A DNA stretch of 64,000 nt, taken from assembly GCA_902774015.1 (NCBI GenBank), contig CACYHB010000019.1, positions 1 through 64,000 on the forward strand. The letters run 5' to 3'. The stretch is from Oscillospiraceae bacterium. Lineage in GTDB: Bacteria; Bacillota; Clostridia; Oscillospirales; Oscillospiraceae. Below the pieces are notes generated by a model. That model worked only from the letters and a program-made list of their open reading frames with translations, searched no databases and had not been told where the DNA came from. Positions within the stretch are counted from its first letter, which is position 1; the number at the start of each line of letters is the position of its first letter. Positions 1 to 64,000 of the stretch are shown piece after piece. Made by a program: the position numbers and the translations under genes.

Positions 1-2
1 AT

Positions 3-86
3 GTTGGCGTTGAGGCCGCCACAGAGATGTATGAAAAAGGGCTGTGCTTGGAGGAATATTTGGCAGAAAGGCAGGCAGAGCAATGA
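3..86 (+). CDS. C-terminal end of an unidentified gene cut by the window edge
   Basis: A frame open from the window edge encodes 27 residues (ending LAERQAEQ) before a TGA at 84-86. The acidic, helix-prone composition looks like real coding sequence, while the other frame here (positions 1-80) has an unnatural residue mix. I do not recognise the family. It lies directly against the histidine-kinase fragment that starts around 82, so it is probably the last gene of a mobile element that joins or replaced the front of that kinase. Confidence is low because only 81 coding bases are visible. Confidence 0.3.
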   Translation, partial: VGVEAATEMYEKGLCLEEYLAERQAEQ

Positions 87-375
87 AAAGATTGAAAATG
101 TTCTGAAATATGCCATGCCTGGAACACGTGTTTATCTCAATCTGGAATGTGAAAACAATCGGCCAGTGCTCTATCTCCGCAACATATCGGCTGAATCGCT
201 GAATGTTCGTCCAGAGGAATTGACCGAACGATTTGTACGTGGTGACTCCTCTCGCAGTACTGAAGGCGGTGGACTAGGATTGGCAATTGCATCAAGCATG
301 TGTAAACTACAGAATATCAAGCTGAACCTTGCAATTGACGGAGATCTTTTCAAAGTAACTCTCCTGTTCCCGTAA
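82..375 (+). pseudogene. Sensor histidine kinase remnant: ATP-binding domain only
   Basis: The C-terminal part of a HATPase_c domain is recognisable: a partial N-box followed by KYAMPGTRVYL, the F-box-like ERFVRGDSSR and the G2 box GGGLGLAIA, then a normal end and stop. These motifs are typical of VanS/PhoR-like two-component kinases of Firmicutes. The membrane, HAMP and dimerisation domains and the phospho-accepting histidine are absent, and the sequence in front of about position 82 belongs to another frame. The fragment cannot be autophosphorylated and is most likely a relic left at a mobile-element junction. No response regulator is visible. Whether an intact copy lies elsewhere cannot be seen. 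Confidence 0.6.
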
Positions 376-562
376 AATGCAAGAAAGTAATCGGCGGTAC
401 CGGGGTAATCAATTCCGATACCGCCTTTTCCCATCTAAGCCGTTTCTTGCCGGTATTCGCGGCCTGTCGCCTTGGTTCTTGAAATCATCTGAAAATCTGA
501 TGTTATAAGAATTGCAAGGCATAACTGAGCCTGGGACAGATGTCCTGCGGCAAAACCCGCAA

Positions 563-594
563 GGCACTCTGCCGCAGCAGAGTGCCGTTTTTTT
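563..594 (+). terminator. Strong intrinsic terminator after the kinase remnant
   Basis: A perfect 10-bp stem (GGCACTCTGC / GCAGAGTGCC) with a CGCA loop is followed by a seven-T run at 588-594. It lies 190 bases past the kinase remnant and probably ends transcription of the element to the left. Between 376 and 852 I see no credible gene. Confidence 0.85.
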
Positions 595-673
595 ATAGTG
601 GAAAAATCCGTAGTGATGGTGTATAATAAACTACTTAATTTTTGACTCGTCACCTTGTGCTCCTGCTTTCGAC

Positions 674-718
674 GGTAGTAAGCCACCCCGATTTTTACTA
701 CCATTTGACTACCATTGA
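674..718 (+). repeat. Possible recombinase-binding repeats at an element end
   Basis: An 8-bp inverted repeat (GGTAGTAA at 674-681, TTACTACC at 695-702) overlaps a tandem 11-bp direct repeat (ACTACCATTTG at 697-707, ACTACCATTGA at 708-718). Short direct and inverted repeats next to a truncated gene are typical of tyrosine-recombinase element ends, but no integrase gene is in view. The att interpretation is inference. Confidence 0.35.
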
Positions 719-852
719 CGGCATTGACTTGCCGCATTTTGCCGTATTATGCTTTTTCCGTGACTTAAATCACAGATACTTAACAACTTTTTCTGCCCGG
801 TAAATCGCGGCAAAGCGGGGCAGAATACGGCTTTTCAGGAGGCTGATCGCAT

Positions 853-1563
853 TTGACGAAGATACTTTTTGTGTGCCACGGCAATATCTGCCGCAGCCCG
901 GCCGCGGAGTTCGTGATGAAGGAGCTTGTATGCCGCGCGGGGCTCCGGGAGGATTTTGAAATCGCCTCCGCCGCCACAAGCACCGAGGAGATCGGAAACC
1001 CCGTCTACCCGCCCATGCGGCGTGTCCTGGCCGAGCACGGGATCGACTGCACGGGCAAAACGGCCCGGCAGATCCGGCGCACGGATTATGAGGCCTACGA
1101 TCTGCTGGTCGGCATGGATGAGGAGAACATGTGGAACATGCGCCGTAAATTTCACGGCGATCCGGAGGGCAAGCTGCGCAATCTGCTGGACTATGCCGGC
1201 CGCCGCGGCGAGGCCGTGGCCGATCCCTGGTATACCCGGGATTTTGAGCAGACCTGGATCGACGTGCTGGAGGGCTGCGAGGCCATGCTCACGGCGCTGA
1301 CGGGGACGGTGTTCGTGGATTTCACCGCCTGCGCCGAGATCGGCGAGATGTACCAGGAGCTGCGGGAGAAGCTGCAGTGGGAGCCCTGGTACGGCGAGAA
1401 CCTGGACGCGTTGTACGACGTGCTGACGGGGCTGCCCCACCGGGGGACGCGTTTTGTCCTGCGCATGCCGCTCAACGACGCGCCGACCGAGGTGCGGCTT
1501 TACGCCGGGCGGATCCGCCGGGTCTTTGAGGACGCGGGCGCCCTCGCCCATGAGAGCGAATAA
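853..1563 (+). CDS. Low-molecular-weight protein tyrosine phosphatase fused to a barstar domain
   Basis: 236 aa, TTG start with AGGAGG 10 bases upstream. Residues 1-150 are a complete LMW-PTP: the P-loop CHGNICRS (C8, R14) at the N-terminus and the general-acid loop DPWYTRDF (D124). Residues about 153-236 match the barstar family (barnase inhibitor): a beta strand, then YGENLDALYDVLTG, the signature of the barstar helix-2 region, then the last strand and helix. Phosphatases of this family normally end near residue 150, so this is a gene fusion without a linker. Barstar inhibits secreted-type ribonucleases, and the phosphatase typically acts on bacterial tyrosine-kinase targets. What the fusion does is unknown. 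No barnase-like gene is nearby. It is monocistronic and convergent with the DivIVA-like gene. Confidence 0.88.
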   Translation: MTKILFVCHGNICRSPAAEFVMKELVCRAGLREDFEIASAATSTEEIGNPVYPPMRRVLAEHGIDCTGKTARQIRRTDYEAYDLLVGMDEENMWNMRRKFHGDPEGKLRNLLDYAGRRGEAVADPWYTRDFEQTWIDVLEGCEAMLTALTGTVFVDFTACAEIGEMYQELREKLQWEPWYGENLDALYDVLTGLPHRGTRFVLRMPLNDAPTEVRLYAGRIRRVFEDAGALAHESE

Positions 1564-1570
1564 AGAAACG

Positions 1571-1601
1571 AAAAAGCGGCCGGGAGTTCCCTCCCGGCCG
1601 C
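1571..1601 (-). terminator. Terminator of the DivIVA-like gene
   Basis: An 11-bp perfect GC-rich stem (1576-1586 with 1591-1601, loop TTCC) has an A-rich flank at 1571-1575, which reads as a T run on the minus strand. It sits between two convergent genes and could stop both. Confidence 0.75.
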
Positions 1602-1618
1602 GAACCGTTATTCCCGGC

Positions 1619-2155
1619 TCATTCTTCCGTGTTGATCGCAAAGAGCTGGCGGGCGATGGCGTCCACCTTGTCCTCCAGATCCTCCGGCACCTCGGACTCC
1701 GCGGCGGTCGGCGCCTCGCTCTCCGGAGAATAGAGCCCGCAGAGATAAGCCTGCCACTCGGAGTTGAGCGCCTCGATGGCCTCCTGATGCTGCCGCTTCA
1801 TGGTGTTGAAAAGCCGCTCTGTCCGCTGTACGCCGTCCTCCTGCTGCCGGCGCGCCTCACGCAGGATCTCGGCGGCCTGCTTTTCGGCCTCCGCCACGAT
1901 CTCGGCGGCGCGGGCGTTGGCCTTTTCCACGGCGCCCCGGTAGACCCCCTGGGCGGAGAGCATCGCATCGCCCAGCTCCACACGCCGGTCGGCCAGGGCG
2001 GAAATCGCCGCGCGCATCCGCTCGTTTTCCGCCGTCAGCGCCTCGGCCTGCCGCCGGATGTCGGCGAAAACCGCCTCCACCTTTTTGGCGTTATAGTATT
2101 TTTTCTTGACCACTTCGATCTCGATCGCGTCAAAATATGCTTTGTCCAGCGCCAT
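1619..2155 (-). CDS. DivIVA-like coiled-coil protein
   Basis: 178 aa from ATG 2155, chosen because GGGTGAG precedes it, whereas the ATG 15 bases upstream has no ribosome site. The N-terminal third (KKKYYNAKKVEAV, then a long alanine/glutamate-rich heptad region to about residue 130) resembles DivIVA/GpsB-type proteins, which mark poles or septa and recruit wall-synthesis or division factors. The C-terminal 40 residues are acidic and probably disordered. There are no membrane segments. DivIVA itself usually carries a membrane-binding crossed loop at the very N-terminus, which is not clear here, so a generic coiled-coil function is possible. It has its own promoter at 2196-2224. Confidence 0.6.
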   Translation of the reverse strand: MALDKAYFDAIEIEVVKKKYYNAKKVEAVFADIRRQAEALTAENERMRAAISALADRRVELGDAMLSAQGVYRGAVEKANARAAEIVAEAEKQAAEILREARRQQEDGVQRTERLFNTMKRQHQEAIEALNSEWQAYLCGLYSPESEAPTAAESEVPEDLEDKVDAIARQLFAINTEE

Positions 2156-2195
2156 GTCTCTCACCCGCATTCTGTATGGAATCGTTCATATTTTG

Positions 2196-2224
2196 ATTAT
2201 AGCAGATGCCCCGCGGGGAAGCAA
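2196..2224 (-). promoter_or_regulatory. Promoter of the DivIVA-like gene
   Basis: On the minus strand TTGCTT (2224-2219) lies 17 bp from a perfect TATAAT (2201-2196), about 40 bases ahead of the start codon. Confidence 0.6.
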
Positions 2225-2241
2225 TGTTTTTCGTCCGGCGC

Positions 2242-2270
2242 TTGTGCTGCCGGGGCGATCGTGATACCAT
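2242..2270 (+). promoter_or_regulatory. Weak candidate promoter of the ROK-like gene
   Basis: TTGTGC (2242-2247), 17 bp, TACCAT (2265-2270), ending 30 bases ahead of the ATG at 2301. The match to consensus is moderate. Confidence 0.35.
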
Positions 2271-2300
2271 GAGAAAAACCAAACATCGGGAGGATGCCCC

Positions 2301-3881
2301 ATGCTCTCTGCCCTGTTATCTGACGAACGGGCCGACGCGCCCCTCTGGCTGTGCGATCTGCGCGGCCTCTTTGCCTCCGAGCCCGACGGCCTGCCGCTGA
2401 CGCTGCGCCTTCTGTGCCCGGACGGCGAAGGGCGCGCGTACGCGCTCATGATCCCCCACTGGGAGACGGAGGCGGAGAAGGAGCTTCTGCTGCGCTTTCT
2501 CTGCGCGCACGTGTACAATCTGCTCTCCGCCTTCAGCGGGCGGGTGATCTGCTTCTGCTGCGGGGAACCGCTCTCGGCGCTCTGCCGGGAAATCCCCGCA
2601 CGCTTTGAAGGCGGGGGTCTTCGCAAGGTCATGAACATCGCACGGCGGATCAGCGGGAGCTTCCACTTCCGCTTCGCGCCCTGGGAGCCCTGCGGCGACG
2701 CCCCGGCGAAGACGCCGGAGACAGCTCTGGGCGCCGCCCTCCGCCGCGCCTGCGCGGAAGCCGGACGGGGCGGCCTGGTGGGCCTGGACGTGGGCGGAAG
2801 CGACATCAAACTGGCTGCCGCGCTGGACGGAACGCTCCTCTATACGGAGGAGTACGACTGGAACCCGGCGGCCAGCCCCACGGCGGAGGGCATCCTCGAC
2901 CCGATGCTCGCGCTGCTGCTGAAAGCCCGCGAACGGCTGCGCGCCGCGGGCGGCGAGCTGAACGGCGTGGGCCTGAGCTTCCCCGACGTGGTGATCCGCG
3001 ACCGGATCGTGGGCGGGGAGACGCCCAAGACCAGGGGGATGCGGGACAACACGGCGCTGGACTATGAGAGGGAGTTCAAAAAGCTGGGGGATCTGAAGGA
3101 GGCCATCCTCGCCCTCTGCGCGCCCGGCGGCCGCTGCCGTATCTGCAACGACGGCTCCATGGCCGCCTTCACCGCCGCCGCGGAGCTGGCCGCGGGCGGA
3201 GAAGACGCGGCGATCGCCGGCGGCGTGATCGCCCACTCTCTGGGTACCGATCTGGGCACGGGCTGGCTCCTGCCGGACGGCAGCATCCCGCCCATCCCGC
3301 TGGAAATGTATGACCTGCTGCTGGATCTGGGGAGCCGGAGCGCCGCCGCATTCCCGCCGGAGGATCTGCGCAGCAGCCGCAACGAAAACTCCGGCATGCC
3401 CGGCCTGCGCCGCGCTCTGGGCCAGGCCGCAGCCTATCGTCTGGCCTGGTCGCTGGATCCCGGCATGCTGACGGGCTTTGTCCAGGAGGAAAACGGCCTG
3501 CTGACGATCCCCACCGCGCCGGAGGACCTGCGCAAACCGGCGCTGGCACACCTGATGGCGCTGGCTGAAGAGGGGAAGCCGGAGGCGGAGGAGATCTTCC
3601 GGCAGATCGGTCGGAACCTGGCCGCGGTCGTGCGGGAGATGGACTGGATCTTCGGCGCCACGCCGCCCGCCCGCTTCCTTTTCGGCCGCTTTGTCAAGTC
3701 CCGGCGCTGCTTTGCCCTGCTGTGCGAGGGCTTCGACGGCGCCGAAACCGGGGTCCGGTTGAAGGCCGCGGATGAGGAGCTGGCCAACACCCCGCTTATG
3801 CGGCAGCTTGCGGAGCGGCCGGACGCGAGCGTCGCCCAGTTCGGCCAGACCGTCGGCGCGATCTATTATGCGGTTTTCTGA
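2301..3881 (+). CDS. ROK-like sugar kinase with a long N-terminal extension
   Basis: 526 aa, ATG with GGGAGG 7 bases upstream. Residues from about 155 on show an actin-type ATPase fold of the ROK/hexokinase clan: phosphate-1 loop LVGLDVGGSDIKL and phosphate-2-like HSLGTDLGTGW, with ICNDGSMAA in the sugar-binding position. The canonical ROK zinc motif (CxCGxxGCxE) is absent. The first 150 residues are not recognisable and make this far longer than the usual 300-aa ROK kinase. A role in phosphorylating an unknown sugar is the best guess. It stands alone between its own promoter and terminator. Confidence 0.6.
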   Translation: MLSALLSDERADAPLWLCDLRGLFASEPDGLPLTLRLLCPDGEGRAYALMIPHWETEAEKELLLRFLCAHVYNLLSAFSGRVICFCCGEPLSALCREIPARFEGGGLRKVMNIARRISGSFHFRFAPWEPCGDAPAKTPETALGAALRRACAEAGRGGLVGLDVGGSDIKLAAALDGTLLYTEEYDWNPAASPTAEGILDPMLALLLKARERLRAAGGELNGVGLSFPDVVIRDRIVGGETPKTRGMRDNTALDYEREFKKLGDLKEAILALCAPGGRCRICNDGSMAAFTAAAELAAGGEDAAIAGGVIAHSLGTDLGTGWLLPDGSIPPIPLEMYDLLLDLGSRSAAAFPPEDLRSSRNENSGMPGLRRALGQAAAYRLAWSLDPGMLTGFVQEENGLLTIPTAPEDLRKPALAHLMALAEEGKPEAEEIFRQIGRNLAAVVREMDWIFGATPPARFLFGRFVKSRRCFALLCEGFDGAETGVRLKAADEELANTPLMRQLAERPDASVAQFGQTVGAIYYAVF

Positions 3882-3884
3882 AAA

Positions 3885-3913
3885 ACATCCTGCCGACCGG
3901 CAGGATGTTTTTT
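3885..3913 (+). terminator. Terminator of the ROK-like gene
   Basis: 10-bp perfect stem ACATCCTGCC / GGCAGGATGT with a GACC loop, flanked by A5 upstream and T6 downstream, so it can work in both directions. The rest of 3914-4054 holds nothing I can identify. Confidence 0.85.
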
Positions 3914-4054
3914 ACTTATTATGAGACCAAAGAGCTGAAAACGGCGTGAAAATAAGTGAAAAAGAGTGAAAAGATACCGCGGCGGACGCATTACGCAGGC
4001 TTTGCCGGGAAATCCCGGGATTAACAGATAATTCTTAAGATTCCACAAGATGGG

Positions 4055-4106
4055 TTGACAACTGTAGTCTCTTGTGCTATCGTGGCATCAGGTTACATAT
4101 GTAGTC
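4055..4106 (+). promoter_or_regulatory. BlaI-controlled promoter with two dyad operators
   Basis: TTGACA (4055-4060), 17 bp, TATCGT (4078-4083). Two related dyads flank it: GACAACTGTAGTC (4057-4069) overlaps the -35, and TTACATATGTAGTC (4093-4106) lies just downstream of the start point. The second contains the ACATATGT core and right half TGTAGT of the known mec/bla operators (TACTACATATGTAGTA). This fits autorepression by the BlaI protein encoded next. Confidence 0.8.
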
Positions 4107-4151
4107 TGCCGTAAACGCCCGATCACCGTTTACGAAAGGAGAACACCGACC

Positions 4152-4526
4152 ATGTCAAATCTTGCCGAGAAAATATCCGACTCCGAGCTGGAAGTCATGA
4201 AGGTCCTGTGGGAGGCGGGGGACGCCCTGCCCATCACGGAGATCCGCACTGTGCTGCACGCGCGCCGCGGATGGGAGGCCACCACGGTCAAAACGCTGGT
4301 GAGCCGCCTGGTGGGCAAGGAGGCGCTGGCACAGGAGAAACGCAATGTGTTTTATTACCGCCCTCTGATCGGCCGCGAGGAATACAGCGACTGGGCCGCC
4401 CAGGATCTGGTGGACCGGCTTTTCAAGGGCAGCGCCCGCAATCTGGTGGCCACGCTGGTCAAGTCCGAGGGTCTGAGCGCCGCGGACATCGACGAGCTGC
4501 GCCGGATGTTCAAGGTGGAGGACTGA
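4152..4526 (+). CDS. blaI: BlaI/MecI-family winged-helix repressor
   Basis: 124 aa from ATG 4152, preceded by AAAGGAG at 10 bases. The N-terminal winged helix has the family's pattern: DSELEVMKVLWEAG, then TTVKTLVSRLVGKEAL as recognition helix, then NVFYYRPL as the wing and proteolysis-site region. The C-terminal helices dimerise. Family members repress their own operon until a membrane M56 protease signals their cleavage. The protease gene follows after three bases, so the pair is translationally coupled. Operators of the expected type lie in the promoter. No beta-lactamase gene is in the operon, so the regulated output is probably the M56 operon itself and distant genes. Confidence 0.92.
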   Translation: MSNLAEKISDSELEVMKVLWEAGDALPITEIRTVLHARRGWEATTVKTLVSRLVGKEALAQEKRNVFYYRPLIGREEYSDWAAQDLVDRLFKGSARNLVATLVKSEGLSAADIDELRRMFKVED

Positions 4527-4529
4527 GCC

Positions 4530-7412
4530 GTGAAAGAGATGCTTTGCATGATTCTTTCCCTGTCCTTGGGCGGCACGGCGCTGGCCGCCGTGCTGATGCT
4601 GCTGCAGCGGGTGATGAAAATGCGCCTGCCCGCGGGCTTTGCCTACTACGCCTGGCTGCTGGTGCTGCTGCGCTTCGTGCTTCCCCTGCCGGGGCTTCTG
4701 CCCGCGGCGGAGACGGCCGCGCCGAGACCGGCCGAGCCGCTGCCCGTGGTCACGGCCTATCCCGTGACGCCGGGCGCCGACGGCTTTGCGCCTCGCAGCT
4801 ACAGCGATCATAACGCCTCCGGTTACACGTTCGGAACGGAGGAGCTGCTGCCCGGGACCGCAGCCGTCGTGACGGAAGAAAAAGACGCCTTTGACCCGGC
4901 GGCGCTCTGGGAGGCGGCGCGTCCCGTGCTCACGAGCTGGAGCTTCTGGGGCTGGCTGTATCTTGCCGGCGCCGGGCTGAGCCTGCTGCGCTACGGTGTG
5001 GGCTACGTCCGCTTCCGCCGCGCCCTGGGCAGCACCTTCCAGCCCGCCCGGGAGAGCGACCGGCTGGTGCTGGAGGCATTGAATCCCACCCCCTGGCCCG
5101 CCCTTGTGCGCAGCCGCGCCGTACGCACGCCCATGCTCTTCGGGCTCCTGCGCCCGGTGATCGTCCTGCCCGACCGGGGCTATGACGAGGGCATGCTGCG
5201 CGGTATCCTGCGCCATGAGCTGACCCACTATCGCCGCGGGGACCTTGCCTACAAGTGGTTCGCGGTGCTGGTGAGCTGCCTGCACTGGTTCAATCCCTTC
5301 CTGGCGATCTTTCGCCGGGAGATCGACCGGGCCTGCGAATTAAGCTGCGACGAGCGGCTGCTGCGGCGCATGGACCGGGACGAGAAACAACATTACGGCG
5401 AGCTGCTCTTAACGCTCGCCGCCGACCGTCCGCTTCCCGGAAGCGTGGTCGCCATGAGCTTTGCCACCGAGAAGCGGAACCTGAAAGAAAGGTTACTGCA
5501 GATCATGAAATACAAAAACAGAGGCCGGGCAGGTCTTGCCCTGGCGCTGGCCGCGATCCTGCTGCTGTCCGGCTGCGGCGCGGCCCTTGGCCCCAATCTC
5601 ACCGGCGCTGCCCGGACGGCGGCTGAGCCGGAGGCCGCCTCGGCTCCCATGCCGGATGTGGTCGTCACCCCCTTCCTGGCCGATCCGGGAAATGAGGTTC
5701 CGCCCACGCCGATGCCCGACACCGCCGACGGCGGCGAGGTCACCGAGCTCTACGGCGACAACATCCCCGAAGAGCACATCATCGTGCGCACGGTGGATGA
5801 ATTCATCGCCGCCATCGGCAGCGACCGTGTGATCCAACTGGCGGGCGGTGAATACAATCTTGCCGGGGCCAGGAGCTACGGTGTGGACACCGGCAATGTG
5901 AACGTCCGCTGGGAGGACATCGGCGACGGCAAACAGCTCGTCATCTCACAGGTTCAGAATCTCTACATCGTCGGGCGCGACCGGGCGCTCACCAGCATCG
6001 TCACCGAGCCGCGCTACGCCAACGTCCTGAGCTTTGAAAACAGCGCGAACGTCAATCTGCTGTCTCTCACGGCGGGACACACCGCGGCGCCCGGCTACTG
6101 CACCGGCGGCGTCCTCCGCTTTGACTCCTGCGACGGTATGAACGTGGTGGGCTGCGGACTTTACGGCTGCGGCATCCTGGGCGTGCAGGCCAAAAACTGC
6201 CGCGGCGTATCGGTTTCCCTCACGGACGTTTACGACTGCAGCGTCGGCGCGATTGAGGCGGACGGCTGCTGGGACGTGCGGATGAACAGCGGCGCGGTAT
6301 ACCACTGCGGCCAGAAGGGCGATCCCATAGCCTTCGATCTCTTCAGGGCCAGGGCCACAACGGGCTTTGCCGTTTTCAATGTCGACATTTACGACAACAG
6401 GGCGCAAAGCCTGCTGCACAGCGAAAACTCCCTGGAGGTGCAGATGCGCGGCTGCAATGTGCACGACAACAGCTTCTCCACTCCCGCCGAAGAGCATACC
6501 CGCGAAGACGGAAGCCGCTTCCTCTGGGCAAGCGGCGGCCTCTTCCACATCTGCGGCGACAGCCCTGTGATCGCCGACTGCTGCTTTACCAAAAACGACG
6601 TGCAGGGCAAGGGCATGTACTTCAACTACGACGGTGAGAACGCCGGGACCGTGGTAAGCGCTGAGGGCGAGGAGCTTGCGCTCTCCGACCTCTACACAAT
6701 GGAGCAAAAGCCTTATACGGAGCCCTACTACGGCCCGCATCAGCCTGAGGTCATCCCGACCGGGGGAGAGACAAACGAACTCGGCGAGAAGGTCTTCCAC
6801 GTGGACAACGCGGACGATTTCCTGGCCGCCATCGGCAGCGACACCACCGTCTACGTGGACTGCGAGCTGCTGGATCTCTCCACCGCCTCCAGCTACGGCG
6901 GCTACGGCGGGAACAATTACTACTGGCGCAATGAATTTGACGGCCCCAATCTGGTCATCACCGGCGTGGAGAATTTCCACGTCATCGGCCAGGGCAAGGA
7001 TGTGACGACGCTGCAGGCGGTGCCGCGCTACGCCGAGGTGCTGAACTTCGATTCCTGCTCGAATGTCTCCGTGGAGAAGCTGACAGCCGGCCATCTGAAG
7101 GAAGCTCCCGGCTCCTGTGCGGGCGACGTGCTGGAGTTCACGAACTGCGGGGAGATCACAGTGAAGGACTGCGGGCTCTTCGGCTGCGGCGTCAACGGCA
7201 TCATGGCCAATAATTGTGAGGGCCTTACCGTGGAGGACACGGAGATCTACGAGTGCTCCAACATGGGGGCGCAGTTTGGAAGCTGCACCGGCGTGAGCTT
7301 CACCGGCTGTTATATCCACGACTGCAAGTATGACGGCATTTTTCTCAATCACTGCGATCTTGTGAGCTGGAACGGCACGGCGCTGCGCGACGGTATGAAC
7401 AACGTAGCCTGA
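4530..7412 (+). CDS. BlaR1-type M56 membrane metalloprotease with a duplicated beta-helix sensor
   Basis: 960 aa, GTG start with GGAGG 8 bases upstream. Hydrophobic segments near residues 5-25, 32-55, 135-155 and 330-350 bracket a cytoplasmic M56 domain with HELTH (229-233) and the downstream ELSCDE (270-275) zinc ligands. BlaR1/MecR1 proteins end in a penicillin-binding sensor. Here the extracellular part (about 385-960) is instead a right-handed parallel beta-helix in two copies, each opening with an AAIGSD turn and containing PRYA, LTAGH, CGLFGCG/CGLYGCG and regular Cys/Asn-rich rungs. By family logic, ligand binding outside would activate the protease and inactivate BlaI. The beta-helix suggests a carbohydrate or wall-polymer ligand, which is inference. 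A lipobox-like LLSGC inside the last membrane segment is probably chance. Confidence 0.85.
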   Translation: MKEMLCMILSLSLGGTALAAVLMLLQRVMKMRLPAGFAYYAWLLVLLRFVLPLPGLLPAAETAAPRPAEPLPVVTAYPVTPGADGFAPRSYSDHNASGYTFGTEELLPGTAAVVTEEKDAFDPAALWEAARPVLTSWSFWGWLYLAGAGLSLLRYGVGYVRFRRALGSTFQPARESDRLVLEALNPTPWPALVRSRAVRTPMLFGLLRPVIVLPDRGYDEGMLRGILRHELTHYRRGDLAYKWFAVLVSCLHWFNPFLAIFRREIDRACELSCDERLLRRMDRDEKQHYGELLLTLAADRPLPGSVVAMSFATEKRNLKERLLQIMKYKNRGRAGLALALAAILLLSGCGAALGPNLTGAARTAAEPEAASAPMPDVVVTPFLADPGNEVPPTPMPDTADGGEVTELYGDNIPEEHIIVRTVDEFIAAIGSDRVIQLAGGEYNLAGARSYGVDTGNVNVRWEDIGDGKQLVISQVQNLYIVGRDRALTSIVTEPRYANVLSFENSANVNLLSLTAGHTAAPGYCTGGVLRFDSCDGMNVVGCGLYGCGILGVQAKNCRGVSVSLTDVYDCSVGAIEADGCWDVRMNSGAVYHCGQKGDPIAFDLFRARATTGFAVFNVDIYDNRAQSLLHSENSLEVQMRGCNVHDNSFSTPAEEHTREDGSRFLWASGGLFHICGDSPVIADCCFTKNDVQGKGMYFNYDGENAGTVVSAEGEELALSDLYTMEQKPYTEPYYGPHQPEVIPTGGETNELGEKVFHVDNADDFLAAIGSDTTVYVDCELLDLSTASSYGGYGGNNYYWRNEFDGPNLVITGVENFHVIGQGKDVTTLQAVPRYAEVLNFDSCSNVSVEKLTAGHLKEAPGSCAGDVLEFTNCGEITVKDCGLFGCGVNGIMANNCEGLTVEDTEIYECSNMGAQFGSCTGVSFTGCYIHDCKYDGIFLNHCDLVSWNGTALRDGMNNVA

Positions 7413-7457
7413 GGACGGCGGCGCCGCCGGAGACCGAATAAGAAAGGAAGCATAGCC

Positions 7458-7595
7458 GTGAATCGAATCAAAACGACCGTTCTTGCCGGGATCCTGGCGG
7501 CGCTTCTGCTCATGACCGGCTGCGTCTTTTTTGCCCCGGAGGAGAAACCTGTCCCCGAGGAATACCAGCAGACCGCCGTGGTGGTCTTTGAGTAA
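7458..7595 (+). CDS. Very small lipoprotein, last gene of the BlaI operon
   Basis: 45 aa, GTG start with AAGGAAG 7 bases upstream, 45 bases after the M56 gene. The protein has a positively charged start (MNRIK), a hydrophobic core and a clear lipobox LMTGC, so the mature lipopeptide is only about 24 residues (acidic and proline-rich, ending VVVFE). No family is recognised. Position suggests co-expression with the M56 sensor, perhaps as a partner or decoy outside the membrane. That is inference. Confidence 0.6.
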   Translation: MNRIKTTVLAGILAALLLMTGCVFFAPEEKPVPEEYQQTAVVVFE

Positions 7596-7610
7596 AACAT
7601 AGTGCTTATA

Positions 7611-7644
7611 ACAAAACAAGGCGCCTGCCGTTTGGCAGGCGCCT
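7611..7644 (-). terminator. Hairpin between convergent operons
   Basis: 11-bp perfect stem AGGCGCCTGCC / GGCAGGCGCCT (7619-7629, 7634-7644) with an A-rich flank at 7611-7619 that gives a T-rich tail on the minus strand. It is suited to ending the MoaE-MutY operon and may also stop the lipoprotein transcript. Confidence 0.55.
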
Positions 7645-7681
7645 CAGTGTGTCGACAAAGTCTGCACAAGCTAAAACAGAA

Positions 7682-7824
7682 CTGTCATTCTGAGGAACAT
7701 GCTGACGCGCGGGAAGCGTGTGACGTTCCTTACCTCGTCGAAGTGACGAAGAATCTCTTTTTCTGCTCAGATAACGAACTATTTGAGATCCTTCGACTCC
7801 GCTTCGCTGCGCTCAGGATGACAG
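7682..7824. repeat. Palindromic dispersed intergenic repeat
   Basis: The ends are near-perfect inverted copies (CTGTCATTCTGAG at 7682, CTCAGGATGACAG at 7812-7824), and an inner pair GAAGAATCTC / GAGATCCTTC repeats the symmetry. Elements with these termini (CTGTCATTCTGAG...) recall a dispersed repeat common in gut Firmicutes genomes. No coding capacity. It fills most of the 300-base gap between two convergent operons. Confidence 0.65.
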
Positions 7825-7848
7825 GAGCGGGGTTTGTCTGCAGTTTCT

Positions 7849-7886
7849 GGCTGTTGGTCTGTGACAAATGTCACAGACCAACAGCC
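7849..7886. other. Long hairpin downstream of the MoaE-like gene
   Basis: A 16-bp perfect stem (7849-7864 with 7871-7886, loop CAAATG) lies ten bases beyond the MoaE stop. It lacks a T run on either strand, so it may protect the 3' end rather than terminate. Confidence 0.5.
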
Positions 7887-7896
7887 TTTCCGTCCC

Positions 7897-8295
7897 TCAG
7901 CGCTCCGGGATCTCCTCCTCGGTGACGCACTCGTTTTTGAGCTTTCCCACCAGCGTCTGCAGCGCGTCCACCACATGGGGGCGGATGTCGCCGCCGATGA
8001 GCACGTACATGATGTCGTCCCCCAGCGTGAGCTCGCCCTCGTTGAGCCAGACGCGGACATAATAGATGCCTTCCATGGCCCGGGCCTCTTCGACGGCGGC
8101 CGCGGCCTTTTCTCCGTCATAGCCGAAGCGCATGCCGCGCACCGGGGCGGCGTCCTGCGCGCCGAAGCGCACCTCCGCCTTCGCTGTTCTGCGCACCACG
8201 CCGTTGTGGAGGAGGAACATGCCGCAGTTTGCAGCCTCGGGGGAGGCTTTGGCCTCCCGCAGCCAGAGGTCCATGGAGGGGGATTCTTTTTTCAC
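7897..8295 (-). CDS. moaE: MoaE-like molybdopterin synthase large subunit
   Basis: 132 aa from GTG 8295. Its GTGA start overlaps the mutY stop by four bases. The sequence contains the conserved block GIYYVRVWLNEGEL followed by GDDIMYVLIGGDIRPH, typical of clostridial proteins annotated as MoaE. MoaE with MoaD inserts sulfur into precursor Z to form molybdopterin. No moaD or other cofactor gene is present here, and the product is joined to DNA-repair genes, so a divergent role is possible. The N-terminal residues (SMDLWLREAKASPEA) fit the family start. Confidence 0.75.
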   Translation of the reverse strand: MKKESPSMDLWLREAKASPEAANCGMFLLHNGVVRRTAKAEVRFGAQDAAPVRGMRFGYDGEKAAAAVEEARAMEGIYYVRVWLNEGELTLGDDIMYVLIGGDIRPHVVDALQTLVGKLKNECVTEEEIPER

Positions 8296-9359
8296 AGGGC
8301 AGACATCCTTTCTTCCGTTTCCGTCACTTTCTGATAATACCGCAGTGCCGTGGGTACGGAGTATTGCTCCCGGATCTCCTGCGCGGACACCCAGAGATAA
8401 TCCGGAAGCTGACGCGCACAGTCGACCACATAGCCGCGCATATGCCACTCCACATGGGTAAATACGTGCAGAGCCTCCCCGCAGGGGACGCATCCCAGCG
8501 CGCCGGGCACCAGGGCCATGGCCTCCTCGCCGCTGAGAGAACCGCTTTCGTTCGGGAATTCCCAGAGCCCTGCCAGCAGTCCCTTCCCCGGGCGGCGGCG
8601 GATGGCCCAGCGATCTCCGCAGCGCAGCAGCAGGACCGTGCGCTCCTCTGCGCGGCGGGCCCTGGGCGGCGCTTTCACGGGATAGCGCTCGACCGTGCCC
8701 GCCAGGTGGGCGCGGCAGAGCTTTCTGAGCGGGCAGAGCTCGCATTTGGCCTGGCCGCTGGGGATGCAGAGGGTCTCGCCCAGCTCCATGAGCCCCTCGG
8801 TGAGCAGTCCGGCTTCTTTGCCGCGCGGATAGACTTCCCGGAGGGCTTCGCTGACGCGGCGGCGGGTCTTCTGCTCCATGACGTCGTCGTCAAAGGCCAG
8901 CAGGCGCGACAGCACCCGCAGCACGTTCCCGTCCACTGCGGGCTCCGGCTCTCCGTAGGCGATGGAGGCAATGGCTCCGGCGGTGTAGTCCCCGATGCCG
9001 GGGAGCTTTTTCAGCTCCTCCGCCCGGCGGGGCAGCTCCCCGCCGTATTCCGCGGTCAGCCGCTTTGCCGCCTTCTGCAGATTGCGGGCGCGGCTGTAGT
9101 AGCCCAGGCCCTCCCAGAGCTTCATCAGCCGGTCCTCGTCTGCCTCCGCGAGATGCTGCACGTCCGGCAGTTCCGCAAGAAAGCGGGCGTAGTAGGGGAT
9201 CACGGCCTCGATGCGGGTCTGCTGCAGCATGATCTCCGAGATCCAGACGTGGTAGGGCGTGGGCGATTGACGCCAGGGCAGGACCCGGCGGCTCGCGCCG
9301 TACCATTCGACAAGGCGCGCCGCGGCGGCGCGCAGGATTTCCAGATCTTCCATCTTCAC
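8292..9359 (-). CDS. mutY: A/G-specific adenine DNA glycosylase
   Basis: 355 aa. GTG 9359 overlaps the Smr stop (GTGA), with an in-frame ATG two codons later as the alternative. It excises adenine mispaired with 8-oxoguanine. Visible are the catalytic-helix SEIMLQQTR (Glu), the helix-hairpin-helix LPGIGDYTAGAI, the catalytic Asp in VDGNVLRVL, the four-cysteine iron-sulfur loop (C-x7-C-x2-C-x5-C around CELCPLRKLC) and a C-terminal NUDIX-like domain that reads 8-oxoG (VLLLRCGDRWAIRRRP, WEFPNE, HVEWHMRGY). Length is normal. It is the third gene of a four-gene coupled operon. Confidence 0.96.
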   Translation of the reverse strand: MKMEDLEILRAAAARLVEWYGASRRVLPWRQSPTPYHVWISEIMLQQTRIEAVIPYYARFLAELPDVQHLAEADEDRLMKLWEGLGYYSRARNLQKAAKRLTAEYGGELPRRAEELKKLPGIGDYTAGAIASIAYGEPEPAVDGNVLRVLSRLLAFDDDVMEQKTRRRVSEALREVYPRGKEAGLLTEGLMELGETLCIPSGQAKCELCPLRKLCRAHLAGTVERYPVKAPPRARRAEERTVLLLRCGDRWAIRRRPGKGLLAGLWEFPNESGSLSGEEAMALVPGALGCVPCGEALHVFTHVEWHMRGYVVDCARQLPDYLWVSAQEIREQYSVPTALRYYQKVTETEERMSAL

Positions 9360-9616
9360 AGCTCCCGCAGGATCAGATCCGTCTCGCCGGGGTTCAGCCC
9401 CAGCTCCACGCGCAGCACCTTCGGGTGCCTGGCCGCGTGGGCGCGTACCGCGTCCCGCAGCACCGTGCCCCCGTGATAGCCGTGGATCACGCGCAGGCGA
9501 TACACGCCCGCCCCGGCCCGGCGCAGCGCCGCGTCCAGCGCGGCGATGGCCTGCACCCTCGTCATGGCGTGCACGTCCAGCTCCGCAAAGGCGCTCTGAT
9601 TCAGATTCAGTCTCAT
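9356..9616 (-). CDS. Small free-standing Smr-domain protein
   Basis: 86 aa from ATG 9616, which overlaps the previous stop (ATGA). It is essentially one Smr domain: LDVHAMTRVQAI at the start, HGYHGGTVLRDAV as the conserved HGxGxGxL-type loop, and a terminal strand. Smr domains of MutS2 and related proteins nick DNA or RNA. Free-standing versions occur in Clostridia. Here the glycine motif reads HGYHGGT, a common variant. Its coupling to mutY suggests work on damaged DNA, which is inference. Confidence 0.8.
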   Translation of the reverse strand: MRLNLNQSAFAELDVHAMTRVQAIAALDAALRRAGAGVYRLRVIHGYHGGTVLRDAVRAHAARHPKVLRVELGLNPGETDLILREL

Positions 9617-9834
9617 TCCCCGTCTCCGATATAGGTAAAGCGGCGCACGCGTCTGCCGTCCCGCTCGATCTCCTCGCTCCACATGGATGCGGGGCGCACC
9701 CAGACGCCGCCCTCGCCGTACAGCGCGCGGTAGACTACCATCAGTTCCTCCGTCTCGGAGTGCCGCGCGGTGCAGAGCAGCTCGTATTCCTTCCCCTTGA
9801 AGTGCCGGTAGCGGCCGGGGCGAAAATCATCCAT
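9613..9834 (-). CDS. DUF1653 family protein
   Basis: 73 aa from ATG 9834, preceded by GGGAGTG. The sequence (PGRYRHFKGKEYELL, then VVYRALYGEGGVWVRP and the end FTYIGDGE) is a clear DUF1653 domain, a small all-beta protein of unknown function found across bacteria and sometimes fused to NUDIX or other domains. It is first in the operon with Smr, MutY and MoaE-like genes. Confidence 0.88.
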   Translation of the reverse strand: MDDFRPGRYRHFKGKEYELLCTARHSETEELMVVYRALYGEGGVWVRPASMWSEEIERDGRRVRRFTYIGDGE

Positions 9835-9857
9835 GGACAACACTCCCTTTTTTGAAA

Positions 9858-9886
9858 AGCATACCATCCCGAGCCGTTATTTGCAA
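9858..9886 (-). promoter_or_regulatory. Promoter of the DUF1653-Smr-MutY-MoaE operon
   Basis: Minus strand: TTGCAA (9886-9881), 17 bp, TATGCT (9863-9858), 24 bases before the start codon. Confidence 0.65.
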
Positions 9887-9940
9887 GGCGGGGAAGGGGA
9901 GAGAAATACGCTTATTTTACCTTCCTGTAAAAAAGAAGAC

Positions 9941-9969
9941 TTCACTTTGCGGAGGAAATGCGGTATACT
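9941..9969 (+). promoter_or_regulatory. Promoter of the atp operon
   Basis: TTCACT (9941-9946), 17 bp, TATACT (9964-9969), 35 bases ahead of the atpB start. It is divergent from the promoter at 9858-9886. Confidence 0.7.
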
Positions 9970-10003
9970 GAAAAAGTATTTGAAACGAACCGAGGTGATA
10001 CAT

Positions 10004-10690
10004 TTGGAAGAAGCCGCCAATGTGCTGTTTCGCATCGGGCCGCTGGAGGTGACGAGCACGGTCACCACCATGTGGGCGATCATTGCGGTGCTGGCGCTGG
10101 TGAGCTGGCTTGCCACGCGCAATCTGAAGGAGATCCCCGGACCGCTGCAGACCGGCGCGGAAATGGCGGTCGGCGCGCTGCGGAATTTCTTTGAGGGGAC
10201 GCTGGGCAAGGAGCACACGCGCAAGTATTTTCCGATCCTGGGCACATTCTTCGTCTTCATCATCGTTTGCAACTACTCCGGGCTCCTGCCCGGCGCGGGA
10301 CATCTCAAAGGCTTCGCGGTGCCGACTGCCTGCCTGTCGGTGACGGCGGGCCTGGGCGTCATCGCCTTCTTCACCACCCACGTCATCGGCATTCGGGAGC
10401 GCGGCCTGGGGCACTATCTGGCCAGCTTTGCCAAGCCCCTGATCCTGGTGGTGCTGATGCTGCCTCTGAACCTGATCGAGCAGTTCATCCGCCCCATGTC
10501 CCTGGCGCTGCGTCTCTACGGCAACATGTACGGCGAGGAGACCGTTACCGAGCAGCTCTACGAGATCTTTCCCATCGGCGCCCCGCTCATCATGCAGGTG
10601 CTGAGCCTGATCTTCTGCCTGCTGCAGGCCATCGTCTTTACCATGCTGCTGTCCATCTACATTTCCGAGGCGCTGGAATCCGAAGAGTAA
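10004..10690 (+). CDS. atpB: F-type ATP synthase subunit a
   Basis: 228 aa. I take the TTG at 10004 as start: GAGGTG lies 6 bases upstream, it follows the promoter, and the 57 in-frame codons before it have non-protein-like composition. Five to six membrane helices are predicted. The essential arginine of the ion half-channels is in SLALRLYGNMYGEE, and helix 5 ends in the typical QAIVFTMLLSIYISEAL. Subunit a sits beside the c-ring and routes H+ or Na+. First gene of the atp operon. Confidence 0.95.
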   Translation: MEEAANVLFRIGPLEVTSTVTTMWAIIAVLALVSWLATRNLKEIPGPLQTGAEMAVGALRNFFEGTLGKEHTRKYFPILGTFFVFIIVCNYSGLLPGAGHLKGFAVPTACLSVTAGLGVIAFFTTHVIGIRERGLGHYLASFAKPLILVVLMLPLNLIEQFIRPMSLALRLYGNMYGEETVTEQLYEIFPIGAPLIMQVLSLIFCLLQAIVFTMLLSIYISEALESEE

Positions 10691-10731
10691 ACAAGGTTCA
10701 TTCAACATTTCATTATTAGGAGGACTATTTT

Positions 10732-10959
10732 ATGGCATCCGGAATCATTGCACTCGCCGCCGCACTCGTTCTGTGCGTCACCGCTTCCTTTACCGCCCTG
10801 GCCCAGGGCAAGACCGCTTCCCACGCGATGGACGCCATCGCCCGTCAGCCCGAGGCCGCCGGCGACATCCGCGGCTCCCTGATCCTTTCTCTGGCTCTGA
10901 TGGAGGCTCTGACCATCTACGGCATGCTGGTCGCCTTCATGCTGGTGGGCAAGATCTGA
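10732..10959 (+). CDS. atpE: F-type ATP synthase subunit c (c-ring)
   Basis: 75 aa, ATG with AGGAGG 8 bases upstream. Two-helix hairpin with loop ARQPEA and ion-binding Glu58 in MEALTIYG. Gln25 and Tyr63 occupy positions that ligate Na+ in Ilyobacter-type rings, but Ala59 and Leu60 replace the Ser-Thr pair, so H+ coupling is more likely though not certain. Helix 1 lacks the usual GxGxGxGxG packing motif and instead reads A18-x-F20-x-A22-x-A24 before Gln25. AxAxAxA versions are known from alkaliphilic bacilli, where they affect ring size. Confidence 0.95.
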
Positions 10960-10986
10960 GAATAACGAATCGGAAGGAGACTGTCC

Positions 10987-11418
10987 ATGTTAAGCATCAA
11001 CATATCCGAGCTCATATGGACGATCATCAATTTCTTCCTGCTGTATTTTGTGCTCAGGCGTCTCCTGTTTGACCCGGTGGGCAAGCTCCTGGACGAGCGC
11101 CAGGCAAAGATCGACGCCGGTCGGAGCGAGGCCAAAAAGGCGCAGGAGACTGCGCAGGCCCTGCGCGACAGGCTTGCCGAGGAAAAGGCGGAGAGCCGCC
11201 TGGAGGCCGGCCGCATCGTCGCCGCCGCCGAGAGCGAGGGCGAGAAGCGCCATAGCGAGACGCTGAAGGCCGCCCGTGCGCAGGCTGCCGACGATCTGCG
11301 CGCAGCCGCGGCGCAGCTGAAAGAACAGGACAGGCAGGAGGAGGCGCTGCTGCGTGAGCGCAGCGGCGAGCTCTCCGCCCTCCTCTCCGGGCGCATCCTG
11401 GGACAGACAGAAGAATGA
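10987..11418 (+). CDS. atpF: F-type ATP synthase subunit b (first copy)
   Basis: 143 aa, ATG with AAGGAG upstream. One N-terminal membrane helix (about 5-25, ELIWTIINFFLLYFVLRRL) is followed by FDPVGKLLDERQAKI and a long alanine/glutamate-rich coiled coil, the peripheral stalk. Somewhat shorter than the usual 160 aa. A second b-like segment begins the fused gene downstream, so the stalk is probably a b/b' heterodimer as in actinobacteria and phototrophs. Confidence 0.93.
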   Translation: MLSINISELIWTIINFFLLYFVLRRLLFDPVGKLLDERQAKIDAGRSEAKKAQETAQALRDRLAEEKAESRLEAGRIVAAAESEGEKRHSETLKAARAQAADDLRAAAAQLKEQDRQEEALLRERSGELSALLSGRILGQTEE

Positions 11419-11494
11419 CTGACCGGTAAAGCACAAAGAAACGTTTGCCATGGCGTTTCACAGCTTCGGCATCCCTCCGTTGGGAGGTTCTGGC

Positions 11495-11594
11495 GTTTTT
11501 GCAGGGCTTACCCCTGACAAAAACACAAGGAGCCGAGCTTTGCGAGGCCTCGCTTCGACCAAACGCGGCGCGTCACAGACGCCGCGTACGATAA
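11495..11594 (+). repeat. Dispersed intergenic repeat, family R2, copy 1
   Basis: About 100 bp in the 240-base gap between atpF and the fused gene. It matches, in inverted orientation, 30187-30289: a GTTTTTG...CAAAAAC inverted pair, then GAGCCGAGC, TGCGAGGCCT, CGACCAAACG and GGCGCGTC, ending CGATAA. No coding capacity. I do not know a name for it. Confidence 0.6.
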
Positions 11595-11658
11595 AAGCAG
11601 GCCCTCGATGGGGAAACGCTGTTTCGCAATTGAAAAAGGAAAGGAGGGATGAGCGGAC

Positions 11659-13914
11659 ATGAGCGGCTGGAACCTGTTTTACGGGATCATCAACTTTGTG
11701 ATCCTGGCAGCCGGCCTCTATTTCATCGGCCGCAAGCTGGTGGCCAACGCCATCCGCGCGCACCGCGACAAGGTGAGCGGGGATCTGGAGCAGGCTGCCG
11801 CATCCCGTGTACAGGCAAAAGAACTGCTGGACGGCCTGGAGAGCGAGAAGGCCCGCGGCGCCGCCGAGCGGGAGGAGATCCTGCGCCAGGCGCGGCAGAA
11901 CGCCGAAGAGATCGGGCGCGCCGCCGCCGAACAGGATCGGATGGCGGCCGGGCAGATCTCGCAGGACGCCCATAAGGAGCTGCGCAGGCTCGTCCATCAT
12001 CAGCGCATCGAGAGGAACCGGCAGGCGGGGGAGGAGATCACCGCCGCCGCCGCCGAATTGATCGCGCGGCCGGAGAATGCTGCGGGGCGCGCCCGCATGA
12101 CCGAGACTTTTATCGCGCGTCTGCCCGAGCGCCTGCAGCTCACGGCGGGCGATCTGAGCGCCATCCGCAGCCGCGGAGCGCTTAAAGTCCGTATCAGCAG
12201 CAGCGAGGATCTGGCCGAGGAGGATCTGGGGCGGATCCGCGCCGCGGTGGACGCCCTGCTCGGTGCCGCCGGCGAGGAGCCGGAGATCCTGCTGGAGAGC
12301 GAGAAAAAACCGGAGCTGATCGGCGGGATGCGCCTGCAGATCGGCGACACCGTGTATGACGGCAGCGCCGCCGGCCTGCTGGAGCGCACCAGAAAGCAGC
12401 TTGCCTCCTTTGACAGCACCGACGAGGAACTGATCGGCGCGCTGCGTGAGCAGCTCAAGCGACAGAATCAGGACCCGGAGGTCTATCAGATCGGCACCGT
12501 GATCAGCGTGTCCGACGGCATCTGCCGCGTCTCCGGCGTTTCCGACGCCATGGCGGGCGAGCTTCTGGAGATGAAGGGCGGCCTGCGCGGCATGGTCATG
12601 GACCTGGAGCAGGACAACGTGGGCGTAGTGCTGCTGGGCAACTATGACAGCCTGCAGGAGGGCCACTGGGTCCGCCGCACCGGGCGCATCACCGAGGTGC
12701 CCGTGGGCTCCGCGCTGATCGGCCGGGTAGTCGACGCGCTGGGCAATCCTCTGGACGGCGCGGGTGAACTGAACACCCACCACACCCGGCCCATCGAGTC
12801 CCCGGCGCCCGGCGTCATCGACCGCAAGAGCGTGTCTGTACCCATGCAGACCGGCATCAAGGCCATCGACGCCCTGGTGCCCATCGGCCGCGGCCAGCGT
12901 GAGCTCATCATCGGCGACCGCCAGACCGGCAAAACCGCCATCGCCCTGGATACCATCATCAACCAGAAGGGCAAGGACATGATCTGCATCTACGTCGCCA
13001 TCGGACAGAAGGAGTCCACGGTGGCAGGCGTGGTGGAAAAGCTGCGCGAGCACGGCGCGATGGACTACACCATCGTGGTCTGCGCCAGCGCCTCGGAGTC
13101 CGCGCCCATGCTGTATATCGCGCCCTACGCGGGCGCCGCCATGGGCGAATACTTCATGTATCAGGGCAGGGACGTGCTGATCGTATACGACGATCTCTCA
13201 AAGCAGGCCGTGGCCTACCGTGAGATCTCCCTGCTGCTGCATCGCCCGCCCGGACGCGAGGCCTATCCCGGCGACGTGTTCTATCTGCACTCCCGGCTTC
13301 TGGAGCGTGCGGCGCGGCTGTCGCCGGAGGCCGGCGGCGGCAGCATGACCGCGCTGCCCATCATCGAGACCCAGGCCGGCGACATTTCGGCCTATATCCC
13401 CACCAACGTCATCTCCATCACCGACGGCCAGATCTTCCTGGAGACGGATCTGTTCAACGCGGGCGTGCGTCCGGCGGTCAACGTGGGCCTCTCCGTCAGC
13501 CGTGTGGGCGGCTCCGCCCAGCTCGGCGCCATGAAGCAGGTGGCCGGGCGGCTCCGCATGGATCTGGCGCAGTATCGGGAGCTGGCGGCTTTCGCCCAAT
13601 TCGGCTCCGACCTGGACAAGACCACCCGCGCGACCCTTCACCGGGGAGACCGGATGACCGAGCTTTTGAAGCAGCCCCAGTACAGCCCCATGGCCGCCGC
13701 CGATCAGGTGGTCTCCATCTGGGCGGTCAACGAGGGCTACGCCGACAGGGTGGAGCTCAAGGACGTCGCCCGCTTCGAAAAGGGCCTGCTCAGCTTTGTG
13801 CACGAGCGGCTCCCCCGGCTGGACGACATCATCCACACCGGCAAAAAGCTGGACGAGGGCCAGCTCAAGGCGCTGCGCCGCGTCGTTGAGGAGTACGCGG
13901 AGAGTTTTGAGTAA
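11659..13914 (+). CDS. atpA: Triple fusion: ATP synthase b' + delta C-terminal domain + complete alpha subunit
   Basis: 751 aa, ATG with AAGGAGGG 11 bases upstream. Residues 4-24 are a membrane helix ([20 protein letters not shown]) and 25-155 a coiled-coil stalk, i.e. a second b subunit. Residues about 157-248 match only the C-terminal domain of delta/OSCP ([19 protein letters not shown], then LERTRKQL). The delta N-terminal helix bundle, which normally clamps the alpha N-termini, is missing. Residues 249-751 are a full-length alpha subunit (about 503 aa) with P-loop GDRQTGKT (419-426) and the rest of the nucleotide domain. No in-frame ATG, GTG or TTG occurs at the delta-alpha boundary, so separate initiation of alpha is unlikely. 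b-delta fusions are known (mycobacteria), but attachment to alpha, present three times per F1, is a stoichiometric puzzle. Confidence 0.92.
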
Positions 13915-14001
13915 GAATTGAGCTGCCTCCCCTGCGTATGGGGCGGAGGGTTTGTACCGCATCACACGGCGCCCCGAAACAACGGCTCAGACAAACAAGG
14001 C

Positions 14002-14046
14002 AACCCCTCACCCGCTTCGCGGGAGCTCCCCTTGCACAGGGGAGCC
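14002..14046 (+). repeat. REP-like palindromic repeat, family R1, copy A
   Basis: Starts AACCCCTC, contains a small GC stem (CCCGCTTCGCGGG) and ends in a stem GCTCCCCT...AGGGGAGC. It occupies the atpA-atpG gap, and the atpG Shine-Dalgarno (AAGGAAG) begins four bases after it. Upstream of it (13923-13990) lies a further GC-rich partial palindrome that resembles the sequence before copy B. Confidence 0.75.
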
Positions 14047-14063
14047 TGCAAGGAAGTGATCGT

Positions 14064-14921
14064 ATGGCGAATCTGCGCGCCATCCGCACCCGCATCAAGA
14101 GTGTGGAGAACACCCAGCAGATCACAAAATCCATGAAAATGGTCGCGGCGGCCAAGCTCCGGCGTACCCAGAGCGCCTTTGCGTCCCTGAGGGAGTATGC
14201 CGAACGCAGCGGCGAGATGCTGCTGGAGGCGCTGTGCGGCGTGCAGGCGCCCGAGCATCCGCTTCTGCGCCGCCATGAGGAAAACGCGCGCGTCTGCTAT
14301 GTGCTGATCGTGGGCAACCGCGGTCTCTGCGGGACCTACAACTCCGCCCTGCTGCGCTTTCTGGAGGATCTGGCGGCGCAGGATGCGCGGGAGAAGTTCC
14401 TGGTGGTCTGCGGCCGCTGGGGGAGAGACATGATCCCCGCCGCCAATATCCCCATCCGAAAGAGCTTCGAGATCAGCGACGCGCCGGAGGCGAAGGAGGC
14501 CGCTGGCGTCTGCGCGTACCTCCGGGAACTCTACACCTCCGGCGAGGCCGACGAGATCGTGCTGGTGTTCCAGCATTTCCGCTCGGTCCTCCAGCAGCTG
14601 CCTGAAAGCCGGACCCTGCTGCCCATGGCCGTCGGGTCTGCGGATGAGAAGCCGGAACGGAAGCTCATCTATGAGCCGGACAGGGAGACCCTGATCGGCA
14701 CCCTTGTGGAAATGGCCTTTCAGAACGCCGTACACACGGCGCTCCTGGAGGCCCGTACCGGCGAGCACTCCGCCCGCATGACGGCCATGACCGCCGCGGC
14801 GGACAACACCGAGGAGCTGATCGGCGAGCTCACGCTGCAGCTCAACCACGCGCGGCAGGCGGCGATCACCACGGAGATCTCCGAGATCGCCGGCGGCGCG
14901 GAAGCTTTGAAGAACAAGTAA
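14064..14921 (+). CDS. atpG: F-type ATP synthase subunit gamma
   Basis: 285 aa from ATG 14064, with AAGGAAG 8 bases upstream. The N-terminal helix MANLRAIRTRIKSVENTQQI and SMKMVAAAKLRR and the C-terminal helix LNHARQAAITTEISEI are the conserved coiled coil that rotates inside the alpha/beta hexamer. The central Rossmann-like domain (VLIVGNRGLCGTYN) is intact. Normal length. Confidence 0.96.
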   Translation: MANLRAIRTRIKSVENTQQITKSMKMVAAAKLRRTQSAFASLREYAERSGEMLLEALCGVQAPEHPLLRRHEENARVCYVLIVGNRGLCGTYNSALLRFLEDLAAQDAREKFLVVCGRWGRDMIPAANIPIRKSFEISDAPEAKEAAGVCAYLRELYTSGEADEIVLVFQHFRSVLQQLPESRTLLPMAVGSADEKPERKLIYEPDRETLIGTLVEMAFQNAVHTALLEARTGEHSARMTAMTAAADNTEELIGELTLQLNHARQAAITTEISEIAGGAEALKNK

Positions 14922-16475
<1,554 letters not shown>

Positions 16476-16484
16476 GGGCAAGCC

Positions 16485-16751
16485 ATGGGAGATCTGTTTC
16501 ATCTGTCTGTTGTGACAAGCGAGGCAACCGTGCTGGATGCCCGGGTGCGCTCTGTCAGGCTCCCCACGGGCTTCGGCTCCCTGGGCGTCCTGGCGCACCA
16601 CGCTCCCATGCTCTGCGCCGTAAGCAAGGGCGTGCTGCACTGCACGCTGGAGGACGGGAGCGACGTCCGCGTGCGCATCAGCGAAGGCGTGGCCAGTGTG
16701 GGCGACAATGAGATGACCGTCCTCTGCGGCGACGCCGCCCCGGAGGAATAA
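16485..16751 (+). CDS. atpC: F-type ATP synthase subunit epsilon, N-terminal domain only
   Basis: 88 aa. The beta-sandwich domain is recognisable (FHLSVVTSEATVLDARV, GSLGVLAHHAPML, ISEGVASVGDNEMTVL). The usual epsilon is 130-140 aa and carries two C-terminal helices that inhibit ATP hydrolysis. Here the frame ends right after the sandwich (GDAAPEE). Terminator sequences follow, so no separate helical domain is encoded. Loss of the helices implies that hydrolysis is not inhibited by epsilon, which is inference. Confidence 0.93.
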   Translation: MGDLFHLSVVTSEATVLDARVRSVRLPTGFGSLGVLAHHAPMLCAVSKGVLHCTLEDGSDVRVRISEGVASVGDNEMTVLCGDAAPEE

Positions 16752-16800
16752 ACAAGGGGCCGCGCCGGTGTACGGCATACGGCTCGGATACCGGAAGGAA

Positions 16801-16850
16801 AGAGAGGCAAATCCGCAGCGCAATGCGCGGGTTTGCCTCTCTCCCTTTTG
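16801..16850 (+). terminator. Terminator of the atp operon
   Basis: A 15-16-bp stem with one bulge (AGAGAGGCAAATCCGC at 16801, GCGGGTTTGCCTCTCT at 16827-16842) is followed by CCCTTTT. From 16851 to 17120 I see no gene or clear signal. Confidence 0.85.
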
Positions 16851-17123
16851 TCCGGAAAGCTCTGCATCCGGGCGAATCGCCGTCCTGCCGCTTTTTTCGG
16901 GTAATCGTTTTCGCGTCGGATCGTAATGCGCAGAGCCGTCTGAGAATGCGTGATTTTCCGTAGTTTTTCGCCTGTTTCTCCGGAATAATAGTAATTTTCG
17001 ATCCTGACGCCCGGTTCCGGGCCGACAAAACAGCCGCCTATGCAAACAGCACAATTTTCACGTGAGAAAACTGTGCGCTTCTAACAAAAATGCGCCGGAT
17101 CGGTATTTTTACGGGATAAACTC

Positions 17124-17173
17124 TTGCAGAACTTGAAAAAATGCGCTATTTTGAAGATACGAAAACGATTAAC
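17124..17173 (+). promoter_or_regulatory. Promoter and likely autoregulatory operator of the LacI-type gene
   Basis: TTGCAG (17124-17129), 17 bp, TATTTT (17147-17152). An imperfect dyad ACGAAAACGATTAAC (17159-17173) covers the start point and contains the AACG centre common to LacI-family operators. Confidence 0.55.
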
Positions 17174-17190
17174 CAATGGGGGCGGGCGCT

Positions 17191-18201
17191 GTGGTATCCA
17201 TGAAAGATATTGCAAACAGATGCAATGTTTCCGTGGCTACGGTGAGCAAGGCCCTCAACGGCCAGAACGGGATCGGGGAGACGACCCGGCAGCAGATCCT
17301 GGCTGCCGCAAAGGAGCTGGGCTATACGGCCAACTCCGCCGCACGTGCACTGAAGACGAACAGGACCTACAATCTCGGCATCCTGTTTGTGGATCTGCAG
17401 AACAGCGGCTTCATGCATGAGTATTTCGCCTCCATGCTCAACTACTTCCGGATCGAGTCGGAGCGCCGGGGCTACGATCTCTGCTTTATCAACAGCAACG
17501 TGGGCCTGCAGGACAGGAGCTATCTGCAGCACGCGCTCTATCGCGGGGTGGACGGCGTGGCCATCATCTGCGCAGATTTCCAGGATCCTCTGGTGCAGGA
17601 GCTTGCACAGTCGAACCTGCCGCTCGTCACGCTGGACCATGCGTTCCACAACAGGACGGCGGTACTGTCCGACAACTCCGCGGGCATGATGAGCCTGGTC
17701 CGCCACGTCTATGAGAAAGGGCATCGCCGCATCGCCTACATTCACGGCAACGACACGGCCGTGACGGAGAACCGCCTGACCGGCTTCTACAGGGCCTGTG
17801 AAAAGATGGGTCTCAACGTGCCGGACGAGTTTATCGCGGCCTGTGAATACCATGAGCCGAGAAGCTGCCATGAGGCGACAAAAGCCATTCTGGCGCTGAA
17901 GGAAAGACCCACCTGCATCTTTTTTTCCGACGACTATTCTTATATCGGCGGCGCTACGGCCATCGCGGAAGCGGGGCTGCGGGTGCCGGAGGATATTTCC
18001 GTCGTCGGGTACGACGGCATCCACCTGGCCAAGGTGATCAGCCCCCGGCTCACCACCTGGGAGCAGAATACGGAAGCGCTTGGGCGGATCGCCGCCGACA
18101 AGCTCATCGAGAGGATCGAACATCCCCGTACCGCCCTGCCGGAGCATATCGTGGTGGAGGGCCGCCTGCTGGAGGGAGAGACCGTCAGGCAGCTCAATTG
18201 A
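17191..18201 (+). CDS. LacI-family sugar-responsive regulator
   Basis: 336 aa from GTG 17191 (alternatives: ATG 17176 or ATG 17200). The helix-turn-helix opens MKDIANRCNVSVATVSKALNG, followed by the hinge helix NSAARALKTNRTYNLG and a periplasmic-binding-protein-like effector domain (LGILFVDL, GVDGVAIICADF, FFSDDYSYIGG, EDISVVGYDG). Such proteins repress sugar catabolic genes until a cognate sugar binds. It stands directly ahead of the GH3 and ABC-importer genes, which are its likely targets. Confidence 0.9.
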   Translation: MVSMKDIANRCNVSVATVSKALNGQNGIGETTRQQILAAAKELGYTANSAARALKTNRTYNLGILFVDLQNSGFMHEYFASMLNYFRIESERRGYDLCFINSNVGLQDRSYLQHALYRGVDGVAIICADFQDPLVQELAQSNLPLVTLDHAFHNRTAVLSDNSAGMMSLVRHVYEKGHRRIAYIHGNDTAVTENRLTGFYRACEKMGLNVPDEFIAACEYHEPRSCHEATKAILALKERPTCIFFSDDYSYIGGATAIAEAGLRVPEDISVVGYDGIHLAKVISPRLTTWEQNTEALGRIAADKLIERIEHPRTALPEHIVVEGRLLEGETVRQLN

Positions 18202-18234
18202 GAAGAGCGGCGGGCAGCGTTTGAGGAATTGTGC

Positions 18235-20322
18235 ATGACGCGTGAACAGGCAAAAAAACTGGCGGAAGAGCTGGTCGGCCGGATGAGCGTGGAGGAGCGG
18301 GCAAGTCAGCTCCGCTTTGACGCGCCGCCCATCGAACGGCTCGGGATCCCGGCTTACAACTGGTGGAACGAAGCGCTGCACGGCGTGGCCCGGGGCGGCA
18401 CGGCGACCGTTTTCCCGCAGGCGATCGGCATGGCGGCCACGTTCGACGAAGCGCTGCTGGAGCAGATCGCCGACGCGATCTCCACGGAGGCAAGAGCCAA
18501 ATACAATGCGCTCTCCGCGGAAGGGGACCGGGACATCTACCACGGACTGACCATGTGGTCGCCCAACATCAATATTTTCCGTGACCCCCGATGGGGCCGC
18601 GGCCATGAAACCTACGGGGAGGACCCCTACCTGACGGCCCGGCTGGGCACGGCCTTTGTGCGCGGGCTGCAGGGCCGTGGGGAGACGCTGAAGGTCGCCG
18701 CCTGTGCCAAGCACTTCGCGGTTCACAGCGGGCCGGAGGCCCTGCGGCACAGCTTCAACGCCGTCGCCTCCGGGAAAGACCTGGAAGAGACCTATCTGCC
18801 CGCCTTCCGCGCCCTGGTGCAGGAGGCCGGCGTGGAGGCCGTCATGGGGGCTTACAACCGCACCAACGGCGAGCCCTGCTGCGCAAACCCGTTCCTGATG
18901 GAGAAGCTGCGCGGCGAATGGGGCTTTGAAGGCCACTTCGTGTCCGACTGCTGGGCTATCCGGGACTTCCACGAGAGCCATAAGGTCACCTCGCAGCCGA
19001 CGGAATCGGTGACCAAGGCGCTGAAGGCAGGCTGCGACCTGAACTGCGGCTGCACCTATCAGCATATCATGAACGCCTACGGGCAGGGCATGATCAGCGA
19101 AGAGGACATCACCCGCTGCGCGGTCCGCCTGTTTACCACCCGCTTTCTCCTGGGCCAGCTGGGCGCCGGCAGCGAATACGATACGATCCCCTACAGCGCT
19201 GTGGACTGCGCAGAACACCGGGAGCTGAACCTCAGAGCGGCTCTGGAATCCTGCGTGCTGCTGAAAAACAACGGACTCCTGCCGCTCGACCCCGCCAAAT
19301 GCGGGACGGTCGGCGTCATCGGTCCCAATGCCGACAGCCGCAGCGCGCTGATCGGCAACTACCACGGCACGGCTTCCCGCTATATCACCGTTCTGGAGGG
19401 GATCCAGGACCTGCTCGGCGGGACGGAGCGGGTGCTCTACTCCCAGGGCTGCGACCTCTGCCGTGACCGCGTGGAGCCGCTGGCTCTGGCGGGCGACCGG
19501 ATCGCAGAGGCCCTTGCCGTTGCGAAAAACAGCGACACCGTCATCCTCGTCCTGGGGCTTGACGAGACGCTGGAGGGGGAAGAGGGAGACACCGGCAACA
19601 GCTATACCTCCGGCGACAAGGAAGATCTGCTTCTGCCGGAATCCCAGCGCATTTTGATGGAGCGGGTGCTTGCGGTCGGAAAGCCGACCGTCCTGGTGCT
19701 GATGGCCGGCAGCGCCATCGACCCCGGGAAAGCGCAGGAACAGGCGGACGCGATCCTGCTGTCCTGGTATCCCGGCGCCTGCGGAGGCAGGGCGGTGGCT
19801 GAACTGCTCTTTGGCAGGGAATCCCCTTCCGGCAAGCTGCCGCTGACCTTCTACCGCAACGCGTCGCTGGCGGAGCTGCCCGCGTTTACCGATTACAGCA
19901 TGGACGGCCGCACTTACCGCTATTACCGCGGCGAGCCGCTCTATCCCTTCGGCTACGGCCTGAGCTACGGAGACTGCGTGATCACGGAATGCTGCGCCTC
20001 CAGAGAGTGCGTCGAGCTGCGGGTGAAGAATGAGGGACGCTTTGATACCGACGAAGTCCTGCAGCTCTATCTCCACGATGAGAGATCCCCCGACGCGCCG
20101 CCCAATCCGATCCTCTGCGCATTCCGGCGGATCCGTCTTGCCGCCGGCGAGGAAGCGGACTTCACGCTGGTTCCGAACCCGGACGCCTTCACCGTCGTCA
20201 CCGACGCGGGCGAGCGTGTTCCCGGCAGCGGCAGCTGGAAGCTCTATGCGGGCTTCGGCGGCCCGGACGGACGCACGGAGGCGCTGACAGGGAAAAAGGC
20301 GATCAAGATCGCCGTCCGCTGA
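18235..20322 (+). CDS. GH3 beta-glycosidase, beta-xylosidase-like, intracellular
   Basis: 695 aa from ATG 18235 with GAGG 8 bases upstream. Standard GH3 order: TIM barrel with YNWWNEALHGVARGG and the catalytic nucleophile Asp238 in FVSDCWAIRDF, then the alpha/beta sandwich (VILVLGLDETLEGEEGDT with the probable acid/base loop), then a fibronectin-III-like C-terminus (LRVKNEG). The NWWNEALHG signature is typical of the xylan beta-xylosidase branch, though beta-glucosidase cannot be excluded. No signal peptide, so it cleaves imported oligosaccharides. It follows the LacI gene by 33 bases. Confidence 0.9.
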   Translation: MTREQAKKLAEELVGRMSVEERASQLRFDAPPIERLGIPAYNWWNEALHGVARGGTATVFPQAIGMAATFDEALLEQIADAISTEARAKYNALSAEGDRDIYHGLTMWSPNINIFRDPRWGRGHETYGEDPYLTARLGTAFVRGLQGRGETLKVAACAKHFAVHSGPEALRHSFNAVASGKDLEETYLPAFRALVQEAGVEAVMGAYNRTNGEPCCANPFLMEKLRGEWGFEGHFVSDCWAIRDFHESHKVTSQPTESVTKALKAGCDLNCGCTYQHIMNAYGQGMISEEDITRCAVRLFTTRFLLGQLGAGSEYDTIPYSAVDCAEHRELNLRAALESCVLLKNNGLLPLDPAKCGTVGVIGPNADSRSALIGNYHGTASRYITVLEGIQDLLGGTERVLYSQGCDLCRDRVEPLALAGDRIAEALAVAKNSDTVILVLGLDETLEGEEGDTGNSYTSGDKEDLLLPESQRILMERVLAVGKPTVLVLMAGSAIDPGKAQEQADAILLSWYPGACGGRAVAELLFGRESPSGKLPLTFYRNASLAELPAFTDYSMDGRTYRYYRGEPLYPFGYGLSYGDCVITECCASRECVELRVKNEGRFDTDEVLQLYLHDERSPDAPPNPILCAFRRIRLAAGEEADFTLVPNPDAFTVVTDAGERVPGSGSWKLYAGFGGPDGRTEALTGKKAIKIAVR

Positions 20323-20458
20323 GCTCCCGGGGAAGCCCGGGATAACACCGTAAGAATTTGGCGCACCGCGTTTTCACTCCCCCTGGACCGAGAGCGGGGA
20401 TGCGGGAGCCCAGATCTTGATACCAGAAAACGAAAACAAAAACTGAAGGAGGAGCACC

Positions 20459-21718
20459 ATGAAAAAGATTCTTTCCATCGCCCTTGCACTCTGCATGATC
20501 GTTGCCCTTTTCACCTTCGCTCCCGCCAAGGCCTACGCCGATGATCAGACCGTTCTGACCATGTGGTGCATCGCCACCGAGAGCGACGCCAACCGCCCCG
20601 CCTATGAGGCCGCCATCGCTGCCTTTGAGGAGGCGCACCCCGACATCAAGATCGAGTGGGAAGCCTTTGAGAACAATTCCTACAAGACCAAGATCAAGGC
20701 TGCCATGAGCGATCCCGACACCCTGCCCGATATCTTCTTCACCTGGTCCGGCGCTTTCCTGGGCGACTTCGTTGACGCCGGCACGGTCTACTGCGTCGAT
20801 GAAGCCTACAAGCCCTTCGCCGACGCTCTGCCTGAGGTGATGCTGCAGAACTCCACCTACGATGGCCACCACTACGCCATCCCTCTGACCTACAACATCG
20901 TCACCCTCTTTGCCAACATGGATCTGCTGGCCGAGGCCGGCTGGGATCACGTTCCCGAGACCTATGAGGATCTGTGCGCCTGCTGCGACGCGCTGCTCGC
21001 CAAGGACATCATCCCCTTCGGCTGCGCTGCCGGCAGCTCCGACACCTGGTGTGTCACCGAGTACCTTGAGCCCATCATTGAGAAGACCATCGGCTTTGAG
21101 GCCATGAACGAGATCTTCGCCGGCAAGGCCACCTGGAACGATCCCGACATTGCCACCGCCGTTGACAACTTCCAGGATATGATCAAGAAGGGTTACTTCG
21201 ATCCCAACGGCATGGCCATCGGCAACGACCAGGTCAAGGCCAACTTCATCGCCGGCCAGTACGCCTTCTACCAGAACGGCTCCTGGAACTGCGGTGAGAT
21301 CAACGACGGTGTCGAGAACGCCCAGGTCGCGCTCTTCCCCGTCATGAATGCCGACCGCGCCACCTATGGCCAGGTCATCGGCGGCCCGTCCGACTCCCTG
21401 GCTGTCTCCGCCACCTCCAAGAATGCCGAGCTGGCCGCGCAGGCCGCGTTTGAGCTGGGCAAGGAAATCTGCCACTACGGTTACCTGACCGGTTCCGGTC
21501 TGCCCGCTTGGACGCCCGACTATGACACCAGCGAGGTCAAGCCTCTGGTCGCCGCCGTGGCCGACATCGTCGCCAACTCCGACGGCATGGTGCTCTTCGG
21601 CGACACCGCCATGAGCGCCGATCCGGCCTACACCTACCTCGACTACGTCTCCATGGTCTACGGCTGCGAGCTCGACGGCGCTGCGTTCGTCGAGGGCCTG
21701 ACCGGCGACCTCGGCTGA
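20459..21718 (+). CDS. Sugar ABC transporter substrate-binding protein
   Basis: 419 aa, ATG with GGAGGAG upstream. Signal peptide of about 27 residues with a type I site (AYA-DD). There is no usable lipobox, which is unusual for a Gram-positive binding protein of this class, so the protein may be released or held otherwise. Mature family-1 solute-binding fold: VLTMWCIATESDANRP, AFEEAHPDIKIEW, DTLPDIFFTW, PLTYNIVTLFANM. Codon use is strongly biased to preferred codons, suggesting high expression. It feeds the two permeases downstream. No ATPase gene is present, so a shared MsmK/MsiK-type ATPase elsewhere is likely. Confidence 0.93.
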   Translation: MKKILSIALALCMIVALFTFAPAKAYADDQTVLTMWCIATESDANRPAYEAAIAAFEEAHPDIKIEWEAFENNSYKTKIKAAMSDPDTLPDIFFTWSGAFLGDFVDAGTVYCVDEAYKPFADALPEVMLQNSTYDGHHYAIPLTYNIVTLFANMDLLAEAGWDHVPETYEDLCACCDALLAKDIIPFGCAAGSSDTWCVTEYLEPIIEKTIGFEAMNEIFAGKATWNDPDIATAVDNFQDMIKKGYFDPNGMAIGNDQVKANFIAGQYAFYQNGSWNCGEINDGVENAQVALFPVMNADRATYGQVIGGPSDSLAVSATSKNAELAAQAAFELGKEICHYGYLTGSGLPAWTPDYDTSEVKPLVAAVADIVANSDGMVLFGDTAMSADPAYTYLDYVSMVYGCELDGAAFVEGLTGDLG

Positions 21719-21756
21719 TCTCCTGCGACACTTCCCCTGACTTAAGTTGAACCATG

Positions 21757-21799
21757 CGGCTTTCCCGGACTGTCCAGGAATCCGGGAAAGCCGTACTTT
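21757..21799 (+). terminator. Leaky terminator between binding protein and permeases
   Basis: A perfect 13-bp stem (CGGCTTTCCCGGA with TCCGGGAAAGCCG, 11-base loop) is followed by TACTTTTC, a weak T tract. The position is typical of attenuation that makes binding protein more abundant than permease. Confidence 0.7.
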
Positions 21800-21820
21800 T
21801 CAGAGAGAAGGAAGCGGACA

Positions 21821-22702
21821 ATGAAAAAAGAATACAGCAACAAGCTCTATATCCTGATCTTCCTGCTGCCTGCGCTGATCCTCTTTTTCGGCGTTCTGAT
21901 CGCGCCGATCGGGGCCTCTTTCTACTACAGCCTTTTCAACTGGAAGGGTATCGGCGCGGACAAGATATTCATCTGGTTCCAGAACTACAAGGAGCTCTTC
22001 ACCAGCAAGCCCATCGGCTTCATGCGGGCGCTGCGCAACTCGCTGCTGCTCGCCGCGCTCTCCGTCTTCCTCCAGCTGCCGCTGGCCCTGGGCCTCGCGC
22101 TGACGCTGGGCAAGAGGATCAAAGGCGAGCGCACCTTCCTTTCGGTCTATTTCATGCCGGTGCTGATCTCCACGGTCGTCATCGGTCAGCTCTGGCTGAA
22201 GATCTATAACCCGGATTATGGCATCCTGAACGTTTTCCTGCGCAGCATCGGGCTGGAGAAATGGGCCCAGATCTGGCTCGGCGACAAGAAAACCGCGCTC
22301 GGTGCGGTCTTTGTACCGACGCTATGGCAATACGTGGGCTATCATATGCTGCTGCTATACGCCGGCGTGAAGAGCGTGCCCACCGAACTGCGGGAGGCGG
22401 CCATGCTCGACGGCGCGACCGACGGGCAGGTCAACCGCTACATCGTCCTCCCCTACATCAAACCGATCATTCGCATCAGTGTGATCTTCGCCGTCACGGG
22501 CTCGCTCAAGTCCTTCGACCTGATCTACGTCCTCACCAACGGCGGCCCCCTGCACACGACCGAGGTGCCCAGCACGCTGATGATCAATATGCTCTTCCAG
22601 CGCAACCGCTACGGCATGGGCAGCGCCATCGCCGTCATGCTGATCCTGCTCTGCTTCGGCTTTGCCCTGCTGATCAGCGCGATCTTCAAGGAGGAGGACT
22701 GA
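21821..22702 (+). CDS. Sugar ABC transporter permease (MalF/UgpA type)
   Basis: 293 aa, ATG with a GAAGGAAG-type ribosome site. Six membrane helices with the cytoplasmic EAA loop EAAMLDGATDGQVNRYIVLP that docks the ATPase. It pairs with the next gene, from which it is separated by four bases. Confidence 0.93.
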   Translation: MKKEYSNKLYILIFLLPALILFFGVLIAPIGASFYYSLFNWKGIGADKIFIWFQNYKELFTSKPIGFMRALRNSLLLAALSVFLQLPLALGLALTLGKRIKGERTFLSVYFMPVLISTVVIGQLWLKIYNPDYGILNVFLRSIGLEKWAQIWLGDKKTALGAVFVPTLWQYVGYHMLLLYAGVKSVPTELREAAMLDGATDGQVNRYIVLPYIKPIIRISVIFAVTGSLKSFDLIYVLTNGGPLHTTEVPSTLMINMLFQRNRYGMGSAIAVMLILLCFGFALLISAIFKEED

Positions 22703-22706
22703 TACC

Positions 22707-23540
22707 ATGAGAAACACCAGCAAAACCAGACAGGTCCTCACCTATGTCGGCCTGATCTTCTGGATGCTCATCAACCTCTTCCCGGTTTACTGGATGTTCA
22801 CCTTCTCGCTGAAGAACAACGAGGAGATCTTCGGCGCCAACGTCGTGGGCCTGCCGCAGCACTGGCTCTGGTCCAACTACAGCAGCGCCCTGAACACCGG
22901 CAAGATGGGCGTGTACTTCGTCAACAGCGTGATCGTGGCCACCGCTACGATCCTCATCACGCTGGCGGTGGCGCTGATGGCTACCTTCGCGCTGACCCGG
23001 CTGATCTGGAAGCAGCGCAAAACACTCAACAAATTCTTCATGCTGGGCCTTACGATCCCTATCCACGCTTCCATCGTCCCGGTGTACGTGACGCTCTCGC
23101 GCCTGCACATGCTCAACACCTACTGGGCGCTGATTATCCCGTACTCGGCCTTCTCCCTGTCCATGGCGATCCTTGTGTGCACGGGCTTTATGAACGAGAT
23201 CCCGCGGGAGCTGGACGAGTCGGCCTGCATCGACGGCTGTGGCGTCTGGGGCATCTTCTTCAAGATCATCGTCCCGCTGATGAAGCCCGCCGTCGCGACC
23301 GTGGGCATCTATACCTTCCTGCAGTGCTGGAACGAGCTGATGTTCGCCAATATCTTCATCAGCAAGACCGCCCTGAAGACGCTGCCTGTGGGCGTGCAGG
23401 CCCTCTCCGGCCAGTACACCACCGACTGGGGCCCCATCGGCGCTGCGCTGGTGCTCGCTACCTTCCCGACGCTGTTCGTCTATATCTTTCTCTCCAAGAA
23501 GATCCAGGAGAGCTTTATTGCCGGCGCCGTCAAGGGCTGA
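22707..23540 (+). CDS. Sugar ABC transporter permease (MalG/UgpE type)
   Basis: 277 aa. Six membrane helices and EAA-type loop DESACIDGCGVWGIFFKIIVP. Second half of the heterodimeric channel. Last gene of the LacI-GH3-ABC cluster. Confidence 0.93.
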   Translation: MRNTSKTRQVLTYVGLIFWMLINLFPVYWMFTFSLKNNEEIFGANVVGLPQHWLWSNYSSALNTGKMGVYFVNSVIVATATILITLAVALMATFALTRLIWKQRKTLNKFFMLGLTIPIHASIVPVYVTLSRLHMLNTYWALIIPYSAFSLSMAILVCTGFMNEIPRELDESACIDGCGVWGIFFKIIVPLMKPAVATVGIYTFLQCWNELMFANIFISKTALKTLPVGVQALSGQYTTDWGPIGAALVLATFPTLFVYIFLSKKIQESFIAGAVKG

Positions 23541-23555
23541 GCGATCCGTCATGCC

Positions 23556-23602
23556 GCAAGAGGCAAATTCGCGAGAAAACGCGAATTTGCCTCTTGCTTT
23601 TT
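23556..23602 (+). terminator. Terminator of the sugar transport operon
   Basis: An 18-bp perfect stem (23556-23573 with 23580-23597, loop AGAAAA) is followed by TTTTT. Confidence 0.92.
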
Positions 23603-23628
23603 CTATATCTCTGTGGCTGACGCAGGGA

Positions 23629-24033
23629 TCACGCCAGACTGATGATATCGTCGAAGGGGATCGTGAGCCCGCTGCGCATCTCCAGCCGGCACAGGTACGC
23701 GTCGACCTTTTTCACGTCTCCCGTCACGGTACGGTAGGCGCCGCCAGCTTTCCGGCTGTCAGACTCAAAGTAGGTGACGGTGACGCCGGGATCGCTTTTC
23801 AGCCTTGCTCCCAGCGCCGCAAGCTGAAGGCCGATGGCGTCCTTCTGCCCCTCGCTCAGCTCCCGTTTTGCGTCGGTGAGGCGGGCGGTCTCCTCAATGG
23901 CCGCGTCATAGCCGGTGAGCGCGGCGAAGGGCGAAAACTGGGCCGCCCGGTCGAGCATGGGCATCTGCGGCCGCTCGGCGGACACGTGGTGGGGGAGATC
24001 GATGATGTCGTCGTATTCGTGGCTGCGTTCCAT
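23629..24033 (-). CDS. YolD-like family protein
   Basis: 134 aa. Its ATG overlaps the last base of the polymerase stop codon (TAATG). The N-terminal motif DDIIDLPHHVS then MLDRAAQFSPFAALTGYDAAIEE and the C-terminal SGLTIPFDDIISL define the YolD family, usually found next to Y-family polymerases in Firmicutes and suspected to assist translesion synthesis as UmuD-like partners. Confidence 0.88.
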   Translation of the reverse strand: MERSHEYDDIIDLPHHVSAERPQMPMLDRAAQFSPFAALTGYDAAIEETARLTDAKRELSEGQKDAIGLQLAALGARLKSDPGVTVTYFESDSRKAGGAYRTVTGDVKKVDAYLCRLEMRSGLTIPFDDIISLA

Positions 24034-25541
24034 TATGCCTTGTGCCCTCCGATCTGCCTGTTCCGGTCTCTGCCGGTGGCTCCCTCCTGGAAGCTTGTGC
24101 CGTGGAGGATGGCATTTTTGCCGTAGCGCTTTTTGATGGAGAGCATGGCCTGCTGCAGCCGCTCCTCCTTGGCCCGGGCGGCCTCCTCCCGCTGCCGGCT
24201 CTCCTTTTCACTTTCCGGATCGCTGAACAGGTCCAGCTGCTCATATTCCGGCTCCGTCTTCGCCGCCGCAGCGTCAGCGACGTGATTGGCGACCACGAAC
24301 ATCCGCCGGACCAGCAGCTTTCGGTCCACGATCCGGTCGTACAGCCGCAGGGCCGCCTCCATGATCAGCCTGGCGGAGGAGGTCAGTTTCCCGACGTTTT
24401 CGGAACCGTGCGCCATCTTCGGCGCCTTGCGGCCGTAGCGGTCGATTTCGGTCTCCCCCTCGAACCCGGGGCCCAGGTTCTCCGTGTCGTATCCCACCGT
24501 GAGTACGATCTGGTCGGTCACGAGCCGCTTTTCCACCAGATCCATCACCAGCCCGTCGGTCATCTCCCGGACGATGATCCGCGCCTTCTCAAAGCTGTAG
24601 GGCTCCTGCAGGACCTGCCCCACGCTGAGGCTGCTGCTCTCGGGCCTGAAGGCCTTGATGTGTTTGATCTCGCAGGGCTCCCAGCCCCAGGCGTGGTCGA
24701 TCAGAAGCTCCGCGTTTACGCCGAAGAGCCGGTACAGAAGCGCTTCGTTTTTCACGTCGTTGGGGCCGCCCAGCGAGCAGCGGGCCACGTCGCCCATGGT
24801 GAACATGCCGTTGTCGGCGAGCTTTTTCGCATAGCCCCTGCCGACCCGCCAGAAATCCGTGATCGGCTTGTGCGCCCAGAGATAGCGCCGGTACGTGCTC
24901 TCGTCCAGCTCGGCGATCCGGACGCCGTCCGCGTCCGCGGGGATGTGCTTGGCCCAGATGTCCATTGCGACCTTGCAGAGATACAGATTGGGGCCGATGC
25001 CCGCCGTGGCGGTGATCCCCGTGCTTTCGAGGACGTCCCGGATCATCAGCATGGCGAAATCGCGGGCGCTCATGCCGCGGGTTTTCAGGTACTCGGTGGC
25101 GTCGATGAACACCTCGTCGATGGAATACACGTGGATATCCTCGGGAGCGGCATATTTCAGGTAGATGTTGTAGATCCTGGTGCTGTATTCCATGTAGTAG
25201 GACATGCGGGGCGTGGCCACGATGTAGTCCAGCTCCAGCGAGGGATCGGCTGCCAGCGCCGCGGCGTCGGAGGATTTTCCGGTGAAGGTCCGGCCCGGCG
25301 CCTTCGCGCGGCGGCGGGCATTGACCAGCTTCACCTGCTGCACGACCTCGAACAGCCGCGCCCGGCCCGGAATTCCGTATGCTTTCAGCGAAGGGGAGAC
25401 CGCGAGGCAGATCGTCTTTTCCGTACGGCTCTTGTCCGCCACGACAAGATTTGTGCTCAGCGGGTCCTTTCCCAGCTCCCGGCACTCCACGGAGGCATAA
25501 AAGCTCTTCAGGTCGATGGCAATATAGCTTTTCTCCGACAT
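24033..25541 (-). CDS. Y-family DNA polymerase (UmuC/UvrX-like)
   Basis: 502 aa, ATG with AAGGAGG upstream. Catalytic acidic motifs IDLKSFYASVE and YSIDEVFID, helix-hairpin-helix region GRGYAKKLADNGM, little-finger domain, and a beta-clamp-binding motif QLDLF in the C-terminal tail. Error-prone bypass of DNA lesions. Coupled to the YolD gene. A TATAAT lies at 25585-25580 on the minus strand with a poor -35. I did not find a convincing LexA box, so SOS control is unproven. Confidence 0.94.
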   Translation of the reverse strand: MSEKSYIAIDLKSFYASVECRELGKDPLSTNLVVADKSRTEKTICLAVSPSLKAYGIPGRARLFEVVQQVKLVNARRRAKAPGRTFTGKSSDAAALAADPSLELDYIVATPRMSYYMEYSTRIYNIYLKYAAPEDIHVYSIDEVFIDATEYLKTRGMSARDFAMLMIRDVLESTGITATAGIGPNLYLCKVAMDIWAKHIPADADGVRIAELDESTYRRYLWAHKPITDFWRVGRGYAKKLADNGMFTMGDVARCSLGGPNDVKNEALLYRLFGVNAELLIDHAWGWEPCEIKHIKAFRPESSSLSVGQVLQEPYSFEKARIIVREMTDGLVMDLVEKRLVTDQIVLTVGYDTENLGPGFEGETEIDRYGRKAPKMAHGSENVGKLTSSARLIMEAALRLYDRIVDRKLLVRRMFVVANHVADAAAAKTEPEYEQLDLFSDPESEKESRQREEAARAKEERLQQAMLSIKKRYGKNAILHGTSFQEGATGRDRNRQIGGHKA

Positions 25542-25661
25542 CTGCGCCCACCTCCTTCTCGCCGGCTGATATCAATCGTATTATAGCATAGTCCCCCGCG
25601 CGAAATCCAGTAGGCAGAGCGCAAGCACAGGCGCCGCCCTTCGGAGATCGGGAGCGCCGAC

Positions 25662-25700
25662 GCCCAAAGGAGCGCCCTGTGAAAGGGCGCTCCTTTGGGC
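25662..25700. repeat. 17-bp perfect inverted repeat
   Basis: 25662-25678 pairs fully with 25684-25700 around a GTGAA loop. No T run on either strand. It lies between the polymerase promoter and the DUF6061 remnant, and may be a structural relic or the end of a lost gene. Confidence 0.6.
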
Positions 25701-25741
25701 ACGTCTGCATGGACTTGACACAGGGAACAGATTTTCCGGAA

Positions 25742-25923
25742 AGCTGTTCCATACTCCAATGGAGCATTATAGATCAAATAATCCAACGCAGACCTTTGCT
25801 TGACTGTATGCGCCACTTCATATTCGACCTCAGTACAGTCGATTGATATTATCATTCCATCGGTGTACCGAAGCTCCACACAGGCCGTATCCATATTGAA
25901 CTCACAGGAAACAGCTTTTTCAT
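25742..25923 (-). pseudogene. DUF6061-like gene, frameshifted and truncated
   Basis: The stretch MDTACVELRYTDGMIISIDC followed by RSALDYLIYN resembles DUF6061, a small family I know from gut Clostridia. The ribosome site and ATG (25923) are in a different frame. Adding one A to the five-A run after that ATG would join them. Past LIYNAPLEYG the expected C-terminus is missing and the frame runs into unrelated sequence. Probably a decayed gene. A sequencing slip could explain the first defect but not the second. Confidence 0.4.
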
Positions 25924-26021
25924 CCCCAATACCTCCAAATCATTTTGATTTCTTCTTTCTCGGCCCTCTCGGCTTGGATTCAGGACGGCGAAGAGCACCA
26001 TTGGAGAAATACTGATTTCTG

Positions 26022-26076
26022 TAGAAAACACAAAATCCAAACCCGTCTCCCATAGGGAAGATCTGGTTCGGATTTT
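26022..26076 (-). terminator. Terminator of tRNA-Leu
   Basis: 12-bp stem (26065-26076 with 26032-26043, one G-U) enclosing a smaller CTTCCC/GGGAG stem, followed on the minus strand by GTGTTTTC. It begins eight bases after the tRNA. Confidence 0.6.
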
Positions 26077-26083
26077 GTTGGTT

Positions 26084-26169
26084 TGGTGCCGGTGACCGGA
26101 CTCGAACCGGTACGGCCTTGCGGCCAAGGGATTTTAAGTCCCTGGTGTCTACCATTCCACCACACCGGC
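26084..26169 (-). tRNA. tRNA-Leu (anticodon UAA), CCA encoded
   Basis: Acceptor GCCGGTG pairs with CACCGGC before A-CCA. D loop, anticodon stem AGGGA/TCCCT with loop CTTAAAA (anticodon TAA), a long variable arm (TGGCCGCAAGGCC) typical of leucine tRNA, and the T loop GGTTCGAGTCC are all present. Confidence 0.96.
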
Positions 26170-26207
26170 GTGCGGGACTACTTTATCACTTGGGGGAAAG
26201 CGTGTCA

Positions 26208-26243
26208 AGAAAAACGGGGAGGCGGAGACCTCCCCGTTTTACC
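26208..26243 (-). terminator. Terminator of the aconitase-X operon
   Basis: Stem ACGGGGAGG / CCTCCCCGT with a CGGAGA loop, flanked by A5 and T4, so bidirectional. The stronger T run is on the minus strand, eight bases past the small-subunit stop. Confidence 0.75.
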
Positions 26244-26250
26244 GCAGCGC

Positions 26251-26715
26251 TTATTCGATGACGACCATGCCGTCAGGTTTGACGGTGACGGTGTCGCCGG
26301 TTTTGACGGCATCCAGGAATTCGTCGCCCAGCATGTCCACCACGGGCATCTTCGCCTCGGTCCAGACGTCCGCCAGGATCGCGCCGGAGGCGGCGAGGGA
26401 GTCGATGGGCTTGGAGAAGAGCATGCACGCGGGCTGCTTGCCCGCCGCGGCCACGGCGTAGAGCACCATGCCGCCGGTGGTGGAGCCGATGGTCTGGGGG
26501 AGGCACAGGGCCTTGCCCATCATGGGCAGTCCGTACAGGTCGGGATTGTTCTGATCGCCGCACTTGACCTCGGTGTCGTGGCCGAGCGCCTTGAGGTCGC
26601 CGAACATCATGGCCATCTGATAGCTGGCCAGGGTGTTGAAGCCGCCGCGGCTCACCAGGGCCTCCGCCGAGCACTCGCCCGGGACGATCACGCGGCCTTT
26701 GAATTCACGCATCAT
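26251..26715 (-). CDS. Aconitase X small (swivel) subunit
   Basis: 154 aa. Its ATGA overlaps the large-subunit stop. DUF126/AcnX swivel domain: MREFKGRVIVPGECSAEALVSRGGFNTLASY, GKALCLPQTIGSTTGGMVLY, SLAASGAILADVW and TGDTVTVKPDG are family hallmarks. It forms the active site jointly with the catalytic subunit. Known members act as mevalonate-5-phosphate dehydratase in archaea or cis-3-hydroxy-proline dehydratase in bacteria. The substrate here is undetermined. Confidence 0.88.
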   Translation of the reverse strand: MMREFKGRVIVPGECSAEALVSRGGFNTLASYQMAMMFGDLKALGHDTEVKCGDQNNPDLYGLPMMGKALCLPQTIGSTTGGMVLYAVAAAGKQPACMLFSKPIDSLAASGAILADVWTEAKMPVVDMLGDEFLDAVKTGDTVTVKPDGMVVIE

Positions 26716-27986
26716 GCCTCACCTCCCGTAAGGATCTCCAGGATCTCCGCCTCGGTGTGGTATCTGGCGCTGGTATAGGTCCGGAGCTTGTTGGAGCTGG
26801 TGATGACCGCCTTGGATTTGCAGAGAGGGTTGTTCATGTACATCAGCGGGCAGATATAGCTGAGCACCACGCCGTACTTTTTGAGCCGATAGGCGTCCAT
26901 TGTGCGCTCGAACTCCCGGATCACGGGCACCGGCGCCGTGAACACCGTGGGCACCGCCACCTTGCTGCGCCCATGCTTCCGCAGTCCATCGCCGAGCGCC
27001 TCGGTCCAGTCCTGCAGCTGACGGAGCGTCATGTGCGGGCAGCCCACAAAGCAGAGCTGTGGCTTGGCCTCCGGATTCTTCCAGATGACGGGGTAGCTGT
27101 CCTTTACGCGCTGCAGCTCCCGATCGTCGATCACATAGAGCTGCGCGTCCTCCCGGATCAGGCTCTCGCCCAGCTCCGCAGCCTCGGGCGTCAGATGCTC
27201 GATGTGGTAGAGGCCAACCGCGCCGTTGGAAGCGGTGGCCGCGCCGAAATCCTTGAGATAGGTCCTGGCCTCGTCGTTCAGCTCCGTGCCGAGCCACTTG
27301 TCCAGCCCCTTGACGTAGGGCACCTCCTCCATGACCTTCATGCCGATGGCGGAGCCGAGAAGCTGGGCCTCCGGCCGGTGCTCGCATTTGACCTCGACCA
27401 CCCAGCTTGCCTTGCGGCCCTCGTCGGTCAGCAGGCCGAACTCGGGGACGAAGCCCGCGATGGAGCCCATCAGCTCGATCATGCCGGAGTTGCGGTTGCA
27501 GCGCGCGCCGAGGACGGAGTTTGCGTAGACGACGGCGGAACTCTCCGCCCAGGAGAGCACGTCGCCCCTCTTCGGGACGTTGCCGACCTGGTCCAGATAG
27601 CAGGCGCAGGTGTAGTCGTCGTCGCTGGTGATGCCGAGCCTGCGCATCTGCGCCTCATAGCGCTCCTGCTGGGTGTACATGATCTTTTTGAACACCAGAT
27701 CGTCCAGCAGGGAAGAGGGGACCTTCGGATCCAGGGGCTTGGGGTCGGCGGTGAACTTCTGGCCCTCGGGGAGCCCGGCCTCGATCAGCTTGTCATAGAG
27801 ATCGTAGACCGGTTTCAGGACCTCCAGTCCGAAGGAGATCACCGTGTGGCCGTATTTGCTTGTGACAGGCACCATGCGCTCGGCGCCGAAGGCGTCGCCG
27901 TACATGACCAGGGTCTTGACGATCTTGGCCATGATCTCGCCTTCCCTGCCGTCCAGCAGCGCCTGTTGTTCGGGCGTGAGAATCAT
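26712..27986 (-). CDS. Aconitase X catalytic subunit (DUF521)
   Basis: 424 aa from ATG 27986, preceded by AAGGAAAGGAAG. The sequence shows LTPEQQALLDGREGE at the start and conserved metal-cluster cysteines in GARCNRNSG, CFVGCPHMT and CPLMYMN. The partner small subunit is coupled. In a bacterium, a hydroxyproline dehydratase role is the known precedent, but no proline-metabolism gene is close by. Own promoter at 28055-28083. Confidence 0.9.
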   Translation of the reverse strand: MILTPEQQALLDGREGEIMAKIVKTLVMYGDAFGAERMVPVTSKYGHTVISFGLEVLKPVYDLYDKLIEAGLPEGQKFTADPKPLDPKVPSSLLDDLVFKKIMYTQQERYEAQMRRLGITSDDDYTCACYLDQVGNVPKRGDVLSWAESSAVVYANSVLGARCNRNSGMIELMGSIAGFVPEFGLLTDEGRKASWVVEVKCEHRPEAQLLGSAIGMKVMEEVPYVKGLDKWLGTELNDEARTYLKDFGAATASNGAVGLYHIEHLTPEAAELGESLIREDAQLYVIDDRELQRVKDSYPVIWKNPEAKPQLCFVGCPHMTLRQLQDWTEALGDGLRKHGRSKVAVPTVFTAPVPVIREFERTMDAYRLKKYGVVLSYICPLMYMNNPLCKSKAVITSSNKLRTYTSARYHTEAEILEILTGGEA

Positions 27987-28054
27987 GGGAAACCACTTCC
28001 TTTCCTTGTTTGATCTGCCCATGCGGGCTTCCGTCGGCATTCGCCTATAGGATA

Positions 28055-28083
28055 ATTTTACCAGTACCGCCGGCGCAAGTCAA
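28055..28083 (-). promoter_or_regulatory. Promoter of the aconitase-X pair
   Basis: Minus strand TTGACT (28083-28078), 17 bp, TAAAAT (28060-28055). Confidence 0.7.
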
Positions 28084-28126
28084 CGCGCTCAAAGAAATTA
28101 AAAATCCATAAGTCTGCCTGCCTGTG

Positions 28127-28154
28127 TTGAAATTCTTTGCAAATGTGCTATAAT
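28127..28154 (+). promoter_or_regulatory. Promoter of htpG
   Basis: TTGAAA (28127-28132), 16 bp, TATAAT (28149-28154). No CIRCE element is present, so HrcA does not appear to control htpG directly. Confidence 0.75.
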
Positions 28155-28230
28155 AATTCATTATGAAAAATAGGGCGAGTGGCGGCATTTGCCGCCGGCC
28201 CCAAATGTAATGGAGGCATTCAAACAAACC

Positions 28231-30141
28231 ATGGGCAAAAAGCAGTTCAAGGCCGAGTCGAAGCGTCTGCTCGACCTGATGATCAATTCCATTTACACCA
28301 ACAAGGAGATCTTCCTGCGTGAGATCCTCTCCAACGCGTCCGACGCCATCGACAAGCTCTGCTATCTGAGCCTGACCGACGATCAGGTTGGCCTGAACCG
28401 GGACGACTTCAAGATCGAGATCCTGGTGGACAAAGAGGCCCGCACCATCACCGTGCGCGACAACGGCATCGGCATGAATCTGGAGGAGGCGGAGAACAAC
28501 CTGGGCGTCATCGCCAAGTCCGGCTCCTTCAAGTTCAAGGACGAGATGGACAGCGAAAAGGCCGAGGACATCTCCATCATCGGCCAGTTCGGCGTGGGCT
28601 TCTATTCCGCCTTCATGGTGGCCGACGAGGTCACCGTCCTGACCCGCAAGTACGGCGAGGAGCAGGGCGTCAAGTGGCAGAGCAAGGGCGCCGACGGCTA
28701 CACCGTGACCCCCGTTGAGAAGGATACCGTGGGCACCGACGTCATCATGCACCTGAAGGCCGACAGCGACGAGGAGATCTACGGCTCCTACCTGGAGGTC
28801 TGGAAGATCAAGGCCCTTGTGAAGAAGTATTCCGACTACGTGCGCTGGCCCATCAGGATGGACGTGGAGCACCAGGAGCGCTTTGAGACCGGCGAGAAGA
28901 ACGACGACGGCAGCCCCAAGTACGACTACCGCATGGTCACCGAGAACGAGACGCTCAACTCCATGATCCCCATCTGGCAGCGCTCCAAGAGCGAAGTGAC
29001 CGACGATGACTGCATCGCCTGGTACAAGGAGAAGAACCGGGACCGCAAGGACCCCTGCGCGCTGGTGCGCGTGAACGCCGAGGGCCAGGTGAGCTACAAG
29101 GCCATGCTCTTCGTCCCCGGCGAGCAGAATGAAAACGTCTTTTCCGGCGACAATAAGGGCGGCGTCACGCTCTACTCCAACGGCGTCATGATCATGGAGA
29201 AGTGCGACAAGCTGCTGCACGACTACTTCGATTTCGTCAAGGGCGTGGTGGATTCTCCCGACTTGTCCCTGAACATCTCCCGCGAGATCCTCCAGCACGA
29301 CCGGCAGCTGCGCATCATCGGCCAGAACCTCGAGAAGCGCATCAAAGGGGAGCTGGAAAAGCTCATGCGGGACGACCGGCCCAAGTACGAGGAGTTCTTC
29401 CGCAACTTCGGCAACGACCTGAAGGTGGGCGTGTGCGACGAGTACGGCCGCTACAAGGACTTCCTGCGCGACCTGCTGCTCTTCTACACCTCCGAGGACC
29501 ACATGGTGACGCTCAAGGAGTATGTGGAGAACATGCCCGAGAGCCAGAAATCCATCTATTACGCCACCTCCGCCACGGTGAAGCAGGCCATGAACCTGCC
29601 CCAGTGCCAGGAGGTCCGGGACCGGGGCTATGAGCTCATTTACCTGACCAGCCCTCTGGACGAGATGGTGCTGGAGGCCCTGCGGGAGCAGGACGGCAAG
29701 AGCTTCTGCAACGTGGTCACCGACGATCTCGGCTTTGAGACCGAGGAGGAGAAGAAGGCCGCCGAGGAGCGGGACATCGAGAACAAGGAGCTGCTGGACT
29801 TCGTGAAGGAGTCCGTCGGCGAGGACGTGAACAAGGTCCGCCTGAGCCGCAAGCTCACGACCCAGCCCTGCTGCCTGACCACCGAGGGCGCCCTCACGCT
29901 GGAGATGGAGCGCTACTTCCGCCACGGCCCCAGCGAGGAGCTGCGCAAGCTGCGCGCCACCCGCGTGCTGGAGCTCAACGCCGAACACCGCAGCTTCCGG
30001 GTCCTCAAGGAGGCCTTCGAGAACGATAAAGACAAGGCCGCCCGCCTCTCCCGCGTGCTCTACGCGCTGGCCGAGCTGAGCGCCGGCGTGAACGTGGAGG
30101 ATCCCGTCGCCTTCGCCGCGGACGTGGCGGAGATGTTTTAA
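28231..30141 (+). CDS. htpG: Molecular chaperone HtpG (Hsp90)
   Basis: 636 aa from ATG 28231. The family start KKQFKAESKRLLDLMINSIY follows immediately. GGAGG is 14 bases upstream, farther than usual, and an ATG at 28210 is the alternative. N-terminal GHKL ATPase motifs: EILSNASDAIDKL, DNGIGMNLEEA and GQFGVGFYSAFMVAD. The middle and C-terminal dimerisation domains are complete. ATP-driven folding of client proteins in the cytoplasm. Monocistronic. Confidence 0.97.
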   Translation: MGKKQFKAESKRLLDLMINSIYTNKEIFLREILSNASDAIDKLCYLSLTDDQVGLNRDDFKIEILVDKEARTITVRDNGIGMNLEEAENNLGVIAKSGSFKFKDEMDSEKAEDISIIGQFGVGFYSAFMVADEVTVLTRKYGEEQGVKWQSKGADGYTVTPVEKDTVGTDVIMHLKADSDEEIYGSYLEVWKIKALVKKYSDYVRWPIRMDVEHQERFETGEKNDDGSPKYDYRMVTENETLNSMIPIWQRSKSEVTDDDCIAWYKEKNRDRKDPCALVRVNAEGQVSYKAMLFVPGEQNENVFSGDNKGGVTLYSNGVMIMEKCDKLLHDYFDFVKGVVDSPDLSLNISREILQHDRQLRIIGQNLEKRIKGELEKLMRDDRPKYEEFFRNFGNDLKVGVCDEYGRYKDFLRDLLLFYTSEDHMVTLKEYVENMPESQKSIYYATSATVKQAMNLPQCQEVRDRGYELIYLTSPLDEMVLEALREQDGKSFCNVVTDDLGFETEEEKKAAEERDIENKELLDFVKESVGEDVNKVRLSRKLTTQPCCLTTEGALTLEMERYFRHGPSEELRKLRATRVLELNAEHRSFRVLKEAFENDKDKAARLSRVLYALAELSAGVNVEDPVAFAADVAEMF

Positions 30142-30144
30142 AGT

Positions 30145-30172
30145 CGTAACGGTTCAGAACTGAACCGTTACG
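30145..30172 (+). terminator. Hairpin after htpG
   Basis: 13-bp perfect stem CGTAACGGTTCAG / CTGAACCGTTACG with an AA loop, three bases after the stop. No T run follows, so it may be a weak terminator or an mRNA end stabiliser. Confidence 0.5.
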
Positions 30173-30186
30173 GGGAAAGCTTGCGC

Positions 30187-30289
30187 TTATCGCACGAGGC
30201 GCACGGGGGACGCGCCCCGTTTGGTCGGCGCAAGGCCTCGCAGTGCTCGGCTCAGGGCGTTTTTGATGAGGCAAAGCCCCGTCAAAAAC
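30187..30289 (-). repeat. Dispersed intergenic repeat, family R2, copy 2
   Basis: Read on the minus strand this is about 70 percent identical by eye to 11495-11594 over its full length, with the same GTTTTTG/CAAAAAC pair and blocks GAGCCGAGC, TGCGAGGCCT, CGACCAAACG and GGCGCGTC. It fills the htpG-hemW gap. Confidence 0.6.
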
Positions 30290-30351
30290 GGAATGATAAA
30301 GTCGCATAGCGGCGCCGCAGCGATTGACTATTTACTCTTTCAGGAGTTTTT

Positions 30352-31623
30352 ATGAAACCAAGACTCGGAATCTACATCCACATCCCCTTCTGCGCCGGCA
30401 AGTGCAGCTACTGCGACTTCTATTCCCTGGCCGGATGCGACAACATGATGCCGGAGTACCAGAAGGCGCTGCTGGCCCATATCGCCGAGTCCGCCCCGGG
30501 GATCAAGAACTACGAGGTGGACAGCATTTACTTCGGCGGCGGCACGCCCAGCTACTACGGGGCCGAGCGCATCGGGGAGGTCTTCGACCTCCTGAAGCGC
30601 AACGGCAACGTTCGCCTGGACGCGGAGGTCACGGTGGAGTGCAATCCCGACAGCATGAACCCCGAGATGCTCAAGGCGCTTCGGCAGGAGGGCGTGAACC
30701 GCCTGTCCGTCGGCGTGCAGGCCACGAACAACGACCTGCTCAAGCTCATCGGGCGGCGGCACAATTTCCAGCAGGCGGTGAAGGCCTTTTCCGACGCCCG
30801 GAAGGCCGGCTTTGACAACATCAGCCTGGACCTGATCTACGGCCTTCCCAGCCAGACCAAGAGCGACTGGGCCGAGACCCTCTCCCGGATCGTGGAGCTG
30901 CACCCCGAGCACATCAGCTGCTACGGCCTCAAGCTGGAGCCGGGCACAAAGATGTACGAGGACTACTACGGCTCGCCCATCCTCCCGGATGACGACGAGC
31001 AGGCGGACATGTATTCCTACGCCGCCGAGATGCTGGAGCGCTACGGCTACCGGCAGTACGAGATCTCCAATTTCAGCGCGCCGGGCTTCGAGTCGCGGCA
31101 CAATCTGAAATACTGGAACCTGGACGACTATATGGGCTTCGGCCCCGGCGCCCACTCCTGCGTGGGGAGCCTGCGCTACAGCTTCGTCAAGGATCTCAAG
31201 CAGTATATTTCCCGCGTGACCCGCAAGGTCAGCATCGTGGACGAATACGAGAAGGTAGACCCCCTGGAGCGGGCGGTGGAGTATATCATGCTCGCCATGC
31301 GCACCAGCCGCGGCATCTCCCGGGAGGACTACGTCAGCCGCTGCCAGTGCGACTGGCAGCCCATCATCCGGGTGCTGCGCGCCTTCGCGGAGAAGGGCTG
31401 GGCCGAGGAGACCGACGGCCGCTGGCACTTCACCGTGCCGGGCTTCCTGATCTCCAACACCCTGATCGGCATCCTGCTGGAGGCCCAGGCCAACGGCCGG
31501 GCCGAGTACACCCCCTGGGTGGACAGGGCGGAGGAGGCCGAAAAAAAGATCAGCCTTCCCAAGGGCGAGGACGAGCTCTTCGCCGAGATGTATGAGGAGA
31601 AGACCGGGGCCCACGAGGCGTGA
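30352..31623 (+). CDS. hemW: Radical SAM heme chaperone HemW
   Basis: 423 aa, ATG with CAGGAG upstream. The radical-SAM cysteines are C14, C18 and C21 (FCAGKCSYCDFY), followed by the family motif YFGGGTPS, VECNPDSM and GVQATNNDLLKLIGRRH. The C-terminal HemW domain is present (DYMGFGPGAHS). Known as a heme-binding chaperone, long annotated as coproporphyrinogen III oxidase-like. The CNxR-type cysteine context separating it from true HemN supports HemW. Confidence 0.94.
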   Translation: MKPRLGIYIHIPFCAGKCSYCDFYSLAGCDNMMPEYQKALLAHIAESAPGIKNYEVDSIYFGGGTPSYYGAERIGEVFDLLKRNGNVRLDAEVTVECNPDSMNPEMLKALRQEGVNRLSVGVQATNNDLLKLIGRRHNFQQAVKAFSDARKAGFDNISLDLIYGLPSQTKSDWAETLSRIVELHPEHISCYGLKLEPGTKMYEDYYGSPILPDDDEQADMYSYAAEMLERYGYRQYEISNFSAPGFESRHNLKYWNLDDYMGFGPGAHSCVGSLRYSFVKDLKQYISRVTRKVSIVDEYEKVDPLERAVEYIMLAMRTSRGISREDYVSRCQCDWQPIIRVLRAFAEKGWAEETDGRWHFTVPGFLISNTLIGILLEAQANGRAEYTPWVDRAEEAEKKISLPKGEDELFAEMYEEKTGAHEA

Positions 31624-31650
31624 CGGGATCGGAAAGCCTGAGGAGATAAC

Positions 31651-33399
31651 GTGGCGAACAGAAACGAGAGAAGCGGCGCCCATGTGAATCGGGACGCCGA
31701 GCGCGCAAGAGAAGAAAAGCGCGTGCGGCTCGCCGCCGAAAAGCGGCGGACAGAAGCTGTCCGGGCCCAGGAGCAGGAAGCGAGAGAGGCGGTCCGGCAG
31801 AGGAAGGCCCGCATGGCCCGCAAAAAGAGAAAGAAACTCTGGAGACGGATAAAAGTCACCCTGATCGTTCTGCTGATTCTGCTGGTTCTGGCGGCGGGCG
31901 GGCTGACGTATCTGGCCATCCGCATCAGCGAGAGCGACGTGAACCTGCCCAACGTCTACCTCAACGGGATCGACGTGAGCCGCCTGACCCGGCAGGAGAC
32001 GCTGGAAAAGCTCAACGCCGCCGGTTGGGATGAGGACGCCGCCGATCCCATGGTGGTGACGCTTCCCATGGGCGTGGGCTTCACGCTGGACCGGCGCACG
32101 GCGGGCGTGGCCCTGACCGCGGACGTGGCCGCGGAGGCCGCCTACCGATACGGCCACACCCAGGACGCCTTCGATAACCTCCTGTGCTTCCTGGACGGGC
32201 TGACGGACCGGACCGACGTGGCACTGTCTTTCCCCCTGCTGGACGAGGCCTACGTCCGCGAGGAGACCGGCAAGGCCGTGGAGCGCTTCAACGAGAAGGT
32301 TGCCGGCAGCAGCGAGGCCCGGGTCGATCTGGAGAAGGCGGAGATCCGCACCGTGAAGGGAGCGGGGGAACTCTCCGTGGACAGCGAAGCCATCGTCAGC
32401 GGCGTCTGCCAGGCGCTGATGAACGGTGAGCGCAGCTTTGAATACGGGCAGATCGACGGGACGCCCAGCATGCCGGATTACGACAAGCTCTATCTGGAGC
32501 TGAAGGCGGAGCCGAAAGACGCTTATTTCAAGGACGACGGCAGCTTCGAGGTCGTGGACGAGATCGTGGGCTGCAGCTTTGACGCATCCGCCGCCAGAGC
32601 CGCCTGGGAGCAGGCGGAGCTGATGGAAGAGATCGTGACGCCGCTGATCATTACCGAACCCGCCGTCACGGGCGAGAGCCTGCGCGGCATGCTCTACCGG
32701 GACGTGCTGGGCTATCAGACCACGGTCTACGCCTCCAGCGGCGAAAACCGCTGCAACAACATCGAGCTGGCCGCCTCCCGCATCAACGGCGTGATCCTCA
32801 TGCCGGGGGAGACCTTCTCCTATAACGAGACCGTGGGCCAGCGGACCCGGGAGGCCGGTTTCCTGGAGGCCGGCGCCTACGCCAACGGCGAGAGGGTGCA
32901 GGAGGTGGGCGGCGGTATCTGCCAGGTATCCTCCACGCTCTACTGCGCCGCGATGTTTGCAAACCTGGAGACCGTGTCCCGCACCAGCCACATGTTCCGC
33001 GTGGACTATCTTCCCATCGCCTACGACGCGACGGTGAGCTGGCCCAGCCCGGACTTCAAGTTCCGCAACAACCGGGAGTACCCCGTCAAGATCGTGGCCT
33101 ACACCTCGGAAGAGAAGGAACTCACCGTGGAGATCCACGGCACGGACGTGGACGGCAGCTACGTAGAGCTCACCAACACCATGTACGCCGTTTTTGACCC
33201 GACCTATACCAGCGTGCAGACCGGCTGGGGCGCCCAGGCGACCCGGCACGTCTACGATGCCGACGGCAACGAGATCGCCACGATCAAGGAGCCTTACGGC
33301 AGCTACAACAAGCACCCGGAGGACATTGAGTGGCCGCCCGAATACTACGCCGCCCAGGAGAGCGCCGGGACCGGCGACGCGACCGTCGTCTTCGGCTGA
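31651..33399 (+). CDS. VanW-family envelope protein
   Basis: 582 aa, GTG with GAGGAG upstream, 27 bases after hemW. A charged cytoplasmic head of about 65 residues, one membrane helix (about 70-92), then putative peptidoglycan-binding-like repeats and a VanW domain with GGGICQVSSTLYCAAMFANL near residue 420 preceded by LMPGETFSYNETVGQRT. VanW proteins occur in vancomycin clusters and widely in spore-forming Firmicutes. Their biochemical role is unknown, probably in wall modification. Confidence 0.87.
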   Translation: MANRNERSGAHVNRDAERAREEKRVRLAAEKRRTEAVRAQEQEAREAVRQRKARMARKKRKKLWRRIKVTLIVLLILLVLAAGGLTYLAIRISESDVNLPNVYLNGIDVSRLTRQETLEKLNAAGWDEDAADPMVVTLPMGVGFTLDRRTAGVALTADVAAEAAYRYGHTQDAFDNLLCFLDGLTDRTDVALSFPLLDEAYVREETGKAVERFNEKVAGSSEARVDLEKAEIRTVKGAGELSVDSEAIVSGVCQALMNGERSFEYGQIDGTPSMPDYDKLYLELKAEPKDAYFKDDGSFEVVDEIVGCSFDASAARAAWEQAELMEEIVTPLIITEPAVTGESLRGMLYRDVLGYQTTVYASSGENRCNNIELAASRINGVILMPGETFSYNETVGQRTREAGFLEAGAYANGERVQEVGGGICQVSSTLYCAAMFANLETVSRTSHMFRVDYLPIAYDATVSWPSPDFKFRNNREYPVKIVAYTSEEKELTVEIHGTDVDGSYVELTNTMYAVFDPTYTSVQTGWGAQATRHVYDADGNEIATIKEPYGSYNKHPEDIEWPPEYYAAQESAGTGDATVVFG

Positions 33400-33439
33400 G
33401 ACCGCAGAAACATTTTTGAGATACAGGAGAGAAGAGAGC

Positions 33440-35320
33440 ATGGAAAAGAAAACCTTCTACATTACCACCCCGATCTACTATCCGTCGGACAAGCTGCACA
33501 TCGGGCATGCCTACTGCACCGTCGCCACCGACGCGATCGCCCGCTACAAGCGCCTGCGCGGCTATGACGTGATGTTCCTGACAGGCACCGACGAGCACGG
33601 CCAGAAGATCGAGGCCAAGGCGAAGGCTGCCGGCGTCACGCCGAAGGAGTTCGTCGACCGCATCGTCGAGGGCGAGAAGGGCATCAAGGATCTGTGGAGA
33701 CTGATGAACATCTCCAACGACCGCTTCATTCGCACCACCGACGACTATCACGTGCAGTCCATCCAGCGGGTGTTCCGCAAGATGTACGACAACGGGGATA
33801 TCTACAAGGGCAAGTACAGCGGCAAGTACTGCAAGGACTGCGAGAGCTTCTGGACCGAGACCCAGCTCGTCGACGGCAAGTGCCCCGACTGCGGCCGCGC
33901 CGAGACCGGCACCTTCCTTGAGCCCGCCTCCCGCGTCAACGAGATGATCAACAACTTCATCAAGCCGGGCCTCGAGGATCTCTGCGTCTCCCGCACCAGC
34001 TTCACCTGGGGCGTGCCCGTGGACTTCGATCCGGGCCACGTCGTCTACGTCTGGGTCGACGCGCTGTACAACTACTGCACGGCGCTGGGCCTGTACAACG
34101 ACCGCTATCACGATTTTGAGAAGTACTGGCCGGCGGACGTGCACGTCGTCGGCAAGGAGATCGTGCGCTTCCACTCGATCATCTGGCCCGCCATGCTCAT
34201 GAGCGCCGGCCTGCCCCTGCCGAAGAAGGTCTACGGCCACGGCTGGCTGATCATCGACGGCGGCAAGGTCTCCAAGTCCAAGGCCAACAACTCCGCCAAC
34301 GTCATCGACCCCTACATCCTCTCCGAGAAATTCGGCGTCGACGCGCTGCGCTTCTTCCTTCTGCGCACCTTCCCCTTCGGTTCCGACGGCAACTTCTCCA
34401 ACGAGCTGTTGATCTCCACGATCAACACCGACCTGGCCAACGACCTCGGCAACCTCGTCTCCCGCACGACGGCGATGATCGAGAAGTACTTCGGCGGCCA
34501 TCTGCCCGCTGAGCGCGTGTCCGATCCGATGGACGACGAGCTCAAGGCCATGATCGCCGCTCTGCCGGAGCGCTACGCCGCGCAGATGGACATCTACCAG
34601 CCCCACCTCGCCCTCGAGGAGGTCTTCCGCTGCATCCAGCGCGCCAACAAGTACATCGACGAGACCGCGCCCTGGAAGCTGGCGAAGGACGAGGCCAACA
34701 AGCCCCGTCTGGCCGAGGTCATGTACAACCTGCTCGAGGCTCTGCGCGTCAGCCTCATCTGCCTGACGCCCTTTATGCCCGAAAGCTGCGACAAGGCCTT
34801 CGCGCAGATCGGCGCGCAGGAATGCCGCTCCTGGGATGACGCCTTCTACGGCGCGCTCAAGGGCGAGTTCACGGTGCGCAAGGGAGAGACGCTCTTCCCG
34901 CGCCTTGATCTGGACAAGACCCTGGCCGAGCTGGAGGAGATCTCCCGCCGCTCGAAGGCCCCGGCTGCCAAGCCCGTCCTGCCGGACGTGACGATCGACG
35001 AGTTTGCCAAATGCGACATGCGCGTGTGCAAGGTGCTCTCCTGCGAGGCTGTGAAGAAGAGCGAAAAGCTCCTCAAGTTCCAGCTTGACGACGGCTCCGG
35101 CACCCCGCGCCAGATCCTCTCCGGCATCCACAAGTTCTACGAGCCGGAGCAGCTCGTCGGCAAGACCGTGGTCGCGATCCTGAACCTGCCGCCGCGCAAG
35201 ATGATGGGGCAGGACTCCAACGGCATGCTGCTGTCCGCCGTCAAAGAGGTCGACGGCAAGGAGCAGCTGCACCTGATGATCCTCGACGACTCCGTCCCCG
35301 CCGGCGCGCAGCTCTGCTGA
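33440..35320 (+). CDS. metG: Methionyl-tRNA synthetase with C-terminal tRNA-binding domain, internally shortened
   Basis: 626 aa from ATG 33440. HIGH motif at 20-23 (LHIGHAYCTVATDAIARYKR), TGTDEHGQKIEAKA, catalytic WVDALYNY, KVSKS (276-280, in place of KMSKS), and a C-terminal EMAP/Trbp111-like domain (CDMRVCKVLSCEAV onwards). Compared with Bacillus-type MetRS as I recall it, about 30 residues between CPDCGR (near 150) and SRVNEMINNF are missing. This is the connective-peptide stretch that normally holds an EExYFF motif. Four residues are also inserted after KVSKSKA. The frame is otherwise intact, so the enzyme may be a divergent variant, or the site could be a local assembly deletion. Confidence 0.92.
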   Translation: MEKKTFYITTPIYYPSDKLHIGHAYCTVATDAIARYKRLRGYDVMFLTGTDEHGQKIEAKAKAAGVTPKEFVDRIVEGEKGIKDLWRLMNISNDRFIRTTDDYHVQSIQRVFRKMYDNGDIYKGKYSGKYCKDCESFWTETQLVDGKCPDCGRAETGTFLEPASRVNEMINNFIKPGLEDLCVSRTSFTWGVPVDFDPGHVVYVWVDALYNYCTALGLYNDRYHDFEKYWPADVHVVGKEIVRFHSIIWPAMLMSAGLPLPKKVYGHGWLIIDGGKVSKSKANNSANVIDPYILSEKFGVDALRFFLLRTFPFGSDGNFSNELLISTINTDLANDLGNLVSRTTAMIEKYFGGHLPAERVSDPMDDELKAMIAALPERYAAQMDIYQPHLALEEVFRCIQRANKYIDETAPWKLAKDEANKPRLAEVMYNLLEALRVSLICLTPFMPESCDKAFAQIGAQECRSWDDAFYGALKGEFTVRKGETLFPRLDLDKTLAELEEISRRSKAPAAKPVLPDVTIDEFAKCDMRVCKVLSCEAVKKSEKLLKFQLDDGSGTPRQILSGIHKFYEPEQLVGKTVVAILNLPPRKMMGQDSNGMLLSAVKEVDGKEQLHLMILDDSVPAGAQLC

Positions 35321-35326
35321 CGTCAG

Positions 35327-35398
35327 AATGATACAGCAAGGTCAGAGGGCCACCCGTATGGGTGACCCTCTTGATCGTCTGTATCATTCTTCCTTTTG
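35327..35398 (+). terminator. Terminator of metG
   Basis: Nested stems: outer AATGATACAG / CTGTATCATT (35327-35336, 35379-35388) encloses AGAGGGCCACCC / GGGTGACCCTCT. CTTCCTTTT follows. Confidence 0.65.
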
Positions 35399-35465
35399 AT
35401 CGCAGACCCGCTGCGCCGGGCTCAGCGATTGTGCAACGATGCCGCCCGAAGGGGCGGCTTCCGAA

Positions 35466-35504
35466 GAAAAAGCATCCCCGGCGACTGCTGTCGCCGGGGA
35501 TGCT
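35466..35504 (-). terminator. Terminator of the heat-shock operon
   Basis: 15-bp perfect stem AGCATCCCCGGCGAC / GTCGCCGGGGATGCT with a TGCT loop. On the minus strand TTTTTC follows. Six bases past the dnaJ stop. Confidence 0.9.
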
Positions 35505-35509
35505 TCCGT

Positions 35510-36646
35510 TTATTTCTTTTTCTTTCCGAAGATGCCGGATTTGGCGCCGGCGCCGTCGAACTCGCCCATGGAGGCCGCGAACTGCCTCAGCAGCTCCTTC
35601 TGGGAGCTTGTCAGCCCCTTGGGGATACCTACCTTGACGGATACGAACTGGTCGCCCCGGCCGCCGCCGCGCAGGAAGGGAATACCCTTGCCGCGCAGCC
35701 GGAAGACCGAGCCGGGCTGAGTCCCTTCGGGTATGTTGAGCTTGACCTTCCCGTCGAGCGTGGGGACCTCGATCTCTGCGCCGAGCGTGGCGGTCGCGTA
35801 GCTGATCTCCTGCTCCATGATGACGGAGTTGCCGTCACGCTCAAAAATGGGATGGGGCCGCACGATCACGTTGATGAGCAGATCGCCCGCGGGGCCGCCG
35901 TTTAAGCCGGCGTTGCCGTAACCCTGGCGGGAGATGGACTGCCCGTCGTCGATGCCGGCGGGGATCTTCACCGTCATCTTGTGCTGGCGGCGGATGCTGC
36001 CCATGCCCCGGCAGGTCTTGCAGGGCTGATGGATGATTTTGCCGGTGCCGCGGCACTTGGAGCAGGGGCCGGTGGACTGCATGGCGCCGAAGGGTGTGCG
36101 CTGGGTGGTGCGCACGGTGCCGGTACCCTTACAGTCGGGGCAGACCTCCGGCGTGGTGCCGGGGGCGCAGCCGGTACCCTTGCAGTCGGGGCACTGCTCG
36201 ACGCGGGGCGCGGTGATCTCCTTTTCACAGCCGAAGGCGGCCTCCTCAAAGGAGATGTTCACGCTCACGCGCACATTGTCGCCCCGGCGGGGCGCGTTGG
36301 GGTTGCGGGTCTGGCCGCCGAAGCCGCCGAAACCGCCGAAGATGTCCCCGAAAATGTCGCCCAGGTCGCCGAAGCCGTCAAAACCGCCGAAGCCGCCCGC
36401 GCCGTAGCCGGCGCTGGGGTCAAAGGCCGCGTGGCCGAACTGGTCATATTTCTTCCGCTTCTCCTCGTCGGAGAGCACCTCGTAGGCTTCGTTTGCCTCC
36501 TTGAAGCGCTCCTCGCACGCCTTGTCGCCCGGATGCAGATCCGGGTGGTTGGCTTTGGTGATCTTGCGGAAGGCTTTTTTGATCTCGTCCTGCGTGGCGC
36601 CCTTCTCTACGCCGAGCACCTCGTAGTAATCGCGTTTTTCTGCCAT
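35510..36646 (-). CDS. dnaJ: Chaperone DnaJ
   Basis: 378 aa. J domain (KRDYYEVLGVEKGAT, HPD in NHPDLHPGD), Gly/Phe-rich linker (FGGFGGQTRNP), four CxxCxGxG zinc repeats (CPDCKGTG twice, CSKCRGTG, CKTCRGMG) and the C-terminal substrate domains. Stimulates DnaK and delivers clients. Last gene of hrcA-grpE-dnaK-dnaJ. Confidence 0.97.
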   Translation of the reverse strand: MAEKRDYYEVLGVEKGATQDEIKKAFRKITKANHPDLHPGDKACEERFKEANEAYEVLSDEEKRKKYDQFGHAAFDPSAGYGAGGFGGFDGFGDLGDIFGDIFGGFGGFGGQTRNPNAPRRGDNVRVSVNISFEEAAFGCEKEITAPRVEQCPDCKGTGCAPGTTPEVCPDCKGTGTVRTTQRTPFGAMQSTGPCSKCRGTGKIIHQPCKTCRGMGSIRRQHKMTVKIPAGIDDGQSISRQGYGNAGLNGGPAGDLLINVIVRPHPIFERDGNSVIMEQEISYATATLGAEIEVPTLDGKVKLNIPEGTQPGSVFRLRGKGIPFLRGGGRGDQFVSVKVGIPKGLTSSQKELLRQFAASMGEFDGAGAKSGIFGKKKK

Positions 36647-36661
36647 ATTTTACTCCTGCGC

Positions 36662-36696
36662 GCCAATGCGCTGAGGGGGTTCCTCAGCGCAATGGC
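36662..36696 (-). other. Hairpin in the dnaK-dnaJ gap
   Basis: 15-bp stem with one mismatch (36662-36676 with 36682-36696). No T run. It may act as a processing or partial attenuation site that adjusts the DnaK:DnaJ ratio. Confidence 0.45.
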
Positions 36697-36732
36697 AGGG
36701 TTATTTGTGAAAGAGAGGATAAGAGAAGAATC

Positions 36733-38586
<1,854 letters not shown>

Positions 38587-38638
38587 GATAATTTCCTCCT
38601 GTATGAAAAGATAATTGTATACTTGATTTATATTCAAA

Positions 38639-38802
38639 ACGGCGGAGCCGTTTTGCTTCATCTTAGGCTCCCCTGCCAAGGGGAGCTGGCGCGCAGCGCC
38701 TGAGGGGTTAGGACGGCGGAGCCGTTTTGCTTCATCTTAGGCTCCCCTGGCAAGGGGAGCTGGCGCGCAGCGCCTGAGGGGTTAAGACGGCGGAGCCGTT
38801 TT
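38639..38802 (-). repeat. 74-bp tandem repeat carrying two R1 palindromes
   Basis: A 74-bp unit starts at 38639 and 38713, with a third start at 38787 cut after about 16 bases. Each unit contains ACGGCGGAGCCGTTTT (itself a small palindrome) and one R1 element on the minus strand (38666-38709 and 38740-38783: AACCCCTCAGGCGC...AGGGGAGCC). It fills the grpE-dnaK gap. Confidence 0.85.
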
Positions 38803-38816
38803 TGCAGCGAAACAAC

Positions 38817-39404
38817 TCAGTTGGCCACTTTGACCATGGCGAAGCGGATCACCTTATCGCCCAGCTTGAAGCCCTTCTGAAACACTTCGACGATCTCGTT
38901 CTCGCCCTTCTCCCCGTCGTCCACATGCATGACCGCGTTGTGCATTTCCGGGTCGAACTTCTCGCCCAGACACTCGATCGGCGTGACGCCCAGCTTTTCC
39001 AGCGTGGAACAGAACTGATTCATGATCATCTCCACGCCCTTGCGGTAAGCCTCGTCCTCGGTGCCCTGCTTCAGCGCGCGCTCCAGATTGTCGTACACCG
39101 GCAGAAATTTCACCACGGTATCGGCCTTGATATCGCCGTACAGGGCGTCCTTCTCCTTCTGGCTGCGGCGGCGGAAGTTCTCATATTCGGCGGCAAGGCG
39201 GAGGAATTTGTCGTTGAGGGCGGCTTTTTCGCTCTCCAGCGCGGCGACGCGCTCATCTTCCTTCTTCCTGCCGGGCTTTTTCTCTTTCTTTGCGTCCTTT
39301 TTCTCTTCGGAAGGAGCGGGTGTTTCTTCTTTGACTTCCGGATTCTCTTCCTTGGTTTCCTCGGTCTCCCGGACCGGCGTGTCCTGCTTCTTATCTTCGT
39401 TCAT
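38817..39404 (-). CDS. grpE: Nucleotide exchange factor GrpE
   Basis: 195 aa. A lysine/glutamate-rich disordered N-terminus of about 45 residues, then the dimeric helix LRLAAEYENFRRRSQKEKDA and the C-terminal beta domain with NQFCSTLEKLGV, FDPEMHNAVMHV and EVFQKGFKLGDKVIRFAMVKV. Releases ADP from DnaK. The start overlaps the hrcA 3' end by 14 bases. Confidence 0.97.
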   Translation of the reverse strand: MNEDKKQDTPVRETEETKEENPEVKEETPAPSEEKKDAKKEKKPGRKKEDERVAALESEKAALNDKFLRLAAEYENFRRRSQKEKDALYGDIKADTVVKFLPVYDNLERALKQGTEDEAYRKGVEMIMNQFCSTLEKLGVTPIECLGEKFDPEMHNAVMHVDDGEKGENEIVEVFQKGFKLGDKVIRFAMVKVAN

Positions 39405-40482
39405 TGGGGTCGTCTCCCTTTATAATCAACTTGTTGTGCATGCCCTCCGGCGGCGCTTCGCCGCTGCCCAGCCTGCGGGAAAGCCCCGCCGCCAGGAACT
39501 GGAGCTTGGCGGCCACGGCGGAATAGTCCATGCGGGTCGGCCCGATCACGCCGATCAGACCGCGGGTGTTGTCGCCGGCGTCGTAGCTGGCGATGATGAC
39601 GCTGGAATCCTTCAGCTCCTCGGCCACGTTCTCCGGGCCGATCAGCACGCGGACCTCGCTGGAATCCGCGATCCCGTCCCCGGGGGGGAGGATGTAGCCG
39701 CCGCCGGAAAGATAACTCATCAGCTTGTGGGCTTTGTCCGGGTCGCGGAATTCCGGCTGGCTCAGCAGCCGGTTTTCGCCGGAGACAAAAGCGGTGGGCG
39801 TATCGGCCTCCGAGAGCGTCTCGATCACAAAGGCGGCGATGACGGAGGTGATGCCCATGGTATCGTCCGCAGCGCGCTCGGTGCTGCTGATGAGAAGCGG
39901 CGTGACCTGCTCCTCGGTGATGTTCGTAAAGCTGGCGTTGAAAAGGCTCGAGAGCCGCTGCATCAGCTTCTGATCCACCGAGACGGGAAGCCGCACCAGT
40001 TTGCTCTTGACCGTATTGCCCGAAAGCATCAGGACGATGATGAAGGTGTTGGCGTCCACGTAAATGAGGTCGAAGCGCTTGACGGTGGCCGCCGCCCTGC
40101 TGGTCAGCGCCAGGGCCGGATAATCGGTCATCTGGGAGGCCAGCTTGCTCACGTCGGAGATGGTGGCGTCCAGCTCCCGGAGCTTGGCCTCCAGGCGGCG
40201 GTTCATGTCCTCCGTCTCCTCGAGGGAGAGCTTCTGCTTCTCCATGAGCTCGTTGACGTACATCCGGTAGCCCGACGGTGTCGGCACGCGGCCGGCCGAG
40301 GTATGCGGCTGCTCCAGATAACCCATGGCAACGAGCTCCGCAAGCTCGTTGCGGATCGTGGCGGAAGAGCAGTGCAGCGCGCCGCTCTGGGCGATCGCCT
40401 TGCTGCCGACCGGCTCGGCGGTGCGGATGTACTCATCGACCACCGCGGCCAGGATCTTCTTTTTTCTCTCACTTAAGGCCAT
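39391..40482 (-). CDS. hrcA: Heat-inducible transcription repressor HrcA
   Basis: 363 aa from ATG 40482 (an in-frame GTG three codons earlier lies inside the CIRCE-like repeat). N-terminal winged helix LSERKKKILAAVVDEYIRTA, EPVGSKAI and SATIRNELAELVAMGYLEQPHTSAGRVPT, then the GAF-like domain. Binds CIRCE when folded with GroE help. The operon promoter carries CIRCE, so the cluster is autoregulated. Confidence 0.96.
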   Translation of the reverse strand: MALSERKKKILAAVVDEYIRTAEPVGSKAIAQSGALHCSSATIRNELAELVAMGYLEQPHTSAGRVPTPSGYRMYVNELMEKQKLSLEETEDMNRRLEAKLRELDATISDVSKLASQMTDYPALALTSRAAATVKRFDLIYVDANTFIIVLMLSGNTVKSKLVRLPVSVDQKLMQRLSSLFNASFTNITEEQVTPLLISSTERAADDTMGITSVIAAFVIETLSEADTPTAFVSGENRLLSQPEFRDPDKAHKLMSYLSGGGYILPPGDGIADSSEVRVLIGPENVAEELKDSSVIIASYDAGDNTRGLIGVIGPTRMDYSAVAAKLQFLAAGLSRRLGSGEAPPEGMHNKLIIKGDDPNERR

Positions 40483-40484
40483 TG

Positions 40485-40561
40485 TTAGCACTCTCGACTT
40501 CCGACTGTTGGCACTCTCAACTTCCGAGTGCTAATATACCACCGGGTCTGCCGCTTGTCAA
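40485..40561 (-). promoter_or_regulatory. hrcA operon promoter with CIRCE and a degenerate second CIRCE
   Basis: Minus strand TTGACA (40561-40556), 17 bp, TATATT (40538-40533). The CIRCE dyad (TTAGCACTC, 9 bases, GAGTGCCAA on the minus strand) spans 40534-40508 with one mismatch from consensus. A 23-bp duplication produces a second, half-intact copy (40485-40511: one perfect arm, the other decayed) that ends three bases before the hrcA start. Confidence 0.92.
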
Positions 40562-40580
40562 TAGTTTCCGCGGAGTCCCT

Positions 40581-40667
40581 TGTGAAAATTCACAGTTTGG
40601 ACACGAAGATTTTGGAGGGGATGCACGGCGGATTGCCATTTACAAACGGGTAATTTGAGAGTAAACT
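40581..40667 (+). promoter_or_regulatory. Promoter region of the MarR-MFS genes
   Basis: TTTACA (40639-40644), 17 bp, TAAACT (40662-40667). A short dyad TGTGAAAATTCACA (40581-40594) upstream and the TTTAC/GTAAA symmetry across the promoter are possible regulator sites. Confidence 0.5.
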
Positions 40668-40694
40668 GTATTCGTCAGAGGAGGCGTGTGCGCG

Positions 40695-41129
40695 ATGCTG
40701 GAGAAAAATTTTGTTGAAGTATACGACAAATTCAAGCTGCAGTTTTACCGCAAGATTTTTGAAAAAGTCAAAGAACGGGACGGCTCTCTGTCGGCCATGG
40801 AGGGCTTCTCGCTGGAGATCATCCGCGCGCTGGATGAACCCACGGTCGGGCAGTTTGCGGACTTTTTGAATATTTCTCAATCCAATGCCACGTACAAAGT
40901 GAACAATCTGATCAAGAAAGGCTATCTGGTGCGCCAGAATTCCACGACGGACCGGCGTGAGTACCATCTGGTGCTGTCGGAAAAGTATTATTCCTATGCC
41001 GCGTTGATGACCGACTATGAGCTGACAGTCGTGAAGAGAATGAAGGAGCGCTTCACCGAGGAGGACATTGAAAAGTTTGTCGAGCTGCTCTCGATCATTT
41101 CCAACGAGCTGATGCCCGAGTGCGACTGA
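40695..41129 (+). CDS. MarR-family transcriptional regulator
   Basis: 144 aa from ATG 40695, with AGGAGG 10 bases upstream (the GTG at 40686 is too close to it). Winged helix: MEGFSLEIIRALDEPTVGQFADFLNISQSNATYKVNNLIKKGYL, with the wing RQNSTTDRREYHLVLSEK. Terminal helices dimerise. Ligand unknown. It precedes the MFS carrier in the same direction but with a terminator between, so it may regulate that gene or itself. Confidence 0.88.
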   Translation: MLEKNFVEVYDKFKLQFYRKIFEKVKERDGSLSAMEGFSLEIIRALDEPTVGQFADFLNISQSNATYKVNNLIKKGYLVRQNSTTDRREYHLVLSEKYYSYAALMTDYELTVVKRMKERFTEEDIEKFVELLSIISNELMPECD

Positions 41130-41141
41130 ATAAAGTCCCTG

Positions 41142-41175
41142 AAACGGACCCGCCTGCGGGGGGGTCCCGTTTTTA
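41142..41175 (+). terminator. Terminator between MarR and MFS genes
   Basis: Stem AAACGGACCC / GGGTCCCGTTT with one bulged base, followed by TTTTT. Confidence 0.7.
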
Positions 41176-41200
41176 CTCCTATTTTTGAGACTGAGAGAGG

Positions 41201-42652
41201 ATGATCCCCGTGAAAGAAAAAAACGCCCCCGTCGCCCTTCGCCTCAACTACAAGCGCACCGCGCTCATCGGTTTTGCCTTTTTCGGCATCCTGCTTCTGT
41301 GGCAGGTGTACGACTCCTGGTGCCCCACCTTCCTGACGGATATTTTTGCCCGCAACATCTACGGTCTGACCTCGGCGGAGCTGAAGGCCAGCGACCCGGA
41401 CAAGATCCTGAACGTGCAGTGGATCGTCGGCATCATCATGGCCTGCGACAATCTGGCCGCCCTGATCCTGCTGCCCATTTTCGGCAACCTCTCCGACAAG
41501 ACGAAGACCCCCATCGGCAAGCGCATGCCCTATATCCTGACGGGAACTTTTGTCTCGGCGGTGGCTTTCCCGTTTATTCCGCTGTTTTTCCACTATAATA
41601 ATATCGTCGGCATGGTGATCGCCATGGCCATCGTGCTGATGTTCATGATGATGTACCGCAACCCGGCCGTCGCCCTCATGCCGGACATCACGCCCAAGCC
41701 CCTGCGGGCCAAGGCCAACGGCATCATCAATATCATGGGCTATTTCGGCGGCGCCTTCGCCACGGTGCTGGGGCTCTTCCTGGTGCTGTCCAAATATATC
41801 AACGCCCCCATGGCCGAGCGCAACATCTGGACCATCGAGCTGCCCTTCATCATCGCCTCCGTGCTGATGGTGATCTCCGCGATGGTGCTCTTCGCCACGA
41901 TCAAGGAGAATAAGCTCGCCGAGGAACTCAAGGACGAGATGGCGCTGGGCGAATCGCTGGCCGCGGTGGAGACCCCCATTGACGACGACAAGCCCATGTC
42001 CAGGGCAAACAAAACCATGCTGCTGGCGATCCTGGGCGCGGAATTTCTGTGGTTCATGTCCGACAACGCCCTGGGCACCTACATCGGCAACTATGTCATC
42101 TACCACCTGCAGTCCGTCTCCAGCGCCACCATGATCCTCACGATCCTGGGCGGCCTGGCCTCGGTGGTCGGCTTCGCCATCGCCGGCGGCATCGCGGACA
42201 AGATCGGCCGAAAGTGGACCATTTCCACCGGCCTTGCCATCACCTTCGCGGGCCTCATCGTCATGTGTTTTGTGGCGCCCACCGGCCGGGCGGTCGGCGA
42301 GCGGGGCGAATTTGCCTTCCCCACGCTGCTTTACGCCGTCTGGGTGCTCAAGGGCTTCGGCATGGCCCTGGTGCACAACTGCTCCTTCCCCATGGTGGTG
42401 GAGCTCTGCTCCTCCAGGAAGATCGGCAAGTTCACCGGTTACTACTATGCGGCCAGCATGTCGGCCCAGACCGTCACGCCCGTGCTGCTGGGCCTCGTGC
42501 TCAACGGCACCAAGGCCTGGCGCGCCCTGCCCGTCTACGCTGCGATCCTGACCTGTTTGAGCTTCGCGGTCTTCACCTCCCTGGTCAAGAACATCAAGGC
42601 CGGCAAGGTGGCCAACGTCAAGGGCCTGGAGGCTCTCGGCGCGGACGACTGA
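41201..42652 (+). CDS. MFS transporter of the SLC45/sugar-cation symporter type
   Basis: 483 aa, ATG with GAGAGAGG upstream. Twelve membrane helices. The MFS A-like loop after helix 2 reads GNLSDKTKTPIGKRMPY, a pattern shared with GPH/SLC45 sugar symporters, and the second half repeats it as GGIADKIGRKWT. A cytoplasmic central loop of about 35 residues is acidic. Probably imports a disaccharide or related sugar with H+ or Na+. Substrate not deducible. Confidence 0.82.
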   Translation: MIPVKEKNAPVALRLNYKRTALIGFAFFGILLLWQVYDSWCPTFLTDIFARNIYGLTSAELKASDPDKILNVQWIVGIIMACDNLAALILLPIFGNLSDKTKTPIGKRMPYILTGTFVSAVAFPFIPLFFHYNNIVGMVIAMAIVLMFMMMYRNPAVALMPDITPKPLRAKANGIINIMGYFGGAFATVLGLFLVLSKYINAPMAERNIWTIELPFIIASVLMVISAMVLFATIKENKLAEELKDEMALGESLAAVETPIDDDKPMSRANKTMLLAILGAEFLWFMSDNALGTYIGNYVIYHLQSVSSATMILTILGGLASVVGFAIAGGIADKIGRKWTISTGLAITFAGLIVMCFVAPTGRAVGERGEFAFPTLLYAVWVLKGFGMALVHNCSFPMVVELCSSRKIGKFTGYYYAASMSAQTVTPVLLGLVLNGTKAWRALPVYAAILTCLSFAVFTSLVKNIKAGKVANVKGLEALGADD

Positions 42653-42657
42653 ATTTG

Positions 42658-42820
42658 GGAGCACCGTCACAGGCTTCACCTTCGGCATCTTCTGGAAAAA
42701 CTGCAGCCCAAGTTTGCCATTTTTTCTTGAAATACACAAAGTATTCCTGCGAAAAAATGTCTGCCTTGGGACACAGTTTTTCTCAAAATCTGCGCTCGGC
42801 AAAGCCCGTGCCGGCGCTCC
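42658..42820. repeat. 163-bp imperfect palindromic element
   Basis: The whole stretch from GGAGCACCG to CCGGCGCTCC folds back on itself around AATAC-ACAAA-GTATT (42731-42745). Arms of about 80 bases share GGAGC, CACAGGCTT/CACGGGCTT, GAAAAACTG, CCCAAG, CATTTTTTC and GAATAC blocks at roughly 75 percent identity. No coding capacity. Size and symmetry suggest a MITE or mobile palindrome. Confidence 0.75.
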
Positions 42821-42852
42821 ATGAGATGAGTCCCTGTTAGTGAGGAACAGCT

Positions 42853-43677
42853 ATGAACAAGAAAATCGGAAAACTGCTGATCGGCCTCGGGGCCGCGGTG
42901 GCGGCGCCCCTTTGCTTCTTCGCGCCCGGCACGGCCACGCCCCGGCAGCGCGCGCCCTTCCTGGGCGTGAACTACGCCCACCGGGGCCTGCACAGCCGGG
43001 ATAAATCGGTGCCGGAAAACTCCCTGGCCGCATTCACGCTGGCCGCGCGCGCGGGCTACGGCGCGGAGCTGGACGTGCGCCTGACGAAGGACGGACAGGT
43101 GGTCGTCTTCCACGACAGTACGCTCAAGCGGATCTGCGGCGTGGAAAAGCGGGTGGATGAGCTGACGCTCGCGGAGCTGCGCGAGCTTCGCCTCTGCGGC
43201 ACGGAGCAGCGGATCCCTCTTCTCACCGAGGCGCTCAAGGCGCTGCACGGCGCGGGACCTCTGATCGTGGAACTGAAAGACGGAAAGCACAACCGGGAGC
43301 TGTGCGAAAAAACCTACGCCATCCTGGAGCAGTACCGGGGCGAGGTGTGCATCGAAAGCTTCAACCCGTTCATCGTGGCCTGGTTCCGCTTCCACGCGCG
43401 GGATCTGATCCGCGGGCAGCTGGCCGCCCCCATGAAGGACTACCGCAGGGACGGCATGAAGCCCCTCATGGCCTTTGCGCTGAGCCACAATCTCTTTAAC
43501 CCCCTGGCCCGGCCCCAGTTCATCGCCTATAAGATCGGGTATCGGCCGCCGGCCGTGCGCCTGACGGAGATGCTGGGCGCGATGCGCTTCGGCTGGACCT
43601 CGCATGAACCGCGCAATGAAAAGGGCCGCGACGGCGTGATCTTCGAGTTCTACAAGCCGAAGCTCAAATTCAAATAA
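42853..43677 (+). CDS. Glycerophosphodiester phosphodiesterase
   Basis: 274 aa, ATG with GAGGAAC upstream. GDPD barrel: AHRGLHS (catalytic His), PENSLAAF, ELDVRLTKDGQVVVFHD (metal ligands and second His), then LIVELK and IESFNP. The N-terminal hydrophobic stretch (residues 8-24) could be a signal anchor, so it may act at the membrane on deacylated phospholipids or teichoic-acid glycerol units. C-terminus somewhat short. Confidence 0.88.
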   Translation: MNKKIGKLLIGLGAAVAAPLCFFAPGTATPRQRAPFLGVNYAHRGLHSRDKSVPENSLAAFTLAARAGYGAELDVRLTKDGQVVVFHDSTLKRICGVEKRVDELTLAELRELRLCGTEQRIPLLTEALKALHGAGPLIVELKDGKHNRELCEKTYAILEQYRGEVCIESFNPFIVAWFRFHARDLIRGQLAAPMKDYRRDGMKPLMAFALSHNLFNPLARPQFIAYKIGYRPPAVRLTEMLGAMRFGWTSHEPRNEKGRDGVIFEFYKPKLKFK

Positions 43678-43689
43678 TTCCAATGTTTA

Positions 43690-43714
43690 ATAGAACGATA
43701 TTGAATCGTTCTAT
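43690..43714 (+). terminator. Hairpin after the phosphodiesterase gene
   Basis: 10-bp perfect stem ATAGAACGAT / ATCGTTCTAT with loop ATTGA. No T run. Probably a weak terminator. Confidence 0.4.
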
Positions 43715-43729
43715 GGAAGAATAGTATAA

Positions 43730-43758
43730 GAAAGGGGGACGCGTCCGCGCCCCCTTTC
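43730..43758 (-). terminator. Hairpin after the DUF378 gene
   Basis: 9-bp stem GAAAGGGGG / CCCCCTTTC ending 12 bases from the DUF378 stop. The minus-strand tail is CTTATACTATTCTTCC, a modest T content. Confidence 0.5.
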
Positions 43759-43769
43759 CCATTTCATGT

Positions 43770-43982
43770 TCAAATTCCGTCGTCTGCGAGTTCGTCGCTG
43801 CGGAAGAGCAGCGAGATGCACCAGATGGCTGCGAGGCCCACCAGCGTGTAGACCACGCGGCTGACGGTGGCGGTCTGACCGCCGAAAAGCCAGGCGACCA
43901 GATCGAAGCGGAACAGACCGATGCTTCCCCAGTTCAGACCGCCGATGATAGCGAGAACCAGCGCGATGCGATCCATGATCAT
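43770..43982 (-). CDS. DUF378 small membrane protein
   Basis: 70 aa from ATG 43982 with GAGGAG 7 bases upstream. Two membrane helices: the first carries the family signature ALVLAIIGGLNWGSIGLF, and the second follows SRVVYTLVGLAAIW. DUF378 (YuzA-type) proteins are of unknown function and widespread in Firmicutes. Confidence 0.88.
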   Translation of the reverse strand: MIMDRIALVLAIIGGLNWGSIGLFRFDLVAWLFGGQTATVSRVVYTLVGLAAIWCISLLFRSDELADDGI

Positions 43983-44103
43983 AGACAAACTCCTCTCTTT
44001 CGGGCAGCGCGCCGCGCCGCCGGATGGTTTCAGGCATAGTTTGCCCGCCGCCGCCGCGATTATACATTTTTTGGTCTTCGACAAAAGCAGTGTTTCTTCG
44101 CTC

Positions 44104-44236
44104 TTTACAAAAACGCAAAACTATACTATCATACAGTCACAGCTTATCCAATGGGTCCTCCGCAGCGGAGGACCGGCTCATATCTTTATCCCACAACCCT
44201 TTTGGCGGGCTGCCTCTGCAGCCCGCCGCTTTTTTG
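44104..44236 (+). ncRNA. Candidate small RNA of about 95 nt with its own promoter and terminator
   Basis: TTTACA (44104-44109), 17 bp, TATCAT (44127-44132) predicts a start near 44139. The transcript would contain a perfect hairpin GGTCCTCCG-CAG-CGGAGGACC, a pyrimidine-rich single strand, then a strong terminator (GGCGGGCTGC-CTCT-GCAGCCCGCC, six T's to 44235). No open frame of note lies between promoter and terminator. Not matched to a known RNA class from memory. Confidence 0.4.
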
Positions 44237-44239
44237 CGC

Positions 44240-44270
44240 AAAAACGGCGAAGCTTTTGCTTCGCCGTTTT
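44240..44270 (-). terminator. Terminator of the CPA antiporter gene
   Basis: 13-bp perfect stem AAAACGGCGAAGC / GCTTCGCCGTTTT with a TTTT loop. A T run continues on the minus strand (TTTTTGCGC). Bidirectional. Confidence 0.75.
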
Positions 44271-44311
44271 CGGTTCAAAACCAAATCCTTATGAACAGGA
44301 CAGCCCCGGTG

Positions 44312-45604
44312 TTACTTTCCCGCTCTGACGGCGGCCAGCTTGCGCTCGCGCCGGCGGAGGACCTCTTCGCTCTTGGGCTGGATGTCTCCGGCCCTGGTCA
44401 GCGCCCACTTGGTCGCCAACGGGCCGACAAGCTCGTAGATCAGCACCGCGAAAAGGACGATGTTGCGGATCATCTTGCCGTCGCCGGGGAGCGTGGAGGC
44501 GGTCACGCACATGCCCAGGGCCACGCCGGCCTGGGGGAGCAGCGTGATGCCCAGGTACTCCACCACGTTCTTGTCGCATTTCACCAGCTTGGCCGATTCC
44601 CTCGCGCCGAAGTACTTGCCCAGAGAGCGGGAGACGATGTAGATCACGCCCACCAGCACGGAGCTGCCCCTGGCAAACACGCCCAGCTCCAGCTCGGCGC
44701 CGGAGAGCACGAAGAACAGCACCAGCAGCGGCGCGGTCCAGCGGTCCGCGTTTTTCATGATCTCCTCGGACAGGGGGCAGAGGTTGCAGAAGACGCTGCC
44801 CAGCATCATGCATACCAGCAGGGAGGAGAAGCCCAGCTTCGCGCTGCCTGCCGGGATCTCCAGCATGCTCAGGGCCACCGTCACGAAAACGAAGCCGATG
44901 GTCATGGCAAGGCGGTTGGTGTTGGAGTGGAACAGCCGCTCCAGCTGTGTGAGCAGCCATCCTGCCACAGCGCCCATGACCAGAGACCCGAGGATCTCCA
45001 GCAGGGGGTTGACTATGATGCCCACCACGTCGACGCTGCCGCTGCTGATGGCCTCCGCGATGCCGAAGGAGACGGCGAAGAGGATCAGACCCACCGCGTC
45101 GTCCAGAGCGACGATGGGCAGCAGCAGATCGGTCAGCTTGCCCTTGGCCTTGTACTGGCGCACCACCATCAGTGTGGCGGCCGGGGCCGTGGCCGCGGCG
45201 ATGGCGCCGAGGGTGATGGCGGCGGGGACGGAGAGCACGTCGGGCCGGATCAGATGGAACAGGAGCAGCGCCGCGTCCACCAGCAATGTGGCCGCCACGG
45301 CCTGCAGAATACCGATCACCAGCGCCTGCCTGCCGGTCTCCCGCAGCTGGGAGAGGCGAAACTCGTTGCCGATGGAGAAGGCGATGAAGCCCAGAGCCAC
45401 GTTGGAAATGAGCTTGAGCCCTTCCAGCTCCTCAAAGCTGCCGAAGCCCAGGCCGGGGATCTGCAGCAGACCCAGGCAGCAGGGCCCGATCAGCACGCCC
45501 GCGATCAGATAAGCCGTCACGTCCGGCAGGTGGAAGCGGCTCAGCGGCCGGGTCACCAGGAGGCCGGCAAACATGGCGACGGAAAGAGACAACAGTTCAG
45601 TCAT
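44312..45604 (-). CDS. CPA-family cation:proton antiporter
   Basis: 430 aa, about 12 membrane helices. Start LPDVTAYLIAGVLIGP and the middle helix motif LLPIVALDDAVGLILF (paired acidic residues in helix 5, as in CPA2 exchangers) identify a monovalent-cation antiporter. No C-terminal RCK/TrkA domain. Likely exports Na+ or K+ in exchange for H+. It lies downstream of the NhaC-type gene, but that gene has its own terminator, so it is probably independent. Confidence 0.88.
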   Translation of the reverse strand: MTELLSLSVAMFAGLLVTRPLSRFHLPDVTAYLIAGVLIGPCCLGLLQIPGLGFGSFEELEGLKLISNVALGFIAFSIGNEFRLSQLRETGRQALVIGILQAVAATLLVDAALLLFHLIRPDVLSVPAAITLGAIAAATAPAATLMVVRQYKAKGKLTDLLLPIVALDDAVGLILFAVSFGIAEAISSGSVDVVGIIVNPLLEILGSLVMGAVAGWLLTQLERLFHSNTNRLAMTIGFVFVTVALSMLEIPAGSAKLGFSSLLVCMMLGSVFCNLCPLSEEIMKNADRWTAPLLVLFFVLSGAELELGVFARGSSVLVGVIYIVSRSLGKYFGARESAKLVKCDKNVVEYLGITLLPQAGVALGMCVTASTLPGDGKMIRNIVLFAVLIYELVGPLATKWALTRAGDIQPKSEEVLRRRERKLAAVRAGK

Positions 45605-45664
45605 AACGAAAAAAACACCTCTTTTTCAGCCGCCCTATTGTAAGCCTCGGCCTTCGAAAAAGCA

Positions 45665-45707
45665 AGAAAAAACTTGTGGAACTTTCACAGAAAGTTCCAC
45701 AAGTTTT
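45665..45707 (-). terminator. Terminator of the NhaC-family gene
   Basis: 18-bp perfect stem (AAAACTTGTGGAACTTTC and its complement) with a three-base loop, T-rich tail on the minus strand. Confidence 0.9.
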
Positions 45708-45728
45708 TGTGAATAGTTACAGGGAAAC

Positions 45729-47231
45729 TCAGGCTTCGGAAGCCTCCTTCGGGCTGCGCGCGCGGAGGATCAGCAGCACGCCGACCGTCAGCACCGCGCC
45801 GACGGCGAGGCAGAGCACCCAGTTCTGTACGAAGCCCGCGATCAGGTAGCACACGAAGCTCACGCCCGCCACGGTCAGCGCGTAGGGCAGCTGGGTGGAC
45901 ACGTGCTCCACATGATCCACGTTCGCACCGGCGGAGGCCATGATCGTGGTGTCGGAGATGGGGGAGATATGGTCGCCGCAGACGGCGCCGGCAAGACAGG
46001 CGGAAATGCCGATCATCAGCAGCTCGGGATTGTTGGCGAACACGGGAAGCACGATGGGGATCAGAATGCCGAAGGTGCCCCAGGAGGTGCCGCTGGCAAA
46101 GGCCAGACCCAGCGCCACCAGGAAGATGACCGCGGGCAGCAGGGCGAAGAGGCCGGCGGCCGCGCCCTCGACCAGGCCGGCCACGTAGTCGGCCGCGCCC
46201 AGCGCGCCGGTCATGTTCTTGAGCGTCAGGGCGAAGGTCAGGATCAGCATGGAGGGGACCATGGCCACAAAGCCCTTGGTGATGCAGGCGGAGGCTTCCT
46301 TGAAGGTGATGACCCGGCGGCAGAGCAGATAAATGTAGGTGATCGGCAGCGCCACGATGCAGCCCCAGGGCAGGCCGACGGAGGCGTCGGTGTCGGCGAA
46401 GGAGTCGATCAGGCTGGAGCCGCTCCAGAAGCCGCCCACGTACATCATGCCGATGATGCAGAACACGATCAGCACGAGCACGGGGAAGAGCATATCCCAC
46501 ACGGAAGCGCGGGGATTGTTCTCGTCGTCCTCCGCGCTCAGGGCGCCCAGCTCGCCCTGGCGGGCGCGCAGTTCTGCGGCGGCCATCGGGCCGTAGTCAA
46601 AGCCCAGGACGGAGATCGCGATGACGAACACGATGGTCAGCAGGGAGTAGAAGTTGTAGGGGATGGCGCGGATGAAAAGCTGGATGCCGGAGATGCCGGT
46701 GTTCAGATCCTGCGCCGTGGCGGAGACCGCGGCCGCCCAGGAGGAGACCGGAGCGATCATGCAGATCGGGGCGGCGGTGGCGTCGATGATGAAGGCCAGC
46801 TTAGCCCGGGAGATCTTCTGGCTGTCGGTGACGGGGCGCATCACGGAGCCCACGGTCAGGCAGTTGAAGTAGTCGTCGATGAAGATCAGCACGCCCAGCA
46901 GGAAGGTGGCCAGCAGCGCGCCCACGCGGCTGCGCACATGGGAGGCCGCCCAGCGGCCGAAAGCGGCGGAGCCGCCGGCGCTGTTGATGAGCGCCACCAT
47001 GATGCCGAGCAGCACCAGGAACATGAAGATGCCGGCGTTCCAGCCGTCGGCGATGGCGCCGATGAAGCCGTCGTTGATCATGGTGTCCAGCGCGGCGACG
47101 GGCTGGAAGCCCGCCACAAAGAGGGAACCCACCAGGATGCCGACGAACAGTGAGGTGTAGGTCTCCTTGGTGATCAGCGCCAGAACGATTGCGAGCAGCG
47201 GGGGAACGAGAGCCCAGAAAGTACCGTACAT
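45729..47231 (-). CDS. NhaC-family carrier under lysine riboswitch control (probable lysine transporter)
   Basis: 500 aa from ATG 47231. Eleven to thirteen membrane helices with two NhaC-type repeats, for example ALLATFLLGVLIFIDDYFNC and ASGTSWGTFGILIPIV with GDHISPISDTTIMASAGAN. The family is annotated Na+/H+ antiporter. However, the gene is preceded by a lysine riboswitch and terminator, and comparative work (Rodionov and colleagues) assigned L-box-controlled NhaC members (LysW) as lysine transporters. That role fits best here. Confidence 0.9.
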   Translation of the reverse strand: MYGTFWALVPPLLAIVLALITKETYTSLFVGILVGSLFVAGFQPVAALDTMINDGFIGAIADGWNAGIFMFLVLLGIMVALINSAGGSAAFGRWAASHVRSRVGALLATFLLGVLIFIDDYFNCLTVGSVMRPVTDSQKISRAKLAFIIDATAAPICMIAPVSSWAAAVSATAQDLNTGISGIQLFIRAIPYNFYSLLTIVFVIAISVLGFDYGPMAAAELRARQGELGALSAEDDENNPRASVWDMLFPVLVLIVFCIIGMMYVGGFWSGSSLIDSFADTDASVGLPWGCIVALPITYIYLLCRRVITFKEASACITKGFVAMVPSMLILTFALTLKNMTGALGAADYVAGLVEGAAAGLFALLPAVIFLVALGLAFASGTSWGTFGILIPIVLPVFANNPELLMIGISACLAGAVCGDHISPISDTTIMASAGANVDHVEHVSTQLPYALTVAGVSFVCYLIAGFVQNWVLCLAVGAVLTVGVLLILRARSPKEASEA

Positions 47232-47249
47232 TGTTGTTTCCTCCAAAAG

Positions 47250-47285
47250 AAAAAAGTTGTGAACAGCGCAGATACTGTTCACAAC
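47250..47285 (-). terminator. Riboswitch expression-platform terminator
   Basis: 11-bp perfect stem GTTGTGAACAG / CTGTTCACAAC with six A's on the plus strand (T run on the minus strand), between the lysine aptamer and the NhaC start codon. Predicted to form when lysine is bound. Confidence 0.88.
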
Positions 47286-47332
47286 TCGTAAGATCACTTC
47301 AAGTCAGACAGCTCTCCGCGCGGGCAAAAGCC

Positions 47333-47480
47333 CTTGCGACAGTCCGGCGGATCTTCTCCGACGGCCCAGGCATATCCGCACGGGATGCGGATACCCTTCG
47401 GCGGCGATCCCTTTCGCTCCCCCGCTTCCCGGCGGCTGAACGGAGCTACTGATGATAACCGCGCCTCTATCATGCGCTAT
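47333..47480 (-). promoter_or_regulatory. Lysine riboswitch (L box)
   Basis: On the minus strand the aptamer reads GATAGAGGCGCGG, ATCAGTAG, GGGAAGCGGGGGAGCGAA, GGGATCGCCGCCGAAGGG, a stem ATCCGCA...TGCGGAT, TGCCTGGG and GGACTGTCGC, all in the L-box order, with the P1 helix closed by GATAG and CTGTC. Confidence 0.94.
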
Positions 47481-47493
47481 TCGGTTATGTCAC

Positions 47494-47521
47494 ATTATAT
47501 CCGACGGCCGTGATTTGTCAA
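47494..47521 (-). promoter_or_regulatory. Promoter of the lysine riboswitch-NhaC gene
   Basis: Minus strand TTGACA (47521-47516), 16 bp, TATAAT (47499-47494). Transcription starts a few bases before the aptamer. Confidence 0.85.
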
Positions 47522-47635
47522 CGCTTTCCAAAACATCCGGCGTATTTTTATCCAAATTGATAAAAAGCGGCTTCCTCTTCAGCGATTTGCTGTAGAAAAC
47601 TGCCAGAGAGAAAGTCCCATTCCGGAGAATGGGAG

Positions 47636-47664
47636 TTGTGAAGGCGAAGGAAACGTGGTAAAAT
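47636..47664 (+). promoter_or_regulatory. Promoter of the tldD-tldE operon
   Basis: TTGTGA (47636-47641), 17 bp, TAAAAT (47659-47664), 36 bases before the tldD start. Confidence 0.6.
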
Positions 47665-47700
47665 ACAGCCATCCATATCCACACAAGAGAAGGAGATCCC

Positions 47701-49134
47701 ATGAAAGCAGTATTTTCCGATTATCTGACGGGCATAAAGCCCGGGCTGCAGACGCTCATTGCGCTGCTGCGCCGGGACTACGCCTATGTGAGCGTGCTGG
47801 CCAGCGACTCGAAAGGACTGGCCGTGCGCATTTCCCAGCGTTCCAGGAGCGTCTCCAGCCAGACCATGACCACCGAGCGGGGCGTCGTCGTGCGCGTGTA
47901 CCGGGACGGACAGTACGCCGAGTACGCCTTTAACGACTTTGACCCTGCGGATCCCGCCGCCAAGGCGGAGGAGCTGCGCGCGGCGCTGGACGCTCAGCTT
48001 GCGCTGCTGAGAGCCAGCGGCGTGAAAGGCTACGATACCCCGATCCTGCCCGATGAGGAGCAGAAGCTCTTCGTGGAGAAGGAAGCGGAGCAGCTGCCGG
48101 AGGATGCCGATGTGAAGGCCCTGGTGGAAAAGCTCGGCGCCATCTCCGACGAGGGCGTGGGTCTGCATGAAAATGCGCTGGACTGCATGGTTTCCGCACA
48201 GTCCACCCACGTGTGCAAGATGTTTCTGACGGAGAAGCGGGATCTGTGCCAGAGCTACGTGTACAGCGAGGGCGGCCTCGCCCTGATCCTGAGCCGGGAA
48301 GGGAACACCCAGGTGTCCTTTGAAAGCGTCTCCGGCCTCTGCGGCCTGGAGCTCTTCGACACGCTGAAGGACAAGCTCCCGAAGGTCGTGTCCGTGGGCG
48401 CGGAGCTGCTGGACGCCGGGCGCATCGAGCCGGGCGAATACGAGATCATCACCTCCCCCGAGGTCACGGGCCTGATCGCCCATGAGGCCTTCGGCCACGG
48501 CGTGGAGATGGACATGTTCGTGAAAAATCGCGCTCTCGGCGCGCAGTATATCGATAAGCGCGTAGGCAGCGAGCTCTGTTCCATGCACGAGGGCGCCCTC
48601 TGTGCCGAGAACGTGACTTCCTATGCCTTTGACGACGAGGGGACGCTGGCCGGGGACGTGACCGAGATCGACCGCGGCATCCTGAAAACCGGCATCTGCG
48701 ACGCCCTCAGCGCCCTGCGGCTGGGCGTTGCGCCCACCGGCAACGGCAAGCGCGAGAACTTTGAGCACAAGGTCTACACCCGCATGACCAACACCATGTT
48801 CGACTCCGGCAGCGATTCTCTGGAGGACATGATCGCCTCCGTTCAGAAGGGCTATCTGCTGGAGGGCATGGAGAGCGGCATGGAGGATCCCAAGCACTGG
48901 GGCATCCAGTGCATCATCAAGATGGGACGGGAGATCGTGGACGGCAAGCTCACCGGCAAGGTGGTGGCACCCATCATCATGACCGGCTACGTGCCAGACC
49001 TTCTGGGCGGCATCTCCATGGTCTCCCCCCACCGGGAGGTTTTCGGCGCCGGAGGCTGCGGCAAGGGCTATAAGGAATGGGTCAAGGTGGCCGACGGCGG
49101 CCCCTATCTGAAAACGAAAGCGAGGCTTGGATGA
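47701..49134 (+). CDS. tldD: TldD metalloprotease subunit
   Basis: 477 aa, ATG with GAAGGAG upstream. Zinc motif HEAFGH (261-266), then GAQYIDKRVGSEL, SYAFDDEGTLAGD and the C-terminal VSPHREVFGAGGCGKGYK. TldD/TldE proteases degrade unfolded peptides and mature some peptide modifications. The catalytic residues lie in TldD. Stop overlaps the tldE start (ATGA). Confidence 0.92.
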   Translation: MKAVFSDYLTGIKPGLQTLIALLRRDYAYVSVLASDSKGLAVRISQRSRSVSSQTMTTERGVVVRVYRDGQYAEYAFNDFDPADPAAKAEELRAALDAQLALLRASGVKGYDTPILPDEEQKLFVEKEAEQLPEDADVKALVEKLGAISDEGVGLHENALDCMVSAQSTHVCKMFLTEKRDLCQSYVYSEGGLALILSREGNTQVSFESVSGLCGLELFDTLKDKLPKVVSVGAELLDAGRIEPGEYEIITSPEVTGLIAHEAFGHGVEMDMFVKNRALGAQYIDKRVGSELCSMHEGALCAENVTSYAFDDEGTLAGDVTEIDRGILKTGICDALSALRLGVAPTGNGKRENFEHKVYTRMTNTMFDSGSDSLEDMIASVQKGYLLEGMESGMEDPKHWGIQCIIKMGREIVDGKLTGKVVAPIIMTGYVPDLLGGISMVSPHREVFGAGGCGKGYKEWVKVADGGPYLKTKARLG

Positions 49135-50417
49135 TGCTGGATACGATCGTCAGGATCCTGAGGGCTTCCGGCGTGTACGCCTGGGAAGTCAGCGATGTGA
49201 AGAAGCAGGGCTGGGAGTTCTATTTCATCCGCCATGCGCTGGACCAGCACCGGGCCAAGAATGTGGAGCATATCACCGTCAAGGTCTATCAGCTCATCGA
49301 CGGCGGCGAGGCCATGGGCTTTGCCTCCGCAGAGATCGCTCCCACCGCCGCGGAAGCGGAGGCGGAGGCGCTGGTGCGGGATCTGAGCTACCGGGCCACC
49401 CTGGTGAAGAACCGCCCCTATACGCTCCGCAGCCCGGAGGGCGATGCGGAAGCGCCGGGGAGCGCGGCGGACCTCAATGCCATCTCCGGCGACTTTATCC
49501 GGAGCATGAGAGAGCTTCCGGAGACGGAGAGCGAAGACGTGAACAGCTATGAGATCTTCGTCTCCGACGTGACGCGCCGGCTCATCACCTCCGCCGGCGT
49601 GGATGAGACCGAGCGCTATCCCTCCAGCATGATCGAGGTGGTGGTCAACGCACGCCGCGACGGCCATGAGATCGAGCTTTACCGCAACTATCGGAGCGGC
49701 AGCTGCGACGCCGCGGGCCTGAAGCGGGATCTGGAGAAGGCCATGCGCTACGGACGGGACCGGCTCGCCGCTGTGCCCACGCCCGTCAGCGGGAAGTACG
49801 ACGTGCTGTTTTCCGGGCCGGACGCCTGCGAGATCTACAGCTTTTTTGCCGCGCGGATGGACGCCCAGATGGTATACCGCAAGATGAGCGACTGGGAGAT
49901 CGGCAAGCCCGTCTGCGAGACGGTAAACGGTGACCGCGTGACGCTCGAGGCGCTGCGGACGCTGGACAATTCCTCCGCAAACCACAGCTTTGACGCCGAG
50001 GGCGCCCGGATCCGCGATACCGTGATGATCGAGGACGGGGTTGCCCGGCACTATCTGGGCGGCCGGATGTTTGCCAGCTATCTCGGCCTGGAGGACGCCT
50101 TCATTCCTTCAAACTACTCTGTCTCCGGCGGCACGCACAGCGAGGAGGAGCTGCGGCAGGGGCAGTATCTGGAGGCGGTGGAGTTCTCCGATTTCCAGGT
50201 GGACGCCATGACCGGCGACATTTTCGGCGAGATCCGCCTGGCTTATTGGCATGACGGCGAGAAGACGGTCCCCGTGTCCGGCGGCTCCCTCTCCGGCTCC
50301 ATGAACGACTTCGTGGGGAACCTGTTCATGAGCCGCGAGAGCGTTCAGTACGACAACATGCGCATCCCGGCTCTGACGCTGCTGCGCGGCGTCACCGTCA
50401 CGGGCGTGGAGAAATAA
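49131..50417 (+). CDS. tldE: TldE/PmbA protease partner
   Basis: 428 aa from ATG 49131, coupled to tldD. Same fold without the HExxxH motif: LDTIVRILRASGVYAWEV, EVVVNARRDGHEIELYRNYR, GKYDVLFSGPDAC and C-terminal SGSMNDFVGNLFMS. Forms the heterodimer that channels peptide substrates to TldD. Confidence 0.88.
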   Translation: MMLDTIVRILRASGVYAWEVSDVKKQGWEFYFIRHALDQHRAKNVEHITVKVYQLIDGGEAMGFASAEIAPTAAEAEAEALVRDLSYRATLVKNRPYTLRSPEGDAEAPGSAADLNAISGDFIRSMRELPETESEDVNSYEIFVSDVTRRLITSAGVDETERYPSSMIEVVVNARRDGHEIELYRNYRSGSCDAAGLKRDLEKAMRYGRDRLAAVPTPVSGKYDVLFSGPDACEIYSFFAARMDAQMVYRKMSDWEIGKPVCETVNGDRVTLEALRTLDNSSANHSFDAEGARIRDTVMIEDGVARHYLGGRMFASYLGLEDAFIPSNYSVSGGTHSEEELRQGQYLEAVEFSDFQVDAMTGDIFGEIRLAYWHDGEKTVPVSGGSLSGSMNDFVGNLFMSRESVQYDNMRIPALTLLRGVTVTGVEK

Positions 50418-50426
50418 GAGGGCAAA

Positions 50427-51302
50427 ATGAGCACGGAAGAACGGGAAATCTCCGGCGAAGAGACCGGGAACCCCGCTGCGGGGGAAAAACCGGACAGCGG
50501 TCCCGTCGGCGATCTGAAACGCCGGGTGACCGCCGGGGCCGTGGCCCTCGTGACCTCGGCCAGCGTCCTCGTGGGCGGGATCTTTCATTCGCCCGCCCTG
50601 CTGCCGGACGATCAGGAGCTGGCGCCCCAGGTCGCCTGGACCGAGAACGATGACGACGATCTGGACGGCAGCGGCGACGACGGCGACAGCGGCAGCGGCG
50701 AAAAGAGTGCCGAGATCGCACAGACCGTCGAGGAGACCGAAGCGCCGCCCGAGGTCTGGGACGATCACCGCCGCAAGTGGCAGCGGCTGCCCGTGGCGAT
50801 GCGGCTGCTGGCGATCCCGCTGTGCGCCGCGCTCTGCCTGCTGCTTTTCAGCGGCAGCACCGCGCTCTTCGGCACGGTGCTGGGGGCGATCGCCGCCAAG
50901 GCGCTGGGCTGGGTGCTGCTGCTTGCCGCGCTGGTGCTGGGCTTTGCGGCGGCGGTCAAGTCCGTCTTCCCGGATCTTCCGCTCAAAAAGATCCTCAACA
51001 AACGCAGCCTGACGGGCGTGCTGCTGGGCGGCGCGGCTCTCGCGGCGCTGGACCTGATCCTGCCCTTCTTCTGGGCGGACTACACCCGCGTGGAGGCGCT
51101 GCTGCGCGCCGTGGGCGTCTTCGGCGTCGTCGGCACCGCGACCGGCAGCTTTGTCCTGCGGGAAAAGCGCCGCCGGGATGCGGAGGCGCCGCCGGAGGAA
51201 GAACCCGCGGAGCCGGAAGAGGAAGAAGAGGAACAGGAAAAGCCCATGACCCGGGAGGATATCCTCGCCCTGGCCGACACGGTCAGCCGGAAGCGAAAGT
51301 AA
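50427..51302 (+). CDS. Membrane protein of unknown function, third gene of the tld operon
   Basis: 291 aa, nine bases after tldE. The N-terminal 30 residues are polar. One hydrophobic segment (about 35-55) is followed by a very acidic stretch (repeated Asp/Gly/Ser, then Glu), then a basic WDDHRRKWQRL and four membrane segments (about 120-240). The tail is Glu/Pro-rich. No recognised domain. Co-transcription with tldDE is suggested by spacing only. Confidence 0.6.
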   Translation: MSTEEREISGEETGNPAAGEKPDSGPVGDLKRRVTAGAVALVTSASVLVGGIFHSPALLPDDQELAPQVAWTENDDDDLDGSGDDGDSGSGEKSAEIAQTVEETEAPPEVWDDHRRKWQRLPVAMRLLAIPLCAALCLLLFSGSTALFGTVLGAIAAKALGWVLLLAALVLGFAAAVKSVFPDLPLKKILNKRSLTGVLLGGAALAALDLILPFFWADYTRVEALLRAVGVFGVVGTATGSFVLREKRRRDAEAPPEEEPAEPEEEEEEQEKPMTREDILALADTVSRKRK

Positions 51303-51311
51303 ACCGTACAA

Positions 51312-51358
51312 ATCAAGAACCGTTTCTTTCCGCTAACAGGAAAGAAACGGTTCTTGAT
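51312..51358 (+). terminator. Hairpin at the end of the tld operon
   Basis: 20-bp perfect stem (51312-51331 with 51339-51358, seven-base loop). No T run after it, but length and position 10 bases past the stop suggest a terminator or stabiliser. Confidence 0.65.
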
Positions 51359-51410
51359 CTATACAGCATGAACTTAACAAACACACAGAGAAAAAACGCT
51401 AAGATAACAC

Positions 51411-51440
51411 AAAAAACTCCCCCGGGTTTCCCCGGGGGAG
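51411..51440 (-). terminator. Terminator of the structured RNA
   Basis: 10-bp GC stem CTCCCCCGGG / CCCGGGGGAG with a four-base loop, followed on the minus strand by TTTTTT. Confidence 0.92.
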
Positions 51441-51459
51441 CAGTCCGCGCATGCCGTGC

Positions 51460-51650
51460 CGGCCCAATTATAACCTGCACGAATGGGCAGGTGGGTCGCC
51501 TAAGTTCTGTTTCGCTGCTTCCAACGTCCGACAGGGAGTCGGGAGGCCTGCAATCCGCAGATTCAAATCGGCATCCCTTATGAGAGATGTGGGTTTAATG
51601 GGCCGTCCTGCCGCAAAGGGCAAACACGCACACCGCAGAACTTTGTTTCC
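51460..51650 (-). ncRNA. ssrS: Structured RNA, probably 6S RNA
   Basis: On the minus strand a TATACT (51662-51657) precedes a start near 51650. The RNA folds into one long rod: closing helix AGTTCTG/CAGAACT (51642-51636 with 51509-51503), a second helix GGCAGG/CCTGTC, a large internal bubble (around CCCATTAAACCCACATC) and an apical stem GGGATGCC/GGCCTCCC. A single rod with a central bubble is the 6S RNA architecture that mimics an open promoter. Ends are approximate and the transcript continues to the terminator at 51411. It is not tmRNA, RNase P or SRP RNA by their signature motifs. Confidence 0.6.
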
Positions 51651-51682
51651 GTTTTCAGTATATGCCGCGCCGGCGGCAAAGA

Positions 51683-51967
51683 TTACTCTTCGTCCTCGTC
51701 GTCGAAGAGCAGCACCATAAAGTGCTCGTACACGTCCTGGAGCTGCGCCTCATCGTCGATGGATTCAAAGAGCTCGTCCCCGTTCTCGTCCAGAACGGAG
51801 CGCAGGATGATGATGCCGTAATCGGGGTCGTTTTCATCCATATTGGCGGGCAGGAAGGCCAGATAGGTCTCCCCGTTATAATCCATGGTGTCCAGCACCT
51901 CAAGCTCAAACTCCTGACCGTCGTCGTCCACGATGGTGATGAAGTCGCTGCCGAATTCCTCGCTCAT
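51683..51967 (-). CDS. DUF1292 family acidic protein
   Basis: 94 aa, ATG with AAGGAGGG upstream. ITIVDDDGQEFELEVLDTMDYNGETYLAFLPA is the DUF1292 (YrzB) pattern. About one third of residues are Asp or Glu. Function unknown. In Firmicutes it often accompanies alaS/ruvX, which are not seen here. Confidence 0.88.
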   Translation of the reverse strand: MSEEFGSDFITIVDDDGQEFELEVLDTMDYNGETYLAFLPANMDENDPDYGIIILRSVLDENGDELFESIDDEAQLQDVYEHFMVLLFDDEDEE

Positions 51968-52092
51968 TGCTCGTTCCCTCCTTGGTGGTCTGATTTCATT
52001 TTACCTTATTAACGGCCAGAAATCAATATCAAACTATGGGCGGAGCGCTTTCAATTTCTGAAGGAATCGGGCAAAAACGCCCGTTTCAGCGA

Positions 52093-52434
52093 TCAGGAAC
52101 CCAGATCCTCCAGCAGACACAGCAGCTCCTGACGGGAGAGCACCGGGATCCCTGCCTCCACCATGGCGCGGTCGGACGCCCGCAGGCATTTGAGCTCAAT
52201 GTTCGTCACCCGCAGCGGTTCTTTTCCCCTCCGCGAGCTGAAAACTGCCACGCGGCCGTCGCTGGGCCGCAGATAGCAGACGGCGCCGTCGGCCCGGGCG
52301 GCATAGCTCTCATAAATCTCGCGGGGCAGATTCCGGTTTTCCGGCGGACGGAGGCCCCGCCAGGCCTCGGCCCCCGTGAAGGCGGCCGCTGCCGCGAGGA
52401 CCATGAGCAGCGCAAGACGCAGTCTCATTCCCAT
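52093..52434 (-). CDS. Small exported protein of unknown function
   Basis: 113 aa from ATG 52434 with AAGGAGGG upstream. N-terminal signal or anchor (MGMRLRLALLMVLAAAAAF, cleavage possible near AEA). The remaining 90 residues have GRVAVFSSRRGKEPLRVTNI and a helical end; no domain recognised. Divergent from the PBP gene. Confidence 0.5.
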   Translation of the reverse strand: MGMRLRLALLMVLAAAAAFTGAEAWRGLRPPENRNLPREIYESYAARADGAVCYLRPSDGRVAVFSSRRGKEPLRVTNIELKCLRASDRAMVEAGIPVLSRQELLCLLEDLGS

Positions 52435-52461
52435 GGGAAGTCCCTCCTTTTTGTTTTCTGT

Positions 52462-52491
52462 GATATTTTCCCTGCTTTTTGGGAAAATATT
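52462..52491. promoter_or_regulatory. AT-rich inverted repeat in a divergent promoter region
   Basis: GATATTTTCCC (52462-52472) and GGGAAAATATT (52481-52491... mirror arm) form a perfect dyad around an eight-base centre, between the small exported protein and the PBP gene. Possible operator. A TATACT with TG extension at 52570-52575 may be the PBP promoter, but its -35 is unclear. Confidence 0.4.
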
Positions 52492-52620
52492 CTCTGGAGA
52501 GAGGAATGGAGAAATATTAAACAATCTTAAATTTTCCCAAATCCCCCTCCCCTTGTTGACATTGTGTGGTATACTGTTTCTGCTTTATCTTTGAAAAACA
52601 TGGAAAAGGAGGTGCGCTCC

Positions 52621-54945
52621 ATGGAAAAGAAGGAATCGGGCAGCCGCCGGCCGCGGGGCCTGCGCATGGCGCTCAAGGCTGCCGGCGTGACTGTGGACGT
52701 TACCTCGTCCGTCGTCAGCTCGGTTTTCAAGGTCTTCGGCTCCGTCCTGCTGATCCTTGTGACTGCGGGGCTGCTGTTTACCTGCATCTTCGCCTACTAT
52801 ATCAAAAACTTTCTGACGCCCAATATGGATCTTTCTCTGGAGGACTACCAGCTCTCCGAATCCAGCACCATCTGGTACCAGAACTCCGCCGGGGAATGGC
52901 AGCAGCTCAAGACGCTCGCGGGCACCTACAAGCGCATCTGGGCGGATATCGAGGAGATCCCGGAATATATGCAGCAGGCGCTGGTCGCCATTGAGGACAA
53001 GCGCTTTTATGAGCACAAGGGCGTGGACTGGTACCGCACCTCCGGCGCCTTTGTGGAGATGTTCGCCCGCATGGAGACCGGCTCCGGCGGCTCCACCATC
53101 ACCCAGCAGCTCATCAAAAACCTGACCGGCAAGGACGAGGTCACCATCCAGCGCAAGCTGACCGAGATCTTCGGCGCACTGGAGCTGGAGAAGAAGTACA
53201 ACAAGCAGGAGATCATGGAGTGGTATCTCAACGCGGTGTACTTCGGCGAGGGCTGCTACGGCGTGCAGGCCGCGGCCCACACCTATTTCGGGAAGGACGT
53301 ATCGGAGCTTACGCTGGCCGAGGCCGCCGCCATCGTCGGCATCACCAACAAGCCCACCTATTGCGATCCCTTCTACAATGAGGACAACAACAAGCAGCGG
53401 CAGGAGATCATCCTGCGCGAGATGTACGAACAGGGCTATATCGACTACCAGACCTGGCAGAACGCCGTGGCCGAGGAGCTGGTGTTCACCTACACCCCGG
53501 GCACCCAGAACAGCAACCAGGTGTATTCCTATTATGAAGAGGTCGTCATCTACGACGTGATGCGGGATCTCATGGAGGCCAAGGGCATCAGCCAGCGGGC
53601 GGCGCGCACCCTGCTCTTCAATGGCGGCTACCAGATCTACTGCTGCCAGGACGCCAACATCCAGGCCATCGCCGATTCCATCTATCAGGACACTGCCAAC
53701 CTCCCCCGCACCGGCAGCTCCCAGCAGCTTCAGAGCGCCATCGTGATCATGAACCCCTACGACGGGCGCATCCTGGCGCTGGAGGGCGGCGTCGGGGAGA
53801 AGACCCGCAGCTTTGAGCTCAACCGCGCGGTCCCCGTCTCGGTGGACGGCTTTGATTACGGCGGCGCCACCCGTTCGCCCGGCTCCTCCATCAAGCCGCT
53901 GGCCTCCTACGCCCCGGCGATCAACGAGGGGCTCATCACGCCGGACACCACCGTAAACGATTCACCCAACCTGCATCTGAGCGGCACCGACTGGTACCCC
54001 CACAACGACAGCTACGAAAACTACGGCCTGGTCACGATCTATACGGCCCTCAAGTGGTCGCTCAATACCGTGGCCGCCCAGATCATCGACAAGCTGACGC
54101 CGCAGACGGCATACAATTATCTGACCGAGCGCCTGGGCTTTACGAGCCTGGTGCCGGACGACGCTTCCTATTCTCCGATGGCGCTGGGCCAGCTCACCAA
54201 CGGCGTTTCCGTGCGGGAGATGGCCGCCGCCTACTGCTCTTTTGTCAACGACGGCGTCTTCACTTACAGCCGCAGCTATTCCATGGTGACGGACTCCAAG
54301 GGCAACGTGGTGCTCAATAACGAGCCAAAGACCATCACGGCCTTCACGCCCAACACGGCCTACTGCATGACCTGGATGATGAAGAAGGGCGTGGAAGAGG
54401 GCACCGGCCAGGAGGCCAGGCTCTACAGCATGCCCGTCGCCGGCAAAACCGGCACCTCCGGCGATTACAAGGACCGCTGGTTCGCCGGCTGCACGCCCTA
54501 CTACGTGGCCGTGGTCTGGACCGGCTTCGATACGCCCGAGCGCATCAACCTGGGCGGCAACCCCGCCGCGCAGCTCTGGCGCAAGGTCATGGCGCCCGTG
54601 CACGAGGGTCTGGAGTGGAAGGACTTCACCTATCCCTATCTGGCTCCCGACACCGGGATCTTCAACGGCAACGAAAACGAGTATTACACCGATCTGCCGG
54701 ACAACAGCACCAGCGTCATCATCGACCAGGACGGCAACAGCTATACCGTCGACAACGGCGCGGGCTTCAGCGGCGACGGCATCACCATCGACAACGGCAA
54801 TCCCGGCGGAGGCGGCATCACCATTGAGGACGGCGGAACCGGCGGCACCGACATCACGATCCCCGATGCGCCCAACTACGGCGGCGGCGACATCAACATC
54901 GGCGGTGACAGCGGAGACGGCAATGCGGCCATCGTGTTCGGCTGA
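52621..54945 (+). CDS. Class A penicillin-binding protein (PBP1-type)
   Basis: 774 aa from ATG 52621 with AAGGAGGT upstream. Short cytoplasmic head, one membrane helix (about 38-62), GT51 glycosyltransferase with catalytic Glu125 in AIEDKRFYEHKGVD and GGSTITQQLIKNL, then the transpeptidase with SSIK (S422, K425), SLN in LKWSLNTVA and KTGTS. The C-terminal 90 residues are Gly/Asp/Asn repeats (GDGITIDNGN-like), probably a flexible wall-associated tail. Polymerises and cross-links peptidoglycan. Confidence 0.95.
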   Translation: MEKKESGSRRPRGLRMALKAAGVTVDVTSSVVSSVFKVFGSVLLILVTAGLLFTCIFAYYIKNFLTPNMDLSLEDYQLSESSTIWYQNSAGEWQQLKTLAGTYKRIWADIEEIPEYMQQALVAIEDKRFYEHKGVDWYRTSGAFVEMFARMETGSGGSTITQQLIKNLTGKDEVTIQRKLTEIFGALELEKKYNKQEIMEWYLNAVYFGEGCYGVQAAAHTYFGKDVSELTLAEAAAIVGITNKPTYCDPFYNEDNNKQRQEIILREMYEQGYIDYQTWQNAVAEELVFTYTPGTQNSNQVYSYYEEVVIYDVMRDLMEAKGISQRAARTLLFNGGYQIYCCQDANIQAIADSIYQDTANLPRTGSSQQLQSAIVIMNPYDGRILALEGGVGEKTRSFELNRAVPVSVDGFDYGGATRSPGSSIKPLASYAPAINEGLITPDTTVNDSPNLHLSGTDWYPHNDSYENYGLVTIYTALKWSLNTVAAQIIDKLTPQTAYNYLTERLGFTSLVPDDASYSPMALGQLTNGVSVREMAAAYCSFVNDGVFTYSRSYSMVTDSKGNVVLNNEPKTITAFTPNTAYCMTWMMKKGVEEGTGQEARLYSMPVAGKTGTSGDYKDRWFAGCTPYYVAVVWTGFDTPERINLGGNPAAQLWRKVMAPVHEGLEWKDFTYPYLAPDTGIFNGNENEYYTDLPDNSTSVIIDQDGNSYTVDNGAGFSGDGITIDNGNPGGGGITIEDGGTGGTDITIPDAPNYGGGDINIGGDSGDGNAAIVFG

Positions 54946-55000
54946 TCTGCGGGCCTCTTCGCCCGAAACAGTGGCTTTCACTCCCTGAAAAGCAAAAAAA

Positions 55001-55028
55001 GTGGGGAAAAGCGGCGCCTTTTCCCCAC
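55001..55028. terminator. Hairpin after the PBP gene
   Basis: 11-bp perfect stem GTGGGGAAAAG / CTTTTCCCCAC with a CGGCGC loop. A7 precedes it, but there is no T run after it on the plus strand. Confidence 0.4.
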
Positions 55029-55057
55029 CGAAACCCCGTTTTGCCAGCATTTACCTG

Positions 55058-55086
55058 TTGACAAAAAGAATTCATTGTGTTACATT
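55058..55086 (+). promoter_or_regulatory. Promoter of the 93-aa conserved gene
   Basis: TTGACA (55058-55063), 17 bp, TACATT (55081-55086), 27 bases ahead of the TTG start. Confidence 0.75.
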
Positions 55087-55113
55087 TTGATTACAAAACT
55101 GGAGGTGTTCCTT

Positions 55114-55395
55114 TTGGGAAAGGTATTGGAGTATAAGGGTCATCCGCTCCAGAGGAAAGACAACATCATTTATTACGGCAGCTTCGCGGACAAATACATC
55201 ATTATGATGCAGGTGCTCGACAGCAAGAAGCAGGGCGACCTGGACGTGGCCACCAAGGTCTCCGTCCAGCTCCAGATGACGGACCCCTCGATCAAGACCC
55301 GGGACCGCATCGTGAAAAAGAGCGAGAAAGAAAGCCTTTATGCCGCGATGGATGTTGCCGCGGTGTGGCTTGAGCGCGCACTGTCCTCCAGATAA
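55114..55395 (+). CDS. Small protein of unknown function, possibly conserved in Clostridia
   Basis: 93 aa, TTG start with GGAGGTG 7 bases upstream. Mixed alpha/beta, no signal or membrane segment: EYKGHPLQRKDNIIYYGS, a strand-rich centre (KYIIMMQVLD, VSVQLQMTD) and a C-terminal helix. I recall similar small clostridial proteins but no function. Strong promoter and single-gene unit. Confidence 0.65.
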   Translation: MGKVLEYKGHPLQRKDNIIYYGSFADKYIIMMQVLDSKKQGDLDVATKVSVQLQMTDPSIKTRDRIVKKSEKESLYAAMDVAAVWLERALSSR

Positions 55396-55491
55396 CACCG
55401 GGATCTGTCGACGGGGTTTCTTCTCTTCGGCGGGTCTGTGTGCGGCGTCTCCGTTATGCGGCGCACCGGCTAAGAAAGAAGGATCTGTTTC

Positions 55492-57057
55492 ATGCGCAAA
55501 AACCTGATAAGGACTCTGGTCGCCATGCTTCTGATCTTCTCGGTCATGGGTACGACGGCCTATGCGGAGAGCGCTTCGGTCACCGGGACGGCGGTCAACC
55601 TCCGGGAGGGCCCGGGCACGGGCTACCGGATCCTGGACACGCTGCCCGCCGGTACGGTCGTTGAGGTGACAGACCGCTCCAACGCCGCCTGGTACGCGGT
55701 CAGCTACGGCGGCCAGAGAGGTTATATGTCCTCCGGCTATCTGCAGATGCTCGGCGCCGCCGAGCAGGCGACCGTGATCTACAGTGAGCCGGCCGTTTCA
55801 GCCTCCGCGGGAGAAGGGGAAGCCGTCATCATTATGGACGGTGTTTCACCGACGGCGCAGAGCGGCGGCACGGCTTCCGTCGTGATCGAAAGCTCCGCTC
55901 CGGCGGTCCGCCAGACTGCGGCCCCTGCCGCCACGCCTGCACCCGCGGCCCCTGCGGCTTCCGCCGCGGCGGTCGTACCGGCGCAGTCCCCGGTCAACGA
56001 TTATACGCCAGAGGAAGGCACCGCTGTAATCATCCTGGGCGACAATACCATTGTTCTGCCTGCCTCTGTGCCTGCGCAGAGCACGGAAAGCGCCCGGCCC
56101 GACACGAGCAACGTGGGCAAGTCCGGCTACATCAACGGGGACTTTGTCAGTTTCCGCAGCAGTCCCTCTGCCGGTGCCGGCATCATCAGCAGCTACAACA
56201 AGGGCAAGGAGCTGGTGATCACGGGCGCGCCCTCCGGCGACTGGACCCCCTGCCGGATCGACAACCAGAACGGCTACGTGAATACCCGCTACATCACGCT
56301 CAGCGAGCAGTACCTGGCGGCCATCTCCGGCCAGAACAGCGCAGGGACCGGTTCCGCCCAGAGCTCCGCCGGAAGCGCATCCGGCGCCGCGGCTGCGCCT
56401 CAGAGCAGCGCCGCACAGACCGGAAACGCCTACATCACCGGCAACAACGTACGCTTCCGCTCCGGCCCCTCCATGAACGCCGGCATCATCGGCGAGTTCT
56501 TCTACGGCAACAGCGTGACGGTCACCGGCACCTCCGGCGACTGGACTGCCGTGAAATACAACGGCAAGTCCGGCTACGTGTACAGCCAGTACGTCAAGTC
56601 CGGCAGCTTTTCGGCGGGCGGCGCCTCAGGCTCCTCCTCCGGAACCGGCGCCGGCAGTACGGCCCCGGCGCCTGCGGCCGCGGGCAGCGCCACCGGGCAG
56701 CAGATCGTGGATTACGCCCTGAAGTTTGTGGGTTACCGCTACGTCTGGGGCGGCGCCTCTCCCGAGACCGGGTTTGACTGTTCCGGCTTTGTGCAGTACG
56801 TGTACAAGCAGTTCGGCTACCAGCTCAACCGCGTGGCCTGCGATCAGGCGCTCAACGGTGTGCATGTGGATGCGGCCAATATCCAGCCGGGCGACGTGCT
56901 CTGCTTCTACTCCAGCGCCAATTACATCGGCCACACCGGCATCTACATCGGCAACAACAAGTTTGTCCACGCCTCCACGTCCACCACGGGCGTGATCATC
57001 TCGGAGCTCAACGGCTACTACTTCACCCGCGGCTACGAGGCCCGCAGGATCGTGTGA
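55492..57057 (+). CDS. Secreted SH3-domain NlpC/P60 cell-wall hydrolase
   Basis: 521 aa, ATG with AAGAAGGA upstream. Signal peptide (about 1-25, TAYA-ES). Three bacterial SH3 repeats (VNLREGPGTGYRIL; FVSFRSSPSAGAGII; VRFRSGPSMNAGII) separated by Ala/Ser/Pro-rich linkers, then a C-terminal NlpC/P60 peptidase with Cys430 (FDCSGF), His481 (HTGIYIG) and a third polar residue near KFVHAS. Cleaves peptide cross-links of peptidoglycan, likely in remodelling or cell separation. Confidence 0.94.
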   Translation: MRKNLIRTLVAMLLIFSVMGTTAYAESASVTGTAVNLREGPGTGYRILDTLPAGTVVEVTDRSNAAWYAVSYGGQRGYMSSGYLQMLGAAEQATVIYSEPAVSASAGEGEAVIIMDGVSPTAQSGGTASVVIESSAPAVRQTAAPAATPAPAAPAASAAAVVPAQSPVNDYTPEEGTAVIILGDNTIVLPASVPAQSTESARPDTSNVGKSGYINGDFVSFRSSPSAGAGIISSYNKGKELVITGAPSGDWTPCRIDNQNGYVNTRYITLSEQYLAAISGQNSAGTGSAQSSAGSASGAAAAPQSSAAQTGNAYITGNNVRFRSGPSMNAGIIGEFFYGNSVTVTGTSGDWTAVKYNGKSGYVYSQYVKSGSFSAGGASGSSSGTGAGSTAPAPAAAGSATGQQIVDYALKFVGYRYVWGGASPETGFDCSGFVQYVYKQFGYQLNRVACDQALNGVHVDAANIQPGDVLCFYSSANYIGHTGIYIGNNKFVHASTSTTGVIISELNGYYFTRGYEARRIV

Positions 57058-57062
57058 CATAT

Positions 57063-57104
57063 AAAAGAGGAAACAGCCCCCGTTTGGGGGCTGTTTCCTC
57101 TTTT
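57063..57104 (+). terminator. Terminator of the NlpC/P60 gene
   Basis: 19-bp perfect stem (57063-57081 with 57086-57104, GTTT loop), with the T run forming its 3' arm. Bidirectional. Confidence 0.9.
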
Positions 57105-57121
57105 GTATCCAAAGCTCCTTT

Positions 57122-57697
57122 TCAGGAGAGACGAACGGCGGTGAGGACGGCGTTTGCATACGCCACCTCGCCGCCGCAGTTGTTTTCCACACTCAAAACA
57201 GCCGCGGCGGACAGATGCAGAACCGCTGTCAGTGCGATGCGGCGGCGCGCCCCTTCCTCCCGTGGCAGCAGCGTGGAGGTGTAGGGCAGGGGGATGCCGT
57301 TGAGCACAAAAACGGCGCCAAGCTCTCCCACGCCATCCGCGTCTGCGGCAAAGGAGAGAAGGTAGCGGCCCTTTTCCAGCAGCAGGGCTCCGTCTCCCGA
57401 GGCGGAGAGCCCCTCTCCCTCGCTTTCGCTCACCTCCAGCCGCAGCGCTTCGCCGCAGGGGACAGACTGACGTTCCTGGCGATAGCGCATGGCGCTGGCG
57501 ATGCCGCGCTCACCGGGGGCGCCCTCCGTCGGGCGGGGGCGGCGGTCCCCATCCGGGCGGCGGGGGCGGCGGAGGCGGTCCGGGCCGGCTGTGGGGGCGG
57601 CCGTGTCCGTGCCTGCGGCAGCGCCGCGGCGGGGGTGGCCAGACCGGTCCGGGTCGTCTGCGTCCTCCGGACCGGAAGAAACGAAAAAATGATCCAT
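57122..57697 (-). CDS. BclA C-terminal-like (C1q/TNF-like) surface protein
   Basis: 191 aa from ATG 57697 with GGAGGAG upstream. The last 115 residues (RYLLSFAADADGVGELGAVF, LNGIPLPYTSTLLPRE, VLSVENNCGGEVAYANAVLTAVRL) resemble the jelly-roll tip of exosporium BclA-type proteins. The first 75 residues are Arg/Pro/Gly-rich without a regular GXY collagen repeat. An overlapping frame of the same stretch reads as a proline-rich run, so a frameshift in this segment is possible. Likely a spore or cell-surface protein. Confidence 0.55.
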   Translation of the reverse strand: MDHFFVSSGPEDADDPDRSGHPRRGAAAGTDTAAPTAGPDRLRRPRRPDGDRRPRPTEGAPGERGIASAMRYRQERQSVPCGEALRLEVSESEGEGLSASGDGALLLEKGRYLLSFAADADGVGELGAVFVLNGIPLPYTSTLLPREEGARRRIALTAVLHLSAAAVLSVENNCGGEVAYANAVLTAVRLS

Positions 57698-57749
57698 GCT
57701 TCTCCTCCGTGAGGGAAAACCCTCGTGCCAGTCTATGCGCACAACAGAG

Positions 57750-57775
57750 AAGCTGCCATTTTCATGGCAGCTTTT
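57750..57775 (+). terminator. Orphan terminator-like hairpin
   Basis: 10-bp perfect stem AAGCTGCCAT / ATGGCAGCTT with a TTTC loop and TT after it. No plus-strand gene leads into it, so it may be the left edge of the inserted TnpV module. Confidence 0.4.
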
Positions 57776-57913
57776 ATACTGAAGACAAACTCTATATAAC
57801 CAAGTCGGATATGCATGGGGTGATTGTGAAGAGGGGATTCATTTAGTTAAGGATACAAATAACCGAAACTCACGCTTACAATACTTCCAAATATTATTTT
57901 GGAGGTATATCCC

Positions 57914-58294
57914 ATGAAAACGCAGAAATCCTTTTATGAGCAGAGCGGCGGCACCTATACACAGGTTGGCGATGTGCTCATTCCTAACCTTACCTTTGGG
58001 GAAGATGAGAAGCGGTCTGTCGGCAAATATGGCCGGATGCGGAAACGCTATCTGAAAGATCGGCATCCTGTACTCTATTCGGAACTCTTGCTGTCCGGAA
58101 AACTGTATTCGCACCTTCAGGAGATCGAAGAAGCCTGTGAAGGACGAATGGAGCTTCTTACCCGTCAGATGGCGAAACAGGAAGGCGTGACCGAGGCGCT
58201 CAAGGCGGCCGATCAAATGGAGTGGGTTCGTCACATGAACAGCATCCGCAACCGGGCAGAAGAGGTCGTGCTGAGCGAGCTCGTCTACTGCTGA
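57914..58294 (+). CDS. tnpV: TnpV transposon-encoded protein
   Basis: 126 aa from ATG 57914 with GGAGG 8 bases upstream. KTQKSFYEQSGGTYTQVGDVLIPNL and the end IRNRAEEVVLSELVY are the TnpV family pattern, a small protein of conjugative transposons of gut Firmicutes with no proven function. The gene is less GC-rich than its neighbours, consistent with transfer. No recombinase accompanies it. Confidence 0.88.
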   Translation: MKTQKSFYEQSGGTYTQVGDVLIPNLTFGEDEKRSVGKYGRMRKRYLKDRHPVLYSELLLSGKLYSHLQEIEEACEGRMELLTRQMAKQEGVTEALKAADQMEWVRHMNSIRNRAEEVVLSELVYC

Positions 58295-58307
58295 TGGAGG
58301 TGCCGAG

Positions 58308-58589
58308 GTGCTGATTCTGGAAGACCTTTACCTCGGCGATATTCGCCCAAGCGAGCGCAGCTTCAAGCGCAACAGCCAGTATGCGAAAGCTCTGGATGAC
58401 CTCGTAAAAGCTGGGGATGCTCTGACTGATACTCTCACCGAAAAGCAGAAAGAAATGTTTGAGGACTACATTACCGCCCAGAGGGAAGTCAATGTGCTCA
58501 CGGATTGTGAGACGTTTATCTACGCTTTTCGTTTGTCAGCAAAGATCATAATCGACGTGCTGATGGATGGAACAATGAAGGAAATCTGA
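58308..58589 (+). CDS. DUF6809 family protein
   Basis: 93 aa, GTG with GGAGGTG upstream, 13 bases after tnpV. LILEDLYLGDIRPSERSFKRNSQY and the C-terminal FIYAFRLSAKIIIDVL match DUF6809, a helical small protein common on clostridial mobile elements, often next to TnpV. Unknown function. Confidence 0.8.
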   Translation: MLILEDLYLGDIRPSERSFKRNSQYAKALDDLVKAGDALTDTLTEKQKEMFEDYITAQREVNVLTDCETFIYAFRLSAKIIIDVLMDGTMKEI

Positions 58590-58603
58590 CAAGAACAAAG
58601 ACA

Positions 58604-58635
58604 GCCCAGGGACGCCGATATCCGTGCCCCTGGGC
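58604..58635. terminator. Bidirectional terminator between DUF6809 and the GH operon
   Basis: Stem GCCCAGGGACG / CGTGCCCCTGGGC with one bulge. CATTTC follows on the plus strand and TGTCTTTGTTCTT on the minus strand. Confidence 0.6.
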
Positions 58636-58657
58636 CATTTCATATCAGCGTGCCGGA

Positions 58658-61132
58658 TCAGAGATCCCTGCACGCCAAAATGCTGTTCTGCCGTACCATC
58701 CACAGTACCCGCGCCGCACTGCGGCGAAGGTCATCCAACCGGACGGTTCCGCCTTCCAAGCCCTTTTGCAGAGCGTCAAGCTGATCCGGACGGCCGGGCA
58801 TCACCAGATCACACTGGGCGGCTGCGGCTTTCTGCACGTCACCGCTGGCAGGAACGGTACAATCCTCCCTGGAAGCCTTCATGGAATCCCAGTCGGACAT
58901 GACCAGCCCCTCAAAGCCCCACTCGTTGCGCAGCACCTTGACCAGCAGATCGTAGTTGTTCGTGCAATAAACACCGTTGACCTTGTTGTAGGCCGCCATG
59001 ACCGTCATGGGAGCGGATTCCTTCACGGCGATCTCAAAGCCGCGCAGATACAGCTGGCGCAGCGTGCGCTCCGTCAGATTGGAGGAGGACATGTTGCGCT
59101 CCAGCTCGCAGTTGTTGGCCGCGAAGTGCTTGACGCTCATCCCCTTGCCGGGGTGCTTCTGTACGCCGCGCACAATGGCGGCCGCAAGCTTCCCGGAGAC
59201 CAGCGGGTCTTCGGAATAGTACTCAAAGGTACGCCCGCAGAGAGGGTTGCGGTGGATGTTCATGCCGGGGGCGAGCCAGACTGTCACGCCGAAGGCCTCC
59301 ATTTCCGCGCCGACCGCGTCGCCGACTTCCTCCAACAGAGACTGGTCGAAGCTCTGCGCCAGCAGTTGGCTGCAGGGCCAGGCGGTGGCGTACTGATAAC
59401 GCACGACGCCGTCCTTCGGGTCGGCCATTTGGCTTTTCAGCGCCATGCCCGCGAAGCCAAAGAAATAGCGCTTGTAGGCCTCCAGATTTTCCGGCACACG
59501 GGCGGCCTTGGTGCTGCCGTCCGGCAGCTCCACCACCTGGCTGGTCAGGTTCAGTCCCGCAGGACCGTCGGAGAGGATCACATTGGGGATGCCGAGGGTC
59601 TCATACAGATCCGGCGTCGTGGTGCCGGAAGCGCCCATGGCCTCCACCTGCAGATTCTTGTTGGAGGTACCGCCGCCCACGGTGAGACGGATCAGCTGCT
59701 CGGCGCTCATGCCGTCTGTCACTGGATCGCTCGCTTCCGGCGTCTCATAGCGGTGTACCAGCGTTTCGGGTACGATCGTGTCCAGGGCCAGCCGGGGCAC
59801 TCCGTCGGCGCAGAAGACAGGGCGCGCGGGCGGCGTGATCTCCGTGATCTCATGCTGGGGCGGGCAGACGTTCACGCACTGCTCCAGGACATGTTCCCGA
59901 GCCAGCGTCAGCACGGCGCAGGGAACGTCTCCCAGGAAGAGCGGATAGTCCCCGGCGCGCAGCACCCAGGCGGCCTGCGTCTCGTCATAACAACTCAGCT
60001 CACGCAGCGCTATCGATAAAGCGACCGTCTCCTCCTCGCCGGGCTGCAGCTCCTTTGTCTTGGCGAAGGCGACCAGACGCTTTGCCTCGGCCCCGGTCTC
60101 GCCAAAGGGCACGGAGGCATAGAGCAACATGGCCTCCCGTCCGGCACGCTCGCCGGCGTTTTTGACCGCCGCCTTGACGGATATCTCCCCGTTTTCCGGG
60201 ACGATCCCGATCAAGCTCGCCGCAAAGCTCGTATAGCTCAGACCGTAGCCGAAGCGGTAGCGGGGCTTGACGCCGAAGCTGTCAAAGAAGCGATAACCTA
60301 CATAGATGCCCTCGTTGTATTTCTGGTTGTACTTGTCCCCGCCCAGGTAGGAATAAGTGGTATTGGAGGGAATATCCTCAAACCGATAGGCCCAGCTGGT
60401 GGCAAGCCTGCCGGAGAAGTTCTTTTTGCCGGAGAGCACGTCGGCCAGGGCGTTGCCACCCTCCTCGCCGCCCTGCACGAAGTAGACGAGGGCCGAGACA
60501 TGCAGCTTATCCAGAAAGCTCAGGTCGATCACACCGCCGCAGTTGACGATGACGACAAGGTTTTTATAGTGTGCCGACACGAACTCCAGGTTCTCCCACT
60601 CCACATCGTCCAGGCGGTAGTCGCCTTGCTCATCCACGCGGTCGTTGCCCTCGCCGGCCTGACGGGCCAGCACGTACAGCGCCGTGTCGCAGCCGGAAGC
60701 CTCCACGTCCTCCTCCGTAATGGGGATCCCAGTTGGATGCTGGAAGGGCCGCACGGTACCGAGGATCTGATAGAAGTTCTGCATGCCCTTGACCCGATCC
60801 TCCTGCTCCTGCCGGTAGGTCTCGTAGGTGTCGGCATAAAAGCGATCAAAGCGATCCAGCCAGGGCGTGTTGGCAATCTCGTAGCCGGCGTTTATCAGCC
60901 CCTGCTCGATGGTCACGCTATAGCGTTCCCGCACCGCACCGGAGCCGGTGCCGCCCTTGACAGTCATGCGCGCGCCCGCGCCGTAGAGCGCGATCCGCTT
61001 TTCTTTCAAGGGCAGGGTGCCGTCATTTTCGAGAAGAACAAAGCCCTCCGCGGCGGCCTTGCGGGCAAGCGCGCGGTTTTTCAGTTCCAGTGCGGAGGCT
61101 TCTTTCGTGGTAGGCGCCTTGATGATTTTCAT
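58658..61132 (-). CDS. Domain-permuted GH3 beta-glycosidase
   Basis: 824 aa from ATG 61132, overlapping the GH43 stop (ATGA). Domain order is inverted relative to classical GH3: the alpha/beta sandwich with AAAEGFVLLENDGTLPLKEK and the fibronectin-like domain come first, and the TIM barrel comes last with SDGPAGLNL, GRTFEYYSEDP, GMSVKHFAANN and nucleophile Asp747 in VMSDWDSM. Permuted GH3 enzymes of gut Firmicutes include beta-glucosidases. No signal peptide, so cytoplasmic. Third gene of a GH2-GH43-GH3 operon. Confidence 0.9.
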   Translation of the reverse strand: MKIIKAPTTKEASALELKNRALARKAAAEGFVLLENDGTLPLKEKRIALYGAGARMTVKGGTGSGAVRERYSVTIEQGLINAGYEIANTPWLDRFDRFYADTYETYRQEQEDRVKGMQNFYQILGTVRPFQHPTGIPITEEDVEASGCDTALYVLARQAGEGNDRVDEQGDYRLDDVEWENLEFVSAHYKNLVVIVNCGGVIDLSFLDKLHVSALVYFVQGGEEGGNALADVLSGKKNFSGRLATSWAYRFEDIPSNTTYSYLGGDKYNQKYNEGIYVGYRFFDSFGVKPRYRFGYGLSYTSFAASLIGIVPENGEISVKAAVKNAGERAGREAMLLYASVPFGETGAEAKRLVAFAKTKELQPGEEETVALSIALRELSCYDETQAAWVLRAGDYPLFLGDVPCAVLTLAREHVLEQCVNVCPPQHEITEITPPARPVFCADGVPRLALDTIVPETLVHRYETPEASDPVTDGMSAEQLIRLTVGGGTSNKNLQVEAMGASGTTTPDLYETLGIPNVILSDGPAGLNLTSQVVELPDGSTKAARVPENLEAYKRYFFGFAGMALKSQMADPKDGVVRYQYATAWPCSQLLAQSFDQSLLEEVGDAVGAEMEAFGVTVWLAPGMNIHRNPLCGRTFEYYSEDPLVSGKLAAAIVRGVQKHPGKGMSVKHFAANNCELERNMSSSNLTERTLRQLYLRGFEIAVKESAPMTVMAAYNKVNGVYCTNNYDLLVKVLRNEWGFEGLVMSDWDSMKASREDCTVPASGDVQKAAAAQCDLVMPGRPDQLDALQKGLEGGTVRLDDLRRSAARVLWMVRQNSILACRDL

Positions 61133-62511
61133 TCCTTGTACTCCTTTCCGGGTTTCCAGGCGTCCCGCCAGCGCAGGACGGGTCTGCCGTCTTCCCACTC
61201 GATGGGGAGCCAGACGTAGTCGGCGATGGAGGTATCGGCGGTCTCCAGCTTGTTGGCGGCGTACATCTCCCGGCGCTCGGCGTCGGTGGCCTGATAGTGC
61301 GCGGGATCGTAGGTCCCGGCGATCACGCGGGTGAAGACGTCGGCCAGACGCGCGTCCACCGGCTTTCCCGGCAGCCAGCGGTCGGCCATGGCGATGAAGC
61401 GGTCCGTGCCCTCCACGTGGAAGATCTTGGAGATCTGGCTGTTGAAGGAGGCGCGGGAGGCGTCGTCCACATGCGGGTCGCCCAGTCGCTCGAACACGCC
61501 GTCCCAGGTATCGCACACGGCGCTGTCGCTCTTGTTTGGCACATAGCCGGTCATGCCGCTGGTGAGCATGTATTTCTTCCCGTCCTTTTCAAACAGAGCC
61601 GGGGCCTCCCGGGTGAAGGGCGGTGTTAGATTCGCATAGCTCTTGGCAACTTCCTTTTCCGCACGGAGATAGTCCTCGCTCAGCTCCATGCAGAGCATGG
61701 AGGCGTGGTCGGCGTCGAAATAGAGATAGCCCTTCCCGGTAGCGGGATCGGCAATCAGGTCAAAGTCGCCCGCCTTGTGCCCGCCGGGATTGTAGAGGTT
61801 TTCCACCATCTCGTAAGGGCCGAGCAGCCTGTCCGCCTGCCAGATGGTAAAGGCGGCCTCCGGGCCGGAGAGCTTAATCCAGCAGACATATTTCCCGGTC
61901 TTTTCGCACTTGAGGATATGGGGCCTGTCCACACGCTTGGTGGGAAACAGGGCGGAGTTGGGATCGTCCAGCTCCGGCGGGATCAGGAAGCCCCGGTCCT
62001 CCCAGTTCATCAGATCGGCGGAGGCGTAGACCTTGAGACCCCAGGTCCAGATGCCGTTTTGGCCGTCGGTGTGTTCTTTGTTCTCGCCGTACCAGTAGTA
62101 CAGGCCGTCTTCGTAATACACCGCGCCGCCGTGGGCCTGGATGCGCTCGCCTTTGGTATCCAGCCAGGGCCGACCGGGGCAGATCGCGTCCTGCCGGTGG
62201 TCGGCGGGCTTTTGCTCTTTCGCTTTATCTTCGGCGTCGATCGTTTTGAACTGCTCGATCAGCTTCCGCTCACTGGGGCTGACGGCGTTTTCCGGGGTGT
62301 TCAGCGCGTTCAGCGCTTCGTCCAGCGCGGCGATCACTTCGTTCGCCCTGGGGTTGCGGGTGTAGCGCACCAGCTGCTCCACCGAGAGTGATGCGGCCTG
62401 GGGATTTCCCTCCGCCATCTTCCGCATCCCGGGCAGAAAGCGGTCGAATACTTGAACGGCCTGCTCGTTTTCCAGCAGGTGGGCGATCTTCATGCTGACG
62501 TTATAGATCAA
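61129..62511 (-). CDS. GH43-like five-bladed propeller hydrolase with N-terminal helical module
   Basis: 460 aa. TTG 62511 is chosen because AGGAG lies 9 bases upstream, and it leaves three bases after the GH2 stop. Residues 1-95 are helical (KIAHLLENEQAVQVFDRF to NEVIAALDEALNALN) and resemble the C-terminal tail of the GH2 protein next door. From residue 110 a GH43-type propeller starts: GRPWLDTKGERIQAHGGAV with the likely catalytic Asp, YYWYGENKEH, RPHILKCEKTGKYVCW and GDFDLIADPATGKGYLYF. Probably an exo-acting galactosidase or arabinosidase. No signal peptide. Confidence 0.82.
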   Translation of the reverse strand: MIYNVSMKIAHLLENEQAVQVFDRFLPGMRKMAEGNPQAASLSVEQLVRYTRNPRANEVIAALDEALNALNTPENAVSPSERKLIEQFKTIDAEDKAKEQKPADHRQDAICPGRPWLDTKGERIQAHGGAVYYEDGLYYWYGENKEHTDGQNGIWTWGLKVYASADLMNWEDRGFLIPPELDDPNSALFPTKRVDRPHILKCEKTGKYVCWIKLSGPEAAFTIWQADRLLGPYEMVENLYNPGGHKAGDFDLIADPATGKGYLYFDADHASMLCMELSEDYLRAEKEVAKSYANLTPPFTREAPALFEKDGKKYMLTSGMTGYVPNKSDSAVCDTWDGVFERLGDPHVDDASRASFNSQISKIFHVEGTDRFIAMADRWLPGKPVDARLADVFTRVIAGTYDPAHYQATDAERREMYAANKLETADTSIADYVWLPIEWEDGRPVLRWRDAWKPGKEYKE

Positions 62512-62514
62512 GGT

Positions 62515-64000
62515 TCAGCTCTCCTTTTTGATCTGCTGCAGGGCGGCGTTCAGGCTGCGGATCATCTCTGCAGGCACGCTGTCACCCGCCTGCTTGATGA
62601 GGCTCTCCAGACTGAGCCCGGCCATCATCTTCTGCAGATTGGCATTGTCGTTGGCGGCTTTGGCCACATCGCCGCGCTTGGCCGTCATGCGCTCCATCAT
62701 GCGCCCCAGGATCGCAGCCGTCCGCGGATTCCGGGAGAGGGCGCCCATGGTGTCCTTGATGGAATAGCAGCCCGGGTCATAGTCCGCGGTGTCGAACCAG
62801 TTGATCACCGCCTGCTTGCGGAAGAGGTAGGCCAGATTCGGTTCAGCGACCTTGCGGAAGACGGTTTCGTCCCTGCATTTGCCGCAGACGGCCTCTATGA
62901 TGTGTTCCCCGACAAGGGGAACGGTAAAGGTGAAGACGGTCTTGCCGGACTTGGTTTCCAGTTCTCTGCCGTCCACCAGCAGCGTTACGTATTCACAGTT
63001 GGAATAGACCTTGATCTCGGTCCTTTCCTCCGCCCGGTCTACATAGCGTTTGCCCGTGATATGGACAAAAGGCTCCTTGCTCCAGGCGGCTTTGTAGAGA
63101 TAGAAGGCGTCCTTTTTGGTCTTGTGGTCGAACTCCACCAGACCTTTCTGGTTTTCGCCCTTCTTGCCGCCTTCGTCGCGCCCGTCGGCCGCGAAGTCGA
63201 AGAGGTTCCACACGTGCGTGGCCCAGAGCCAGGGGCGCTCCTCAATGAGCTTCAGAATATGCTCGTGGTACACACACTGATATTCCTCGGTGTAATCTCC
63301 CTTTTCAGGCTGAGAGGAATGGAAAGCGGTGTTGGCGTCCGCGCCGTACTCAGAAAAACCAATGACCCGGTCCGGATACATGGCGTGATACTCGTCGAAA
63401 AACTGTTCGTTCTGTGTAAGCTCGCCTAAGTACCAGCCGAAGTAGAGGTTGTAGCTGGCGACGTCCGCGATCGGGATCAGCGGACTGTCCTTTTCCAGCA
63501 TAAAGGCGTGCGCCATGACCGTGGGGCGGGTGCTGTCCAGCTCGTGGCAGAGCTCGTTCAGCTCCCGGTGGTCTTGCAGCAGCTCCTCCGTCACCGCGCC
63601 GCTGGCTGTGATCTCGTTGGAGAGGCCCCAGCAGACAACGGAGGGGTGGTTATAGCACTGGGTGATGAGCTCTTTCATCTGGCTCAAGGCATTGGCCTTG
63701 CCGTTCGACATGTGCTTGGAGATATAAGGGATCTCCGCCCAGACGATGATGCCGTTTTCGTCGCAGAGATCGTAGAATTCCTGCGCGTGCTGATAGTGGG
63801 CCAGGCGCAGCGTGTTGGCGCCCAGCTCCCGGATGACGGCCATATCGGCCTTGTGATCTTCATAAGTGAGGACGTTGCCCTTGCCCTTGAGATCCTGGTG
63901 GCGGCTCACGCCGCGGAGCGGGTAGCTGCGTCCGTTGAGAAAGAAGCCCTTATCGGGGTCGATATGGAATTCTCTGCAGCCGAAGCGGGTGCTGATCTCG
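62515..64000 (-). CDS. GH2 beta-galactosidase-like enzyme (N-terminus outside the window)
   Basis: The frame is open to the window edge, so about 495 C-terminal residues are visible. GH2 TIM barrel: FHIDPDKGFFLNGRSYPLRG, LRLAHYQHAQEFYDLCDENG, acid/base Glu in WGLSNEITASG and nucleophile Glu in IGFSEYGAD. A beta-sandwich follows, then an appended helical tail of about 90 residues (LSRNPRTAAILGRMM to NAALQQIKKES) similar to the N-terminal module of the GH43 neighbour. First visible gene of the operon. Confidence 0.9.
   Translation of the reverse strand, partial: EISTRFGCREFHIDPDKGFFLNGRSYPLRGVSRHQDLKGKGNVLTYEDHKADMAVIRELGANTLRLAHYQHAQEFYDLCDENGIIVWAEIPYISKHMSNGKANALSQMKELITQCYNHPSVVCWGLSNEITASGAVTEELLQDHRELNELCHELDSTRPTVMAHAFMLEKDSPLIPIADVASYNLYFGWYLGELTQNEQFFDEYHAMYPDRVIGFSEYGADANTAFHSSQPEKGDYTEEYQCVYHEHILKLIEERPWLWATHVWNLFDFAADGRDEGGKKGENQKGLVEFDHKTKKDAFYLYKAAWSKEPFVHITGKRYVDRAEERTEIKVYSNCEYVTLLVDGRELETKSGKTVFTFTVPLVGEHIIEAVCGKCRDETVFRKVAEPNLAYLFRKQAVINWFDTADYDPGCYSIKDTMGALSRNPRTAAILGRMMERMTAKRGDVAKAANDNANLQKMMAGLSLESLIKQAGDSVPAEMIRSLNAALQQIKKES

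Follow-up and report, generated by a model that had tools for sequence, protein, structure and literature searches.

The window analyzed here, a 64,000-nucleotide stretch of an Oscillospiraceae genome, carries an F-type ATP synthase operon in the order a - c - b - [b'-deltaC-alpha] - gamma - beta - epsilon, with single genes for a and c, a separate b and, at its center, one frame in which a membrane stalk of b' type, the C-terminal domain of delta (deltaC) and alpha follow one another (Table 1). Subunit c has E-A-L-T-I-Y at its ion site, which we take to resemble the cyanobacterial proton-type c. In its first helix, the customary glycine repeat is missing, and its ring size may be unusual. Elsewhere in the window, the minus strand encodes a lysine riboswitch (47301-47477), a tRNA (26087-26169) and a 6S RNA (51438-51644).

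Table 1. Genes and features of the ATP synthase locus, in positions of the window
Feature	Positions	Strand	Evidence
atpB, subunit a; real start probably downstream of the first ATG	9833..10690	+	PF00119, 163.8 bits; no other copy detected in the genome
atpE, subunit c, 75 aa	10732..10959	+	PF00137
atpF, free-standing subunit b (143 aa), expected to pair with the fused b'	10987..11418	+	PF00430, 72.1 bits
240-base spacer between b and the fused gene, with dispersed repeat	11419..11658	+	11445-11640: 6 matches in the genome, itself included
Shine-Dalgarno-like AGGAGGG; ATG of the fused gene 10 bases further on	11642..11648	+	read from the sequence
Fused b'-deltaC-alpha gene, 751 aa	11659..13914	+	alignment with 35 full-length homologues
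N-terminal hydrophobic (membrane) helix (one) and b'-type stalk helix, residues 1-155	11659..12123	+	PF00430 at 6-109; predicted helices 4-136 and 138-158
Delta/OSCP C-terminal domain, N-terminal domain absent, residues 171-248	12169..12402	+	PF00213 positions 99-172 of 172; matches to PS3 delta and the engineered chain 9jc1
Complete F1 alpha with its N-terminal helix, residues 255-751	12421..13911	+	TIGR00962, 796.2 bits, 255-750
atpG, gamma; listed frame from 13938	14064..14921	+	PF00231 from frame residue 45, TIGR01146 from 43
atpD, beta	15090..16475	+	TIGR01039, 805.4 bits
atpC, epsilon, 88 aa, beta-sandwich domain only, C-terminal helical domain absent	16485..16751	+	PF02823 at 5-84

The fused frame opens with ATG and has no internal stop, and each of its three parts is recognized by an established profile. 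ATP-synt_B scores 33.5 bits (cut-off 28) over a segment that combines an N-terminal membrane helix with a long stalk helix, as expected of a b or b' subunit. OSCP scores 39.4 bits (cut-off 22.3) with its C-terminal portion only, so that of the two domains of a delta subunit, the N-terminal helical one is missing. The alpha/beta N-terminal, nucleotide-binding and C-terminal domains occupy residues 277-745, and the atpA model TIGR00962, far above its curated cut-off of 484.45 bits, identifies a full-length F-type alpha. Within residues 225-300, in-frame ATG, GTG or TTG codons occur just at 232, 281, 284 and 298, none of them with a Shine-Dalgarno match. These findings uphold the first-pass annotation, made from the sequence alone, which had described an uninterrupted 751-aa frame without a start codon near the delta-alpha border (the nearest being 232 and 281), the loss of the delta N-terminal bundle and the lack of a separate atpH in the operon. 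Its three-part layout likewise stands, but the exact bounds that it gave (1-155, 157-248 and 249-751) needed small corrections: recognizable b' homology ends at about residue 110, the predicted stalk helices reach 136 and 158, and in the predicted model the deltaC fold spans approximately 163-249 and the alpha N-terminal helix approximately 255-268. That AlphaFold2 model, of residues 1-284, was built from 7 sequences with a pLDDT of 83.0 and comprises the stalk helix at 4-136, another helix at 138-158, the alpha/beta domain of deltaC and the first helix of alpha. Its best fold matches are the mycobacterial b-delta chains, and PS3 delta, 9jc1 and V-type stalk subunits are also among its matches. 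The full-length model was poor (pLDDT 56.3, pTM 0.43).

The rest of the genome, whose assembly is 94% complete and 5.9% contaminated in 88 contigs, was searched with the fused protein. The matches were the protein itself, the F1 beta subunit and two frames on another contig, and no second F-type alpha was found. The suggestion that normal alpha comes from elsewhere thus received no support from the genome. The two frames are subunits B and A of a V-type ATP synthase (G000:C2:10859-13221; L003, L004), both of which exceed their subfamily cut-offs. A free delta was not found in the assembly either, as the OSCP profile matched the fused domain only, and a second F-type alpha or delta elsewhere in the genome was consequently rejected as a candidate. 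PF00119 gave one match to subunit a, and PF00430 found two b-type domains, those of the free b and of the fused b'.

The fusion is shared by relatives, which are uncultured gut and rumen clostridia, several near ones having been sampled from the gut of goats and sheep. Of 36 genomes of the same genus, 21 carry the fused frame at full span and free of stops, at 55-73% identity, and five more have a partial or broken gene: in G005, G016 and G021 at contig ends, in G002 cut by a contig end and with one in-frame stop, and in G026 broken inside alpha. The remaining ten had no F-type alpha match, several of these being incomplete assemblies. Separate atpH and atpA genes in all close relatives would have spoken against the first-pass annotation, and a free alpha was found in none of the 36. 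Chance or an assembly accident is therefore excluded by this conservation, which confirms that the fusion in the window is real. One genome of the genus, G006, contains two different fused operons (G006:C94 and G006:C81), representing either a second copy or contamination.

Beyond the genus, an order-level search of 396 genomes detected the full fusion in at least 16, the window's included, distributed over families f1, f18, f19, f20 and f23; the last four of these account for at least 15 genomes besides the window's. Since other genera of family f1 in this sample had free alpha, other fusions or no match, the distribution suggests that the fused gene may have been transferred laterally. Among the matches listed in a class-level search (392 genomes), no stop-free full-span row appeared outside the window, and among those listed in a phylum-level search with the N-terminal profile (398 genomes), only the window's own row lay in a frame above 700 aa; in both, such rows would be expected to rank first. 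In the phylum search, several b-deltaC-like matches were also listed, lying in shorter frames of about 250-310 aa. In 25 of 26 fused-gene genomes, the OSCP match inside the fused gene starts no earlier than model position 91 (in G011, it starts at 18). A separate full delta was found in only two of the 26, G121 and G369, and both possess a second, standard operon with free alpha. In G375, OSCP additionally matches a frame with stops that lies on another contig, starting at model position 34; in G278, it gives one additional match that stays below the cut-off.

The full-length fused proteins, 36 with that of the window, can be aligned end to end. When 31 of their N-terminal regions were scanned (E 0.01), OSCP was recognized in all and ATP-synt_B in 30, and invariant positions were N12 in the membrane helix as well as G223, D230, T231 and D234 in deltaC. 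The deltaC-alpha border itself is variable, with a four-column insertion in homologues from other families. No start codon is conserved there in the 36 sequences, and the only position with a start-type codon throughout is 298, inside alpha (ATG in 35, GTG in L109), which has a Shine-Dalgarno match in none. An internal translation start at the border was accordingly rejected, as the sequences share no start codon there and their Shine-Dalgarno-like matches fall at scattered places. In seven pairs of near neighbors picked by us, pN/pS was 0.02-0.26 for alpha, 0.28-0.67 for b' and 0.19-0.80 for deltaC, and 0.04-0.65 across the deltaC-alpha junction. Across the b'-deltaC junction it ranged over 0.16-0.98, the highest value belonging to one pair, the window and L095. 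With these ratios below 1 in every segment of all seven pairs, selection has held the frame in most comparisons, most weakly at the b'-deltaC junction.

What could such a chain do within an ATP synthase? The idea that the stator is bolted directly to alpha, put forward by the first-pass annotation, is consistent with the sequence: b', deltaC and alpha form a single chain, the delta N-domain is lost, no free alpha or delta was found, and the relatives have conserved this arrangement. As encoded, the product would covalently link the b' arm, the stalk-binding half of delta and alpha. Because F1 has three alpha subunits and the genome search yielded no free alpha, an enzyme built from whole chains would have three b' arms, each alpha position bearing a deltaC clamp and a membrane-anchored arm. 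The delta N-domain, gone from the window chain, lies on the three-fold axis and in Bacillus PS3 restricts the enzyme to one stalk (PMC12229609). For a PS3 enzyme with an engineered delta(deltaN)-alpha fusion, cryo-EM revealed one to three b2 stalks, a and b increased about two-fold, and H+/ATP was 5.8 vs 3.0 (PMC12229609). By analogy, each b' of the window's enzyme might pair with one separate b, so that three b/b' stalks arise. Every such stalk may in turn keep an a subunit of its own in contact with the c ring, in which case two or three a subunits would translocate more ions per ATP and a lower proton-motive force would be needed. Three alpha-anchored b/b' stalks per enzyme is the reading that we regard as best and, on balance, as probable. 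The further step, a natural F-type lineage in which three covalent stalks go together with as many as three proton-conducting a subunits on each c ring and multiply the ions moved per ATP, as engineering achieved in PS3, is a more tentative proposal, for which we would claim somewhat less than even chances. The short epsilon accompanies the fusion consistently: in all 30 fused loci with an epsilon match (36 were examined, six being matchless), the protein is about 81-92 aa long and has no C-terminal helical domain, and in 13 of 13 loci with other fusion types, 47-67 aa follow the matched domain. However, 3 of the 11 standard operons share the short epsilon, which weakens it as support for three stalks.

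A rather unlikely alternative is that three fused chains assemble while only one stalk, with one b and one a, is completed, the other two b' arms being idle or serving as braces, somewhat as in V-ATPases. It would suit a genome in which subunit a and the separate b have a single gene each and no sequence feature sets their dose, and it can draw on the V-ATPases with their three EG stalks (PMC6131620) and on the V-type stalk subunits among the fold matches of b'-deltaC. On the other hand, no sequence feature sets one b' arm apart from the other two, and every stalk observed in the engineered enzyme retained its a subunit (PMC12229609). Three-stalk particles made up an extremely low share on the grids of that enzyme, which its authors blame on loss during preparation, and two stalks were the average (PMC12229609); this counts against the three-stalk reading.

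Somewhat less likely again is a post-translational cut at approximately residues 240-256, which would release free alpha and leave a b'-deltaC protein for one ordinary stalk. The variability of the border with its insertion would allow for this, N-ATPase operons encode a free b-deltaC protein, and a genetic split exists in L044 (see below), though between b' and deltaC-alpha. Yet no cleavage motif was seen by eye in the 36-protein alignment, the frame runs across the border in 36 of 36 aligned loci, and an uncut deltaC-alpha junction is functional in the engineered enzyme (PMC12229609). That the fusion stems from a faulty assembly or frame, or from gene decay, is hardly credible: the fragmented, partly contaminated assembly and a broken frame in two of the 26 same-genus carriers (G026 and G002) could be cited in favor of this, but the same frame recurs in 21 other genomes of the genus and in other families, pN/pS stays below 1 in every segment, and the genes for the F1 and Fo partners are all intact.

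The alpha phylogeny places the fusion in a lineage of its own. In a tree of 124 rows, 42 b'-deltaC-alpha rows and L044 formed one group (SH-aLRT 99), and in a more careful tree of 64 of these rows, picked by us to span the groups, 22 such rows and L044 stood together with support of 100/99. Window copies (L005, L177), incomplete frames (L014, L024, L029), rows whose alpha core duplicated that of another and rows that spanned too small a part of alpha had been left out of the trees. One clade of the 22 rows without L044 was not rejected (p-AU 0.067). Natural deltaC-alpha, delta-alpha and deltaC-deltaC-alpha rows were placed elsewhere, and a single origin of all stator-alpha fusions was rejected for the rows used (38 of 64 constrained together, p-AU 9.5e-05). 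From these separate positions and this test, it follows that the stator was joined to alpha more than once.

Several of these loci deserve separate mention. L044:2560-5251, on the rumen Clostridiales contig OMWM01000009.1 and inside the fused clade, has a b' frame followed by a deltaC-alpha frame with its own ATG (OSCP 37.3 bits); the C-terminal part of its b' frame seems by eye to consist of two tandem diverged deltaC copies, where OSCP reaches 13.9 bits, below the cut-off. As the chain is split into two proteins there, continuity from b' to alpha is not indispensable in L044, which counts against three alpha-anchored stalks. L145:3523-5565 (genome G128) is a 681-aa frame with two tandem delta C-domains ahead of alpha. 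Three clostridial genomes encode delta-alpha fusions of 671-682 aa (L146:4128-6173, minus strand; L173:4274-6310, plus strand; L174:4160-6172, minus strand), whose OSCP matches at model positions 3-171, 35-172 and 19-171, respectively, show that most or all of the N-domain is kept. These are hard to reconcile with three deltas atop F1, and since such natural fusions exist, fusion alone is no proof of three-fold use. Finally, L172:4397-6688 (minus strand, genome G445) has a single stop between b and a deltaC-alpha that continues in b's frame; this near-fusion state plausibly pictures how the loss of one stop could create a fusion, although its alpha is not close to that of the window.

F-type ATP synthases have been described with one peripheral stalk and one a subunit (PMC5376962, PMC12229609). 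The b-delta fusions, the delta(deltaN)-alpha fusion in engineered and natural form and the multi-stalk idea are already known; new, as far as the literature was searched, are the b'-deltaC-alpha chain, for which we found no report in the open-licence PubMed Central literature, the separate and patchily spread ATPase lineage, its pairing with an epsilon that is short, and the variants of split and of tandem form. The authors of the PS3 study consider multi-stalk enzymes likely in nature and state that a firmly bound one is needed to relate the number of a subunits to proton stoichiometry (PMC12229609). A stalk arm that is covalent with alpha cannot be shed unless it is cut, and thus both questions become directly testable in this lineage. 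If three a subunits are present, a very small proton-motive force might suffice for ATP synthesis, as would befit gut anaerobes that live by fermentation. Together with the other delta-alpha, deltaC-alpha and deltaC-deltaC-alpha fusions, the lineage suggests that the F-type stator has been rebuilt more than once in evolution.

How does this chain compare with known stators? Like subunit E of the V/A-type enzymes, it has a long stalk helix with a small alpha/beta end domain, although the sequence match is at chance level (PRK01558, 11.6 bits). Subunit E is not known to have a transmembrane helix or to be fused to a nucleotide-binding subunit, and the V-ATPase has one a subunit. V/A-type ATPases have two or three stalks per enzyme (PMC5376962). 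The mycobacterial b-delta chains (for example PDB 7jg5_d and 7njk_d) likewise unite b and delta in one chain next to a separate second b. That fusion keeps the full delta, is not known to be joined to alpha and is present in one copy per enzyme; PRK13428, its 445-aa model of b with full-length delta, gives the window chain 14.5 bits against a cut-off of 328, as only deltaC is there to be matched.

As in the N-type ATPase, b runs into a deltaC-like domain, and TIGR03321, the model of that b subunit, covers residues 10-242 of the window chain, but its 61.7 bits fall far under the cut-off of 224.7; of two fused chains from other families, one was matched over its first 50 residues only and one not at all. 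The N-type alpha is a separate protein, whereas the window's is a standard F-type alpha, scoring 796 bits with TIGR00962 and 651.9 with TIGR03324, the N-type alpha model (cut-off 750.5), which gives 774.9 bits to the truncated control L178, an N-type operon by both TIGR03321 and TIGR03324. N-type operons begin with beta-epsilon and have extra subunits in between (PMC5709465, PMC5376962), unlike the order found here, and N-type rows are far from the window in the alpha tree. Membership in the N-ATPases was therefore rejected by alpha score, b-model score, tree position and operon order.

The view of the first-pass annotation that known precedents stop at b-delta fusions proved wrong, as the delta(deltaN)-alpha type has been engineered in PS3 and occurs naturally in Acidaminococcus fermentans and two UniProt entries (PMC12229609). 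The window chain is of this type, with deltaC in frame with the alpha N-terminus and the N-domain lost, and the engineered chain (PDB 9jc1) aligns with it without interruption over residues 182-745, from deltaC into and through alpha (E 7e-218). Among the fold matches, this chain shows 37% identity over 108 columns; both enzymes also lack the epsilon C-domain. For the natural cases, the accessible text of PMC12229609 mentions delta and alpha alone, and in our alpha tree, where no row was identified as Acidaminococcus, the window lineage stands apart from the deltaC-alpha fusions by the same test that rejected a common clade. In the engineered enzyme, the stalk consists of free b subunits only, whereas the window chain carries a membrane-anchored b' in front and leaves one separate b over; relative to what that text describes, the new step is that the membrane stalk is fused as well.
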